NCBI GenBank assembly: GCA_015521085.1
Contig: WAOW01000005.1
Location: 62,001 to 126,000, forward strand
Length of the DNA stretch: 64,000 bases
Direction of reading: 5' to 3'
DNA from: Candidatus Thermodiscus eudorianus
GTDB lineage: Archaea > Thermoproteota > Thermoprotei_A > Sulfolobales > Acidilobaceae
The translations under genes and the position numbers were made by a program. Position 1 is the first letter of the stretch. Each line of letters begins with the position of its first letter. Under the pieces are notes generated by a model. The model made no database searches, had not been told where the DNA came from, and saw only the letters and a list, made by a program, of their open reading frames with translations. Shown in pieces: positions 1-64,000 of this stretch.

Positions 1-390
1 GACACTGTGATATTCATCAACGAAGGCCAAGTGGAGAAGGTATACGAGCTCTCAATGACGGTAAAGCTGCCTACAGGCCTCAGGGAGGCAGAACTCTCCA
101 GGCCAGTGGTCGAGGTGAAAGACTTCCTCACAGGAGAGCTTGAGTACGAGATATACACCTTCGGAGAGCAGACTATGGTGGTCCCGGTAAAGGAGAAGGG
201 GAAGAAGCAGGCAGAGTCCCTGGAAAAGCACATCCTGAAGATGTTGCCTGACGCTGCGGTCGAGATACGAGACAGGGTCATCCTAGTAAGGGTGCCACGC
301 TACAGTCCAAAGCTCACCGCCAGGAGAATCAAGAGGCTGAGGAAGCTGGCTGAGAAGGCTGGATACGAGCTTAGAATTATACCCTTTTAG
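1..390 (+). CDS. C-terminal end of a PIN-ATPase-KH protein (partial)
   Basis: The reading frame is open to the window edge, so this is the 3' end of a longer gene. The visible 129 codons match in style the C-terminal part of archaeal PilT-like ATPases with an N-terminal PIN domain and a C-terminal KH-like domain (the PINA family, hexameric ATPases linked to Holliday-junction processing). The cues are the phrase VIFINEGQVEKVYEL, the segment PVVEVKDFLTGELEYEIYTF, and a basic tail (RRIKRLRKLAEKAGYEL) typical of a small nucleic-acid-binding domain. The next gene, on the opposite strand, is the Holliday junction resolvase Hjc, only 5 nt away and convergent, which suits a recombination role. The ATPase core lies outside the window, so the family call rests on the tail alone. 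Confidence 0.7.
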   Translation, partial: DTVIFINEGQVEKVYELSMTVKLPTGLREAELSRPVVEVKDFLTGELEYEIYTFGEQTMVVPVKEKGKKQAESLEKHILKMLPDAAVEIRDRVILVRVPRYSPKLTARRIKRLRKLAEKAGYELRIIPF

Positions 391-395
391 AGGCC

Positions 396-839
396 TTAGC
401 CGGTGAACTCCGTTAACCTCCTATGTCTAGGAAACATGAGTTCATCGAAGACCTCCAGGCGAAGGCCATCTTCGGGGACGGCGATCTTAGCGCTACCACC
501 TGGGGTAAGTGGTAAGTCCTCTAGCCTGTGAATCCGCCACTCCACCGATCCAGGCAGCCTAACCGCTACAAGGGCTATCGCACCCGCCCTTACAGCGAAC
601 TCCCTCAAACCCTTGACCTGGCGGGCTGGCACGTATACAGGCTTTCCACGACGGCCCTTCTTGGCTTCAATAACCAGTACGACTCCCTTCTTCACCGCGA
701 CTAGGTCCGGCTGGTATCTCCTCTTAGTTCCCGAACCACTTGAGGGACCCCGTACGACTGCATAGCCCATGTCCCAGAGTATGTTTGCCAGCTCGTTTTC
801 TAGGCGCGACGCTATGGCTTTTCCAAATCTACTACCCAT
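396..839 (-). CDS. hjc: Holliday junction resolvase Hjc
   Basis: An archaeal structure-specific endonuclease of the restriction-endonuclease fold that cuts four-way DNA junctions during recombination and fork repair. The 147-residue protein has the family layout: an N-terminal helix with the metal-site glutamate (E14 in RLENELANILWDMGY), the R-x-P-S-S-G loop near residues 30-35, then the catalytic core D45 ... E58-x-K60 (PDLVAVKKG ... VIEAKK). The length is close to the usual 130-145 residues. It starts with ATG at 839; the upstream spacer shares a TATA-like region (about 865-907) with the divergent slipin gene. It converges with the PIN-ATPase gene to the left, which may also act on junctions. 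Confidence 0.92.
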   Translation of the reverse strand: MGSRFGKAIASRLENELANILWDMGYAVVRGPSSGSGTKRRYQPDLVAVKKGVVLVIEAKKGRRGKPVYVPARQVKGLREFAVRAGAIALVAVRLPGSVEWRIHRLEDLPLTPGGSAKIAVPEDGLRLEVFDELMFPRHRRLTEFTG

Positions 840-920
840 CCTCTACTACCAGTCTAGGGGCTGAGATCCACTGGTATATCGATATATCCTAGTCTAACTA
901 TAAAAGGTGTAACTGGGGGA

Positions 921-1781
921 ATGATCACCGAGGTGCCTGGCTTGCTGGAGAGATTCTTCACCCTATTGCAGGCTGCCGGCGTGCCCGAGGTCTCTTCCTC
1001 GATAATAGAGCTACTGGTAGTTCTATTCATACTCCTGATATTCCTATCCATGAGCATAAAAGTCGTTAAGGAGTATGAGAGGGCTGTCATATTCAGGCTT
1101 GGCAGGCTTCTAGGGGCAAAGGGGCCTGGCTTATTCTTCATAATACCCTTTGTAGACAACTTCATAAAAGTCGACCTTAGGATCGTGACGGCAGACGTGC
1201 CAGAGCAGAGGACTATAACCAAGGATAACGTCACGGTCGGAGTCGACGCCGTCGTCTACTACAAAGTGTTCGACCCAGTCAAAGCCGTGACCAAGATAGA
1301 AAACTACCACTACGGAGTCCTCATGCTGGCCCAGACAACCCTGAGAGACGTGATAGGCCAGGTGGAACTAGACGACCTACTCACGAAGAGAGAGGAGATA
1401 AATAAGAAGCTCCAAGAGATCCTCGACATCCTAACAGACCCGTGGGGCATAAAGGTAACAGCTGTGACGCTAAAAGAAGTCAAGCTACCAGAAACGATGC
1501 TAAGAGCCATGGCAAAACAGGCCGAGGCAGAGAGGTGGAGAAGGGCCAGGATAATCGAGGCCGAGGGAGAGAGGCAAGCGGCGAAGATAATGGCGGAAGC
1601 CGCCGAATTCTACGAGAAGCACCCTGCCGCGCTGAGGCTCAGAGAGCTGCAGACCCTGGTCGAGATAGCTAAGGAGAAGAACCTGATAGTAGTCAGTTCC
1701 GGGGCAGGGCTTCAGACTACGATGAGTGAGATGATTGGCGTGGCCTCCGCCGTGGAGAAGCAGAAGAGCAAAAGGGAGTAG
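921..1781 (+). CDS. Slipin/stomatin family (SPFH/band 7) membrane protein
   Basis: A membrane-anchored scaffold protein. Residues about 26-46 form one hydrophobic segment, followed by the band-7/SPFH domain (about 48-210; note EYERAVIFRLGR and the GPGLFFIIPF motif) and a charged, probably coiled-coil tail (about 185-240, rich in AEA/RRARI repeats). In prokaryotes these proteins are paired with NfeD serine proteases that cleave the C-terminus of the slipin, and that partner follows here after 5 nt (1787-3247), so the two form an operon. Two TATA-like elements lie upstream (about 883-892 and 898-906). ATG 921 was chosen because it follows a G-rich SD-like stretch; GTG 933 is an alternative. Confidence 0.9.
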   Translation: MITEVPGLLERFFTLLQAAGVPEVSSSIIELLVVLFILLIFLSMSIKVVKEYERAVIFRLGRLLGAKGPGLFFIIPFVDNFIKVDLRIVTADVPEQRTITKDNVTVGVDAVVYYKVFDPVKAVTKIENYHYGVLMLAQTTLRDVIGQVELDDLLTKREEINKKLQEILDILTDPWGIKVTAVTLKEVKLPETMLRAMAKQAEAERWRRARIIEAEGERQAAKIMAEAAEFYEKHPAALRLRELQTLVEIAKEKNLIVVSSGAGLQTTMSEMIGVASAVEKQKSKRE

Positions 1782-1786
1782 ACGCT

Positions 1787-3247
1787 ATGACGCGCCAATA
1801 CTCTAGGCTGGTAATCACTGTTTTTTTCATGGCGCTCCTAGCGGCGTCTATCATAGTTGCTAGCGCAGAATCCGGGAACACAACCGCGACTACTATGAAG
1901 AGCGAAAAGATAGACCTGGGCAGGAAGTACTGTGGGAACGTGGAGAAGAAGTATGGAATACTTCCAAGGGGGTCGAAATACGATAGGATAGTAGGCCCTA
2001 AAACCATCTACATAGACGTCACTGGCGTGATCGATACCGCAATGATGGACTACGTGAACTCGGCTATAAGAACCGCCGAGCGGGAAAACGCGGTCCTGGT
2101 CTTAAGGCTAAACACTCCTGGTGGTTACCTAGACGCGGCGCTGAACATTGTAACCAATATAAGTAGAGCTAGGGTCCCTGTTATAGGATACGTCACGGAT
2201 CGATGGGCTGAAAGCGCGGGCACACTGATACTTGTGTCGACACATATAGCTGCTATGCAGCCAGGGACGATTATAGGGTCCCTCCAGCCTGTAGCGTATA
2301 ATCCCTCGACGGGAGGCTATGAGCCTATAAACGAGTCGAAGATAATAAATCCGATAATCAAAGTACTCTGTGAGCATGGTGCGACTAGGGGTAGAAACGC
2401 GACCGCCCTTGTAAGATTCGTCTTAAAAAACGATAATTACGGGGCCGAGGAGGCTCTACGCTATCATATAATCGACCTCGTTGCTGGGAGCCTTAGCGAT
2501 TTGATTAGTAAGGTGAACGGGAGTGTTGTAGCCCTCCCCTCGGGAGATAGGGTTCTGATATCACTCGACGGATCTATAGAGAGGGTCCCTCCGGGCCCCA
2601 GGGTGACACTCCTGCACACGCTCTCCGACCCCCTGCTCTCAGGCCTTCTAGTGTCTCTAGGCATGCTGATCGTCCTCTTCGGGCTGGCATCGGGGCATTA
2701 TGCCTCGGCGGCTATAGGGGCGCTGCTCTTGATAATGGGCCTGGTGGGGACCGGGTTTAACCCGAATACCGCTAGCCTAGTCCTGCTTGGACTAGGAGCG
2801 CTACTACTGTTGATAGAGTTCTATACGCCTGGATTCGGGATAATCGGCGGGACTGGCATAGCAATGATAGTCCTTGGCATAGCCCTGTTGCCCCTCAGTA
2901 GCACGGGCTTCGCTATTTCTCCCGAATACGCTAGCTCTCTCATAAAAGCCGTGTACGCGATCGGGGCGAGTTTCGCTGTAATAACCGCCTTCACCGTGTA
3001 TAAGATCTTGCAGGTTAGAAGGAGGAAGCCGATAGTCTGGAGTATAATAGGGGAGACCGGGAAGGCTATAGACAGGATAACCCCGGAGGAACCGGGCTTC
3101 GTGCTCGTGGATGGAGAGTACTGGAAGGCTGTATCGAGAGACCAAGTCATAGAGCCGGGAGACACTGTAAGGGTTATAGCTAAAGATGGCCCTCTGCTTA
3201 TTGTCGAGAAGGCCGAGAGCTCTCAGAGGCGTGCTTCAACTCTATAA
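1787..3247 (+). CDS. NfeD family membrane-bound ClpP-class serine protease
   Basis: The long form of NfeD. It has an N-terminal signal/anchor helix (about 8-26), a ClpP-like protease domain (about 70-230), four to five transmembrane helices (about 275-400) and a C-terminal OB-fold domain (about 415-475). The catalytic Ser-Lys dyad known from the Pyrococcus homologue can be placed at S143 (in AESAGTLIL) and K214 (in RFVLKND), so the enzyme looks intact. The expected substrate is the hydrophobic C-terminus of the slipin encoded just upstream. The protease domain should face the cell exterior. The 3' end overlaps a convergent small gene by 50 nt. A second, short NfeD-type gene sits at 51224-51628. 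Confidence 0.9.
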   Translation: MTRQYSRLVITVFFMALLAASIIVASAESGNTTATTMKSEKIDLGRKYCGNVEKKYGILPRGSKYDRIVGPKTIYIDVTGVIDTAMMDYVNSAIRTAERENAVLVLRLNTPGGYLDAALNIVTNISRARVPVIGYVTDRWAESAGTLILVSTHIAAMQPGTIIGSLQPVAYNPSTGGYEPINESKIINPIIKVLCEHGATRGRNATALVRFVLKNDNYGAEEALRYHIIDLVAGSLSDLISKVNGSVVALPSGDRVLISLDGSIERVPPGPRVTLLHTLSDPLLSGLLVSLGMLIVLFGLASGHYASAAIGALLLIMGLVGTGFNPNTASLVLLGLGALLLLIEFYTPGFGIIGGTGIAMIVLGIALLPLSSTGFAISPEYASSLIKAVYAIGASFAVITAFTVYKILQVRRRKPIVWSIIGETGKAIDRITPEEPGFVLVDGEYWKAVSRDQVIEPGDTVRVIAKDGPLLIVEKAESSQRRASTL

Positions 3248-3461
3248 GCAGGTCGTGTATATCGTCCATCCAGTCCCGGATCCTGGCTATTCTACCCTTA
3301 TACCTTATATCCCTGGAGAAAGAGTAGAGTTCTCGCTCAAGCATCTCAAGCCTAACCATAATGTCATCAATTATATCCCTGGCCTCTCTTTCGGCCTTCA
3401 ACACGCGGCCCCCCAGCCTCCTAGCCCTCTTCTTCACGCGACGAGAGCGTCTCCAACGCAA
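3198..3461 (-). CDS. Small charged coiled-coil protein, unknown function
   Basis: An 87-residue protein with a very basic N-terminus (MRWRRSRRVKKRARR) and a long helical, heptad-like segment (about 20-75) rich in E, R, D and L. No recognised family. It is the distal gene of a minus-strand pair: its start overlaps the 3' end of the phosphorylase-like gene by 41 nt in another frame, and its own 3' end overlaps the convergent NfeD gene by 50 nt. The double overlap makes it less certain as a gene, but the composition is typical of a small archaeal protein rather than of an antisense shadow. Confidence 0.45.
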   Translation of the reverse strand: MRWRRSRRVKKRARRLGGRVLKAEREARDIIDDIMVRLEMLERELYSFSRDIRYKGRIARIRDWMDDIHDLLIELKHASESSRPSRQ

Positions 3462-4212
3462 CGGTGTATAGTATGCTCTGTATCTTGGACTCCCGCTCTA
3501 AGAGCCTAGTATATGTTTCGGCCGGAGACTCAAGCGGCGTCAGGACCCTACTGTATTGCCGGAACGCGGTTACGAATGCAAGGGCCTCTAGGTTCGTGTA
3601 CTCGTATTGAAGCGCGTAGAGCGGCGCAACCATGGATTCCAATGTGAAGACTCCTCTTGTCCCCACGAACTCCTCGGCCTCGGGCAACGTCCATTTCATC
3701 CTAGCCGAGTCCAATGTAACTGTTAACCCGTAAATCCACTCCAGATCGGGGAAGCGGACCATTGATACAGACCTAGCCCTGGAGTATAGGGCCTGCGCTG
3801 CCAAGAGAGGCAGGCCGCTGGGCGCGATCCTCCTTGAAACGGAATCACGCGGAACCGCACCAAGCGCTATTAAAACCGAGCCAGGCGTTACCCTTCTGGA
3901 GAGCCTATATCCCCTGCCTATCAGTATAACCCTCCTAGCGCCGAGGAGGTATAGCTCGGCCACGACCTCGGCTATAGCCTGTGGATATGAAGGCGTATAT
4001 ACTAGTGCAAGGCGGGTGTCGCCATAGCTCCCCACCACTGACCGGACCCCACTATAGCCCTCCCTCTCCGACGATACCGCCTCTAGGCTCTTCTTCACAT
4101 TATCGTACACGCTCTTATTATCAATCAGGATCGCCGATTGGAACGAATAGGTAGAGTAAAGGCCTGTTACCGCGCCCATGCCGACCGAGGCCAAGTCTCT
4201 AACCCTCGCCAA
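3421..4212 (-). CDS. Diverged nucleoside phosphorylase-like protein
   Basis: 263 residues with the layout of the PNP/UDP phosphorylase superfamily: a central segment with a predicted strand-turn-helix around residues 65-105 (LYLLGARRVILIGRGYRLSR), an S-x-R-x-A-P-S-G-L-P stretch near 124-134 where the family has its substrate loop, and a later E-S-M-V-A-P-L-Y-A-L motif near 190-200 that matches the family's E-M-E-S-A-x-L element. In true phosphorylases that motif has two glutamates that bind ribose; only one is kept here, so activity may be lost or changed. It is followed by a small overlapping gene and preceded by the glycan gene cluster. Confidence 0.55.
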   Translation of the reverse strand: MARVRDLASVGMGAVTGLYSTYSFQSAILIDNKSVYDNVKKSLEAVSSEREGYSGVRSVVGSYGDTRLALVYTPSYPQAIAEVVAELYLLGARRVILIGRGYRLSRRVTPGSVLIALGAVPRDSVSRRIAPSGLPLLAAQALYSRARSVSMVRFPDLEWIYGLTVTLDSARMKWTLPEAEEFVGTRGVFTLESMVAPLYALQYEYTNLEALAFVTAFRQYSRVLTPLESPAETYTRLLERESKIQSILYTVALETLSSREEEG

Positions 4213-4247
4213 CCACCGTTACCAACTGCTTGTTAGAGGCTAATACA

Positions 4248-5003
4248 CTATACACTACATAAACGGAGGGCCTCCCTCATTAGTGCGAACCGGAATCCGC
4301 TGGAAATAGCGTCTTTTACTATACGAGCTAGCATGCGCCTAGCATGGTTGCCTGTTCCGAGCCATATATCGGGCCTATATATCGGTCTTCTCCTTATCCT
4401 GACGAACTCCCATGGATGATAGAATAGTGAATAAAAGTCCCTCTTCCCCGGCAGTGTCGCCCTTATAGCTAGGGGCCCGGGTAAGCGTATCGTGCTACTT
4501 GTAGACGTCACTGGGACTCGTAGGAGTCTACCACTATACCAGAAGGGCTCCGTTACCCTCCCCGACTTATAGGATGCGATGCTTGAATCTACCCTAACAC
4601 CCTCCTCTACGAGCACGTGTAGAAGTTGCTCTGGTAGCTGGAGGTTAGGAGCTCTAAAGCTATGTATTTCACTGTAACTCGATAGTATCCTTATGCTCTC
4701 CCGGATATGCCTCGCCGCCTCTCTCAGGGGAAGCTTATCCAGTCTAGAATGGTCCAGCCCGTGGCTACCAATCTCGTGTCCCTCATCAACTATATCGTTA
4801 ACGAGTTCCTCGAACCAGCTTAAAGCCCTTACCAAGCCGGCAGTCACGAAGAATGTAGCCTTAACCCCGGTCTCGCGTAGGAAGTCTAGAATCCAGGGTA
4901 GGCCCTCCCTAATACCGAGATTGCTCTGAGACTGGTATGGTGGAGCGTCCGGCTCTACGTCGAATGTAAGGAATACCACCCTTCTCAGCTTGCAACCCCT
5001 CAT
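4248..5003 (-). CDS. Polysaccharide deacetylase (NodB homology domain)
   Basis: A metal-dependent carbohydrate deacetylase of family CE4. Clear motifs are the first block TFDVEPD (residues about 13-19) with the catalytic base and metal aspartates, and the metal-binding H-x-x-x-H block in SHGLDHSRLDKL (about 84-95); FRAPNLQL corresponds to the third block. ATG 5003 was picked because the domain begins right after it; an ATG at 5033 is also possible. Either start lies inside the coding sequence of the upstream glycosyltransferase, giving a same-strand overlap of 95-125 nt. It belongs to a three-gene surface-glycan cluster with the glycosyltransferase and a flippase-like membrane protein. Confidence 0.85.
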   Translation of the reverse strand: MRGCKLRRVVFLTFDVEPDAPPYQSQSNLGIREGLPWILDFLRETGVKATFFVTAGLVRALSWFEELVNDIVDEGHEIGSHGLDHSRLDKLPLREAARHIRESIRILSSYSEIHSFRAPNLQLPEQLLHVLVEEGVRVDSSIASYKSGRVTEPFWYSGRLLRVPVTSTSSTIRLPGPLAIRATLPGKRDFYSLFYHPWEFVRIRRRPIYRPDIWLGTGNHARRMLARIVKDAISSGFRFALMREALRLCSV

Positions 5004-6213
5004 AGCACTCCCGCCTGTATTCACACCATTCACCGGGTTTTACCGGATCCATTCTAACTAGCCTATAGAGTCTATAGAGGAGGAATCTCTTCTCCCTGGA
5101 GCACTTCTCCAGGGCACTCCTGTACACCTCTAAATACCTTGGATACACGTTATTACAGTCGTATCTCTCAGAGGCCAATAGTGATCTCCGGGAGAACATA
5201 AGGCGGAGATCGTCGTCCAGGCTAAGAATGCGGGCCTTCTCTATAAACTCGGTCTCCGTAGAGGCTAGGAACCCGTTAAAACCGTCAGTTACAAGATCCT
5301 CAACGCCAGTACCGCTAAAGCCAACCACAGGTAGCCCCAGCGCCATAGCCTCTAGGCTTGCTAGCGAGAAGGCCTCCCTACGCCCCGTGGCTAGGAAAAG
5401 ATCCGAACCAGCCATATACCCTCCAACCATGCGGCGGTCGACCGGGCCGACGAGAACCGCTCTACGCAACCCCTTCCTCTCAACGTACTCTTTTATCTCA
5501 CGCTCCAGAGACCCCCCACCAACTATATAGAGCGAGGCCGAAGGCTTCTCCTTTACAACACCCTCATAAGCCTTTAGGGCTAGGAAGGGATTCTTCCTAG
5601 GTATAAGCCTCGCTACGTATAGAAGCACAGGGTCTCCTTCCAGCTCTAGCGCCTCAACACTCCTCCACCCCCTTATATCCATGCAATTGGGTGTTACACG
5701 GACCTTCCTCGCAGGGACTATCTCTTCCAGGTCCCTGCCAGCGGCTTTCGATACCGCTGTTAGCTCGTCGGCCCTGTAAACACCGTATTTGAGGAGGATG
5801 CTATGCCAAACCCTAAGTTCGCTGCTAATGAGGCTATGGTGTGTCAGCACCGTTGGTATACCTAGTATTCCCTTGCCGACATGCACCGCCATGTTCGCGA
5901 ATGGAGATAAAACACTGTGGCCATGGACTAGATCGACACCGTTGTACTTTAGGAACTTGTAGAGGAGTTTAGCTGCTTTAGGGGATATAGTATAATCGTC
6001 ACCCCTTAGGGGGAGCTTGAACCTAACGACCGGTATACCATCGTCGTATGAAACCAAGGGAGGGTCCCTTAATACCCTGTTCTGGTGAGTTACTACGATT
6101 GGATCATGTCCATGATCCCTTAGCGTCTTGGCTAGATTATAGATAGCCGTCTCGACGCCTCCTCTTCTAGGCATATACCAGTCCGATACTAGTGCTATCC
6201 TCAGCGTCTCCAA
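4909..6213 (-). CDS. Glycosyltransferase family 4
   Basis: A GT-B fold retaining glycosyltransferase that moves a sugar from a nucleotide or lipid-linked donor. The N-terminal domain opens with [17 protein letters not shown] (about 6-22), the standard GT4 start. The C-terminal Rossmann domain starts near PVLLYVARLIPRKNP (about 214-228) and ends with the E-x7-E donor-site motif in EAFSLASLEAMALGLPVVG (about 293-311). The domain ends near residue 375; the last roughly 55 residues are unusual and their final 30-40 codons lie over the start of the deacetylase gene. The start overlaps the 3' end of the flippase-like gene by 47 nt. Likely acts in N-glycan or surface polysaccharide assembly. Confidence 0.9.
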   Translation of the reverse strand: METLRIALVSDWYMPRRGGVETAIYNLAKTLRDHGHDPIVVTHQNRVLRDPPLVSYDDGIPVVRFKLPLRGDDYTISPKAAKLLYKFLKYNGVDLVHGHSVLSPFANMAVHVGKGILGIPTVLTHHSLISSELRVWHSILLKYGVYRADELTAVSKAAGRDLEEIVPARKVRVTPNCMDIRGWRSVEALELEGDPVLLYVARLIPRKNPFLALKAYEGVVKEKPSASLYIVGGGSLEREIKEYVERKGLRRAVLVGPVDRRMVGGYMAGSDLFLATGRREAFSLASLEAMALGLPVVGFSGTGVEDLVTDGFNGFLASTETEFIEKARILSLDDDLRLMFSRRSLLASERYDCNNVYPRYLEVYRSALEKCSREKRFLLYRLYRLVRMDPVKPGEWCEYRRECYEGLQAEKGGIPYIRRRAGRSTIPVSEQSRY

Positions 6214-7177
6214 CTACTATCTTCCTCTCCCTCGCGATCCTAGAGGCCTCCCTGAATAATTTAATCCCGCCCCTCAGGAGTACAAGGATCACTCCGAGTA
6301 GACTAGCTAATACTGTGGAGATAAGTCTCTCGCCCAAGACTATGAGGCCAGCTTTATTCAGCGGCACGCCCATGGCCGCAAGGATCGATACAAGGCCGCC
6401 TTCAACGAATCCTATACCTCCAGGCGTGGGCCCCATTCCAAATAACAGATAACCCAACGAGAGGACCGCGGCGTTGCCTAACGATAAATGGACTCCTAGA
6501 CTCGACGCGATGAGGTAGAATCTGGCGATGTCTTGCAGCCATATGGCTATACCTATAGAGGACGCCGTGAGTGTTAGGCTCCAATCCCGGAGTAGGAACC
6601 TCACGTCCCCTCCTAGTCTTCTCTTGACAGAGGATATCTTATCCCGGATCATAGTCGGCATGTGTGCTAATCCCACTATAGCGGGCAGGCTCGCCGCTAG
6701 GGTAGATAATCTATCCGTGCCCGAGAATAATGCTAGCACAAGAACAGTCGCGACCCCCGGGATCTCCGTGACTCTCTCGTAGATTATGGTGATAAATGAC
6801 CTCTCTACGGGCACGTCTTCCGTGGCCCTTAGCCAGCCCGCTCTGAAACCCTCCCCGCCGAATTTGAGGCTCGGTGTTATGTTGTTGAATAGTATGCCTC
6901 CCATTATCGCTGTATAGACGTTTAGGAAAGTGACTCTGCTTCCCAGCCTCTTTAGGGAAAGGTACCATCTTAGAGCCCAGAGCAGCGTACTGGCTACGTA
7001 TATGATCACCGCTAGCATGTATGTTGCTACTCCACTGCCAACAGCACTACCAAAAATCCTTATATTATATATTACATTAGTTGTATTGATGCTCACCTGA
7101 GACACCGCTCTATAGACATCAGCTCCTCCAAGGCCTATTAGACCAGGTGCCAGGGGGTCAAGCTTTAATTTCTTCAT
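6167..7177 (-). CDS. UPF0104/lysylphosphatidylglycerol synthase-type integral membrane protein
   Basis: A 336-residue protein with about eight hydrophobic helices. It carries the signature loops of the flippase-like family that includes the membrane half of MprF and archaeal AglD-linked proteins: [11 protein letters not shown] (about 100-110) and [16 protein letters not shown] (about 255-270). The frame is open upstream to 7693, but that stretch is antisense to the arginine decarboxylase gene. ATG 7177 is the true start because a strong SD (AGGAGGGG) sits directly before it. Next to a GT4 enzyme and a polysaccharide deacetylase, a job in moving or finishing lipid-linked glycans is a fair guess. 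Confidence 0.8.
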
Positions 7178-7223
7178 ATACCCCCCTCCTCTACTGCTGG
7201 GGGTTAATAAGGGGGGATTACTC

Positions 7224-7601
7224 ATGGAGATGCAATACGCGAGATATGAGGAGGCAAAAGTCATAGGAAAACACGTATACGGTAACCTCATAAACTGCAA
7301 TAACGTGGAAGCCCTACGCGACCCCCATACATTAGAGGAGATCGTCAGGAAATCAGCGGAAGCCGGCAACATGACAATCCTAGACATCAAGTCGTGGAAA
7401 ATAGGGGAAGGCGTGAGCGTAGTCGCCGTTATCTTAGAGAGCCACATAACGATACATACATGGCCCGAGTACAGGTTCGCAACAGTCGATGTATACAGCT
7501 GCGGTAGCCACACGGACCCCGAGACAGCATTCGAATACATAGTAGACGTGTTAAAGCCGGAAAAGGTAGAGAGCGGCTTCACCGATAGGAGCCTGGAATA
7601 G
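7224..7601 (+). CDS. Arginine decarboxylase proenzyme (AdoMetDC fold), or S-adenosylmethionine decarboxylase
   Basis: A 125-residue pyruvoyl-dependent decarboxylase that cleaves itself at the Glu-Ser bond in [12 protein letters not shown] (about residues 71-82); the new N-terminal serine becomes the pyruvoyl group. In Crenarchaeota one of two paralogues of this fold is known to be an arginine decarboxylase rather than an AdoMet decarboxylase. The sequence shows features I associate with that paralogue: GKHVYGNL near the N-terminus, a K-S-W stretch before GVSVVAV, and [17 protein letters not shown]. The product, agmatine, feeds polyamine synthesis and also supplies agmatine to TiaS, encoded at 16770-18182. 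The specificity call is inference. Confidence 0.75.
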
Positions 7602-7707
7602 GAAACGCCCCCGGGGGAGGCTATAGTCTCCCGGGGGATTGTCGCCACTACAGGAGCCGCAGCCTCAAGCCAACCCGATATTTTTACCCACACGCCATCA
7701 CCCTAGC

Positions 7708-9018
7708 ATGCCAGCCGGTAGACGTTATATCCACGATACGACATCCTGTATACTACTCGATGAGGACGAATTGAGTAGACCCGCACACATTCGAGAGGGA
7801 TACGAGTACGCAGTAGATATACTCAAAAGACTCATCTCCATCCCAAGCGTATCTCCACGCGGCGAACATTATGGCGAAATCGCGTCACTCCTCGAAGAAG
7901 AACTGTCAAGAATCGCGGATCATGTGACTACAATCAAGGTTCCGGGAGAATACCAGGAGAGACACTGCACCGGAGCCGGTAAGAATCCCCGCTACATAGT
8001 TCTTGCAAGGATCAACGGATCCTCCAATAAAACTCTTCATTTTAATGGGCACTATGACGTAGTCCCCGGTGGACAGGGATGGAGAGTCACCAGCCCGTTC
8101 AACCCGGTCATAGTCAACGGGAAACTGTATGGAAGAGGAGCTATAGATATGAAGGGAGGCATCGCAGCCGTCCTAGGTGCCGTTAAAGCATTGCAGGCAT
8201 CAAACGGTAAAGCATTTCACAACGTTGAGATAGCACTAGTCCCCGATGAGGAAATCGGTGGCGACTGTGGCACCAAGTACCTAGTGGACGAGGTCCTAAA
8301 AGAAAAACTCCCAGACTACGTAATTATCCCCGAGCCAAGCGGGCTCCAACACCCATGGAACGGTCATAAGGGCCTCCTATGGACGCGCCTAACAGTCATA
8401 GGCAAAAACGCCCACGGAAGCACCCCGTGGAGGGGGAAGAACGCCTTCCTACTCGCATCCCAGCTGGCTATAGACTTACAGAAAACTTATACACCCATCC
8501 TATCGACCAGGAAAAGCAGGTACAAGACGATACCCGAAGAGTCCATGTACCCCACGGTCATGATAGGAGGCGAGGCCGGCGTAAAAGGCGGGGGTAAGAC
8601 TAACCAGGTGCCGGGAGAATTCTATTTCACCCTAGATAGAAGACTGATACCTGAAGAGAAGGTTAGCGATGTCAAAGCCGAGATAGAGGCTATCACCAGG
8701 TGGTTGTCCACGCTCCACGGCCTAGAGTATAGAATCGAATACATTAGTGAAATGGAGCCTGCCATAAACGAGCCTAAAGAATTGTATAACGCTCTAAAGA
8801 CAGCTGCGCAGAGAGTCGGAGTGAGCCTCGGAGAGCCTGTAGTTTGCCCCGGAGGACTCGATCTACGGTACTATACTATGAAGGGGATAGAGACTCTGGC
8901 CTATGGACCCAGCGGGGAGACGGCTCACGCGCCGGACGAGTTCATCGATCTACGCGAACTAGAGAAGCTCGTTGGAATCTACTATTATCTAATAGTGGAT
9001 GGATCGCTGTGGAGCTAG
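7708..9018 (+). CDS. M20 family metallopeptidase/deacylase (ArgE/DapE type)
   Basis: A di-zinc amidohydrolase that releases an acyl or peptide group from an amino-acid substrate. Metal and catalytic residues are all visible: NGHYDVVPGG (His, Asp), GRGAIDMKGG (bridging Asp), PDEEIGGDCG (general base Glu and metal Glu), and the C-terminal His in GETAHAPDEF. A dimerisation (lid) domain with GKNAHGSTPW sits in the middle. The frame is open further upstream to 7639, but ATG 7708 was chosen: a TATA-like AT stretch at about 7676-7687 would start transcription close to it, giving a nearly leaderless mRNA. The exact substrate (acetylornithine, succinyl-DAP or peptide) cannot be told from sequence alone. 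Confidence 0.88.
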   Translation: MPAGRRYIHDTTSCILLDEDELSRPAHIREGYEYAVDILKRLISIPSVSPRGEHYGEIASLLEEELSRIADHVTTIKVPGEYQERHCTGAGKNPRYIVLARINGSSNKTLHFNGHYDVVPGGQGWRVTSPFNPVIVNGKLYGRGAIDMKGGIAAVLGAVKALQASNGKAFHNVEIALVPDEEIGGDCGTKYLVDEVLKEKLPDYVIIPEPSGLQHPWNGHKGLLWTRLTVIGKNAHGSTPWRGKNAFLLASQLAIDLQKTYTPILSTRKSRYKTIPEESMYPTVMIGGEAGVKGGGKTNQVPGEFYFTLDRRLIPEEKVSDVKAEIEAITRWLSTLHGLEYRIEYISEMEPAINEPKELYNALKTAAQRVGVSLGEPVVCPGGLDLRYYTMKGIETLAYGPSGETAHAPDEFIDLRELEKLVGIYYYLIVDGSLWS

Positions 9019-9632
9019 ACGACTGCAACCTTAAGCACCGAGACGATCAGGATCGCCAGGAGACCCATCCCGAGGGCTCTGAGTATAGAGTGAAGGGGGT
9101 TCTCGCCGCTCACCCTTGAAAGGTACCAGCCCAAAACACCCATCGACGCAAGCCCTACACCGAGAGAGGCGAGGTAAGCCGGGTATGGCAGGACTAGGCC
9201 CATGCTAGCCAGTATAAGCGGGAGGGCTATAAGAGAGGGAAATATCAGAGCTCCAAAACCGCTCCATAGGGCTACATATAATGGTATAAGCCTAGCTGCC
9301 TTCCAATGAATACTCCCTTTAAGAGTATGGGCCAGTTTGCGTTCGAGATCCTTGTACTCCTTGAGCCTCTCAGCCCTCTCAGACAGGTAGACTCCCAGCA
9401 TGGCGCTTATAGCGCCCATGGCTACGCCGCCGCCTATGATCCCCATGGCTAGTAGCTTCATATTGGCTTCTGGCCCGTATCCTCCTACGCTCACTCCCAG
9501 TGCCGCCACTATGCTATCTATGCTGTTGGTTATGAACATCCTCCTCGCTATCGATTTAACGTCGCTGTAGATTCTGGTCACGGTTCTTAGATCCTGTATA
9601 AGCCCTTTCAACTTCAACCTGGTCGATCTCAC
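9015..9632 (-). CDS. VIT1/CCC1-like integral membrane protein
   Basis: 205 residues with about five transmembrane helices. The N-terminal part, ARRMFITNSIDSIVAALGV (about 29-47), resembles the first helix of VIT1/CCC1 family iron/manganese transporters, with a cytosolic charged loop (about 84-110; SERAERLKEYKDLERKL) in the place of the family's metal-binding loop. Archaeal members are often described as TIGR00267 family proteins. The stop overlaps the convergent M20 peptidase gene by 4 nt. Metal transport is inferred from the family and is not certain for this small member. Confidence 0.65.
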   Translation of the reverse strand: MRSTRLKLKGLIQDLRTVTRIYSDVKSIARRMFITNSIDSIVAALGVSVGGYGPEANMKLLAMGIIGGGVAMGAISAMLGVYLSERAERLKEYKDLERKLAHTLKGSIHWKAARLIPLYVALWSGFGALIFPSLIALPLILASMGLVLPYPAYLASLGVGLASMGVLGWYLSRVSGENPLHSILRALGMGLLAILIVSVLKVAVV

Positions 9633-9700
9633 CCCCTGACACCGGGGCCGTGGCTCTCTAGATTACCGGTCTAAGAAATAATATGGGGTTGGCGTTTTGG

Positions 9701-9991
9701 TTATTTGACGCGTCTTCTCTGTTGTTTTTTAACTTTGGCTGGCAGAGGCCTTCCATATACTATCTCCCGGCTCCCATTCATTAGATCGTAGATCCTTAGC
9801 TTCCCGTTAACAGGCTTGATCAGTAGCTTCTCTACTATTATCTTAGTCCCACATACTGGGCATCGGTAGTATCTTGTAATCCTCCTGCCAGTAGAGTTTT
9901 TCTCGGCCTCCATCATGTATACCATTGGGACCTTGCATTTCGGGCAGAGCACCGATTCTTTCCCGTTCTTTGGCTCCATCTCCCTTGCCAC
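9701..9991 (-). CDS. Small zinc-ribbon protein, unknown function
   Basis: A 96-residue basic protein with one four-cysteine zinc ribbon: CPKC at about residues 17-20 and CPVC at about 44-47, separated by a strand-rich stretch, then a basic C-terminus ending KKQQRRR. This looks like a nucleic-acid-binding archaeal zinc ribbon. Nothing beyond that is recognised. It stands alone between the VIT-like gene and the CBS-domain gene. Confidence 0.65.
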   Translation of the reverse strand: MAREMEPKNGKESVLCPKCKVPMVYMMEAEKNSTGRRITRYYRCPVCGTKIIVEKLLIKPVNGKLRIYDLMNGSREIVYGRPLPAKVKKQQRRRVK

Positions 9992-10174
9992 CTCTCTTCA
10001 CTGTTGCCGGATCTTCCCTGTCCCCAAGTCAGCCTTCTAGCGTGGTCTCTGGGGCCTTACTACCTCTACTTAGAATACTAATACCCAGACCTTTATTATG
10101 TGTTGGGTTAAACAGACTCCTTTAGTAGGAGGTACTAGTATTACGTGAAGGCAGGTAAGGGAGGTGTATAATGC

Positions 10175-12043
10175 TTGAAGATATGGGAGGTAGCGCGGGA
10201 GGCTGCAGCCAAGGTACTGCCGAACGCGCCCCTCGCAAGAATACGCGCTATCTTCAGAGATACAGAGGAAAGGATAATACCAGTAATAAAAGATGAAAAA
10301 ACTAATAAATACTATGGCTTTTTAACACGAATCGAAGCAATCATACCAACAAGCACTAGAACGAATCTACGCGTCTCCGACGTCGCCCGCGAGTTCCCAC
10401 AACTAAACGTTGACATGAGTATCGACGAGGCCTTCAAAACCATGGAGGAGTTCAAAGTAGACGCGGCACCCGTAGTCGACCGCGATGGCAAACTCGTCGG
10501 CGTAGTTACACTAAGAGATATACTAGCTGCTTTCCTATCCAGAGAGTTCAAGCCGCTAGCAGAAACAGTCGCCGAGGCGATGACTGTAAAGGACCTAGAC
10601 GACTACATTGTCACCTCGGATACGCCGATTAACAAGGTATGGTCGAAGTTCGTGTTCAAAGGCATACCCGGCGTTGTAGTGGTGAGGAGTAAGGAGGAGC
10701 CTGTCCCTATCGGTGTTATAACGCCCTTCGACTTGATTAGGAAGGGTAGATGGAGGTTCCACAGAGAGATTAGAGCCGGGAAGATAGTAACCCCGGCCAA
10801 GGTTAGGAGGATCATGACCAGGGGAGTAGTCGTAGCCACGCCCGACACACCAATCGAGCAGGCAGCCAAGGTCATGGCGGATAATGACTTCTCCATAATA
10901 CCGGTGGTAGACGAGGAGGGGAAGATAGTCGGTATACTAACTCAGGCCGATGTAGTAAAGGTGTACATAGAAGGTGCAAAGCCCGGTAGAGTGCCTCGCA
11001 AGCCTCTACCACTACCGAAACCCGTTGCACCCGAAGAGAAGGTCTACTATAGGAGTGAGCAGAGCTTGATCCAGGAGGCTGTAACAAAGGCGCCCAAGGG
11101 AGTATACAAGGAGTTGGGAGTAGTAGCCGGCGACATAGCCAGGGAAGAGCTTCCATCCATAACTATAAACGATACCGTCGAGCACGCGAGGAAAGAAATG
11201 CTCAGGAGGAAGACAGACTATCTCTTGGTCGTAGACGAAGCTGGGAGGATAGTTGGAGTCGTCTCCAAGTGGAACATGTTGAAGGCCATCGCGCTGAAGG
11301 GACCGATATGGCGTAGGAGGATCTACGACAAGTTCTTCATAGACTTTGTCATGACAAAGGTGGTCCCACGGGTCAAAGCCAATGAGCCTGTTGAGAATGT
11401 CGCCCTGAAGATGTTGTCTAACAACGCGGAGGTCGCAATAGTAGAAGACGATGATGGAAACATAGTTGGATTCATTACAAAGGACGACTTGATAGAGGCC
11501 TATGCGAAGCACCAGGTAGGCAAGCTCTACGTAGAGAATGTAATGGTTCCCATAAAAACCGCGAGAGTACATCCACACCATAGCCTAGCGCATGCCATCA
11601 ACAAAATGACTACATTCATGCTCGACGCGCTAGTAGTCTCAGAAGGAGACAGAGTCTACGGTGTAATAAGCTCTAACAGACTCCCATTCATGGCATACGA
11701 AGACTCACTCATAGCAAGGAAGAGTAGGCGGCTAATATGGGTCAGGAGGCTCATAAAAGCTGGACCCAAGAAGGCCAGGTACGTCAAGGTCATGCCGCTA
11801 ATGGCCGCAGACGTTATGGTCCCAGTCAAGACACGGCTAACGCCAAAGGACACGGTGCTAAAGGCCATACAGGCGTTCAAAGAGGAAAACGTGGACGGGC
11901 TTCCTGTAGTAGACGAGGAAGGTCGGCTAGTAGGAATGGTGTCAAAGAACACGATCCTGAGAGAGATGGCACGCCACGCAAGAGTAGAAGCACTACCCGC
12001 GCCGACCATGGAGGAGAGGAGAGAAGCCCCGAAGCAAGGCTAA
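10175..12043 (+). CDS. Protein with four CBS-domain pairs (eight CBS motifs)
   Basis: 622 residues made almost only of CBS motifs: about 1-60 (weak), 65-120, 130-190, 208-270, 310-370, 383-440, 450-505 and 543-600. Repeats such as APVVDRDGKLVGVVTLRDIL, VDEEGKIVGILTQADV and PVVDEEGRLVGMVSKNTIL make the count clear. CBS pairs (Bateman modules) bind adenosine nucleotides or SAM and usually regulate a partner protein. No catalytic or DNA-binding domain is attached, so this looks like a stand-alone energy sensor. The start is TTG 10175 with the SD GGAGGTG at 10160-10166; the nearby ATG at 10171 is out of frame. Confidence 0.85.
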   Translation: MKIWEVAREAAAKVLPNAPLARIRAIFRDTEERIIPVIKDEKTNKYYGFLTRIEAIIPTSTRTNLRVSDVAREFPQLNVDMSIDEAFKTMEEFKVDAAPVVDRDGKLVGVVTLRDILAAFLSREFKPLAETVAEAMTVKDLDDYIVTSDTPINKVWSKFVFKGIPGVVVVRSKEEPVPIGVITPFDLIRKGRWRFHREIRAGKIVTPAKVRRIMTRGVVVATPDTPIEQAAKVMADNDFSIIPVVDEEGKIVGILTQADVVKVYIEGAKPGRVPRKPLPLPKPVAPEEKVYYRSEQSLIQEAVTKAPKGVYKELGVVAGDIAREELPSITINDTVEHARKEMLRRKTDYLLVVDEAGRIVGVVSKWNMLKAIALKGPIWRRRIYDKFFIDFVMTKVVPRVKANEPVENVALKMLSNNAEVAIVEDDDGNIVGFITKDDLIEAYAKHQVGKLYVENVMVPIKTARVHPHHSLAHAINKMTTFMLDALVVSEGDRVYGVISSNRLPFMAYEDSLIARKSRRLIWVRRLIKAGPKKARYVKVMPLMAADVMVPVKTRLTPKDTVLKAIQAFKEENVDGLPVVDEEGRLVGMVSKNTILREMARHARVEALPAPTMEERREAPKQG

Positions 12044-12328
12044 AAATAACACCTCTACCCGGGAACCCTCTACCCGGCTATGAAGATGGTGGAGCGACGC
12101 GGACCCAGTCCGGGATGAAGACCGACTTTCCTCAGAGCCCTCCAAACCTCACTCCAACTTCCAAATAGCCCGATACTCATAGACCTACCCCCCTCAGAGA
12201 TGCCAAAGCGTGCTGAGGCTTCCAGAGCCCGAATACCGATCGATCTCGACTACGCTACCCGGATGGTTAGCCGTGCACAGAATAGTTCGTTGCGTGGAGA
12301 ACTCATGTGTAGGTAGCTTTCATTGGAT

Positions 12329-12405
<77 letters not shown>

Positions 12406-12460
12406 AGGTGCCAAGCGCCCGTCCCGTCATGGGTATTACTACGGGATGGGGATTTATCTT

Positions 12461-13708
12461 CTACGCTTTCCCATGGAGGTACTCTATTTGCTCGGGGGTA
12501 AGCTTATCTATATCAATGCCCATCGTCTCTAGTTTCAGCCTCGCGACCAGCTCATCCTGGTCCCTAGATACATTATAGACCCTCCTCTCAAGCCTCGACG
12601 CGTTTTCCTTCAGGTACAATAGCGAGAGTGCTTGATTCGCGAAGCTCATGTCCATGACCTCGCTCGGGTGGCCCTCGGCAGCGACTAGATTGACGAGCCT
12701 GCCCTCGGCCAACAGGTAAAGCCTCCTACCATCAGCTAGTCTATACTCGGTGACATACCTCCTAAGATCTCGCTTAGACACCGCCACCTCCTCCAGCTCC
12801 CTCACATTTATCTCGACGTTGAAGTGGCCCGCATTGGCTAATACCGCGCCATCCCTCATCTTGAGGAAATGCCCTCGCCTAATCACGTCCCTGTTACTCG
12901 TGGCTGTGACGAAGATCTCACCTATCTCTGCCGCCTTATCCATGGGCATGACCTCGAATCCATCCATGACGGCTTCTAACGCCCTGATGGGATCGACCTC
13001 TGTCACAATGACCCTTGCACCCATTCCCTTGAGCCTCATTGCTATGCCACGGCCAACCCATCCATAGCCTGCAACTACCGCCTTCCTTCCCGCTAGCAAT
13101 ATGTTGGTGGCCCGGAGGATCCCGTCTATCGTGCTCTGCCCGGTACCATACCTGTTATCGAAGAGATACTTTGTCATCGCATTATTCACGGCTATAATCG
13201 GGTATAGGAGCTTACCCTCCCTCTCAAGGGCCCTCTCCCTCAACACCCCAGTAGTTGTCTCTTCCGTGCCCCCGAGGACCCCCTCAGCCACATCCCTCCT
13301 CTTCTCGTGTAGATAGACATGTAGATCTCCCCCGTCATCCACTGCCAGGTGAGGACGTACTCCCGCGACCTTGTCGATAGCCCAGAAGTACTCCTCCGTC
13401 GACATGCCCCTCCACGCGAACACGTTTATCCCGTCCTCGACAAGCGCCGCCGCGACATCGTCCTGCGTGGACAAGGGGTTGCTCGCAGCTAGGTAAACCT
13501 CTGCCCCCCAGGCCTTTAGGGTACGCGCTAGGACCGCTGTCTCCTTGGTCACATGCAGTACCATCGACACCTTATAGCCCGACAGAGGCCTCTCTCCCTC
13601 GTACCTTCTCCTCAACTCTACTACAACCGGCATATGGGCCTCTGCCCACTCGATCTTCCTCCAACCCTCACCAGACAATGAGGGGTCACGAATCCTATAC
13701 TCCACCAC
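12461..13708 (-). CDS. ahcY: S-adenosylhomocysteinase
   Basis: NAD-dependent hydrolysis of S-adenosylhomocysteine to adenosine and homocysteine, which clears the product inhibitor of methyltransferases. Visible are the substrate-binding region [13 protein letters not shown] and [13 protein letters not shown] (about 52-90), the lysine/aspartate active-site stretch [12 protein letters not shown] (about 173-184), and the NAD Rossmann motif [11 protein letters not shown] (about 212-222). The C-terminus ends EYLHGKA and lacks the longer eukaryotic tail, as usual for archaeal and thermophilic forms. 415 residues is normal. Homocysteine made here could feed the MetE-like proteins at 31.2-33.2 kb. 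Confidence 0.96.
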
Positions 13709-13802
13709 GCTACGACACCTTCAGATACGCTGATACCCGGGATTAATCAAAATAAATAACACGCTGGCTAGGCACTCGATGAGCCCGGACTGGTGCTTTG
13801 GA

Positions 13803-14150
13803 ATGGGTAGGAGGAGGAAGAGGAGGAAGAGGATAGTAAAGAAGCGTACACTGCCGCCGAGATACTTCCAGTGCCCCCGATGCGGTAGCATGACCCTCAC
13901 GGTGGACTTTAAGAAGAGTGGAGAGCCCAGGACCAAGCTAGCCATAGTCCGCTGTGGCACATGTGGCCTCTACTGCGAGCTCAAGGTTCCTGACGTGTTT
14001 GATAGGGTTGATGTTTACAACAAGATCGTTGACATGGTATACGAGGACCGGCTAGAGGAGTGCTCGCAGGGAGAGTCTGGAGGAGAGGAAGTGGTAGAGT
14101 ATGAAGGGGAAGCTTCTGAACTGGCTGAAGGAGAAGAGGAGGAAGAGTAG
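13803..14150 (+). CDS. Elf1-like transcription elongation factor
   Basis: A small zinc-ribbon protein related to eukaryotic Elf1, which works with RNA polymerase during elongation. It begins with the basic stretch MGRRRKRRKR and carries CPRC (about 24-27) and CGTC (about 51-54) around a beta-rich core, then an acidic tail ending in five to six glutamates. ATG 13803 fits the usual N-terminus; an in-frame ATG at 13779 is also possible since a TATA-like element (about 13749-13757) would place the start of transcription there. The 3' end overlaps the GGGP synthase gene by 50 nt, so the two are co-transcribed. Confidence 0.85.
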   Translation: MGRRRKRRKRIVKKRTLPPRYFQCPRCGSMTLTVDFKKSGEPRTKLAIVRCGTCGLYCELKVPDVFDRVDVYNKIVDMVYEDRLEECSQGESGGEEVVEYEGEASELAEGEEEEE

Positions 14151-14850
14151 ACTACACTTCACACTAATCGACCCAGACAAGGACTCCCCCGCGTCGGCCC
14201 TGGAGAGGGCTAAGAGGGCCAGGGATGCGGGTACCGATGCCATACTAGTAGGGGGCTCCACGGGAGTCCACGAGCCTGCCCTGTCAAAGACCGTCGAGGC
14301 GGTGAAGAACGCGGGGCTACCAGTCATATTATTCCCAGGCAACCTCAATGGGCTGACGCCGAAAGCCGATGCAGTCCTATTCATGACCCTCCTGAACAGC
14401 GAAGACGTATACTATCTCTCAGGCGTGCAGGTCCAGGCCGCGCCACTAGTGCTCAAGATGGAGCTCGAACCCATACCCACGGCATACATTATAGTCGGAT
14501 ACGGGGGCGCCGCCGGATACATAGGGAGGGCCAGGCCAATACCCTACGAGCACCCAGAACTCGTCGCCATCCACGCCCTCGCTGGAGCCATGATGGGTGC
14601 AGAAGTGATATACCTGGAGGCTGGAAGCGGTGCGCCCAACCCGGTCCCCCCAGAAGCCGTATCCTACACTAAGAGTCTACTAGTCCAGGCTGGGCTAGGC
14701 CCCCTGCTCCTAGTCGGGGGCGGGGTGAGGGACCCCCAGACGGCTAGGGAACTCGCATCCGCCGGGGCAGACGGGCTCGTAACAGGGACCCTTGCAGAGA
14801 AGAGGCCGGAGATGCTAGAGGAGGTAATAGGAGCTTTCAAGAAGGGCTAG
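14101..14850 (+). CDS. Geranylgeranylglyceryl phosphate synthase
   Basis: It makes the first ether bond of archaeal membrane lipids, joining geranylgeranyl diphosphate to sn-glycerol-1-phosphate. The TIM-barrel family motifs are all present: HFTLIDPDK (about 20-28), LVGGSTGV (about 49-56), YLEAGSGA (about 171-178), and the phosphate-binding LLVGGGVRDP (about 203-212) followed by GADGLVTGT. 249 residues is typical. It starts inside the Elf1 gene and its stop overlaps the convergent MazG gene by 4 nt. Confidence 0.95.
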   Translation: MKGKLLNWLKEKRRKSRLHFTLIDPDKDSPASALERAKRARDAGTDAILVGGSTGVHEPALSKTVEAVKNAGLPVILFPGNLNGLTPKADAVLFMTLLNSEDVYYLSGVQVQAAPLVLKMELEPIPTAYIIVGYGGAAGYIGRARPIPYEHPELVAIHALAGAMMGAEVIYLEAGSGAPNPVPPEAVSYTKSLLVQAGLGPLLLVGGGVRDPQTARELASAGADGLVTGTLAEKRPEMLEEVIGAFKKG

Positions 14851-15152
14851 GAGGGTCCCTCGCGGCATCCAGCTAATTTAATGTCGAGACCGTACTTCGA
14901 GAGCACGGCGTCCTCAACGTCCACGCCCACCAGGTTCGCTATGCTGATAGTCCAGGCCAACACGTCTGCCACCTCCTCCCTAATCCTCTCGGGCCTCCCA
15001 CTCCTAAGGGCCTCGGCGAGCTCGCCGACCTCCTCCACGAGCCACGAAAACGTCTCGAAGAGACCCCTCTCCCTATCCCTCTCAAGGTACGAAGCCCTCA
15101 TAGCCTCCGCAAAGCATCTCAGGGTCAGGGCCAATACGTCGACACCCAGCAA
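14847..15152 (-). CDS. MazG-family nucleotide pyrophosphohydrolase
   Basis: 101 residues with the all-alpha NTP pyrophosphatase signature: the metal-binding E-E-x-x-E motif in WLVEEVGELAEAL (about 37-49) and the second acidic motif in REEVADVLAW (about 58-67). These single-domain MazG proteins hydrolyse dNTPs or NTPs to monophosphates, most likely for nucleotide-pool cleaning. It converges with the GGGP synthase gene and diverges from the Sec61-beta gene. Confidence 0.9.
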   Translation of the reverse strand: MLGVDVLALTLRCFAEAMRASYLERDRERGLFETFSWLVEEVGELAEALRSGRPERIREEVADVLAWTISIANLVGVDVEDAVLSKYGLDIKLAGCREGPS

Positions 15153-15218
15153 CGGTATGCCCGGTTAAGTTAATTTAGCCTCCTCAACCAACCCTTGGAA
15201 ACCCGGGGTGTACAGGCT

Positions 15219-15380
15219 ATGGCAAAGAAGAGGAAGAGGGAAGGCGGCCCCATGAGCGCCGCGGGACTAATAGCCTTCTACGATGAATACGAGGGCAAGA
15301 TAAAGATGAGCCCCACGACCCTCGTCCTGGCATCAACCATCTTCGCCGCCATAGTAGTCATCGCCCACATGATCTTCTAG
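15219..15380 (+). CDS. Preprotein translocase subunit Sec61-beta/SecG
   Basis: A 53-residue tail-anchored subunit of the archaeal Sec61/SecY channel. It has a basic start (MAKKRKREGG), a conserved loop AAGLIAFYDEY, the segment KMSPTTLV just before the membrane, and one C-terminal transmembrane helix (about 34-52). ATG 15219 is chosen over the in-frame 15195 ATG because the family starts with the basic stretch. Its last 48 nt overlap the convergent SWIM-type gene. Confidence 0.88.
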   Translation: MAKKRKREGGPMSAAGLIAFYDEYEGKIKMSPTTLVLASTIFAAIVVIAHMIF

Positions 15381-15686
15381 AGCCAACATCCTCCTAACCA
15401 TAACAGCCAGGCCCCCAGTCAACACCTCCCACACAATAGCCGCCACGTCCCCTGGACTCAGAGACCCCGAGAGGTCCCTGAAACGCCCCTCCCTCAACGC
15501 TATCCTAACCGCATAGACATGCGTGCAGCCAGCGACCCCCCTCCTACTAGTCCTCATCGTGAACCCGGGGCAACTACAGTAATGGCCGTCGACTAGCAGG
15601 TAATCCCCGTGATCGCCCAGGTACACCATCAAGGGAGGGTCCCTCCACAAGCGGACGAACCTGTTAGAGTAGGCCAGGGCCCTCAC
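15333..15686 (-). CDS. SWIM-type zinc-finger protein
   Basis: A 117-residue protein with the SWIM motif C-x-C ... C-x-H (HYCSCPGF, then AGCTHVYAVR, about 36-62), a zinc finger seen in small archaeal proteins linked to DNA metabolism and in SWI2/SNF2 and MuDR proteins. The start is GTG 15686. The frame is open for a further 26 codons upstream but has no ATG, GTG or TTG there. It lies downstream of rpiA with a gap of 52 nt and overlaps the convergent Sec61-beta gene. Confidence 0.65.
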   Translation of the reverse strand: MRALAYSNRFVRLWRDPPLMVYLGDHGDYLLVDGHYCSCPGFTMRTSRRGVAGCTHVYAVRIALREGRFRDLSGSLSPGDVAAIVWEVLTGGLAVMVRRMLALEDHVGDDYYGGEDG

Positions 15687-15738
15687 CTTCTCGGCCCACT
15701 GGCCTGGGGGGTCCGAGGACAGGAGCTCTTCTACGGAC

Positions 15739-16362
15739 TCATAGGGTGTGGGGTCGCTCGAACCTTAACACCTCCCATCCACAATCGTCCCGGCCGACCA
15801 CGACGTAATCAGTATAGCCTATGAAGAGGCCCGTCTCGACCACACCCGGTATACTGCGTAGGAACCCCTCAACCTCCAGAGGGTCCCTCAGGGGACCCGT
15901 GTGGACATCCACGATGACCCCTCCCCAGTCGCTGATCACAGGACCATCCTTGCCGCCACCAGTCCGTGGAGCGGTATCGGGGAACCTCCTACGTATAGCC
16001 TCGACCACGGGGGTTAACGCGTCCCTCACGACCTCGACCGGGATCGGCCTCCTGGAGCCCAGCCTGGGGACGAGCTTCTCCCCCGTGACTATGAATATGT
16101 TCAGCCTACTCCTACTAGCCAGTATCTTCTCCCCGAGGAGCGCCGCCCCCCGGCCCTTGACCAGGTTGCCCCTCGGATCCACCTCGTCGGCTCCATCGAT
16201 ATAGACGTCTAGTACCGGGGCTACGCTGGGATGCACCGGGGCATAACCCCTATCAGCCAGCATCAACGCCGAGGCCAGGCTCGACGAGGCTACCACGGAG
16301 GGTTTTATGCCCGTAGAGGGGAGCACCTCTATCAGCTGGGCGACAGTGGACCCCGTGCCCAC
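15739..16362 (-). CDS. rpiA: Ribose-5-phosphate isomerase A (true start upstream and unclear)
   Basis: It interconverts ribose-5-phosphate and ribulose-5-phosphate. The family core is clear: GTGSTVAQ (phosphate loop), YIDGADEVDP (about 53-62), KGRGAALLGEK (about 69-79), and GGGKDGPVISD. GTG 16362 is the first usable start codon, but it removes the N-terminal helix that all RpiA proteins have. The same frame continues upstream with a good match to that helix (KRAAALGALQLVSDLGVE and then RIGV), with no ATG, GTG or TTG before the stop at 16555. A CTG at 16447-16449 sits where the family start is expected. Either a rare start codon is used or there is a local sequence error. Confidence 0.85.
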   Translation of the reverse strand: MGTGSTVAQLIEVLPSTGIKPSVVASSSLASALMLADRGYAPVHPSVAPVLDVYIDGADEVDPRGNLVKGRGAALLGEKILASRSRLNIFIVTGEKLVPRLGSRRPIPVEVVRDALTPVVEAIRRRFPDTAPRTGGGKDGPVISDWGGVIVDVHTGPLRDPLEVEGFLRSIPGVVETGLFIGYTDYVVVGRDDCGWEVLRFERPHTL

Positions 16363-16510
16363 GCCGATTCTCTCGACTTCTACGCCTAGATCACTGACAA
16401 GCTGCAGAGCTCCTAGCGCGGCCGCCCTCTTAGCGTTGCAACCCTCCAGGACAACGCACCCACGTCTACCACGTATTCCCCCCGGGATATTATTGTGGGC
16501 GTCTACACGG

Positions 16511-16794
16511 CTCCAGTGGAAACGGAGGGGTCCTTTTATATCCCACGCTCCAGGCTAATGCCACCCCCTCGCCCCACCAGTTCCACTGGATCCTACTCCC
16601 CCTTGTTGCGAGGACCGGACACCACATATAAATAATTATTTTTCATATCATATATTCATTTATACTCATTATGCAAACATCATAAACAACAGCCACGAAA
16701 AGCATCGGTCAACGCAATCAATCTCAACAATTCTCCACTTGAAGGCAGGGGGTCCCCCCGCTAATACCCTCATGCTCCACTTGAAACAGGGGGG
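16511..16794. other. Probable replication origin (ORB boxes plus AT-rich core)
   Basis: Four copies of a sequence like the archaeal origin recognition box (CCAGTGGAAAC or CCACTTGAAAC followed by a run of G) surround an AT-rich stretch. The copies are at 16511-16530 (plus), 16572-16590 (minus), 16733-16752 (plus) and 16775-16794 (plus). The AT-rich core, a likely duplex-unwinding element, lies at about 16621-16692. ORB boxes are bound by Orc1/Cdc6; such a gene is encoded at 36025-37266, about 20 kb away rather than adjacent. The last box overlaps the 3' end of tiaS. The similarity to the ORB consensus is from memory; function is inferred from layout. Confidence 0.65.
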
Positions 16795-18182
16795 TTGTAA
16801 ACCAATGGTTTACAATACTCCCACCCATAGGAGAGTGGAGGAGGCTCAGCTTCCTGGCTGACAACACACTCCACAGGCATCGAGGCGGGGGTCCCTCCTC
16901 CCACGGCTGGCTCCCACCAGTTGTACTTGGTGAGATGCCTAGCCGACGAGACGGGAGGGGTGTACCGGCCTGGTGTGAGTGGTCGAGGGACCCTCACCCT
17001 GACTGGCCTGGCACGGGGATCCCTATACCCGCATCTCTCGCACCGGTACCCCTTCCCTTTCCCCATACTCTTCATGCGGGACCCGCACCTAGGACACCTA
17101 GGGGCCAGGTATACTTCCTCGCTGGCTAGCCTATAGACGACCAATACGTCGACTGCTATAGTGTTCCCCCTGCTCCTGGGCACGACCCCGCCCTCGACCC
17201 CGATGAGGTCGCCCTCCACCAGCATCCGGGCCACTTCCCGCAGAGGGCCTGTTTCCCTGTAGAAGGCTAGAGGGACCCTCCCCCACTGGGCGTCGAGCTC
17301 TACGATCACGTGGCCTCCGGGGAGCTCTCTAGGCCTCTTAGCTACTACACCCCTGAGCTTGACGTAGTTGTAGGGTCTGAGGGGGACCCTCAGGGGACCC
17401 GCCCCCGTGTGTTGGTTCGTCCTGTAGAGCACCCAGCCAGCGGGCTCCTCGCATAACAGCCTCGAAGCCTTTCCAAGGCATGTAGGCTCGGCCCCCCGGA
17501 AGCCTATGAGCACGGGGTCGGGCCCCCCGGGGGCGGCTACTAGCTTGCCAGTGACCAGGTCGTAGTTGGCATATTCGCACGGGGGCAGTTTGGCCTCGTC
17601 CATGGGATCGCCTCTCACGCATCGATCCTCTCCAAGCTTCTCTACGCGCCTGTATGCTATGAGCTCGAACGTGTAGGGGTCCCAGGGCGCCAGAGCCGCC
17701 AGCGAGAGGATGGCGCCGACGAGCCCGCTACCTCTCCTCGCTGTTATGCCTAGTCTAGCCGCTGCTTCCTCGGCCAGCTCTACAGGTATGAATTCCCTCC
17801 TACCCCTGTGGTAGAGGATTCTGAGTAGAGGGACCCTCCAGGGCTCTGTTCCCCTGTAGAGCGCGAGCCCGGGCGACTTGCCGGGGGCTTTTACAGGCAT
17901 GTAGCCGTCGATTACCCCGTTGATCATCTCGTAGAGATCCTCATAGTCTAGCCTCGTGTATCCTCTTATGACTACTGCCGCGTTGCCCCGGGTCTTCCTG
18001 GGGACCACGGGGTTGAGCCTCACGAGTAGGGGATAGTCTGCCAGTACCACGTGGTCCCGCAGCCTTGAGAGGATGATCCATGCTAGGTGCGTGGTGCACC
18101 CGCCCCAGGGGGTGTCGGAGTCGTCAATGGCTATGGTGAAGGGGTGTGGGAAAGAATCCGGGTTTGCCGTGGGAGTCGTCAA
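16770..18182 (-). CDS. tiaS: tRNA(Ile2) 2-agmatinylcytidine synthetase TiaS
   Basis: This enzyme couples agmatine to C34 of tRNA-Ile(CAU) using ATP, so that it reads AUA as isoleucine. The N-terminal kinase-like domain shows AIDDSDTPWGGCTTHLAW (about 18-35), which holds the catalytic aspartates. An OB-fold domain lies in the middle (about 275-345), and a C-terminal zinc ribbon has CPRCG and CERCG (about 368-388). 470 residues fits the upper end of the family. Agmatine could come from the arginine decarboxylase at 7224-7601. Its extreme 3' end contains an ORB-like box and a 21-nt near-perfect palindrome (16795-16815). Confidence 0.93.
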   Translation of the reverse strand: MTTPTANPDSFPHPFTIAIDDSDTPWGGCTTHLAWIILSRLRDHVVLADYPLLVRLNPVVPRKTRGNAAVVIRGYTRLDYEDLYEMINGVIDGYMPVKAPGKSPGLALYRGTEPWRVPLLRILYHRGRREFIPVELAEEAAARLGITARRGSGLVGAILSLAALAPWDPYTFELIAYRRVEKLGEDRCVRGDPMDEAKLPPCEYANYDLVTGKLVAAPGGPDPVLIGFRGAEPTCLGKASRLLCEEPAGWVLYRTNQHTGAGPLRVPLRPYNYVKLRGVVAKRPRELPGGHVIVELDAQWGRVPLAFYRETGPLREVARMLVEGDLIGVEGGVVPRSRGNTIAVDVLVVYRLASEEVYLAPRCPRCGSRMKSMGKGKGYRCERCGYRDPRARPVRVRVPRPLTPGRYTPPVSSARHLTKYNWWEPAVGGGTPASMPVECVVSQEAEPPPLSYGWEYCKPLVYNPPVSSGA

Positions 18183-18211
18183 TCCCGGCGACCGGGGGAT
18201 CTACTAGGAGG

Positions 18212-18457
18212 CTATTCCTTCTTCTTATGCATTACCACGATGCTGGTCATGCTACTCTTTACTCCGTCCATCCGCCTTATCTTCTCTGTTATCAGGGTCC
18301 TCAGGGAGTCCATGGTGTCGGCCTCTATGACTGCTATGACGTCGTGGACCCCGTAGACCATGTATACCTCCTTGACCTCTGGTAGCTCGAAGAGCTTCTC
18401 GAAGATCTCGTTCTCCTTCCCGACCTCGACGTTTATCATCACGATAGCGAGCGCCAT
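18212..18457 (-). CDS. Stand-alone RAM/Lrp ligand-binding domain protein
   Basis: 81 residues forming only the effector-binding (RAM) domain of Lrp/AsnC regulators: strands and helices in VMINVEVGKENEIFEKL, then VYMVYGVHDVIAVIEAD, without a helix-turn-helix. Such proteins assemble into octamers and bind amino acids. ATG 18457 was picked: a TATA-like element at about 18481-18490 would begin transcription within a few nt of it, and a GAGGTG lies just upstream. GTG 18466 is the alternative start. Confidence 0.85.
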   Translation of the reverse strand: MALAIVMINVEVGKENEIFEKLFELPEVKEVYMVYGVHDVIAVIEADTMDSLRTLITEKIRRMDGVKSSMTSIVVMHKKKE

Positions 18458-18504
18458 GGCGTACACCTCGATTCCTACACTTAAAATATACTAGCCCCGG
18501 GCTA

Positions 18505-19095
18505 CTATAAAGGTTTCCAGGACTCTATCGCCGCTATGATCGATTCCCTCACCCCGGCGTCCATGGAGGCGAACTTCTCTAGGAGTGTGAACCGCTCCTC
18601 CACTCCCTTAGAGGAGATGTAAGCCTCTACCCCTCCATCACCACCCACGAGGACCTCGACGGGGAGCCACAGAGTCTCCGGGTATACCCTCACCCTATCC
18701 CCGGGCTCTAGGCCGAGAGCACGGGATGCATAGTATAGTATGAGCCGGGCTTCGAGCTCGGGCCCGCTCTTGACAGAAACCTTCGACCTGAAACCAGTCA
18801 CCATAGCCTTCAGCAGACCCCTTACTCCCCCTATCTTGAACGTCGGCTTTGTCCTGGAAACTTCGCTAGCCCTCTCCAGGGCCTCAGTAATCTTCCTACC
18901 GTACTCGTCCGGCTTTGCCAGTGGTTCAAGGCGTGTGCCTCCCAGGGGCATCTTTATGAATCCGAGGTCTCTTGGCGTGGCCAATACTAGTATCCTAGTC
19001 CACAGGGCTCTTAGGGATAGATGTGTCTCGCCATAGAAGCGCTTTCCTCTACCCGTCTCGACGATATAATAGGGCAGGTATATTCTCGCCTTCAT
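18505..19095 (-). CDS. Conserved-looking hypothetical protein
   Basis: 196 residues with no family that I recognise. The protein is soluble and mixed alpha/beta. Two segments look structured: FKIGGVRGLLKAMVTGFRSK (about 86-105) and a beta-rich part PGDRVRVYPETLWLPVEVLVGG (about 136-157, followed by an acidic turn). It starts with ATG 19095 and stands upstream of the RAM-domain gene in the same direction. The DNA has normal codon use for the window, so it is likely a real gene. Confidence 0.6.
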   Translation of the reverse strand: MKARIYLPYYIVETGRGKRFYGETHLSLRALWTRILVLATPRDLGFIKMPLGGTRLEPLAKPDEYGRKITEALERASEVSRTKPTFKIGGVRGLLKAMVTGFRSKVSVKSGPELEARLILYYASRALGLEPGDRVRVYPETLWLPVEVLVGGDGGVEAYISSKGVEERFTLLEKFASMDAGVRESIIAAIESWKPL

Positions 19096-19220
19096 GGTCG
19101 ACGCCGCGGAGGGCTTTCCGGCTCCAGGGCTAATAATTTTAGAGTCGAGGAGGGTATGGTTGTTAGGGGATGTAATACTGGCCGGGCGATGTTGTCCGGC
19201 CGCGATGACAGTATTGGTGG

Positions 19221-20351
19221 TTGGGTGTGCGCTGGCTTGCGGTGAAGCTGGTTAACTTCGTCATAGTACTAGTAATTGTAACATTCATTGTCGCCGCGAT
19301 ATTCGCCGGGCCACTGACCGAGAGACAGAAGCAGGCTCTCAGGCAAGAGATACAGCAGGAGGTTATCGCGCAACTCAGGTTGCCCGGGGGGCAGGAGCTC
19401 AAGAAGGAGATAATAAAGGAGTACATGGAGTATGCTAAGTCCCATGGACTCCCCATAAACAATGAAACCCTCGATAAGGACGCGTTGCGGTGGTATATAG
19501 ACCAGTTGACTCAAGAGGAGATACACAACCGCGGGCTAGACAAGCCGTGGTACATAATAGCGACTAGGTATACCAAGACCATGCTTACCTTCGAACCAGT
19601 AAATTCCAGTGCCACACTGGAGACGAGGGGCTTCTTCTTCTACAAGCAGGGGGACAAGAACGCGTATCATATAATACTTGAGAGGGTCCCCTTCAGCGTC
19701 CTCCTATTCACGACATCGTCAACAATAGTGATCCTACTAGCAACACCACTAGCCCTCTACGCCGCCAGGAGACCCGGAGGTATACTCGACAACACGATAG
19801 TGGGGTGGAGCGTGTTCAGCGTCAGCATGCCCTGGTGGTGGCTCGCCATGGTCTTCATATTCTTCTTCACACAACGATACCACATCTTCCCAAAGGTGAC
19901 GGAGAACTTCAATCCACACGACATAGGAAACCTACTCTCAAAGGCAGCACTCCCAGTGCTGACAGTCACCGTGCTCAGCGTAGGCGATACGGCGTACAGG
20001 ATGAGGAACATCTTGTTGGACGTCTTCAACGAGGACTTCGTAATGGTAGCTAGGGCAAAAGGCCTGCCGGAGCCAACAGTCCTGAGGAAGCACGTGCTAC
20101 GGGCAGCCGCACCGCCAATAGTAACAATAGTACTCTTCTCAATCGTCCTAAGCGTCTTCGCTGGAGCAATAATCACGGAGTTGATATTCGAGTGGCCGGG
20201 CCTAGGGAAGCTCTACTGGGACGCCATCTCCGCCAATGACGTGGCAGTCCTAACGGTCCTAACGTATGTGACGACGCTCCTCTACCTAGTGACCAGGCTA
20301 GTCCTGGACATACTGTACACACTACTAGATCCGAGGATCAAGAGGGCGTGA
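19221..20351 (+). CDS. Oligopeptide ABC transporter permease (DppB/OppB type)
   Basis: The first permease of a dipeptide/oligopeptide importer. After TM1 (about 10-30) there is a roughly 110-residue domain outside the membrane, then the usual five-helix permease core (about 150-370). The cytoplasmic EAA loop that docks to the ATPase is seen in VMVARAKGLPEPTVLRKHVLRAA. The start is one of TTG 19221 or GTG 19227. It opens a five-gene operon: two permeases, a binding protein and two ATPases, all on the plus strand (19.2-27.0 kb). Confidence 0.92.
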   Translation: MGVRWLAVKLVNFVIVLVIVTFIVAAIFAGPLTERQKQALRQEIQQEVIAQLRLPGGQELKKEIIKEYMEYAKSHGLPINNETLDKDALRWYIDQLTQEEIHNRGLDKPWYIIATRYTKTMLTFEPVNSSATLETRGFFFYKQGDKNAYHIILERVPFSVLLFTTSSTIVILLATPLALYAARRPGGILDNTIVGWSVFSVSMPWWWLAMVFIFFFTQRYHIFPKVTENFNPHDIGNLLSKAALPVLTVTVLSVGDTAYRMRNILLDVFNEDFVMVARAKGLPEPTVLRKHVLRAAAPPIVTIVLFSIVLSVFAGAIITELIFEWPGLGKLYWDAISANDVAVLTVLTYVTTLLYLVTRLVLDILYTLLDPRIKRA

Positions 20352-20364
20352 GGGGGTGATGTGA

Positions 20365-21990
20365 TTGTTCGAGAACTTCAAGTCTAACATGAAGATCGTG
20401 CTCCGAACCTGGAGCGGTAAAGTAGGGGTCGCCCTCCTGCTAATCCAGGTAATCCTGGCATTCTACGCGGTGGCGGCATATTACCCCGACGGGATGAAGC
20501 TGTATGAACAGGGTAAGCAGGCATACTACCCCTACAAGTATCCTGCAACAGTCCCTCCGTGCTGGGTCGTCAAAGACAAGTTCAATACCATAACCCAGGC
20601 TAAGGAGGACTTAAAGGTCCATCAAGAAGTCATGAGCAAGATTCCCGAGGACCTACGTATAGTAGCGCCAGACCTCTACGATATACTAGACAAGCAACTA
20701 ACACCAATACTCCAAACCGGCTTCTACAAAGTAGTCTACTACGACTATGAGGGAACAATCAACATAACTAGCCACTCACTGCCAAGCGATGTAAGACTAC
20801 TCCTGACACTAAAGATCCCCACAGACCTCCAAGCCTCAGGCCAGGTAGTAGTCACCTCCGCCTGGATGTACATAGAGAGGCCTGATAGCGAAGCAATCAA
20901 TTTCATCCCAGTAATATTCTTCCAGGGACAACTCTACAGTCAAGGACAAAACGCGACCAACGTGCTAACCATATACGGCTCGGTTATAAAGAAGACGGTG
21001 GAGGGCAACGTTACCTACAATGCAAGAGCCGAGACCCTATCCAACTACAAGAATTCACCCTACCTCGCATCTACACTAGACAAGACCCTCTCCAGACTAT
21101 ACGAGATACTAGGGATACAAGCATCTAACCAAACCCTCCTCGACCCTAGAATGCTATTCGCAACAGTAGACAATGGCAAGATCACAGGCCTCAGCGGTAC
21201 ATACAAGGTGCACATAGGCATGTATGCAGTCGTCTTGGCCAACGCCGCCGATGCCGCCAAGAACGGTATGGGTATAGTACACTACAAGTTCAGGTTAATG
21301 GGTAACTGCTACGGGTTCTTCGGGACTGACGTCTACTCTAGGCCCATCGGCCTAGGCCTCCTACTAGGGCTCCCATACGCCTTCCTACTAGGCTTTACTG
21401 TAACCTTCGTCTCAACATTCATCGGCGCGATATATGGGACCCTGGCAGGGTACTGGAAGGATATAAAGGGAGAGATCCTAATGAGGATCGCCGACGTCAT
21501 GTTATCCCTGCCATTCCTCCCAATACTAATTGCTATATCCTATGCCTTCGGCACCATCACCTTGAAGTCCCTGGCTCTAATCATGATCGCCCTTTCATGG
21601 GCAGGCCCCGTTATAGTAGTCAGGAGTATGGCCCTACAGATCTCGGAACAGTTATATATCGAGGCAGCCAAGGCCGTTGGAGTGTCGACGAAGAAGATAA
21701 TATTCAAGCATATCTTCCCACAGATATACCCGTACACCATGGCTATAGCCGTACTATCAATCCCCGGGATTATAGTAGCAGAGGCAAGCCTAGCACTACT
21801 CGGCTTCGGCGATCCATCAGCCCCCACATGGGGTAAGATGCTGCAGTTGGCGTATAACGTCAAGGCTGTGACGACGGGATGGTGGTGGATGTACATATTC
21901 CCAGGCCTCGCATTAGTGATATTCTCGGCCACGTTCCTGTTAATTGGGAGAGCAATCGAGCCGATAGTGGCCCCGAAGCTGCAGAAGTAG
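20365..21990 (+). CDS. Oligopeptide ABC transporter permease (DppC/OppC type) with large external domain
   Basis: The second permease. TM1 lies at about 15-37 and the five-helix permease core at about 325-540, with the EAA loop in IEAAKAVGVSTKKIIFKHIFP. Between them is an unusually long outside domain of about 280 residues, much larger than in bacterial DppC (a few tens of residues). The start is TTG 20365, after the strong SD GGGGGTGAT at 20352-20360; the GTG at 20361 is out of frame. It follows the first permease after 13 nt. Confidence 0.92.
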   Translation: MFENFKSNMKIVLRTWSGKVGVALLLIQVILAFYAVAAYYPDGMKLYEQGKQAYYPYKYPATVPPCWVVKDKFNTITQAKEDLKVHQEVMSKIPEDLRIVAPDLYDILDKQLTPILQTGFYKVVYYDYEGTINITSHSLPSDVRLLLTLKIPTDLQASGQVVVTSAWMYIERPDSEAINFIPVIFFQGQLYSQGQNATNVLTIYGSVIKKTVEGNVTYNARAETLSNYKNSPYLASTLDKTLSRLYEILGIQASNQTLLDPRMLFATVDNGKITGLSGTYKVHIGMYAVVLANAADAAKNGMGIVHYKFRLMGNCYGFFGTDVYSRPIGLGLLLGLPYAFLLGFTVTFVSTFIGAIYGTLAGYWKDIKGEILMRIADVMLSLPFLPILIAISYAFGTITLKSLALIMIALSWAGPVIVVRSMALQISEQLYIEAAKAVGVSTKKIIFKHIFPQIYPYTMAIAVLSIPGIIVAEASLALLGFGDPSAPTWGKMLQLAYNVKAVTTGWWWMYIFPGLALVIFSATFLLIGRAIEPIVAPKLQK

Positions 21991-22047
21991 TGTAGGATAG
22001 ACAATTATTTATATCAAATTTCTTTTAATGATTGGTGGTATTCCAAA

Positions 22048-22061
22048 TACTTTATAAAGCC
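22048..22061 (+). promoter_or_regulatory. TATA-like promoter of the binding-protein gene
   Basis: The stretch around ACTTTATAAAG lies about 25-30 nt upstream of a likely start of transcription near 22080 and 45-58 nt before the start codon. An internal promoter here would let the abundant substrate-binding protein be made in excess of the permeases, as is common for ABC importers. Confidence 0.5.
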
Positions 22062-22105
22062 CTTCCCACGATAATGTTACTATGACCGAATAATCATAGG
22101 GTGAG

Positions 22106-24733
22106 ATGTGTTTGAAGAAGGCGGTAGCACTAATAATGATAGCATTATTCGTAATACCAGTCGCAGCCGGGCTAGTTAGCAGCGCGCAATACGTGCAAAC
22201 GATCATAACGAAGAGGATAGAGGAGGACACCAACGCTATAGGGAGCCTACTAACGGGCGATACACAGGCAAGACTATTCCCGATAGGCGACCCAGACGCC
22301 GCAATGAGGCTAAAGGACGCTGGATTCGACCTAATAACACCATACAGCGGAATGGACAACCTACTACTCAACCCCAACCACTGCAGTGACGGGAGCCTAA
22401 ACATTTTCGTAAACAGAAAGGCCAGGTTCGCACTACAGTTCCTAGTGCCGAGAAGCGACATCGTAGCAAACATATTCAAGGGCTTCGGAATACCACAGTA
22501 CATACCATGGATACCCAATGATCCAGACTACCCATACCTAGTAGGAACAGCCCTAAAGATACAGTTCCTAATCGAGAACAAGGGCGAGGAGTACGGTAAG
22601 CAACTATTAGCAGAAGCACTACAAGAACTAGGAGCAACCAAGGGCAACGACGGTAAGTGGTACTACAATGGACAGCCGGTTACCGTGAAGTTCGTCATCA
22701 GGGTCGAGGACCAGAGAAAGGACATAGGAGAACTCGTGGCACACAAGCTAGAAGAGGTAGGACTAACCGTAGACTACCTCTACAAGGACTTCAGCGGAGC
22801 AATCCAGCTAGTCTACTACGGAGACCCGAGCGCCTGTGAGTGGCAGATCTACACTGAGGGCTGGGGAATCACCGGAATGACCAAGTACGACTACGGTAAC
22901 TTCGTGTGGTTCTACACCGGATACTGGGGTGGCGTCCCAGACGTATCCTGGGGCGGCGACTACCAGAACAAGACCCTGGACAAGCTCGGAGAGTGGCTAG
23001 ACACTGGCAACTACACGAGCGAAGACCAGTTCTGGCAGATGATAAACGAGGGCGTATGGATGGGCTTCCAGGAGTCCATAAGGATATTCATAGTACAGAC
23101 AGCTGACATCCTAGTCGTCTCAAAGGACCTAGGCGGCATAGTCCAGAGCCCCAAGGCCACACCATGGAACGAGTTCACCTATGTCAGCCTACAATACTCC
23201 AAGGGCGACACCGTCAAGTTCAGCAACAGGTACGTCTACAAGGAAGGATGGGTATGGAACCCAGTAGGCGGATTCGCCGACATGTATAGCGCAATAGCAG
23301 TCAGGGCAGCGGTATACTTCCCATTCGGAGTACAGTCAAGGATAACCGACGGACAGCCAGGCTGGAGCCCACTTGGCAGCACAACGTGGAAGGTAGAGAA
23401 GAACGCGACAATCCCCGACGACGCAATACTCTATGACCCAGCCCAGCACAAGTTCGTGACAGCCGCTGAGGCAGGAGTAGCCGGAGAGAAGGTGGCCAAC
23501 GAAGTCATACTAAACTACAAGATACTACCACAAGTCACATTCCACGACAACACCCAAATGACCCTAGCAGACTTGATAGCACCACTAGCCGTGATATTCG
23601 AGTGGGGTACGGACACCAGCACCAACACAACGCAAGACCCGTGGTTCGAGAAGAGAGTCGCTAGGAACTACGCCACAACACTCTCAACGCTCAAAGCCGT
23701 GAAGATAATCAACGAGACTGCAATAGCTGTCTACACAGACTACGACCACATAGACCCAGGAATCGTAGCTGCCACAGCCGACAGATGGAGCGTCACTCCA
23801 CTAGAGCTACTAGCTGCCATGGACCTACTAGTAAGGAGCAGCCCCAACTACGTATGGGACTACAGGAGCCAGAACCCAGACCAGGGCATCTACGCAGTGC
23901 ACCTGATAGACCCGACACAGGTAGAGAAGATGGTCCAGCTAATACAGAACGCGACCGACAACCCACAGCCATCATGGGTCCAGGACCTAATCAACATGGG
24001 CCTACTAACACTAGACGAATGGAGGCAGAGAGTCAACAACCTAATAGCATTCGCTAACGAGTACAACCACCTACTGATCGGAGAGGGACCCTACTATCTA
24101 GAGAGCTATGATAGCGTGAACGACCAGGTAACACTCAAGAGGTGGAGCGCGTTCCCACTCGACCCAGCAAAGCTCTACCAGGAGCTACAGCCCAAGAGCG
24201 TGTCAATATCAACAACCGTATTACCGGTGACGCCTAACACTGCAGGCAGTATAGTTGCGACGATAACCGTAGAGGTCAACGGACAGCCAGCTACAATGGA
24301 TGATGTAGAGCCATTCGCAGTACTGATAAACCTTGACACGTTCGACTCCATATTCCTGAAGTTCACCCAGACAGCACCTGGCCAGTTCCAGGTGGTACTA
24401 CCACAGGACATGCCTGAGGGCTACTACCAGCTAAGCGTGATGATCTACCCGAAGGGATACTCCAACCCTGGACTCGACAGTCAGGTAGTCCATCTAGTAA
24501 AGCCGCAGCCGACCACTACTACGACTACAACCACCACAACCACTACAACAACGACCACCAGTACAACCACTACTACGACTACAACCACCACGACCGCTGC
24601 ACCGCAGCCGACCACTACTACGACTACAACCACCACAACCACGGCTGCTGGAGGAGTCAGTGGAACCACGATAGCAGCAATAATAATAGTAATAATAATA
24701 CTAGCTGCAGCGTATTATTATCTGAGAAAGTAG
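22106..24733 (+). CDS. Peptide-binding protein of ABC transporter, cell-surface anchored
   Basis: An 875-residue family-5 solute-binding protein. It has a signal peptide (about 3-24), the two-lobed binding domain over most of the length, a beta-sandwich-like module (about 695-795), a Thr-rich stalk (about 800-855), and a C-terminal transmembrane helix ending YYYLRK. The C-terminal anchor and O-glycosylation-type stalk are typical of archaeal binding proteins fixed to the membrane. Starts: ATG 22106, or TTG 22112, which has the better-spaced SD (GGTGA at 22100-22104). It lies between the permeases and the two ATPases of the same transporter. Confidence 0.92.
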   Translation: MCLKKAVALIMIALFVIPVAAGLVSSAQYVQTIITKRIEEDTNAIGSLLTGDTQARLFPIGDPDAAMRLKDAGFDLITPYSGMDNLLLNPNHCSDGSLNIFVNRKARFALQFLVPRSDIVANIFKGFGIPQYIPWIPNDPDYPYLVGTALKIQFLIENKGEEYGKQLLAEALQELGATKGNDGKWYYNGQPVTVKFVIRVEDQRKDIGELVAHKLEEVGLTVDYLYKDFSGAIQLVYYGDPSACEWQIYTEGWGITGMTKYDYGNFVWFYTGYWGGVPDVSWGGDYQNKTLDKLGEWLDTGNYTSEDQFWQMINEGVWMGFQESIRIFIVQTADILVVSKDLGGIVQSPKATPWNEFTYVSLQYSKGDTVKFSNRYVYKEGWVWNPVGGFADMYSAIAVRAAVYFPFGVQSRITDGQPGWSPLGSTTWKVEKNATIPDDAILYDPAQHKFVTAAEAGVAGEKVANEVILNYKILPQVTFHDNTQMTLADLIAPLAVIFEWGTDTSTNTTQDPWFEKRVARNYATTLSTLKAVKIINETAIAVYTDYDHIDPGIVAATADRWSVTPLELLAAMDLLVRSSPNYVWDYRSQNPDQGIYAVHLIDPTQVEKMVQLIQNATDNPQPSWVQDLINMGLLTLDEWRQRVNNLIAFANEYNHLLIGEGPYYLESYDSVNDQVTLKRWSAFPLDPAKLYQELQPKSVSISTTVLPVTPNTAGSIVATITVEVNGQPATMDDVEPFAVLINLDTFDSIFLKFTQTAPGQFQVVLPQDMPEGYYQLSVMIYPKGYSNPGLDSQVVHLVKPQPTTTTTTTTTTTTTTTTSTTTTTTTTTTTAAPQPTTTTTTTTTTTAAGGVSGTTIAAIIIVIIILAAAYYYLRK
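24504..24645 (+). repeat. ACN-codon (Thr) simple repeat in the binding-protein gene
   Basis: About 45 threonine codons in a row, interrupted by one Ser and by an AAPQP linker. A block of about 40 bp beginning CCGCAGCCGACCACTACT occurs twice (near 24502 and 24602), so the tract looks like a tandem duplication. It encodes the surface stalk and could change length by slippage or recombination. Confidence 0.85.
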
Positions 24734-24737
24734 ACCA

Positions 24738-24771
24738 AATAATATTTCTTTTATTATAAACTTATTTTTTC
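24738..24771 (+). terminator. T-rich archaeal-type terminator
   Basis: Two T-rich runs (TTTCTTTTATTAT and TTATTTTTTCT) follow the binding-protein stop codon within 10-40 nt. Archaeal RNA polymerase terminates at such runs without a hairpin. Some read-through into the ATPase genes would be expected, unless they use their own promoter. Confidence 0.45.
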
Positions 24772-24847
24772 TAAACCCCTCACACATTTATCCCTATCCA
24801 GTAAACTTACATTACCCCGGTTAAACCCTCTACCGGTGAGAGCTAGG

Positions 24848-25813
24848 ATGTCAACAGTGCTGGAGGTGAACAACCTAAGAACATACTTCTTCACGCTCAG
24901 AGGAGTAGTACGAGCAGTAGATGGCGTCTCGCTGAAACTCAACAAAGGAGAAACCCTCGGAATAGTCGGTGAAAGCGGATGTGGAAAGAGCACCCTAGCA
25001 TGGAGTCTAATGAAGCTAGTACCACCACCAGGTAAAATCATGAGCGGGTCGATAAAGATCGACGGAATGGACATCACGAAAATGAGCGAGTCGGAGGTTA
25101 GGAGGAAGATAAGGTGGAGGAAGATAAGCATGATATTCCAGGGGGCTATGAACGCGCTAAACCCCGTATACAAGGTCGGAGACCAGATAATAGAGCCGCT
25201 AACACACCACCTAAACCTGGAGAGAGAGGAAGCACTGGAGAAGGCTAAGGAGCTGGTCGAGGCAGTTGGGCTTCCCCCCGAAATCCTAGACAGGTACCCC
25301 CACGAGTTATCCGGGGGCCAGAAGCAGAGGATAGTTATTGCCATGGCCATAGCCATGGAGCCCGACATAGTGATAGCAGACGAGCCTACAACCGCTCTCG
25401 ACGTAGTCGTCCAAGCACAGATACTAAATCTGATGAAGAAGCTGCATAGGGAGAAGGGGATAAGCATAATCCTGATAACACACGACCTTGGGGTAGTAAC
25501 TGAGTTATCGGAGAAAATAGCGGTAATGTACGCGGGTAAGATAGTCGAGTACGGTAAAGCCGAGGAGATATTCGAGAAACCGCTACACCCCTATACACAG
25601 GCCCTAATAAGAGCCGTGCCTAGACTCAAAGGTGATATTCACAAGCTAGAGTATATACCTGGCACCCCACCCGATCTCCGGAGACCTCCGCAAGGATGCA
25701 GGTTCCACCCCCGGTGCCCGAGGAAGTTCGAGCCCTGTGACAAGGACGAGCCCCCATTCGAGGAGGTAGAGAAGGGCCACTGGGTTGCATGCTGGCTTCA
25801 CTCTAGGAGGTGA
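24848..25813 (+). CDS. Oligopeptide ABC transporter ATPase (DppD/OppD type)
   Basis: The first nucleotide-binding subunit. It has Walker A GESGCGKST (about 39-47), Q-loop IFQGAMNALNP, signature LSGGQKQR (about 154-161), Walker B IVIADEPTTALD, and switch His in LITHDLG. The C-terminal oligo/dipeptide domain carries the cysteine motif CRFHPRCP, which in relatives binds an iron-sulphur cluster. ATG 24848 was preferred to GTG 24836 because the SD GGTGAG (24834-24839) is spaced correctly for it. Confidence 0.94.
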   Translation: MSTVLEVNNLRTYFFTLRGVVRAVDGVSLKLNKGETLGIVGESGCGKSTLAWSLMKLVPPPGKIMSGSIKIDGMDITKMSESEVRRKIRWRKISMIFQGAMNALNPVYKVGDQIIEPLTHHLNLEREEALEKAKELVEAVGLPPEILDRYPHELSGGQKQRIVIAMAIAMEPDIVIADEPTTALDVVVQAQILNLMKKLHREKGISIILITHDLGVVTELSEKIAVMYAGKIVEYGKAEEIFEKPLHPYTQALIRAVPRLKGDIHKLEYIPGTPPDLRRPPQGCRFHPRCPRKFEPCDKDEPPFEEVEKGHWVACWLHSRR

Positions 25814-25819
25814 GTGTAG

Positions 25820-26962
25820 TTGAGCTTCTATCGTATAGAGCTGGGAGAGGAGATACTAAGGGTACATGACCTACACGTGTGGTTCCCGGTTAGGCGTGGG
25901 ATAATCGATGTAATAACAGGAAAATCAAAGCTGTTCGTGAGGGCAGTTGATGGCGTATCCTTCAATTTAAGGGAGAGGGAGATCTTCTGCCTAGTAGGCG
26001 AGAGCGGGTGTGGGAAGACAACCACCGGTAAGGCTCTGATGAAACTGGTTCCTATAACAAAGGGAAAGGCGTTCTTCAAGCCGAGAGAGGTAACCCTAGA
26101 GAGGCTTGAGAAGCTGGGCGTAAGACCCAGCGATGGAGGCTGGGTCGAGATATTATCCCTGCCGGAGAAGAGATACAAGCCCATCAGGAGAGATATACAG
26201 ATGATATACCAGGACCCCTATGGGAGCCTGAATCCCAGGTTCAGGGTCAAAGACATCCTAGAGGAACCGCTCCTAGTCCACGGAATAGGGGGTTCGAAGG
26301 AGGAGAGACTAGAGCTGATAGCTAAAACACTTGAAGGCGTAAAGCTAACCCCCGCATCAGACTTCATAGACAGGTATCCCCACCAGCTGAGCGGAGGACA
26401 AAGGCAGAGAGTAGCGATAGCCAGGGCCATAATATCAAATCCAAGGCTAATAGTAGCTGATGAACCGGTGTCGATGCTCGACGTATCCATAAGGGCAGAG
26501 ATCCTGGAGGTCCTGCTAGACCTCAGGAAAACCACCGGGGTATCATACATATTCATTACACACGACCTAGCAGTCGCCCGCTACATATGCGATAGAATCG
26601 CCGTAATGTACCTAGGCAAGATAGTGGAGCTAGGCGATGCAAGAGAGGTCATCGCAGACCCCCTACACCCCTACACAAGGGCGCTAATAGCGGCTATACC
26701 AGATCCGGACCCCTCAAACAGGATAGGCTACAGAGAGCTCCCCGTGAAAGGAGAAGTACCAAACGCGATAAACATACCACCCGGCTGCAGGTTCCATCCA
26801 CGCTGCCTAAGCTATGATGCGGAGGCAGAGAAGAAGAGTGAGATCGCCAAGCTATGCCCAGTCAAGGAGCCTCCACTAGCTGAGGTTAAGAAAGACCACT
26901 ATGTTGCATGCTGGCTACATGAAGCCGTTAGACGGGCTGCCACGGGATCGGGCCTCAGTTAA
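25820..26962 (+). CDS. Oligopeptide ABC transporter ATPase (DppF/OppF type)
   Basis: The second nucleotide-binding subunit: Walker A GESGCGKTT, Q-loop MIYQDPYGSLNPR, signature LSGGQRQR, Walker B LIVADEPVSMLD, and switch His in FITHDLA. The C-terminal domain again has CRFHPRC. Between Walker A and the Q-loop there is an insertion of about 25 residues (around 90-120) compared with bacterial OppF. The start is TTG 25820 after the strong SD GGAGGTGA (25807-25814), 6 nt beyond the OppD stop. Confidence 0.94.
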   Translation: MSFYRIELGEEILRVHDLHVWFPVRRGIIDVITGKSKLFVRAVDGVSFNLREREIFCLVGESGCGKTTTGKALMKLVPITKGKAFFKPREVTLERLEKLGVRPSDGGWVEILSLPEKRYKPIRRDIQMIYQDPYGSLNPRFRVKDILEEPLLVHGIGGSKEERLELIAKTLEGVKLTPASDFIDRYPHQLSGGQRQRVAIARAIISNPRLIVADEPVSMLDVSIRAEILEVLLDLRKTTGVSYIFITHDLAVARYICDRIAVMYLGKIVELGDAREVIADPLHPYTRALIAAIPDPDPSNRIGYRELPVKGEVPNAINIPPGCRFHPRCLSYDAEAEKKSEIAKLCPVKEPPLAEVKKDHYVACWLHEAVRRAATGSGLS

Positions 26963-27067
26963 AGGAATTATCCCCACTAGCCGGTCGGGCTGGGGAGTAT
27001 ACTTCATCAGCCCCCAACAGTATTTCTATAGAAAGCCCATGTAAATGTTTCCCTGGGGGTCGAGAGG

Positions 27068-27532
27068 GTGAAGATAAACAGGGAAGCATCGTATATACCA
27101 CACATCGTAATAGAGAACCTGATGGAGATCCACGCAGCCTTAGACCCCGATACAGGGCACATTATATGCCATTACAGGCCTATCGGGCTAACAACAATAG
27201 AATTAGCCGGAGAAAAATACCCAGGCCTGAGAATAGGCGACTGCACAACCCTAGTCACAGACAAAGAAGCGGTCGAAAAGATAATAGACGAGTCGCAGCC
27301 ATACCCTCTAACCACAATGCAGTCCAGAGAGCGCAAGGATAAGCATGCATTCCCGCTCCACGAAATCGGAAGTGTCCTATCGCTGCTCAAAGAATCCGTT
27401 AGCATTGAGGTCAGGAAGACGAACGACGACAGATATATTATATTTATAATAAATTATAATAATTATAATTATGTGATTATTGTGGGGAAGTGCGAGAGCC
27501 ACGATGAAGAACAAGACCTCCTACGAGTATAG
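27068..27532 (+). CDS. Hypothetical protein
   Basis: 154 residues with no recognised family. The N-terminal half has a motif-like GDCTTLVTDKEAV; the C-terminus contains an Asn/Tyr-rich stretch (IINYNNYNYVIIV) written in very AT-rich DNA, unlike its surroundings. It starts at GTG 27068, follows the transporter operon by about 105 nt, and marks the left edge of the accessory zone. It may be foreign or recently decayed at the 3' end; no function can be given. Confidence 0.5.
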   Translation: MKINREASYIPHIVIENLMEIHAALDPDTGHIICHYRPIGLTTIELAGEKYPGLRIGDCTTLVTDKEAVEKIIDESQPYPLTTMQSRERKDKHAFPLHEIGSVLSLLKESVSIEVRKTNDDRYIIFIINYNNYNYVIIVGKCESHDEEQDLLRV

Positions 27533-27630
27533 GCAAAACCTAGAACAACCACTATCAGATCCCATACTCAAGTATTACAAATGCAACTCCCTATTCTCTT
27601 TTCTACTACCATATTTAATTTAATTTCAAA

Positions 27631-27716
27631 ACCGGCCTTAGTTCAGAGCCCAGTAACTCCGAGAGGATCCAGAAGGAGGGAGTTGCAGGACTACAATAGC
27701 TACTATTTCTGGCTCG
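27631..27716 (-). pseudogene. Remnant of a MazF/PemK-type toxin gene
   Basis: The DNA here aligns with the start of the MazF-like gene at 28398-28456: the two share ACCGG, a stretch close to AGTT-AGAGCC-AGTAA, and the end GGAC-ACAATA. This copy has a short insertion and frame breaks and cannot encode the protein. It touches the VapBC remnant, so two different decayed toxin genes lie side by side. Confidence 0.55.
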
Positions 27717-27962
27717 CTAACAATAAACAATAACCTCTTTAGAATACCGTTCTCATCGAAACCATCTCTCCTATACTTCCTAGCTATTTTAGCTAGAGAC
27801 AATTAAAGGAGTATATCCTTCCTGGGAATCCAGGAGCTACCTCACGACGGATGTAGATATGTGCCCCGCTCTTTTGCGATTCTAACTAGAATCTCGTAGA
27901 GACTCTTCTTCGCCTTAATAGTCTCTGACAATTCCACATCTCAAAGCTCCTGTACGAAACAC
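27717..27962 (-). pseudogene. Decayed copy of the VapBC module
   Basis: Read along the plus strand, 27720-27850 matches the vapC gene at about 29975-30105 (for example ATAACCTCTTTAGAATA and TCCTTCCTGGGA), and 27870-27940 matches vapB at about 30310-30380 (for example CTTCGCCTTAATAGTCTC with one change). Frames are broken by indels and most of the 5' half of vapC is altered. The copy lies next to a tRNA-Val fragment (27982) just as the intact module lies next to the intact tRNA-Val, so the two are old and young versions of the same cassette. Confidence 0.75.
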
Positions 27963-27981
27963 CTCCTCACATCCTTTACCA

Positions 27982-28110
27982 GGCCCAGGGATTTGCACCC
28001 CGGACCTCCGCCGTGTGAGAACACATAGATATGTATAAAGTTCACATTTTAGCATTATGGATATCCAGATTGATATTAACAACCATGCGTTATGAATGAT
28101 TGCTAGATAG
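27982..28110 (-). repeat. tRNA-Val 3'-half fragment A plus AT-rich tail
   Basis: Positions 27982-28019 match the 3' half of tRNA-Val(CAC) from near the 3' end to the anticodon loop (GTGTGAG on the plus strand) with small losses in the acceptor and T-stem. The match to the tRNA stops right after the loop. The following tail starts AACACATAGATATGTA, the same as in fragment C, and then drifts. This is the most decayed of three such units. Confidence 0.75.
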
Positions 28111-28140
28111 AGTCCTCCGCCCCAAGAGTTAGAGGATTCT

Positions 28141-28456
28141 TTACTTTAAGTCAAAAATATTTCTTAATTCCTCCTTAACCTTAAGTAGAGACTCTTCAGC
28201 AAGCCTGCCAGCGGCCTTCACAACTAATTTCTTCTCCGCCGTAAAGATGCTTGAACAGTCTATATAGCTTGGCTCCTTCTTTAAACGACCAATAGCTAAG
28301 TCTAATTGCGTTATCGGTATTCTATGCAGGCCAGAGGAGCCGGTTATCTTCGCCACTATCATATCATCGTCTAAGTCTACTGCATTTAATACTAAGACCG
28401 GTCTCAGTTTAGAGCCTAGTAAGTCTGTGAAGGGAAGCTCTAGGACAACAATATCT
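28141..28456 (-). pseudogene. MazF/PemK-like toxin gene without a usable start
   Basis: The frame encodes the N-terminal barrel strand GDIVVLELPFTDLLGSKLRP and VLVLNAVD, then a normal-looking C-terminal part to the stop at 28141: the layout of a MazF/PemK mRNA interferase of about 105 residues. But a TAA stands directly before GDIV, and no ATG, GTG or TTG occurs in frame until ATG 28362, which would drop the essential N-terminal strand and the conserved arginine. The gene follows its antitoxin gene by a few nt, with an AAGGAG SD still in place. It is either dead or uses a very unusual start. Confidence 0.65.
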
Positions 28457-28463
28457 CCTTAGC

Positions 28464-28649
28464 CTATATTTCGAAGAGTTCTTCGACATCTTCACCCTCC
28501 CTTAAAAGCCTAAGATAGGAGTAGAGCTTCTCTGCATCGACGCCCTCAACTTCGACTATCTTTATCTTGACCTTCTTACCTTCAAGCTCCGTTAAGGGCT
28601 TAAGCGGAATAATCACACCGCCCTTAACAATACCCTCTACCTCAGACAT
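28464..28649 (-). CDS. AF2212-like (DUF104) antitoxin
   Basis: 61 residues. The N-terminus VEGIVKGGVIIPLKPLTELEGKKVKIKI is the hallmark of the small AF2212/DUF104 antitoxins, which form a beta-barrel-like fold and pair with PIN or other toxins. The C-terminal acidic helix (EGEDVEELFEI) would bind the toxin. Here it precedes a MazF-like gene rather than a PIN gene. It appears intact although its partner is not. Confidence 0.75.
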   Translation of the reverse strand: MSEVEGIVKGGVIIPLKPLTELEGKKVKIKIVEVEGVDAEKLYSYLRLLREGEDVEELFEI

Positions 28650-28762
28650 CTTCGAAGACCCACATGTTACTGCTGCTATAGGAGGGTAATCAAGTTAGCC
28701 TAAACTATTCTCTAATTTTGATAATGATGCGGGAGCTAATGCGATATTTATGTCTGATAGTG

Positions 28763-28906
28763 TGTCTGTGGGTTTGAACCCCCGCAGCCTCTACCGTGCG
28801 GGAGCTCATAGATATGCAACAAATTCATATAACAGATATGCATGGAGTCTAAAAATAATAGCAGCAATGATATCATTTTAGATATCATTTACCATCAGAT
28901 ATGCAT
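28763..28906 (-). repeat. Degenerate tRNA 3'-half fragment B plus AT-rich tail
   Basis: Positions about 28763-28800 resemble the T-arm and anticodon side of the tRNA (GGTTTGAACCCCCG and CCGTGCGGGAG), but the acceptor end is lost. The tail from 28801 runs parallel to that of fragment C over about 105 nt: ATAGATATGCA, ACAGATATGCATGGA, AATAATAGCAG, GATATCAT, and the end CATCAGATATGCAT. The stretch 28650-28976 holds no gene other than this repeat. Confidence 0.75.
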
Positions 28907-28976
28907 AAACTAGTTACAGTAATAAAGCTAGGTTTAAGTTAGCTGAGTTTACCAGGTACAACATGGGTAGGAGCCG

Positions 28977-29204
28977 ATGGCTGGTGCTGAAGAGAGAATA
29001 GTTGTTAACCCGAAAATTATGGGTGGCAAGCCTGTTATAAAAGGGTCAAGAATCCCCGTCTACTTTATACTAGAGCTTATCGCTAGCGGATGGTCAATTG
29101 ACGATATACTAAAGGAGTACCCACACCTCACGCGGGAGGATGTGTTAGCGGCAGTGAGATACGCTGCTAGAGTGCTGAGGGAGGAAGTTGTCGTCAAAGC
29201 CTAA
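28977..29204 (+). CDS. DUF433 antitoxin
   Basis: 75 residues of the DUF433 family: VNPKIMGGKPVIKGSRIPV (about 9-27) followed by a helix-turn-helix-like part SGWSIDDILKEYPHLTREDVLAAVRYA. These proteins are the antitoxin partners of DUF5615 (PIN-like) toxins, and such a gene follows at once. The start is ATG 28977 with GGAG just upstream. It is oriented opposite to the other toxin-antitoxin genes of the array. Confidence 0.88.
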   Translation: MAGAEERIVVNPKIMGGKPVIKGSRIPVYFILELIASGWSIDDILKEYPHLTREDVLAAVRYAARVLREEVVVKA

Positions 29205-29546
29205 AATCCTGGCCGACGAAACATTCCAAGAACTACCATACAGTCCCTCAGAAGCCTAAACTACGACGTGGTATCCGTCTGGGAAGTAAATCCTGGTATT
29301 AGTGATGAGCAGGTAGTACAACTCTCAATAAAAGAAAAGAGAATAATTATAACATTTGACAAGGACTTCGGAAGAATGGCCCTCACTAATCCTAACGTGC
29401 CAGGCGTCATGCTAATGCGAATTCGACCTGTGAATCCAGAGTATATCACAAATCGAATAATCTCCGCTCTCAAGTCAGTGGAGAATCCTTATGACAAACT
29501 AATTGTAGTTCGTAGGAACACTGTAAGGATAATTCCGTTAAGATAG
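29188..29546 (+). pseudogene. DUF5615 PIN-like toxin with a frameshift
   Basis: A start at TTG 29188 overlaps the DUF433 gene and reads MSSKPKILADETF, the standard N-terminus of the family with its acidic active-site residues. The frame then runs to a stop. The rest of the protein (PRTTIQSLRSLNYDVV, then GISDEQVVQLSIKEKRI, ITFDKDFGRM and so on) continues in the next frame from about 29225 to 29546. One missing base near 29224-29226 explains the break. GTG 29268 would give a 92-residue C-terminal piece lacking the first acidic residues. The toxin is probably inactive unless frameshifting occurs. Confidence 0.75.
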
Positions 29547-29560
29547 GTAATGATAAAGTT

Positions 29561-29713
29561 TGGTGGACCCGGGGGGATTTGAATCCCGAAATCTCTCTGC
29601 CGTGTGAGAACACATAGATATGTAAAGGTTCATATCCAGAGTATGCATGTAATCCAAACATAATAGCAGGAGGAATATCCAAGCCGATATCATCTATCAT
29701 CAGATATGCATGG
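29561..29713 (-). repeat. tRNA-Val 3'-half fragment C plus AT-rich tail
   Basis: Positions 29561-29608 are a tRNA 3' half that still keeps CCA, the discriminator base, acceptor strand, T-arm and the anticodon loop (GTGTGAG on plus), with changes in the T-stem and variable region compared with the intact gene at 30462-30539. Identity to the tRNA ends exactly after the anticodon loop. The tail (29609-29713) carries repeated AGATATGCAT-like motifs and closely follows that of fragment B. Confidence 0.85.
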
Positions 29714-29761
29714 CTCTCGTAAGTCCAACTAATTTATACGAGGAACAAGTTGCTTCTATTT

Positions 29762-30166
29762 CTAATCTCCAATATAAATAACATTTTCCATATTTCTAAA
29801 TAATTTATCTCCAGTAACTAGTTTGTCCTGCTTTAGCATTGCAATAGAATATACTATAGCATCAGCTAGGCTAGGTGTCCTTAACCTCAGCTTTTTAGAT
29901 AGCTCTAATAGTTCCAGATATATTTCGGAGGCTTTTAGTGATATCTCTATATCGATTGTTACTACTTCCGTCTTGCCAACAATAAACAGTAACCTCTTTA
30001 GAATATCGTCCTCATTGAAACCTTCTCTTCTATATTTCCTAGCTACTTCCGCTAGTACTATCGATGGAGTAGATCCTTCCTGGGACTCCAGAAGCCGCTT
30101 CACGATAGCGCCCTTCTCACTACCTCTAAAATACTCAATCCACGCATATGTATCATATACAGGCAA
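29762..30166 (-). CDS. vapC: VapC PIN-domain toxin
   Basis: A 134-residue PIN-domain ribonuclease. The acidic metal-site residues can be placed at D5 (VYDTYAWIE), E40 (VLAEVARKY), D102 (SLADAIVYS) and D119 (VTGDKLFRN), and the reading frame is whole, so it should be active. VapC toxins cleave tRNA or rRNA. The vapB gene precedes it by 5 nt. This is the cassette nearest the intact tRNA-Val and the only toxin gene in the array that looks fully intact. Confidence 0.9.
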   Translation of the reverse strand: MPVYDTYAWIEYFRGSEKGAIVKRLLESQEGSTPSIVLAEVARKYRREGFNEDDILKRLLFIVGKTEVVTIDIEISLKASEIYLELLELSKKLRLRTPSLADAIVYSIAMLKQDKLVTGDKLFRNMENVIYIGD

Positions 30167-30171
30167 ATCGC

Positions 30172-30372
30172 TTATCCCCTATCTTCCATCCTATCCTTCT
30201 CCGTGTATGGCTTAACCTTGCCCCTGTCGATACCAAACATGTCCCTGGGAACACCAGCTTTTTCGAGAACTAACTCTTCTAACACTTTCTCTGGTGTAGA
30301 CATGCCCTGCTCTCTTGCAATTCTAACCAGGATATCATATATACTCTTCTTCACCTTAATAGTCTCCGACAA
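30172..30372 (-). CDS. vapB: VapB-type antitoxin
   Basis: 66 residues: an N-terminal DNA-binding part MSETIKVKKSIYDILVRIA and a C-terminal tail (GIDRGKVKPYTEKDR) that probably wraps the toxin. It is the first gene of the pair with vapC. Its upstream region, 92 nt long, runs directly to the CCA end of tRNA-Val; a matching upstream stretch survives beside the decayed VapBC copy at 27.9 kb. Self-repression by the VapBC complex is expected. Confidence 0.82.
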   Translation of the reverse strand: MSETIKVKKSIYDILVRIAREQGMSTPEKVLEELVLEKAGVPRDMFGIDRGKVKPYTEKDRMEDRG

Positions 30373-30461
30373 CTCCGCATCCCAAGCTTATGATAGGGAA
30401 TGCCTCCTCATATCCTTTACTCGAAGCTCAGATATTTGAAGTACATGGAAAGTTCCCAAAG

Positions 30462-30541
<80 letters not shown>

Positions 30542-30603
30542 ACGCCCCTGTTCGTGGTGGGCGTGCCCGGTTGAATGATTATAGGGTTGGTCGATTTATA
30601 GGC

Positions 30604-31053
30604 TTAGCCTTGTCTTTCTTCGCTACAAGCGGCTTTAACGATTATAATTGGATTTCTTATTTTTATTCCTTGCCTGTTTGCTTCTTGTATGGTTGCTTGG
30701 ATTATTTCATTGGTGTACTCATTGTTTTCCAGGTCTTTTATCTCGCCGGTATCTTGGCACACGATGTTTATATGGGGGTGTGGGCTGTCTATGTGGGTTT
30801 CTCCGTTTGCTTCGAAGGTCGTTATTACTCCTGCCTCTTCTAGCATTTTCATGATCATGTAGGTTGTTGATACTCCTAGCCTGGGTAACTGTTTTGTGGC
30901 TAGCTGGTGTATTTCCTTGAAGGATGGATGATCCTTTACGTTGTCAAGGATTATTTTAGCTACTATTATTCTCTGTGGTGTCAACCTGTGCCCGAGCTTC
31001 TCTAGTATGCCCACTATGTTTTCTACACTGGTCTCGTCGTGATACCTGCTCAT
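30604..31053 (-). CDS. Fur family metal-dependent transcription regulator
   Basis: 149 residues with the Fur layout: a winged helix-turn-helix (about 8-85; LTPQRIIVAKIIL, HQLATKQLPRLGVSTTYMIMKML) and a dimerisation/metal domain with a metal-binding H-x-H cluster in DSPHPHINIVCQDTGEI. It would sense iron, manganese, zinc or peroxide. The frame extends upstream to 31176, but ATG 31053 fits the family start and a TATA-like element at about 31092-31103 lies a proper distance before it. The usual CxxC pairs are missing, so structural zinc may be absent. Confidence 0.85.
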   Translation of the reverse strand: MSRYHDETSVENIVGILEKLGHRLTPQRIIVAKIILDNVKDHPSFKEIHQLATKQLPRLGVSTTYMIMKMLEEAGVITTFEANGETHIDSPHPHINIVCQDTGEIKDLENNEYTNEIIQATIQEANRQGIKIRNPIIIVKAACSEERQG

Positions 31054-31209
31054 TAGGTCACTGCACCATTTGGAGAATGTTATGCTAGTAGATATATAGT
31101 TTGTGTAATTGTTTCTACATAGTAGAGAATTCTCGCTACCACTCGGCATGACCACAATAGTAACTGTCAAAAACACCTACTGGGATGGTCTATAACAGAG
31201 GATGATACA

Positions 31210-32217
31210 TTGAAGATCTGGGGCATGGTGCTCGGAGGCTACCCCAGGGGCCGTTACGCCAGGTACGCCCTGAGAGATAAGGAGAGGGGATCCAAGAGAC
31301 TATCCGAGGCAAATATCGACCTAGTAAAGGCGCACAGTGAAATTATAGGTGTCCAGAAAGCCGCTGGATTCCACTATGTAGTGGATGGAATGATAGACTG
31401 GCACGACATATTCCGTCCATTCGTTGAGTCCTGGAGGAACGTTGCGGTCGATGGTTTGCTACGCTACTTCGACAACAACTTCTTCTACAGGATCCCGGTA
31501 TTCACGGGGGAACCTGATATAATCGAGCCTGTCTTAGCCAGGAGAGTTCTGGAATACGCTCTCCTGGCAGATCCCTCGAAGCTAAAGATAGTTGTCCCGG
31601 GGCCAGTCACCTTCACAAAGCTATCCAAGAACAGGAGTGGGTATTCCGATGCAGAGCTGGCTGAGAAGATAGCTTACGTGTTGAGGAGGGAGGTGGAATT
31701 AGCCCTGGAGGCCGGGGCTGGCATGGTCCAGATAGATGAGCCCTTCCTAGCCTCTATAGATGCAGATGTAGATGATGCTGCCCTGGCGGTCGACCTAGTC
31801 AACATGATCGTAGATGGCTTCGAGGACACATCGATACTCGCATTATACTTCGACGCGCCTCAACCCAGAGTCTATGAGAGGTTACTGGATGTACGGGCTA
31901 AGTATTTGATGATTGACGTCGCGGACGTTGGAGAGAGGGCTCTGAGCCTCTTAGAATCCAAGGGTCTCGGAGACCATACTCCTGTACTGGGCTTGATAGA
32001 TGCCCGCAGGATCTATGATGATGACCCGGACAAGATTGTGTCTAGCGGAGAACGGGTCAAAAGGAGTTGTGATCCGGAGGAACTCGTTATAACAACTACC
32101 ACTTGGATGGACCTCATACCATATAGATACAGTTTGAGGAAGACCTTCCTACTGGCCCATATCCTAGAGGAATACAGTAGGAGACTCGGCCACGAGCTGG
32201 TAAACATGTGGAGGTGA
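31210..32217 (+). CDS. MetE-like methionine synthase-related protein (first of pair)
   Basis: 335 residues of the UROD/MetE-like TIM-barrel superfamily: [13 protein letters not shown] (about 126-138), [13 protein letters not shown] (about 171-183), and [16 protein letters not shown] near the end. It lacks the clear zinc-binding His/Cys set of the catalytic half, so it may be a partner or a substrate-specific paralogue. In archaea, core-MetE proteins come in such neighbouring pairs and move a methyl group to homocysteine without folate. The start is TTG 31210. The next gene begins 5 nt later. Confidence 0.8.
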
Positions 32218-32222
32218 CAAGG

Positions 32223-33215
32223 ATGGAGTATAGGGTACCCGAGAAGTTCCCGACCACGGTCGTGGGTAGCTATCCTAAGCTGCCCCCGGCATCGAAGGCG
32301 TTGAAGTTGAAGAAGAAGGGTGAGGTTGGAAAGGAGGAGTTTAGAAGGCTTATTGAAGAGGCTATTAAGACCGTTGTGGAGGACCAGATATGGGCAGGCG
32401 TCGATATAATAAGTGACGGGGAGCAGAGCAGAGAAGACATGGTAGTCTACTTCGCAGAGATAATGGATGGTTATAAGACGGGTGAATGGGTCAAGATTTT
32501 CGACAACGTGTACTTCAGGAAACCCATCATAACGGGAAGGGTCCAGTGGACTAAGCCCATGACCCTCGACGACTGGGAAACAGCTTCTAAGTATGCGCAG
32601 GGACGCCCGGTAAAGGGTATCCTAACGGGTCCCTACACAATGCTTGAGTGGAGCTTCGACCTGTACTACGGTGACAGGTACAAAGCACTCATAGAACTCG
32701 CAAAGGCGCTCAGAAAGGAAATAGAAGCGTTAGTCAATGCCGGCGCCAAGTATATCCAAGTAGACGAACCAGCCCTCTCAACAAGACCCTGGAAAGAGGA
32801 AGCAGAGCTTTTAGGAGAAGCCCTGAGAGTCATGCTCAAAGGTATAGAGGCTAAGAAGATAGTACACATATGTTTCGGACGAATAGAGAAGGTGCTACCC
32901 TACATACTAGACTATCCCGTCGACCAGTTCGACCTCGAATTCAAAAACAGCGACTTCCGCCTACTACCCTATCTAAAGGAATACGGATTCGACAAGGAAC
33001 TAGGCTATGGAGTGATAGACGTTCATACAACGCAGATAGAGACCGTCGAGGAAATAGTTGACTCTATAAACCAGCTAATGAAGTTGGGGATACTACCCCC
33101 AGAGAAGATCTACATAGACCCCGACTGTGGACTGAAAAGACTGCCCCGGGAGATAGCGAGGATGAAGCTCAAAAACATGGTAGAGGCTGCTAGGATTGCC
33201 AGGAGAGAGTGGTAA
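32223..33215 (+). CDS. Core-MetE methionine synthase
   Basis: It matches the C-terminal catalytic half of cobalamin-independent methionine synthase. It has VVGSYPKLP at the start, [14 protein letters not shown], the substrate loop [14 protein letters not shown], and zinc ligands in IVHICFG (His, Cys) and DPDCGLK (Cys). Archaeal proteins of this size use methylcobamide-protein or other one-carbon donors rather than methyl-folate. ATG 32223 was chosen because the SD GGAGGTGA sits correctly before it; GTG 32208 is the longer option. Homocysteine may come from S-adenosylhomocysteinase at 12.5-13.7 kb. Confidence 0.88.
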
Positions 33216-34212
33216 CCAGATAGGAAAGCTACCCTACCCAGCACTAGCCAAGCTAGTCGCTTCGATAAGAGGCGTTAGATGGCCCTCCACAGTCATAGGA
33301 CCAGGTCCCGGCGAAGACGCAGGCGTGGTAGACCTAGGGAACTGCTTCCTAGTATCACACGTAGACCCGATAACAGAGGCTGGATCCGGTATAGGTAGAC
33401 TAGCAGTCGTTGTGTCTTCAAACGATGTTGCAGTAACCGGGGCTAGACCTCGATGGGCCCAGGTCCTCCTACTACTCCCAAAGGGATATTCTCTGAGTCT
33501 AGTCGAGGATCTAGCAGAAGAAATAGGTAGGGCGGCGGAGGAGCTAGGGATCGAGGTAATCGGGGGGCACACAGAATACACTCCCGGGTTAATGAAGCCG
33601 ATAGTAGCGGTTTACGTGATGGGCTGCGCGTGTAAGAGATGCCTGGTGCCCACTGGTAATGCGCGGGATGGTGATTATGTGGTCCAGATCGGCTCTGCTG
33701 CTAGGGAGGGCGCTTCCATACTCGTCAGGGATTTCAGGGATCTACTGTTGCAGAGGGGGGTCAGCGAGGAAACTATAGAGAAGGCAGTCAGTCTGGGCGA
33801 GAGGCTTTCTATTATCAACGTAGCATTGAGCCTAGCTGAGAAGGGCCTGGTAAACTCCATGCATGATGCTACGGAGGGAGGGATACTTGGTAGTCTCGTG
33901 GAGCTTGCCCTGGCTTCCGGTAAATTGGTCGAGGTGTGGCGTAGCGAGATAATAGTCGAAGACGCAGTTAGATCGGTAACCTCTGCTCTTTCACTTGACC
34001 CCCTGAGACTCATAAGTAGTGGGACCCTCATAGCGGCGACCTCCAAGGGTAATCTAGACGATGTTATTGAGGAGGCCAGAACACACGGCTTCGAGGCTAG
34101 CGTGATAGGTCGCGTTAAGGAGGGTCCTCCCCGGGTCAGGCTAGTGGAAGACGGTCGGGTCGTAGAATTAAAGGAGCCGCCAGTCGACGAGATATCGAGG
34201 TTCTGGGTGTAG
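33196..34212 (+). CDS. AIR synthase/HypE-like family protein
   Basis: 338 residues with the PurM-like fold shared by HypE, ThiL, SelD and PurM. It has the ATP-binding acidic stretch [13 protein letters not shown] (about 36-48), [18 protein letters not shown] (about 54-71), a glycine-rich GGHTEYTP, and the C-terminal [17 protein letters not shown]. The family uses ATP to activate a carboxamide, amide or phosphate. No hydrogenase maturation genes are near, so HypE itself is doubtful. The start, TTG 33196, overlaps the MetE gene by 20 nt. Confidence 0.8.
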
Positions 34213-34216
34213 CAAG

Positions 34217-34483
34217 TTGAAGAAAAAGCGTGGAAGTGAACCGAGGAGAACACTCCAATGCGATAACCCACCATGTATACACGTGGTTTACGACGAGAGA
34301 AGACGTATCTATGCGATATTCATCGAGTTCGACGAGGAAAATATATTTCCTATCGAGGCGGAGATGCTAGAAGCCGCCTGTAGGGACTTGGCTAAGGCTA
34401 GGGGTATGGGGTTACGCGAGGCCAATCCCCAGGAGACAGATTTCTTGGCCGTAAAATACCTAAACGCTAGGCCGGTTGAGTAA
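34217..34483 (+). CDS. Small hypothetical protein
   Basis: 88 residues, starting at TTG 34217 only 4 nt after the HypE-like gene, so probably the last gene of the MetE/HypE-like operon. It has a short cysteine pair (LQCDNPPCIHVVYD), a beta-rich stretch, and a helical C-terminal part (ACRDLAKARGMGLREA). No family is recognised. Confidence 0.6.
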   Translation: MKKKRGSEPRRTLQCDNPPCIHVVYDERRRIYAIFIEFDEENIFPIEAEMLEAACRDLAKARGMGLREANPQETDFLAVKYLNARPVE

Positions 34484-34501
34484 AAAAGGTAGTGTTTATG
34501 T

Positions 34502-35425
34502 TTATTTAAACTCCTCGGGTAACGCGTCGATGAGCTTTTTAACGGCGGCGGCACTCTCTGCAAGCCCTTTCTTCTCCTCGTCGGTCAATGGTAGTTCTAG
34601 GATCCTCTCTATCCCGGACTTGCCCAGGACCAAGGGTACCTCAAGGACTATGTCGTTGAAGCCGTACTCGCCCTTCAGGTAGGCGCTCGCGATGAACGCC
34701 TTCTTTTGGTCCCTCTTTATGGACTCTACCATTACTGCTAGTCCTGCCCCGGGCCCGTAGTTGCTACTGTATCCTCTTAGCTCGGTTATGGTTGCTCCTG
34801 CTTTGACGGTCTGAGTCCTGATGTCCTCTATCTCCTCATCGGAGAGGAGCTCTGTTAACGGGACGCCCAGCACTGTTGAGAGACGTGGCACTGGGAACAT
34901 GGCTTGGCCGTGCATTCCCAGCACGACTGGGACTATGCTGGCGGGGCTAACCTTGAGCTTCTTTGAAGCGTAGTATGCTAGCCGGCCAGCGTCTAGTACG
35001 CCGCTGAATCCAATAACTCTCTCCCTCGGGAAGCCTAGCTTCTTGTACATTACATAAGTCATCGCGTCGAGCGGGTTTGTTGTGAGCAGCACGATGCTGT
35101 TTGGCGCGTACTCTTTTATCTTCTCGGCTATGTCTGCTATCACTCCCGCGTTCTTGCTTAGCAACTCTTCTCTAGTCATTCCAGGCTTCCTTGGGAATCC
35201 AGCTGTTACGACGACCACGTCGCTGCCAGCCATGTCTTTGAAGTCGTTGGAACCACTTATGTCAACGCTTATGCCTAGGATCGATGCGGCGTGGCCTAGG
35301 TCTAGGGCTTCGCCCTGCGGCTTGTTTGGTATTATATCGATGAGGAGTATGTCATCGAGTTCCTTGAGCATCATGAAGGCAGCGGCGCTAGTACCGACTT
35401 TCCCGGCGCCTATAATGGTTATCAC
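34502..35425 (-). CDS. mdh: Malate dehydrogenase (LDH-like type)
   Basis: NAD(P)-dependent oxidation of malate to oxaloacetate. 307 residues with the Rossmann motif IGAGKVGTSAA (about 4-14), active-site loop GFPRKPGMTREEL, NPLDAMTYVMYK, the LDAGR motif, and the catalytic His in VLGMHGQAMFP. GTG 35425 is the start, with GAGGTG upstream at the right distance and the Rossmann strand beginning directly after it; the longer frame to 35479 has no family support. Arginine in the substrate loop favours malate over lactate. Confidence 0.93.
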   Translation of the reverse strand: MITIIGAGKVGTSAAAFMMLKELDDILLIDIIPNKPQGEALDLGHAASILGISVDISGSNDFKDMAGSDVVVVTAGFPRKPGMTREELLSKNAGVIADIAEKIKEYAPNSIVLLTTNPLDAMTYVMYKKLGFPRERVIGFSGVLDAGRLAYYASKKLKVSPASIVPVVLGMHGQAMFPVPRLSTVLGVPLTELLSDEEIEDIRTQTVKAGATITELRGYSSNYGPGAGLAVMVESIKRDQKKAFIASAYLKGEYGFNDIVLEVPLVLGKSGIERILELPLTDEEKKGLAESAAAVKKLIDALPEEFK

Positions 35426-35486
35426 AGCAGTACACCTCGCGTCTCGTATAGAATGATGTAGTCGTCTGGGATAATACACGTTGCCA

Positions 35487-36050
35487 CTAATCGTATATAA
35501 TCCTTGATAGGGCCGAGGAAATATAGTGCGCTAGCCGGAGTGGAATAGGCTTCCTATCCCTGCCCTGGGCCTCTACTACAATCCTCCGTGCATCCTCGAT
35601 AGAAGCCCGCCAGGCCACTATAAACAACTCGCCCAACGGGGTACAAATCCGCGTATAGTCGTCGACTAACCGAAGGATCCTCGATCTAACACTCCTTAGA
35701 GGAAGGCCGCTCGCCTCCAGACCCCTAGAGAGCCTACGATAGCTGGGCCTGTACGTATACACTACCACCACAGGGACCCGCCTAGCCCTATATAGGGTAT
35801 CAGGAGATACCACGTTGAACCCGGCGATCGTAAGGCTATCCAAGAGTATAGCGTCAGCCATCCTCCCAGGAGAGACGACCGTCACGAGGTAAGATAATAT
35901 AGCAGAAGCGTCAAGTCCATCCACGTGCACAGGTAGAAACGCCAGATCCTCTAACCCATCCTCGCTCGACCACGAGAGGCAAGTGGCAATCGTCACGCCC
36001 TCGCCAAGCTTCTTCACCACACCGTCATCGCAGGCTATCACCCTTACCAA
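35487..36050 (-). CDS. DUF99 family protein (endonuclease V-like fold)
   Basis: 187 residues of the archaeal DUF99/UPF0215 family: an N-terminal ACDDGVVK (about 6-13), the central ILLDSLTIAGFNVV (about 67-80), and VPVVVVYTYRPS (about 92-103). The fold is related to endonuclease V, and the first and central aspartates are where its metal-binding residues lie. The actual role is unknown. It overlaps the 3' end of the orc1/cdc6 gene by 26 nt, so the two are co-transcribed. Confidence 0.85.
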   Translation of the reverse strand: MVRVIACDDGVVKKLGEGVTIATCLSWSSEDGLEDLAFLPVHVDGLDASAILSYLVTVVSPGRMADAILLDSLTIAGFNVVSPDTLYRARRVPVVVVYTYRPSYRRLSRGLEASGLPLRSVRSRILRLVDDYTRICTPLGELFIVAWRASIEDARRIVVEAQGRDRKPIPLRLAHYISSALSRIIYD

Positions 36051-37266
36051 CTATCCGCTCCCTCAGCAATCCCCGGAGTTCCTCCAGGTCAAGGTCGTTC
36101 GAGAGGACGCCTATTATCGCCTGGGGATCGGCTGCTAATTCAATTATCCTAGTCTTCCCGTATCTACCCCTGCTAATGGTCCGCGTCCTCAGGATACCCA
36201 GCATATCCAACTCTGCTATAATTCCTGAGACCCTCCTAAAAGTCACCTCCTCTAACTGAGCCTCAGCCACAAGCCGTCTATACCCGTCGTAGACATCGCC
36301 GGTTGTGGCCCTCCTCCTCCCGCCTAGGGTCGCTATAGCTGCGGCAGCTAGCACTAGTTTCCCATGGAGGGGCAGGGTTTTAACAACCTCTGCAACCCTA
36401 TCCTTCTCAATTTCCATCCGGGCGGTCATTACGTGTCTCTTCGTGACGATCTTATCTCCGCTCCTCTCGGCTATCTCTCCTGCAACCCTAAGTAGGTCTA
36501 GGGCTCTCCTCGCGTCTCCATGCTCTCTTGCGGCAAGCGCTGCGCATAGTGGGATGACATCGTCGTCGAGGACGCCTGGATAGAAGGCATCCCTGCTTCT
36601 ATCTCTCAGTATATCCTCTAGTTGCTCGGCATTGTACGGTGGGAAGACTATCTCTTCCTCTCCCAGGCTACTCTTGACCCGTGGGTCTAAATTATCGATG
36701 AGTGTCGTGCTATTAGTTATCCCGATTAACGAGACCCTGGACCGGGATAGGTCCTCGTTGATCCTAGTCAGTTTATAAAGGAGGTCGTCTCCGTGTCTCC
36801 TAACCAGGAAGTCGATCTCGTCGAGGACGACTATGTAGACGCCCGGCCTTCTATTAAGCCTGTTAACCACACGCCGATAAACCTCTCCCACCGAGAGCCC
36901 TGTAAAGGGCACCCTCAGGCCTATCCCCTCGGCTATGTCAGCGATCACTCTATAGGGAGTGTCGCGGTGCCTCACGTTAACATACACGGGGATGACCCGG
37001 CTATCAGCTCTAGCGGATTTCTCCACTAGCTTCCTCAACACGAGCCTGGTAACAGCGGTCTTACCGGTCCCAGTTAGCCCGTAAATGAACACGTTGTTGG
37101 GCTTCTCCCCTCGCAGGCTAGGGGCGAGGACCATCGCTAAACGCTTGATCTCCTCGTCTCTATGAGGGAGGACGTCGGGGACGTAATCGGGCAGTAGCTT
37201 TTCCCTGTTCCTAAAGATCCTCGACTTCACCGCGGCTTCGAAGATATCGTCTATAACTCTACTCAT
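36025..37266 (-). CDS. cdc6: Orc1/Cdc6 replication initiator
   Basis: An AAA+ ATPase that binds origin recognition boxes and helps load the MCM helicase. Walker A is GLTGTGKTAV, Walker B is VVLDEIDFL, and sensor 1 is in LIGITNSTT. A C-terminal winged-helix domain (about 310-400) binds DNA. ATG 37266 (MSRVIDDIFEAAV) was preferred to ATG 37290. The ORB-like boxes at 16.5-16.8 kb are its possible targets. Crenarchaea usually have two or three such proteins; which paralogue this is cannot be decided here. Confidence 0.94.
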   Translation of the reverse strand: MSRVIDDIFEAAVKSRIFRNREKLLPDYVPDVLPHRDEEIKRLAMVLAPSLRGEKPNNVFIYGLTGTGKTAVTRLVLRKLVEKSARADSRVIPVYVNVRHRDTPYRVIADIAEGIGLRVPFTGLSVGEVYRRVVNRLNRRPGVYIVVLDEIDFLVRRHGDDLLYKLTRINEDLSRSRVSLIGITNSTTLIDNLDPRVKSSLGEEEIVFPPYNAEQLEDILRDRSRDAFYPGVLDDDVIPLCAALAAREHGDARRALDLLRVAGEIAERSGDKIVTKRHVMTARMEIEKDRVAEVVKTLPLHGKLVLAAAAIATLGGRRRATTGDVYDGYRRLVAEAQLEEVTFRRVSGIIAELDMLGILRTRTISRGRYGKTRIIELAADPQAIIGVLSNDLDLEELRGLLRERIVGKGDSLR

Positions 37267-37429
37267 CCCCTGGACCCCACGGCTCCACATGATCCATAGG
37301 AAGTAATGCCTATAGAGGGTATAATGGGGGTTAACCCGGTATTATAGTCCAGCGGGTAGCATAGCGGTAATCCAGAGACTTTAAAACCCCGGGCCGATAG
37401 ATAGGTATTCACCGGACCCTAGAGGGGTT

Positions 37430-37506
37430 GGGCCGGTAGCTCAGCCTGGAAGAGCGCCCGGTTGGCATCCGGGAGGCCCCGGGTTCAAATCCCGGCCGGT
37501 CCACCA
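37430..37506 (+). tRNA. tRNA-Ala(GGC)
   Basis: A full cloverleaf: acceptor GGGCCGG pairing with CCGGTCC (one G-T pair), D-arm AGCTCAGCCTGGAAGAGC, anticodon stem CCCGG/CCGGG around TTGGCAT (anticodon GGC), T-arm GGGTTCAAATCCC, and encoded CCA. There is no intron. The canonical alanine identity pair G3-U70 is present. Confidence 0.95.
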
Positions 37507-37517
37507 TTCCCTCTTTC

Positions 37518-38324
37518 TCAGCCCAGGAGTGTATCCAGGATCAGCATCACGATGAATCCAGCAAAGAACGAGAGCGTAGCCTTATCCTCATGTCCACTCC
37601 TGTGGGTCTCGGGTAGTGCCTCGTGGCTGACAACATAGATCATTGCTCCTGCCCCGAACCCCATCATGTATGGGAGAAGTATTATCGAGTACTTGGAAAG
37701 TGCAGCCGCCGGGAGAGCTGTGAGGACCTCTGAGAAGCCGCTGAGCCATGCATAGAATATCCCCTTCCACGTGCTACCCGTCGATGCATAGACGGGGATA
37801 CTAACGGCCAACCCCTCTGGTATGTCTTGGATTGCAATGGCCAGCCCGATGGTTACACCGTTTACTCCAGAGTAGCTGCTTGCGGCTCCGATCGAGAGCC
37901 CTTCCGGCAGGTTGTGTATTATTATAGCGAAGGCTACGAGCCATGCGGCCTTAAGCTTCCTAATCCCGGCTGCGGGTCCCTCATATCCCTTAACGAAGTG
38001 CTCGTGTGGAACGACCATGTTTATAACATGGATTACTAGAGCCCCGAGGGCCAAGCCCAAGAGCGGAGCCGTGACGCCGTAGGACTCGATAGAGGGAAGC
38101 AGGAGGCTTGTAAAGCTCGCTACAAGCATAACCCCCGAGCTGAATCCCAGTCCGAGGTCGATCAACAGAGAGAACCTGCGAGGGTCCCTCAAGTCGCCCG
38201 CAAACAATACTCCTAGGCCCCCCAAGGTGGTTAGCGCCATGGCTACAGATGACATATAAAGCGACAATCTTAGAGGGTCGCCTCCGCTTGCCGCTATAAC
38301 CTGTTCTACCAGCGGACTAGCCAC
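37518..38324 (-). CDS. ZIP family metal transporter
   Basis: 268 residues with about eight transmembrane helices. The two signature helices are plain: AIIIHNLPEGLSIG (TM4) and AIAIQDIPEGLAVS (TM5), with the metal-binding His, Asn, Gln, Asp and Glu residues. A His-containing loop (VPHEHFVKG) lies before TM4. These proteins import zinc or other divalent metals down a gradient. The start at 38324 leaves one short outside N-terminus before TM1. It converges with the tRNA-Ala gene. Confidence 0.92.
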   Translation of the reverse strand: MASPLVEQVIAASGGDPLRLSLYMSSVAMALTTLGGLGVLFAGDLRDPRRFSLLIDLGLGFSSGVMLVASFTSLLLPSIESYGVTAPLLGLALGALVIHVINMVVPHEHFVKGYEGPAAGIRKLKAAWLVAFAIIIHNLPEGLSIGAASSYSGVNGVTIGLAIAIQDIPEGLAVSIPVYASTGSTWKGIFYAWLSGFSEVLTALPAAALSKYSIILLPYMMGFGAGAMIYVVSHEALPETHRSGHEDKATLSFFAGFIVMLILDTLLG

Positions 38325-38564
38325 GCCCTACCGACACCCCCTCAACAGTATCAAGCTAGAGACCTAACACTTCAACCGTCTTATCCAACAATCTATAGTC
38401 AAGCAAGCAAATAGCCCTAACGCTCTCCGTAATAGCTCTTCCCAAATAGTAAAAGGCGCATCGTGCCCCGCACAGGAGGGGACCCTCTAGGAATCGACGA
38501 AGCGCCCGTTAGGTACACGGTAACACCTATTTCCCCACTCAGAGAAATATCTAGAGAATACGGT

Positions 38565-38652
38565 GCGGGGGTGCCCGAGCCTGGCCAAAGGGGGCGGGCT
38601 TAAGACCCGTTGGCGTAGGCCTGCGTGGGTTCGAATCCCACCCCCCGCACCA
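38565..38652 (+). tRNA. tRNA-Leu(TAA)
   Basis: A class II tRNA with a long variable arm: acceptor GCGGGGG/CCCCCGC, D-arm, anticodon stem GCGGG/CCCGT around CTTAAGA (anticodon TAA), variable arm TGGCGTAGGCCTGC, T-arm with GGGTTCGAATCCC, and encoded CCA. There is no intron. The neighbouring gaps (38325-38564 and 38653-38860) show no clear gene. Confidence 0.94.
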
Positions 38653-38860
38653 TAGGAGTTCCTCTTCTCGTCCTGGCCCCATCGGGATCCTTGGATAGAT
38701 CCTATCCCAGGCCTAACATAGCCGGTTATTCCCTGCGGGCTTATGATGAGGCCCAGCAAGTATAGCGTATAGAATCAAGAATCAAGAGCCAAGACCGGTT
38801 TCCATCTCTCGGGGGACGTGTTATTTCGCAAAGCGCCGCCGAACGGCGTGAAATATAGGG

Positions 38861-39439
38861 TCAACATTTAACCTGGTACCTAGCTATCCACTCCCCCAGC
38901 TTCGAGAAGGCTTTGAAGCGGTGTGAAACCCTGTTCTTCTCCTCAGGGCTCATCTCTGCATAGGTTTTCTCGTAGCCGTCCGGAATAAAGATCGGGTCGA
39001 ACCCGAATCCATGGCTTCCACGGGCTTCCCAGGTTATAACGCCGCAGGCCTCCCCGGTAAATATCTTCTCTATGGGCGGGAGTATCAGGGTTGCTACTGT
39101 CTTAAAGCAGGCCCTCCGGTTACCCATCCCTTCTAAGAGCCTCAGTAGCCCCCAGTAGCCGATCTTCTTGTAGACGTAGCTACTATAGGGACCTGGGAAC
39201 CCGTTTAGTGCATCTACGAAGAGACCGGAGTCGTCGACAACTAGGGGGACCCTCATTAGCTTGTAGGCGTGTCTCGCGGCGTATATCGCGATCTCTTCCA
39301 GGCTATTCGTCTGTATCTCCAGCTTCTCCCTCACAGGTGCCTGTTCTAGCCTAACCCCGTAACTCTTCAGTATGTCGTTTGCCTCCTCAAGCTTGTGTCT
39401 ATTCCCAGTGACTAAGTATAGCTTACACGCCCCAGACAC
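38861..39439 (-). CDS. XTP/dITP diphosphatase (RdgB/HAM1 family)
   Basis: It removes inosine, xanthosine and other deaminated purine nucleoside triphosphates. Motifs: VTGNRHKLEEA (about 10-20; nucleotide binding), VVDDSGLFVDALNGFPGPYS (about 67-86), and the C-terminal SHRFKAF. 192 residues is normal. The start overlaps the bud32 gene by 17 nt, and together with kae1 and several ribosomal genes it forms a long minus-strand cluster. Confidence 0.94.
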   Translation of the reverse strand: MSGACKLYLVTGNRHKLEEANDILKSYGVRLEQAPVREKLEIQTNSLEEIAIYAARHAYKLMRVPLVVDDSGLFVDALNGFPGPYSSYVYKKIGYWGLLRLLEGMGNRRACFKTVATLILPPIEKIFTGEACGVITWEARGSHGFGFDPIFIPDGYEKTYAEMSPEEKNRVSHRFKAFSKLGEWIARYQVKC

Positions 39440-40118
39440 TCTTCCTCCTCTCCTCCACGTATCTGCCCCTCAAGCTAATCTCCCCGACTCTCTCCATGAC
39501 CGGATCAGCAAGGCTCCCCATGACCTCTCGATAGCCCTCTAGGAAGGCCGTATAGACGCTTTCAGCGATCCTAGCGTGCGTGGCCTCTACCGCCCTCCTG
39601 AAAAGATGTAAGTCTACCGCCCTATCCTCTACGGCCTTGGAGAACTCGGACAATCCATAGTCTATCAACACTAGTTCGTCTCCTCTAACAATGTAGTTTG
39701 AGGTAGTGGGATCCCCATGGACTATGCCCGCAAGGTGTAGCCTCGCAAGCACCCTACCAGCCCGCACACCAGCCCAGGCCGGATCGACCGCACCCGCCCA
39801 TAGAGCCTCCTTAAGCCTCGGCCCCTCTATATACTCCATCGCTATGAGGCCTATTGAAGGCAAGACCATGTAGAGACGTGGAGCCGATACCCCCGAGTCC
39901 AGGGCTACGGCTATAACCTTTGCCTCTCTAGCAGTCCTCACCCGCCTCAGCTTGTAGTCGAGCCTCGGATCCATGTAGGGTTTCTCGACTCTTATCTTGT
40001 AAACCGTCTTGAGGCCTGCGAGGGTCCCCCTACGTAACTCGGACTCGGCGCCTCTAGCCAGTAATACTGTGCTTCTGCGGACGTGGTCTAATACCCTCCT
40101 AGGGTCATAGGGTACCAA
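39423..40118 (-). CDS. bud32: KEOPS-associated kinase/ATPase Bud32
   Basis: A small atypical protein kinase (231 residues) that works in the KEOPS complex for t6A modification of tRNA. It has the kinase lysine in YKIRVEKPY, the catalytic loop HGDPTTSNYIV (about 138-148), the metal-binding D in LIDYGLSEFSK, and the basic C-terminus RGRYVEERRKS. It overlaps kae1 by 31 nt. In many euryarchaea the two are fused; here they are separate genes. Confidence 0.94.
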   Translation of the reverse strand: MVPYDPRRVLDHVRRSTVLLARGAESELRRGTLAGLKTVYKIRVEKPYMDPRLDYKLRRVRTAREAKVIAVALDSGVSAPRLYMVLPSIGLIAMEYIEGPRLKEALWAGAVDPAWAGVRAGRVLARLHLAGIVHGDPTTSNYIVRGDELVLIDYGLSEFSKAVEDRAVDLHLFRRAVEATHARIAESVYTAFLEGYREVMGSLADPVMERVGEISLRGRYVEERRKSVWGV

Positions 40119-41128
40119 GGCACATCCACCCTATCAAGCCTCCACCGCTGTCTTACTACCGCGTCGACCGGCCTGAGCGGCCTAATCCCTGACTTGTAGG
40201 CTAGAAGCCCTGTTAACGCTATCATGACGCCATTATCGCCCGCATAGCGTGGAGGGATCCGGCGGAACTTGACCTCGTGGAGGATGGTCATCTTACTGGC
40301 TTTCTCGTTTAGCAATGCACTAGCGGCTACACCGCCTGTTAGAACGAACTCGCCCTTACCGGTATGAGCCAGGCCCCGTTCGGCCACTTCAATGACGCTT
40401 GAATACGAGATCTCCCGTAGAGTATAGCATACATCGGCTTTGTCTAACCCCCTCTCAACGGCTCTTATGGCAGCGGTGAGAAGTCCAGAAAAAGACACGT
40501 CCTGTCCCTTCACAACGTATGGAAGATCCTCTATGAAGCCGCCTTTTTCTGCGCATACATCGACCGCGTGCCGTCCCTGGACCACGTATGGCGGGGCAAT
40601 GCCTATCTCCCGGGCAAAGGTGTCAAGGAGGTTTCCCAGCGCGATGTCGAGCGTTTCACCGAACACCCTGTATCTCCCATCAAGGTAGCTTACCACCATA
40701 GTGGTTCCTCCCGATACATAGAGGGCTAGGGGGTCCCTCAACCCGGTCAGGAAGCGTGCTATCTCGATATGAGCGACCCCGTGGTTGACCGGCACCAAGG
40801 GCTTCGAGTATTTAGAGGCGAGTGCTCTGGCCACGGTAGCTCCCACACGTAGAGCGGGCCCCATTCCGGGGCCCAGGGCTACGGCTATGGCATCGACGTC
40901 TCTCATTGTCACCCCAGCCTCTTCCAGAGCTGTTCTAACAGCTTCGCCGGCTACTGTAGAGAAGAACTGAGCTACCTCTCGGGGCAGGATGCCCCCCGAC
41001 TTGGGTTTATAGTTCCTCCGTACATCCGAGAGGATGTATGGGGGCTTGCTGGCTACAATACCTACGCCGAAGGTGTGGGCGGTTGATTCGATCCCTAGAA
41101 CTATAGCGTCGTCATCTCTTCCTTCCAA
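40088..41128 (-). CDS. kae1: KEOPS subunit Kae1 (tRNA t6A37 threonylcarbamoyltransferase)
   Basis: It transfers the threonylcarbamoyl group to A37 of ANN-decoding tRNAs. It has [16 protein letters not shown] (start of the ASKHA fold), iron-binding H-x3-H in [13 protein letters not shown], and [11 protein letters not shown] (nucleotide site). The frame is open to 41203, but that part lies over the ribosomal gene eS31. TTG 41128 gives 346 residues, a normal size, and overlaps eS31 by 17 nt. No better start exists between it and the first domain strand. Confidence 0.94.
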
Positions 41129-41294
41129 CGAATTCCGTGTAGCCACAGTTGCCACAGTGCCACCTCTCCACAGGCTTGGTATGGTGTGCCATGAAGCTGC
41201 CACACCTGGGGCACTTCTTATTCTTCCTCTTTATGGTCCAGTTGTCATAGTCGACTTCATAGAGCTTCCATACCTGTACCTTCCTCTTGCCCAT
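41112..41294 (-). CDS. rps27ae: Small ribosomal subunit protein eS31 (S27ae)
   Basis: A 60-residue zinc-ribbon protein of the archaeal 30S subunit, homologous to the ribosomal part of eukaryotic ubiquitin-S27a. It has a basic N-terminus and four cysteines in CPRC and CGNC around KPVERWH. It sits between rps24e and kae1, a common archaeal order. Confidence 0.94.
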
Positions 41295-41312
41295 CTACAT
41301 CACCTCGGCTGT

Positions 41313-41651
41313 TTACTCCTCCTCAAAGGGATTCACACCGCCATTCCGGTCTATAATGTATTGCGGCTCGAACTGGAGTGCTCGTTCAAGGGAGTCATAT
41401 ATGTGGACCTCGGCTTTCGACAAGCCAATGCCGTACTCGGATTCAATACTTCTAACGTAGACTCTCTGTATATCGACTCCCAGCTTCTCGGCGATCGACA
41501 ACCGTACGTTTATCCTCATGGGAGTCGACTGGTGTTCATGGTGTACCAGGAGTTTGAGCTCCCTCCTCTTGATTAGAGGATTGTATTTATCCTCAAGTAT
41601 CTCAGCCCACACCCCGTCGCCCAGGTCGATGCGCGTCAGTTGCCCACTCAT
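41313..41651 (-). CDS. rps24e: Small ribosomal subunit protein eS24
   Basis: 112 residues with the eS24 core: [20 protein letters not shown] (about 20-39), [19 protein letters not shown], and [13 protein letters not shown]. The acidic tail ends NPFEEE. ATG 41651 was chosen over ATG 41660, since the family starts close to the first strand. Directly upstream of eS31. Confidence 0.93.
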
Positions 41652-41721
41652 ATCCAACACCCAGGTTGTCGTTCCCCGGTTATGGAGGGGATAGACGGGT
41701 TAAAAGGATATATTCTCTCTA

Positions 41722-42231
41722 TTAGATGAGGCTCGGCTTTAGCTCCAGGAACCTAGCCTGGGCTTCGCGGCCGATGGGGAGTGTCACGTTTATTATGGTG
41801 GCGCCTATGCCGGGAACGCCATAGACTACTGTGCCCTCCTTTTGTAGACAGGCGAGGGCGGGCAACGCCAGCATATCCTCCTCTCCGTCCACATTGATTA
41901 CCCACTTGCCGGGATTCCTGGCTAGTCTACATATGGTTTGGATCGACTTTAAGGTGACGGTTCCCGGCGGATTCGATATACGGATTTGCGTATATCCCTC
42001 ATACATGACGTCACGTACTTCCACCATTCTCCTTGTCTTTCCATCGACTACAAGCACAACGTGTTTTTTCCGTGTCACAGCGCAGTAACGCGATACAACG
42101 TCTCCGATACAGTATAAGGGTTCGTGGGCATCCTCAAGCAGCTCGACCAGGTCCCCCCTATATACTAATCCCCTGGGCCTAGAGAAGTCTCGCCTCGCGT
42201 CAGCCGGCAGTATAAACGCGGGTTCGGGCAA
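41722..42231 (-). CDS. GTP-dependent dephospho-CoA kinase (DUF359)
   Basis: The last step of coenzyme A synthesis in archaea, phosphorylating dephospho-CoA with GTP. 169 residues with the DUF359 features: YRGDLVELLEDA, LYCIGDVVSRYC (about 40-51; aspartate near the active site), and NVDGEEDMLALPALACL (about 113-129), where the conserved G-E-E-D lies. It is the gene after spt4 with no gap, a frequent archaeal neighbour. Confidence 0.9.
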   Translation of the reverse strand: MPEPAFILPADARRDFSRPRGLVYRGDLVELLEDAHEPLYCIGDVVSRYCAVTRKKHVVLVVDGKTRRMVEVRDVMYEGYTQIRISNPPGTVTLKSIQTICRLARNPGKWVINVDGEEDMLALPALACLQKEGTVVYGVPGIGATIINVTLPIGREAQARFLELKPSLI

Positions 42232-42480
42232 TTATGCCTCCCTTCTCTTGACAACTCTCCCTGCAACCCTTATAGCGAAGATCCCAGGACTGTTTATATC
42301 TAGTTCTTTAGCTAGCTCGGAGGTTTCAGGGTTTATAATCACGATCATCCCCTCCCAGTTTGTCGTGAACTCGGTCGAGCCGCATACAGGACATACATTC
42401 GTCTCTCCCGTGACCAGCGCACCACATTTTTTGCAAGCCTTGAGTTTTGGCTTCTTGCTGGGAGCCCTACCCCTGGCCAC
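42232..42480 (-). CDS. spt4: Transcription elongation factor Spt4
   Basis: A zinc-binding partner of Spt5 that raises processivity of archaeal RNA polymerase. It has CKKCG and CPVCG (about 16-35) and a strand EGMIVIINPETSELAKEL. GTG 42480 was chosen because it overlaps the rpo7 stop codon by one base (TAGTG) with a G-rich SD just before it, a typical coupled start; ATG 42501 would add seven residues. Length is slightly above the usual 60-65 because of an N-terminal basic stretch. Confidence 0.9.
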   Translation of the reverse strand: MARGRAPSKKPKLKACKKCGALVTGETNVCPVCGSTEFTTNWEGMIVIINPETSELAKELDINSPGIFAIRVAGRVVKRREA

Positions 42481-43034
42481 TATGCTCCACCCTTTATCCA
42501 CTCTTCCTTCCCGAGATAGGGTTGTCTCATGGTTAGACCAATCCTGATACCGTATCCTCGCCTGTCCTTGCCTATCTGTGTTATACGTGCCCTAACTATG
42601 TCGTTGATCTCTACTATACGGTGGGACTGCACGCCCCTGAAAGCCCTTCTCTCGGGGAGGAACTCGACTGGTTCATCCATGATCTGATTCCTAAAGACGA
42701 ACCCGTCTAGGGGCCCGAGGTCGACGAATATGCCTATCTCCCTCGCCTCTCTAACAATGCCACGAACCACTTCCAGTAGAATAGGCTTAAAGACCAGCAT
42801 CCGATACCTAACGACATAGTACACTTGGGCGTCACCTGGCAGAGGCAGGAGAACGCCTTCGCTCACAACCCGCGCATCCAAGACGGCTATTATAATTCCC
42901 CCAAGCTCTTGATCCAGTTTACCTTCGAGCTGCTCTCTCAGATGCGCCAATGCCGCCTTGTCGACGTCCTCGTCTGGACTGGTAAGCAGTCCTATCCACT
43001 CTTCGGCTTCCACTTCAACGTACAAGCCGCCCAC
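42480..43034 (-). CDS. rpo7: RNA polymerase subunit Rpo7 (RpoE)
   Basis: The stalk subunit homologous to eukaryotic Rpb7. The N-terminal RNP-like domain has AHLREQLEGKLDQELGGII and the C-terminal S1 domain has IGIFVDLGPLDGFVFRNQIM. 184 residues is normal. Two starts are possible, GTG 43034 and TTG 43025; the second has the better-spaced G-rich SD. It is followed by spt4 and the dephospho-CoA kinase gene. Confidence 0.92.
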   Translation of the reverse strand: MGGLYVEVEAEEWIGLLTSPDEDVDKAALAHLREQLEGKLDQELGGIIIAVLDARVVSEGVLLPLPGDAQVYYVVRYRMLVFKPILLEVVRGIVREAREIGIFVDLGPLDGFVFRNQIMDEPVEFLPERRAFRGVQSHRIVEINDIVRARITQIGKDRRGYGIRIGLTMRQPYLGKEEWIKGGA

Positions 43035-43155
43035 CCATCAATTCCATGCGTATACCCGTCTAGCTCGTGTCTTGCATGATTCTTGGGCTGTAGGAAGTTG
43101 TATTTAAGGAGTTCTGAACAGAGGCGATAACTCTTGTCTAATACAGAGGAGCATT

Positions 43156-43566
43156 TTACGGGGGTAGCCATTCGACCTCCATTAGACCCTCGGTCTCTCT
43201 ATAATAGAGCGTTGGTATGCCATGGCTCCTAAGCCTCTTCCTCAAGCCCTTATCGTTAGTTGCGACTACTATCCTATAGCCCTTATTCTTTAATTCGACG
43301 GCTGTTAGTAGGATCTCGTCGTCAACGTCACCTGCGTCCATGGTTTCCAAGACTATATGTTGTAACTTGTTGCTTGCCAATATGTCTAGAGCCCTCCTAG
43401 CTAGCTTCCTAGTCTTTAGCGACGGAGAGGATTCGGCCAGGCGCTCCAACTCCCTTACAACAGAACCAGGCACACCTAGAATGTAGAGGGTTTCAAGCGC
43501 CTCTCCTATAAGGTATTGTGTAATTAGGCCCGAGGCGAGACCGATTAGGATGTTCGTATCTACCAT
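43156..43566 (-). CDS. PIN-domain protein next to aIF2gamma (UPF0129-like)
   Basis: 136 residues with a full PIN core: MVDTNILIGLA (first Asp), a glutamate in VVRELERLAE, DVDDEILLTAVEL (two acidic residues) and VVATNDKGLRKRL. This is the archaeal PIN family regularly encoded beside aIF2gamma and related to the rRNA-processing nucleases Fcf1/Utp24, so a role in pre-rRNA processing is more likely than a toxin role; no antitoxin gene is present. ATG 43566 begins just before the first motif and 5 nt after the aIF2gamma stop. Confidence 0.85.
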   Translation of the reverse strand: MVDTNILIGLASGLITQYLIGEALETLYILGVPGSVVRELERLAESSPSLKTRKLARRALDILASNKLQHIVLETMDAGDVDDEILLTAVELKNKGYRIVVATNDKGLRKRLRSHGIPTLYYRETEGLMEVEWLPP

Positions 43567-43571
43567 TACAA

Positions 43572-44819
43572 TTACTCTCTGGCGAATCCCCAGCCTATCA
43601 GCCTCCATCTCCCATGGATCCTCCTACTGAATGCTACCCTAGCTCCATCCCAGGCTACAACGGGCCTCCGAAGCTTTGCTTCAAAGTAGTCCTTCGTCAC
43701 GGATTGAAGCACACCCAACGTTATAGCTGTCCCCACGGTTATCATGAGCATCTCACCCTTCCTGAGGGGTTCGACTTTAACCTCCTCCTTCAGTCCAACG
43801 ACCCTGTCAAGGAGCCTGTACTCCACGCGTATGGTATCTAGAACCGGCGGAAGCTTCCCTGGCTTGCCGACCGCGTTGCCAACGAGGTTATCCGCTTTGG
43901 TTACTGAGGGATCGAGCTCCGTTCCAATAGCAACTAACCCTCCAGGTTTGGCCTCCTCGACACTCACTCTGCCGAACTTCAGGCTTGTTATAGTAGAGTA
44001 GAGCGGTTCATAGACCATTCTGCCGCCGGGTTTCCTAACTGGGATACCCGGCAGTATCTCGATCTCGTCGCCGACCTTGAAGACACCGTGCGTTATCCCT
44101 CCACCTATGACACCGCCGACCAGTTGTTCTGGAGGGGTTCCAGGCTTATTCACGTCGAAGCTCCTGGCTATGAACATCAGTGGCGGCTTATCGAGCTCCC
44201 TCTCTGGCGTCGGTATATACGTCTCTATCGCCGCTAGCACCGCGTCTATGTTAGCCCTCTTCAACGCACTCACAGGTATAATAGGAGCTCCCTCGGCTAT
44301 CGTGCCGTCTATAAAGCGTTTTATCTCGTTATAGCTCTCTCTCGCGCGCTCGGGGCTTACAACATCGACCTTATTCTGTACTATAATTATCTTGTCAACG
44401 CCTATGATTTCGAGAGCCACTAGATGCTCCCTAGTCTGTGGCTGCGGGCATGGCTCATTAGCCGCTACAACTAGTATAGCGCCGTCCATCAGGGCGGCTC
44501 CCGATAACATGGTAGCCATGAGTATCTCGTGGCCTGGAGCGTCTACATAGGACACCCGGCGCTTCAGCACGGGATTAGCGTTTGGATCGCACTCGCAGAC
44601 TGGCTCCGGAGAGTATTTATCCGGGAAACTACACCCACTGCACTCCCATATCTCGCCGTCGGCATATCCCAGTTTAATCGTCATACCCCTTCGAATCTCC
44701 TCGCTATGCCTCATGGTCCATATACCGGTAAGCGCTTGAACTAGCGTGGTCTTGCCGTGATCCACATGGCCGACTACTCCTATGTTTACCTCAGGCTGTC
44801 TCTCGTTCTCTGTGCTCAT
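43572..44819 (-). CDS. eif2g: Translation initiation factor aIF2 subunit gamma
   Basis: The GTPase subunit that brings initiator Met-tRNA to the small ribosomal subunit. G1 is [10 protein letters not shown]3 is DAPGHE, and G4 is QNKVDVV. Between G1 and G3 is the zinc knuckle with four cysteines ([18 protein letters not shown]). The two C-terminal beta-barrels are present; 415 residues is standard. Its cargo, the initiator tRNA, appears to be made from split genes in this same window (54.4-55.0 kb). Confidence 0.96.
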
Positions 44820-44869
44820 AGCTTTTACCTCCCTTAGAGGGGTGTGATAGTATAGGAGGTATTAGGGGT

Positions 44870-45592
44870 TTAGCTGCTAGTCTCGTAATGTATGGCGACG
44901 TTTAACTGCGCCAGCACGGTCTTCCTCCTTTCTCCCCTCGGGTCCGGGATCATCCTGCCCCTGACGGTCTTCCTCCTCCTCTCCCCCTTCTCCCTGGGCT
45001 TAAAGCCTGGGGGCCCCGATAGTAGTATTTTCCTCTTGGCAGAGCCTGGGACTCCAGGATGCATGGGGAACCCGGTTGCGTCGCTTCCTCCCCTAATCTT
45101 TAGTCTTACACCAGGTAGGCCCACGATAGTGCCCTCGAAGATGTCGCCTATTTCGAGCCCGGCTAGTTTCTCGACTTGCTTCTGGGGGATGGCGATCTGC
45201 CATGCCTTAGCCCTGAAGGCCTCTGCATCGGCTTCCATGTTTCCTGCAAGCTCCCCCAGGAGCTCCAGATTGACGTGTACTTCGCCGTCGGGCACGTTAT
45301 CGTCTATTATAACCTTGAAGGTTTCGTTGACTCTTCCATCCTCGGTCTTGAATCTAAGCGTTAACACGCCTATCTCGTCTAGCTCAAGCTCCTTAGCTAG
45401 CTTGGAATTGAGCTTTGCAGGAGGGAGTACTAGCCTCTCCTTTCTAACCCTGCCCTTCTCCTTCTCCCTTCTCATCTCTGGTTTAAGTTCGAGTTGTTCG
45501 TCCTCTATACCCTTCACCTTAACCTTGAGTATCTTCCTCCCACCTTTCGGGTCCGAGATCACTACTCTAAGTGGGGGTGCCTCTTCAGCCAT
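44870..45592 (-). CDS. rps6e: Small ribosomal subunit protein eS6 with long N-terminal part
   Basis: The C-terminal half is a clear eS6: GLEIGDIFEGTIVGLPGVRL, GGSDATGFPMHPGVPG, KILLSGPPGFKPREKGERRR, and the end QLNVAIHY. The usual first strand (VVISDPKGGRK) is at the N-terminus, but about 100 residues are inserted between it and the core, with charged and beta-rich segments (LAKELELDEIGVLTLRFK). With 240 residues it is much longer than the roughly 125 of many archaeal eS6 proteins. It is upstream of eif2g in the same direction and diverges from the aIF5B gene. Confidence 0.92.
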   Translation of the reverse strand: MAEEAPPLRVVISDPKGGRKILKVKVKGIEDEQLELKPEMRREKEKGRVRKERLVLPPAKLNSKLAKELELDEIGVLTLRFKTEDGRVNETFKVIIDDNVPDGEVHVNLELLGELAGNMEADAEAFRAKAWQIAIPQKQVEKLAGLEIGDIFEGTIVGLPGVRLKIRGGSDATGFPMHPGVPGSAKRKILLSGPPGFKPREKGERRRKTVRGRMIPDPRGERRKTVLAQLNVAIHYETSS

Positions 45593-54960: not shown

Positions 54961-55025
54961 GAATAGCGGCCGGCAGCCCCAGGCTCATATGAGCCCCGCG
55001 GGCTGCCAGGCTACCCTACCCCGCT
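54961..55025 (-). tRNA. Initiator tRNA-Met, 5' half gene (split tRNA)
   Basis: The minus strand from 55025 to 54988 reads as the 5' half of an archaeal initiator tRNA: acceptor AGCGGGG (A1 pairs with U72, an initiator mark), TA, D-arm GGGT AGCCTGGCA GCCC, G26, stem CGGGG, and the loop CTCATA with the CAU anticodon. The cloverleaf then stops; no 3' half follows. Instead a trailer ends in 20 nt (54961-54980) complementary to the leader of the 3' half gene. The three G-C pairs G29-31/C39-41, the other initiator mark, form only after joining. A TATA-like element is at about 55064-55071. Confidence 0.85.
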
Positions 55026-55067
55026 GTTTTACCCCGCCGTTTGTCGTGTTGGGGGTTGTTGGGGGTT

Positions 55068-55418
55068 TTATTGTTTGCTCTGACCATGTATTCTTGTTAT
55101 TGTTTTTATCTTTATTTCTAGTGATTTCTTTAGTTCTTCCTCGTTGCCTATGTGGACTACGTATAAGGCGTTTGGCGTATATAGAGCGTGTATGCAGTCT
55201 TGCGGCGTCGGGGTTATCCGTATTATTGTCCTCCCACTATACCGGCCCTGGTATATGTATAGGAAGAATGGCTGATCGTCTCTCGTAATCCCTGTTAGCT
55301 CCCTGCATTGGGGCCACTCGTTTCCTTTGGCCGTCTTTCTCGCTATTCCGGTCTCCCTCAGGAGGGCTATTATGTCGTCCTCTACACTGCTGTGGCTAGC
55401 CCTTGCCAACCTTCTCAC
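55068..55418 (-). CDS. Hypothetical protein
   Basis: 116 residues, starting with GTG 55418. The N-terminus is helical (SSVEDDIIALLRETGIARKT), and the middle is beta-rich (FFLYIYQGRYSGRTIIRITP). It resembles a small nuclease-like or Holliday-junction-like fold in outline, but no motif is convincing. Its start overlaps a 54-residue gene by 23 nt, so the two form an operon. Confidence 0.5.
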   Translation of the reverse strand: MRRLARASHSSVEDDIIALLRETGIARKTAKGNEWPQCRELTGITRDDQPFFLYIYQGRYSGRTIIRITPTPQDCIHALYTPNALYVVHIGNEEELKKSLEIKIKTITRIHGQSKQ

Positions 55419-55560
55419 ACCTTATATCCTCGTTGACGATGATTATGTTGTGGTTTATTACCAGGTCGCATAGAGTATCTACGGGCACTACAGCCCTCTG
55501 ACCGTACTCGGTCTCAATGATAGCCAGCTTACCGACCCTCCTTATCGTGGCCTTTGGCAT
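55396..55560 (-). CDS. Small 54-residue protein, unknown
   Basis: An ATG-TAG frame of 54 codons: MPKATIRRVGKLAIIETE, then GQRAVVPVDTLCDLV and INHNIIIVNEDIRCEK. The composition and the strand-turn-strand layout look coded. A TATA-like element at about 55601-55610 (minus strand) lies at a proper distance for transcription start near 55575-55585. It precedes and overlaps the 116-residue gene. No family is recognised. Confidence 0.55.
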   Translation of the reverse strand: MPKATIRRVGKLAIIETEYGQRAVVPVDTLCDLVINHNIIIVNEDIRCEKVGKG

Positions 55561-55642
55561 ATCGCTAGAACCCCCAGGTACCCGGTGTCCTCCGTGCTGC
55601 AGTATAAAGGGCTGCTTACGCCTCTACGGTGCGTTAAAGTGT

Positions 55643-56044
55643 TTATTGTATCTTAGATCGAGATAACACCTTCGAAAGCACTCGTGGATTCTTGACTTTA
55701 CTCAACTCGCTGACTGGAACGTACTCCGGGAGACTGTAGCGAGTCCTGGTTAGTTCCACTATGACGTCGCGCGCCTTCAAGTTAGAGAGTATTCTCCTAA
55801 GCCTGTCCTCGCCGACGACGCCTGTGAATATCTGTTTGAACTCTCTCCAGGAGATTGGTCGCCTAGCCTCAGCTAGTGCTAAGAGTACGAGCTTCTCTAC
55901 CTCCTCATCTGACAACGCGAGTGAGATCTCGATACCGACCTCGCCCGTGTCCAGCATTTGCCTCATTTGCTCGAATTCTTTCATTATCTTTTTTCTCACT
56001 CTCTCAACTAGTCTCACATCGATCGTCGTCTTAACTGGTACCAT
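55643..56044 (-). CDS. Winged-helix-like hypothetical protein
   Basis: 133 residues: a helical N-terminus (VRLVERVRKKIMKEFEQM), then a segment that reads like a winged helix (RPISWREFKQIFTGVVGEDRLRRILSNLKARDVIVELTRTRYSL; about 60-105). It could be a DNA-binding regulator. ATG 56044 was preferred to ATG 56068, because a TATA-like element at about 56086-56095 places transcription start near 56064 and a GGGGTG lies before 56044. Confidence 0.6.
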   Translation of the reverse strand: MVPVKTTIDVRLVERVRKKIMKEFEQMRQMLDTGEVGIEISLALSDEEVEKLVLLALAEARRPISWREFKQIFTGVVGEDRLRRILSNLKARDVIVELTRTRYSLPEYVPVSELSKVKNPRVLSKVLSRSKIQ

Positions 56045-56211
56045 CTGTGCACACCCCGTATACTCCATATACTAGAGTATCGGAAAAGTATATAAAGCCT
56101 ACGATACCTACTCCAGGTTTATAAACTATTCAGTAGTGGCTGTATAGTATAACTTAAGGAATTATATGACATAACAAATTATTTAAATATATCTAAAATA
56201 TATAGAGTCTA

Positions 56212-56496
56212 CTACGAGTATCCCAACGCGTCCTCCCTACCATCAACTCCAACACTGCTAATAGAGGGAACCTTCTCCCACTCAAGCCCACCACTAAAGC
56301 CGCCCAACTCCTTCAGATCACTAACTAGGTGGTCACGGAGAGTCCTCAACAATATGACCTCGACCCTAGCCTCCTCACTCTCATCACCATCTAACTCGTA
56401 CAGCCTCCTATCAACCCATGCAATCTCGTCGACAAGCCTCTGGATTTCCCTGGAAAAAACCATAGAGATCCTCTCGTCGACAAGCCTCTGCTCCAC
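56212..56496 (-). CDS. Small helical hypothetical protein
   Basis: 94 residues, mostly charged and helical (REIQRLVDEIAWVDRRLYEL, then EVILLRTLRDHLVSDLKEL), likely a coiled coil. No family is recognised. It follows an AT-rich gap of about 145 nt and stands alone on the minus strand. Confidence 0.5.
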   Translation of the reverse strand: MEQRLVDERISMVFSREIQRLVDEIAWVDRRLYELDGDESEEARVEVILLRTLRDHLVSDLKELGGFSGGLEWEKVPSISSVGVDGREDALGYS

Positions 56497-56644
56497 ACTA
56501 CAACACCGCTATAAGTATACTGCAGGGGGCTCACATGGAGTGGAATAGACAGTAATCACACGGGATTACCTGCAAAGTACGAGGATAATACCGCCCGAGT
56601 CAGATGTAATAGGCCGGAAATAATAGGGCTACCATAAACACCGA

Positions 56645-56992
56645 GTGACACGCTGGAAGGTGTTGCAAGCGGTGGGGAAGGAAATAGACATTCCAGAGGA
56701 TGTGCTTGAAGACCTAATAGAATCCATAAGCGAGATAAAGGGAGAAGCCTCTGGGCGCTCCAAGAGAAAACAAAAACTCCCCTCAACGAGGGATCTAGCT
56801 CAAATAGTAGCCGAAGCAGCCCTTAGCGCCAGAGGCATAAACCCAGACGAGTTCCCCGACATAGTAAGAAGACTCCTAGAGGAAAACGGGTTTACGACTA
56901 GATACGTCACCGATAAGAGGATATGGAGAACCTATGAGCTACTAGTCAGGAGGGGAGTTATACCAGATACACTCGGTGTAGTGGTTTGGTGA
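56645..56992 (+). CDS. Hypothetical protein
   Basis: 115 residues beginning at GTG 56645. It has an acidic helical N-terminus, a Lys/Arg-rich linker (SGRSKRKQK), and a helical C-terminal domain (RDLAQIVAEAALSARG, RIWRTYELLVRRGVIPDTLG). The stop overlaps the next gene's start, indicating translational coupling with the zinc-finger protein. No family is recognised. Confidence 0.6.
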   Translation: MTRWKVLQAVGKEIDIPEDVLEDLIESISEIKGEASGRSKRKQKLPSTRDLAQIVAEAALSARGINPDEFPDIVRRLLEENGFTTRYVTDKRIWRTYELLVRRGVIPDTLGVVVW

Positions 56993-57321
56993 CACTATGC
57001 GAGATATGCAATAGGAACCCATCAACAATGAAATGTCCAGGGTGTGGAAGGGAAGTCTGTGTAGAGCACCAAGTGAATGGCCTATGCCTGGTGTGTAGTC
57101 AGACACAGTGTGCTATATGCGGTGAAAAACCAGCTATAGGTTACTGTGTACTCTGTGGCAGGCTTGGATGCGATGAATGCCTGGTTCAGATTGACAACGT
57201 GAGAAGGGTTTGCATAGAGTGTATACGCGGTTTCGGGGGCATAGAACCTGTAAGGAGACGCTTAGCCTTAGCAAGGAAAATAGTCAGGCCTGGCATACCT
57301 GAACCAGCCTCGGGGAACTAA
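56986..57321 (+). CDS. Cysteine-rich zinc-finger protein
   Basis: About 110 residues with at least six C-x2-C pairs (CEIC, CPGC, CLVC, CAIC, CVLC, CDEC and CIEC) spaced like two to three B-box or HIT-type zinc fingers. It probably mediates protein or RNA binding. It starts at TTG 56986 or at GTG 56989, which overlaps the upstream TGA; the latter is the more likely coupled start. The tail is basic. Confidence 0.7.
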   Translation: MVTLCEICNRNPSTMKCPGCGREVCVEHQVNGLCLVCSQTQCAICGEKPAIGYCVLCGRLGCDECLVQIDNVRRVCIECIRGFGGIEPVRRRLALARKIVRPGIPEPASGN

Positions 57322-57375
57322 TTTTAAGTCCTCTAGCTAATGCCCCATACCCCGGGCGTATAGGAGGGTTCGAGG

Positions 57376-57912
57376 ATGAGTATGCAAAGGCAACTAGGCC
57401 AGCAACTCGTCAACAGACTCGAAGCCATTATAGATGCTCTGCCGAAAGAGGGGTATAAAGCGGCAGTCGCTGTCGGAGTTGCTGATAGCATCCTCACACT
57501 GGTAAACGGGGCAAGAGAACTCGCTGGCAAGATAGAATGCTTGGGCTCCCATAAGGGTAAATGCACTCAAGAGTTCTGCGACTCGGATTGCGGCGGTCTC
57601 TTCATAAGAAGCGCAGGAGAATTTACAATTATAGCTAAATATAATTCAAATCCATTCGCAGTGAAACTGGGGAACAGCGTATTTGAAGCTGATGTGCAAG
57701 GGGCAAAGCTCATTCTAGAGGGTTCAACGGTTAAAGCAGGTATCATAGGCGAGAAAGGGTACATATGGGAGACCGTTGATTTATCAAACATGGATGAGGT
57801 ATACGAGAAGAGCTATACTCTAAAATACGTCCTCCGCAGGGTGGGCAAGCCGGTACTCCTAGCCAAGACTGCTCTACGCTATTGTATGATCCAATCAGCT
57901 GTATCGTGCTAA
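57376..57912 (+). CDS. Hypothetical protein
   Basis: 178 residues. It has a helical start (QRQLGQQLVNRLEAIIDAL), then a cysteine-containing segment (IECLGSHKGKCTQEFCDSDCGG) with four cysteines that could hold a metal, then a beta-rich stretch. No family is recognised. ATG 57376 was chosen. It follows the zinc-finger gene after 54 nt and precedes an inverted-repeat region. Confidence 0.6.
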   Translation: MSMQRQLGQQLVNRLEAIIDALPKEGYKAAVAVGVADSILTLVNGARELAGKIECLGSHKGKCTQEFCDSDCGGLFIRSAGEFTIIAKYNSNPFAVKLGNSVFEADVQGAKLILEGSTVKAGIIGEKGYIWETVDLSNMDEVYEKSYTLKYVLRRVGKPVLLAKTALRYCMIQSAVSC

Positions 57913-57949
57913 TTAATCAACTAATCAATTCCTTAAGAGGTACCAACGT

Positions 57950-57988
57950 TATCTTAAAGGATTCCTTTAAAGATACCTTTAAAGATAC
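57950..57988. repeat. Clustered CTTTAAAG-type inverted/direct repeats
   Basis: Within 39 nt the sequence holds TATCTTAAAGGA, then TCCTTTAAAGATA (its near inverse), then CCTTTAAAGATA again as a direct repeat. The first two could form a hairpin. Position after a gene and before the Cren7 promoter suggests a transcript end or an operator. Confidence 0.4.
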
Positions 57989-58025
57989 TTGGCGTGCCAT
58001 GGAGAAAATGGCTAAAACTCTTCAA

Positions 58026-58037
58026 TAACATATATTA
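58026..58037 (+). promoter_or_regulatory. TATA-like promoter of the Cren7 gene
   Basis: The AT-rich stretch AACATATATTAAC lies about 60 nt before the start codon, so transcription would begin near 58060 and give a leader with the SD GAGGTGG at 58082-58088. A leader with a strong SD suits a highly expressed chromatin gene. Confidence 0.45.
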
Positions 58038-58094
58038 ACGTAAACTACTATCGAGGTTAATTGACAAGAACCAACTTTGTAGAGGTGGACTTGT

Positions 58095-58295
58095 ATGGCC
58101 AGGAGAAAGACGGCAAAGAAGGCCCCGGTGAAGGTAAGAGACCCCTACACTGGAAAGGAAGTAGAACTAGTCCCGAAGAAGGTCTGGGAGCTGAAGCCTA
58201 AGAACAGGAAGGGAGTGAAGATAGGTCTATTCCAGAGCCCGGAGACAGGCAAATACTTCCGGGCGAAGGTGCCAGACAACTACCCAGTGGGATAA
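58095..58295 (+). CDS. creN7: Chromatin protein Cren7
   Basis: A small basic DNA-packaging protein found only in Crenarchaeota; it binds the minor groove and bends and constrains DNA. 66 residues with [38 protein letters not shown] and [20 protein letters not shown], which follow the Cren7 family throughout. The start is ATG 58095 with GAGGTGG upstream. Its presence is the best single taxonomic marker in the window. Confidence 0.95.
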
Positions 58296-58309
58296 CCAAC
58301 CAACTACCT

Positions 58310-58331
58310 AAACATTTTTAATTTTTGATAT
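58310..58331 (+). terminator. T-rich terminator after Cren7
   Basis: The run ATTTTTAATTTTTGATATTTG starts about 16 nt after the stop codon, an archaeal-type intrinsic terminator without a hairpin. Confidence 0.45.
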
Positions 58332-58444
58332 TTGTATTATGGGTCATGACCGGTGGAGGCCGGTCATCAGCCTTCTCTACGGAAGGCTTCCCAGACGTGC
58401 TAAAAAATCATCCCCGGATCTATAGGTATAGCAAGGAGTACAAG

Positions 58445-58882
58445 TTATCTAGGCCTATTCCTCGATCGATAACCGCCAAATCCGCCCTTATAGAATCCTC
58501 CTCTCCCAGAGTAGCCCCGAGTCGCCTTTGGAGTCTCCTCTGGTATCTCCTCCTCGCTGGCAACATCTTCGTCGGAAACCTCCTTAATATCGCCTCTATA
58601 TCCCACGTTTAACTGGACTTCGCCTCTATAGGAGGTCGTCCATGCACCACTAACCTCTACAGCCTGGCCCTCCTGCAGCGTTCCAGCGTGCTTCCCCCAG
58701 AGCGTCATCTTTATCCTACCAGTCTCATCGCCGACAATCGCTTCACTTATAGTCCTAGGCCCTTTACGCGTCTCTACAACCTTTGGATCCATAGTCTTGA
58801 TAACTCTTACACGGACGTTGACGTCATTCTCTCCTTCACGGAGAGAGGAGATCTTCCTAACCTCTTCTCTTCCGCTCTCCAA
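58445..58882 (-). CDS. ssb: Single-stranded DNA-binding protein (crenarchaeal, single OB fold)
   Basis: 145 residues: one OB fold (about 10-100; VRVRVIKTMDPKVVETRKG, ISEAIVGDETGRIKMTLWG, VEVSGAWTTSYRGEVQLNVG), an acidic linker (DEDVASEEEIPEE), and a Gly/Arg-rich tail (GRGGFYKGGFGGYRSRNRPR). This is the crenarchaeal SSB layout, RPA-like in the fold and bacterial-like in the tail that recruits partners. Convergent with Cren7. Confidence 0.93.
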   Translation of the reverse strand: MESGREEVRKISSLREGENDVNVRVRVIKTMDPKVVETRKGPRTISEAIVGDETGRIKMTLWGKHAGTLQEGQAVEVSGAWTTSYRGEVQLNVGYRGDIKEVSDEDVASEEEIPEETPKATRGYSGRGGFYKGGFGGYRSRNRPR

Positions 58883-59029
58883 TACGATTCTCCCTGTTCC
58901 CGATACAGAGCCCCTATACGGGCCGGATAGGCTATCCCTAACTGGGGTTATTATAGTATTGGCTAGAGGACTTGAGATACAGGGCGGGATGAGAGGACTG
59001 GTTTCACCAGACCAGTATATGAAGACAGG

Positions 59030-59464
59030 TTACTCCATTGACCGCCCCTCCAGGGTGAAACCTAAGGGTAACAGCTCTCCGAGTCTCATTACACGGCACC
59101 TCCAGGTCCTTCCCGACACCATATAGACAATTGCATCACCACTAGAAAACTCCCTCAAAACCTGCAGGCAAGCTCCACACGGGGGAACGGGATAGTCGCT
59201 ATCTAAGGCAAGAACCAACACATCTTTGATCTCCCTCGCTCCATGAGTAACCGCGTTAAAAACAGCTACCCTTTCGGCGCATACTGTCAGTCCGTAGCTA
59301 GAGTTCTCCACGTTGACACCGCTAAAAACACGGCCTCTTTCGTCCCTGACAGCCGCTGCTACGCGAAACCCCGAATATCGAGCGTAAGAGTTCCCCGACA
59401 CGGAGAGCGCCGCTTCAAGTAACTCGCCTGGGACCTCGCAGTTCTCCACAACCAGGCACCCCAT
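59030..59464 (-). CDS. cdd: Cytidine deaminase
   Basis: It converts cytidine or deoxycytidine to the uridine form in pyrimidine salvage. It has YSGFRVAAAVRDE (substrate N-terminus), the zinc motif VCAERVAVFNAV with Cys and catalytic Glu, and PPCGACLQVLREF with the other two cysteines. 144 residues fits the small tetrameric type with three cysteine ligands. Confidence 0.94.
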   Translation of the reverse strand: MGCLVVENCEVPGELLEAALSVSGNSYARYSGFRVAAAVRDERGRVFSGVNVENSSYGLTVCAERVAVFNAVTHGAREIKDVLVLALDSDYPVPPCGACLQVLREFSSGDAIVYMVSGRTWRCRVMRLGELLPLGFTLEGRSME

Positions 59465-59555
59465 ATTAACCGTGTAGCACGCCTAGATTAGGAGAAATAG
59501 ATTAACACTCCGATTCCAATGAGCCATAGAGGGGAAGGCTAAGGGGCAGAAAGAG

Positions 59556-60707
59556 TTGCAGAAGCAGGAACATGAAATAATGGTCAAACGTGTGAGGACA
59601 TTGTACGAAGAGCTGAAGAAGCCTTTCGTGGGCAGAGACGAGGAGGCCCGCCTCCTCGTAATGGCCCTGATAACCGGAGAGCACGTATTGCTTCTAGGCG
59701 AGCCCGGTACTGCGAAGAGCGCCCTAGCCAGGAGACTTGCTACCCTAGTCGAAGCAAGGTTCTTCAAGTACCTGTTGACCAGATATACCGAGCCCGGTGA
59801 GCTGCTCGGGCCTTTAGACATCAGGGCTCTTAAAGAAGGTGAGTATAGGAGGATAACACGGGGGAAGCTGCCTGAGGCAGAGATAGCGTTTTTAGACGAG
59901 ATATTTAACGCTAGTAGTGCCGTGTTGAACAGCTTGCTCAGTATAATGCAGGAGAGGATTGTCTACGACGGTTATACAGAGTTGAGGACTAACCTCTGGA
60001 CTATAATAGCCGCCTCAAACAACGTACCCGAGGAGCAAGAATTGCAGGCGCTCTATGATAGATTCCTTTTCAGGCACAGGGTAGAGCCTTTACCACCGGA
60101 ACTATGGGACCCATTGTTGTCGGCGTCGTGGGAGATAGAGAGGAGAGGGTACGAGTCGTCCGAGCCTGTAATGAGCTTGGAGGAGGTCAGGCGGGCGCGC
60201 GAGTTCATACTCTATAACATAGACGTATACAATATAAAAGATAAATTAATAAGAATATATATGGTATTAGAGGATAAGAATCTACACATAACCGACAGAA
60301 GGAAAGGGAAGATACTGAAAGCTATAGCGGCGAACGCACTGCTAGAGGGGCGAACATATGCGACAGAGCAGGACCTAATAGTGCTCAAGTACACTGTGCC
60401 CAGAGACCCCGAGGATTTCACTAAAATAAACACAATACTAACAGAGGAACTGAAAACAAAGGAGAGAATCCTAAGGGAACTAGAAGCAATAAAGGTAAAC
60501 CTAGAGAAGACAAGAGAGGTGATAGACAAGGTAGCCTCATTCGATCCACGCCTGATAGACTATTATAGAAGCCTAAAGGCGACGCGATCCAAGATTCAAG
60601 CTTTGGTCGAGGGAATAGACGATCAAGAAATAATTAAACGGGCGAGCGAGATAATGGAGGAGATAGATTACTTGATCGACAAGGTAATGTCGAAGCTAAA
60701 TGTGTGA
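59556..60707 (+). CDS. MoxR/RavA-like AAA+ ATPase
   Basis: A chaperone-like ATPase: Walker A LLGEPGTAKSAL (about 46-57), Walker B IAFLDEIFNAS, sensor 1 TIIAASNNVP, and arginine finger region ALYDRFLFRHRVEPL. A long helical C-terminal part (about 285-383) looks like a coiled coil. It starts at TTG 59556 and overlaps the VWA-domain gene by 8 nt. MoxR-VWA pairs act together in metal insertion or protein assembly (as in RavA-ViaA), so the two genes very likely form one complex. Confidence 0.92.
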   Translation: MQKQEHEIMVKRVRTLYEELKKPFVGRDEEARLLVMALITGEHVLLLGEPGTAKSALARRLATLVEARFFKYLLTRYTEPGELLGPLDIRALKEGEYRRITRGKLPEAEIAFLDEIFNASSAVLNSLLSIMQERIVYDGYTELRTNLWTIIAASNNVPEEQELQALYDRFLFRHRVEPLPPELWDPLLSASWEIERRGYESSEPVMSLEEVRRAREFILYNIDVYNIKDKLIRIYMVLEDKNLHITDRRKGKILKAIAANALLEGRTYATEQDLIVLKYTVPRDPEDFTKINTILTEELKTKERILRELEAIKVNLEKTREVIDKVASFDPRLIDYYRSLKATRSKIQALVEGIDDQEIIKRASEIMEEIDYLIDKVMSKLNV

Positions 60708-62043
60708 TAAAGGGATGAAGCTGCTAGTTGAGACGGGAAACATATCGGACGTCGTAGTAGAATACCAAGGAAGCCTAGTCATTAGGCTAGTGCAAAAGCT
60801 ACTCGGATCTCTGAGCCAGCCTGAATGGCTAGACGCCCAACTCGCTGCATCAATCTACTACTCGTTCTACCTACCCCTGCCTAGGGTAGCACATCCTGAG
60901 ACCGAGGAGAATGATGAGGCTAGCAGAGTAAAGGCTATCATAGTGAGGTCCATACTCGACGATGCTGGCTTCTGGAGGGTGAAGCCGCAGACGGTAGTCG
61001 ACAGGATGACTAGCCTAGTGGCCTCAGCATCCATCCTAGAGAGAGTAATCCGCAACATGCCGCGCTCGCTAACTTCCCAGGATCTCAACGGGGAGGACAA
61101 GAATAGTATTGACGGGCACATCAAAAGGGCAGTATCGCTAGCACTTCAACAAGCTGAAATCGATTCAAAGCTAGCAAAAAGCGTGGAATCGCTGGTAAAC
61201 AGTGCTCTCGCGGGCAACACGTCGGAACTCGCCTTCGAAGACGTTCTCGAAGCAATACTATACCTTGTGAGGAGAACAGACGTAGCCAAGGTCTTGGAGA
61301 AGCTATCGGGAGTCAAGATTCCATCAAGGTTCGCTAGGAGAACCGAGAGGTTCCCTAAAGGATGGATTGAAGGCATAGAACTCGGTAGTGACGTGGAGAG
61401 ACTTCACCCGACACAACTAGCCCTACCCGACGAGGTATTCTATACACTATACGCTGAGTCAAAGCTACTTCTCTATACGAGAGTGTTTAACCTCCAGGAG
61501 GGACCCATCTACGTGTTGCTAGACAAGAGCGGTAGCATGGCTGGTAGTAAAATCGACTGGGCCAGGGCCGTGGCGGTAGCTCTTTTTCAAGCAGCACTTA
61601 GGGAGAATAGGCCCTTCTATGTAAGATTCTTCGACGCGATCCCACATAGTTTGATGAGTATAAGTAGAAGGGCTAGGCCTAGGGATATCGTTAGGCTCCT
61701 GGAATATCTGGGGACTGTGAAGGCGAGTGGAGGGACTGATATAACTAGGGCTATCGCTGTCGCGGTAGACGATATCAGTGACCGAAAGGGGAGGAGGGCA
61801 GAAGACGTTGATGTCGTGTTAATTACTGACGGCGAGGATCGTCTATCGATATCGGTACTGAATAGTATAATACTTAGAAATAAAGTAAAAATACATACGA
61901 TAATGATAGGCGGCGATAATCCGTCTCTAAAAGCGGTGTCAACCAGTTATATGAATGCTGTAAGACTGTCCAGCGAAGAAGTGCTTAAAGTAGTGGATTC
62001 GATAGAGAGATCCTCTAGGGAGGCGAAACCCTATAAACATTAA
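60700..62043 (+). CDS. VWA-domain (CoxE/ViaA-like) protein
   Basis: 447 residues. The C-terminal von Willebrand A domain (about 255-430) carries the metal-ion adhesion site DKSGSMAGSK (D-x-S-x-S), a Thr in SGGTDITRA, and an Asp in LITDGEDRL. The N-terminal 250 residues are helical, as in ViaA. It is the partner of the MoxR gene it overlaps. ATG 60700 is used; ATG 60715 is an option. The 3' end overlaps the convergent TatD-like gene by 29 nt. Confidence 0.9.
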   Translation: MCDKGMKLLVETGNISDVVVEYQGSLVIRLVQKLLGSLSQPEWLDAQLAASIYYSFYLPLPRVAHPETEENDEASRVKAIIVRSILDDAGFWRVKPQTVVDRMTSLVASASILERVIRNMPRSLTSQDLNGEDKNSIDGHIKRAVSLALQQAEIDSKLAKSVESLVNSALAGNTSELAFEDVLEAILYLVRRTDVAKVLEKLSGVKIPSRFARRTERFPKGWIEGIELGSDVERLHPTQLALPDEVFYTLYAESKLLLYTRVFNLQEGPIYVLLDKSGSMAGSKIDWARAVAVALFQAALRENRPFYVRFFDAIPHSLMSISRRARPRDIVRLLEYLGTVKASGGTDITRAIAVAVDDISDRKGRRAEDVDVVLITDGEDRLSISVLNSIILRNKVKIHTIMIGGDNPSLKAVSTSYMNAVRLSSEEVLKVVDSIERSSREAKPYKH

Positions 62044-62875
62044 CTATATTATCAATATTTATTCTATGAAGGTAATCGTCGCCGACACGTTTACGCAACC
62101 GGTTTACCTGGTCAGCCATGACCCAGGGATACACAACGGCGCCGGGACGCATCGGATCGTCGATATGATCGCTTTCAAGCATAAACACCGGAGGCGTCTT
62201 GCCTAACACGTTCTTGAGTAACTCCGGCGTGCCCGGTATGGTGGCTGGATATCCTAGCTTGGATGCATATACAGAGTGGCCTGGTTTCATATGATGGAAT
62301 ACTATCCGGTGCTTGACCTTGGAAGCGCCGATCCTCTCAACGTACCTGTCAACGAGATCTATAGTCACGGACCCCATGTTTTCGAGGTGCATGTGTACGA
62401 TACAATCGTCATCATTGGCTATCTCTAGGGCCCTCTCCAGTATGATCTCGCTTATGATAACTCTTTCAGCAGTCGTCTTATAGTGCTGTCTACCAACTTC
62501 TCCTATGCCATCTAGGAACCCATCACGACAAGCATTGCCGTATTCCTCGACTACACGCAAGCCAAGCTCCAACACTTCTCTAGGATCCATTCTATACTTG
62601 TCTATCAGCTTGTCGACGTCGGCCGGATGAAACCCGGCTAGGCATGAGACTTTAAGGCCAGCCTCTTCGGCTGCCATACATTCTCTAGTCAGAATATCTA
62701 AGACCTCTCTGTAGGACTCTATCCCTGCAAAGTCTAGACCATACGCCCATGGAGGCAACGCAACGATAGCCATAAACCAGCCTCCACTCCTATGAAATCT
62801 ATCCGCTATTTTAGCGGCGCCCAGACCCCTCGCCGGGTTTGTATGTGTATGTGCATCAGCCACGGGTATGCTCAT
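62015..62875 (-). CDS. TatD-like metal-dependent hydrolase
   Basis: A TIM-barrel amidohydrolase of the archaeal branch of the TatD/COG1099 group. It has the metal motif VADAHTHTNPARG (about 5-17), GFHPADVDK, DGIGEVGRQHY with the metal Glu, VHMHLENMGS, and FMLESDHIDD with the last Asp. 286 residues. TatD itself is a DNase; this branch has no established substrate. ATG 62875 is the start, 17 nt from the leuS stop, in the same direction. Confidence 0.85.
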   Translation of the reverse strand: MSIPVADAHTHTNPARGLGAAKIADRFHRSGGWFMAIVALPPWAYGLDFAGIESYREVLDILTRECMAAEEAGLKVSCLAGFHPADVDKLIDKYRMDPREVLELGLRVVEEYGNACRDGFLDGIGEVGRQHYKTTAERVIISEIILERALEIANDDDCIVHMHLENMGSVTIDLVDRYVERIGASKVKHRIVFHHMKPGHSVYASKLGYPATIPGTPELLKNVLGKTPPVFMLESDHIDDPMRPGAVVYPWVMADQVNRLRKRVGDDYLHRINIDNIVNVYRVSPP

Positions 62876-62891
62876 AGAGCGTGCACCCCTC

Positions 62892-64000
62892 TCACTCTAA
62901 TATGATCGCTGGCTTGGATGGCAGGGCTATCTTCTTACCTGGACTATACTCCTCCTCAACCTTGATAGAGACTTCGCTCAATTCGGTCTCTCTAGCGATG
63001 AACTCTCCTGCTTCCCTCAAAGACTTCAGCTCTAAGTGTCTCTCTACGTACAAACTCAGAATATCAGGGTTCTGCATTATAACCGGAACCAGCTTTCCAG
63101 CCTCTTTCTTGTATTCGCTCGGAAGAGCCTTTATCGCCTCTTTAATAGAAGACCGGAGGTCGAATCCCTTCTTCCTAGCTTCAATTATGCTTCGTACGAA
63201 CTCGTATTTCCATGAAGCGGCTACAACCACGTTAGCCTTGTGCGGATCTCTAACGAATTTCTTGATTTCTTTGATGTCATCAATGACCCTTCTTATAATC
63301 TCCTCAGCCCTCTCCACTTCGTCGTTTATCTTTGTCTCGTCTGCTTCCGGCCATCTAGCTAGCGATACGAAGGGCTTCTTGCCAATTCTACTCCAAGTTT
63401 CCTCGGCGACGTGTGGCACGAAGGGTGCTATCATGAGTGTAACGCTTTCTATGTATTTCTTTAGTAATTCTTTATTGGGGGATCCAGCTCTCTTGAGATA
63501 CCATTTATAGTGGGCTTGCATTCCATAGTAAGCCTTCACCAGAGCTGTTTTATAATTCATATCATCCATAGCTTTAGTGACTTCGAGAATAGTCTTGTTT
63601 AACACGCTCTCAAACCAATCATCAATAACTAATCTATAGGTTCGTCCTCTACCGTAATTCGACTCGGCGAACTTAATCCACCAAACGAGTTCCTCAACAG
63701 CTTTTTCGGCCACGCTAGGCTCGAAATTGGCGTCATCGAGTCCAGCGTCCGCGCCAGCGAGTACCTCTGCCCACCGGGTAGCATCGGCTCCCCACCAATC
63801 TAGAGCTTGTCTTAGGAGTATGAAGTTACCCTTCGCCTTGCTCATCTTCTCTCCTTCTACAAGTATCCAGCCGTTGACCCCTATTCCTCTAGGCCAGTGT
63901 TTCTCGTCAAATATGGCGACATGGTGAAATATGAAAAATGTCAAATGATTTGGAATTAAATCCTTACCGCTAATTCTGGCGTCGACGGGGTACCAGTAGA
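62892..64000 (-). CDS. leuS: Leucyl-tRNA synthetase, C-terminal part (partial)
   Basis: The frame is open to the window edge. At the edge it reads YWYPVDARISGKDLIPNHLTFF, the class Ia stretch before the second catalytic motif, then VEGEKMSKAKGNFI with KMSK, the ATP-binding signature. After this come the anticodon-binding helical bundle (about residues 85-225 of the visible part) and the archaeal C-terminal extension. This pairs with the archaeal/eukaryotic type of LeuRS. The N-terminal Rossmann and editing domains are outside the window. Confidence 0.92.
   Translation of the reverse strand, partial: YWYPVDARISGKDLIPNHLTFFIFHHVAIFDEKHWPRGIGVNGWILVEGEKMSKAKGNFILLRQALDWWGADATRWAEVLAGADAGLDDANFEPSVAEKAVEELVWWIKFAESNYGRGRTYRLVIDDWFESVLNKTILEVTKAMDDMNYKTALVKAYYGMQAHYKWYLKRAGSPNKELLKKYIESVTLMIAPFVPHVAEETWSRIGKKPFVSLARWPEADETKINDEVERAEEIIRRVIDDIKEIKKFVRDPHKANVVVAASWKYEFVRSIIEARKKGFDLRSSIKEAIKALPSEYKKEAGKLVPVIMQNPDILSLYVERHLELKSLREAGEFIARETELSEVSIKVEEEYSPGKKIALPSKPAIILE

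Follow-up and report, generated by a model that had tools for sequence, protein, structure and literature searches.

Can a chromosomal replication origin be recognized in an archaeal genome when the gene for its presumed initiator lies elsewhere? The question is raised by a group of ORB boxes at positions 16511-16796 of the window, the 64,000-nucleotide stretch of DNA analysed here (contig C5, 62001-126000, of a 1.52 Mb genome). A literature search by title found no work on Acidilobaceae origins. A sequence-only reading had called the site a probable replication origin, a proposal supported by a unique ORB cluster, conserved box order and polarity, an AT-rich core, a ucm motif and the presence of an Orc1-1 gene. 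Since the ORB cluster is accompanied by a ucm one letter away from that of Sulfolobus oriC1, we predict that the site is an oriC1-type, Orc1-1-dependent origin of this Acidilobaceae archaeon, like that of Aeropyrum pernix, and consider this very probable. With the exception of GC skew, every feasible sequence test for an Orc1-1-type origin agreed with it.

Boxes, core and ucm motif of the site

The four ORB-like boxes described in the sequence-only reading, three on the plus strand and one on the minus strand, hold up (Table 1). Scored with a family PWM, they take ranks 1, 2, 3 and 5 among 127,958 window positions, the ranks of the window's two best boxes being partly circular because both belong to the 25 boxes on which the PWM was trained. 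Over 400 kb of contig C5, the sole further match scoring at least 10 reaches 13.5. The boxes follow the polarity +,-,+,+, with ORB1 and ORB4 near-perfect and the other two degenerate; ORB2 has the same position and polarity in relatives. By analogy with Sulfolobus, where the inner boxes are individually required (PMC12141716, available text), the weakness of ORB2 and ORB3, which score lowest of the four boxes here, would count against an origin. These two inner boxes, ORB2 in its degenerate form, are inverted over an AT-rich core that had been described as gene-free: no ORF of at least 100 aa lies across 16592-16732. Only 218 of the window's 63,929 72-mers, in 5 patches, are as AT-rich as 16621-16692.

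The core also holds a ucm, a motif reportedly described by Robinson and Bell in 2007 and absent from the features that had been listed for this DNA. When the family cores are read side by side, ATTATACAAAC stands out near the core middle. With up to two mismatches allowed, 31 of 36 family cores contain a ucm, against at most 10 of 36 shuffled cores (200 rounds), the consensus having been derived from the same cores in which it was counted; among the five cores without it, that of G027 is N-masked and that of G023 has TATATGCAAAC. The family consensus equals, letter for letter, the published 11-bp ucm in an oligonucleotide of PMC12141716 (available text). According to the same text, the motif is essential at Sulfolobus oriC1: its mutation abolished or severely reduced the activity of S. 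islandicus oriC1, and the UBP protein binds both ucm and the MCM helicase (Dhanaraju et al. 2025, PMC12141716).

The exact motif ATTATRCAAAC has two copies in the genome, of which 16668-16678 is one. The other, at C6:258596, was rejected as an origin, as it lies inside a 119-aa reading frame and has no ORBs, and a one-mismatch copy near the second orc1 gene (C10:52172) was rejected for lying inside a reading frame. Genome-wide, one-mismatch matches occur at chance level (22 in all versus 23 for the control).

Table 1. Features of the predicted origin, its neighbours and the second predicted origin (window positions unless a contig is named)
Feature	Position	Strand	Remarks
ORB1, CTCCAGTGGAAACGGAGGGGTC	16511-16532	+	strict pattern match unique in genome; PWM 34.1
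ORB2, degenerate, CCAGTGGAACT	16570-16591	-	PWM 7.5; opposes ORB3 over core
Core between inverted inner boxes, presumed duplex unwinding element	16592-16732		16621-16692 is 79% AT
ucm, ATTATGCAAAC	16668-16678	+	10 of 11 letters equal published ucm ATTATACAAAC; near core middle
ORB3, degenerate, CCACTTGAAGG	16733-16754	+	PWM 22.7
ORB4	16775-16796	+	strict pattern match unique in genome; PWM 31.6; overlaps tiaS 3' end
rpiA	15739-16362	-	Pfam PF06026; conserved beside boxes, opposite side from tiaS
tiaS	16770-18182	-	Pfam TiaS domains; frame continues 13 codons through ORB4
orc1-1 (cdc6-1), presumed initiator	36025-37290	-	Cdc6_lid and Cdc6_C; 2v1u, E 8e-153
whiP homologue	C2:15294-16040 (locus L243)		match to G016 gene
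Second-origin ucm, AATATGCAAAC	G000:C2:15189		94 nt from whiP 3' end

Conservation, neighbouring genes and the distant initiator

We then followed the cluster across the family. A looser ORB pattern matched in 39 of 48 Acidilobaceae genomes, with one cluster (at least two matches) in 38 of the 48 and two clusters in none; stray matches numbered 10 of 134, versus 15 for the reversed control. The PWM box scan took in 36 of the 39 matching genomes (leaving out G034, G071 and G026) and found all four boxes in the order +,-,+,+ in 29. In the other seven, one of the boxes is not found at the threshold used; two of these genomes have an added box beside tiaS, about 1.1 kb off, and a contradictory order occurs in none. 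Altogether, 14 genera have retained the boxes, their order and the ucm.

The cluster also tends to keep its neighbours. Tallied without G071, 32 of 38 clusters have tiaS no more than about 1.5 kb away and five lie by rpiA with tiaS out of reach (G016, G024, G032, G033 and G025; we take the first two to be A. pernix and A. camini, and genus g13 to be Aeropyrum). In the wider order, matches fall within about 1 kb of tiaS in 10 of 24 sampled genomes and by rpiA in two more, G049 and G059. Rearrangement break points were seen at the predicted origin: in G028 (L050) and G067 (L053), rpiA and a neighbour are inverted between tiaS and the boxes, while in G033 (L121) the boxes and rpiA have turned together.

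That the last box lies within the 3' end of tiaS, as had been noted from the letters, is confirmed by its place inside the tiaS ORF, and the relatives explain it. In the sister species G003 and G004, a TAA stop codon stands just ahead of ORB4, where the window reads AAA; the overlap is thus due to the loss of a stop codon, which lengthens the tiaS protein by 13 residues, the majority of them ORB4-encoded (window 16770-16810). The tiaS frame enters ORB4 in G006 and G021 too, so the overlap recurs. A literature search by title found nothing linking tiaS with archaeal replication origins. On the other side, a 117-aa frame (window 15333-15686, minus strand) without a Pfam match is conserved beside rpiA family-wide; its CxC...CxH pattern resembles what we take to be a SWIM zinc finger. 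Tried as a possible UBP, it had no PDB match and was rejected. The 400 kb hold 87 small ORFs, 45 of them basic.

The window carries an Orc1-1 orthologue whose best solved relative, 2v1u, is presumably A. pernix ORC1. The sequence-only reading had found it odd that the initiator gene was 20 kb away. The distance stands, at 19,233 bases (19.2 kb), and the oddity does not: in 20 genomes, counting that of the window, a single contig carries orc1 and the boxes, which are 3.6-616 kb apart in 18 of them, and in A. pernix neither cdc6 gene adjoins the predicted origins (PMC5333045, available text), so that a distant initiator is both usual and published. The gaps in the remaining two genomes are 59 and 61 bases, the second assuming a circular contig. 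The lack of linkage does remove one usual line of support, and we infer that the origin holds its place while the initiator gene moves.

Among known origins, the closest counterpart is A. pernix oriC1, of the same family: the ORB clusters of G016 and G024 have equal order and polarity, and A. pernix shares with our site a ucm in the core and an unlinked initiator gene (112 kb away in G016; PMC5333045, available text). Unlike here, tiaS has been displaced in G016 and the cluster is next to rpiA, ORB4 does not overlap tiaS, and the ucm is the variant ATGATACAAAA rather than ATTATGCAAAC. Sulfolobus oriC1 likewise has ORBs inverted over an AT-rich core, the same 11-bp ucm and the Orc1-1 type, but it comprises three ORBs with orc1-1 immediately adjacent (PMC12141716, available text), where we find four ORBs and the 19.2 kb gap. 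Owing to that gap, the site is classed with the A. pernix type.

A second predicted origin and paired ucm motifs

WhiP-type origins (Sulfolobus oriC3 and the second A. pernix origin) also have a ucm in common with this site, but they adjoin whiP, unlike it. G016 has two copies of its ucm variant: one belongs to the ORB cluster, and the other adjoins a winged-helix-like gene that is presumably whiP. A homologue of this gene accompanied by a ucm is present on contig C2 (Table 1), and we predict from sequence that C2:15189-16040 is a second, WhiP-type origin of this genome; no ORB scoring at least 8 was found in the 3.7 kb locus L243. A ucm scoring at least 9.7 lies 40-190 nt from the whiP match in all 28 family whiP loci examined (28 of 33 strong family matches; G005, G007, G014, G019 and G026 were left out), the distance being 78-143 nt among the 24 loci listed with one. 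By marker frequency, A. pernix has exactly two active origins, one being an Orc1-1-type oriC1 and the other of WhiP type, as far as the available text of PMC10769869 goes. These two kinds match the two predicted in this genome. As a side observation, when the whiP frame is extended, its first ~30 codons (query residues 1-31) have nine other short matches in G016 with 74-96% identity, which resembles a dispersed repeat.

We further investigated whether the ucm copies of the two origins vary together, using 23 genomes with both motifs and one genome per genus (11 genera; G027, with its core masked with N, was left out). Paired copies differ at 1.03 positions on average versus 2.15 when permuted, and the fraction of permutations that attained a value as low as 1.03 had a median of 0.0. 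Without genera g13 and g8, the values are 1.17 versus 1.78 (fraction 0.0145 at the median and 0.058 at the 90th percentile), showing that these two genera contribute much of the signal. As a control, neighbouring 11-mers were compared; they differ at 7.2 to 8.3 positions and are not clearly paired (median fractions from 0.05 to 0.68). Examples of a ucm that has changed genus-wide at both origins are ATGATACAAAA in Aeropyrum and ATTAGCCAAAM in genus g8.

We think it reasonably likely that the ucm at two unlinked origins evolves in concert, with one trans-acting reader (UBP) that would serve both kinds of origin, Orc1-1 and WhiP, in all Acidilobaceae and would have shifted its DNA specificity at least twice. 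The simplest reading is that one trans-acting protein reads both ucm sites; shared compositional drift behind the co-variation retains some residual probability. A literature search found no report of ucm co-variation between two origins. The unusual interest lies in the paired ucm, while the origin itself would belong to a known type and appears well supported.

Alternative readings and proposed mechanism

GC skew, which had been suggested as a check, did not behave as an origin would lead one to expect. Over 400 kb of contig C5, there is no extreme of cumulative skew at the site, the minimum lying about 51 kb away, and the right-minus-left skew difference at the site ranks 351 of 640. Such a missing turn, along with the two degenerate boxes and the second predicted origin, would suit a dormant or relic origin whose boxes still bind Orc1-1 while replication starts elsewhere, for example at the WhiP-type site on C2. 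However, a relic would not be expected to keep its boxes, their order and the ucm through 14 genera, and A. pernix fires both its origins (PMC10769869, available text), making this alternative unlikely.

Less probable still is that Orc1-1 binds here to regulate the tiaS or rpiA promoter and not to start replication. The boxes do flank both genes, and a regulatory role has been proposed for unlinked Orc1 proteins (PMC5333045, available text), but the two genes point the same way with the boxes at the tiaS 3' end, the cluster persists where tiaS is not its direct neighbour (Aeropyrum G016 and G024, and others), and an AT-rich core with a ucm is an origin feature. As for the boxes themselves, their core CTCCASTKGAAAC, allowing up to two mismatches, shows no enrichment in the window (6 occurrences versus 3.94 expected), so the signal is carried by the G run and the clustering. 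A chance grouping of box-like words, which this loose pattern would allow, is negligible in view of the family-wide conservation of the cluster and of the strict pattern CCASTKGAAACN{0,5}GGGG, whose only 2 matches in the 1,522,352-base genome both fall in the cluster (reversed control, 0).

Work on Sulfolobus and A. pernix suggests how the predicted oriC1-type origin may operate. Orc1-1, made 19 kb away, would act in trans, a single monomer binding each ORB with fixed polarity. The opposed Orc1-1 molecules on ORB2 and ORB3 would direct two MCM helicases onto the core, and a UBP-like protein on the ucm between the helicases would be required for their departure, after which bidirectional replication would follow. 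ORB1 and ORB4 would provide additional Orc1-1 sites, and the same ucm-binding protein may serve the second, WhiP-type origin on contig C2.

With this prediction, an origin architecture understood from experiments is extended to a lineage of uncultured archaea. Across Acidilobaceae, the site stays put while the initiator gene wanders, and the rule of looking next to orc1 therefore misses such origins; both predicted origins are found when ORBs and ucm are used together. If the ucm at the two origins does evolve in concert, nature would supply forms of an essential origin factor that differ in specificity. Co-variation of the paired ucm makes the role of the recently described ucm-binding protein testable through an exchange of natural variants.
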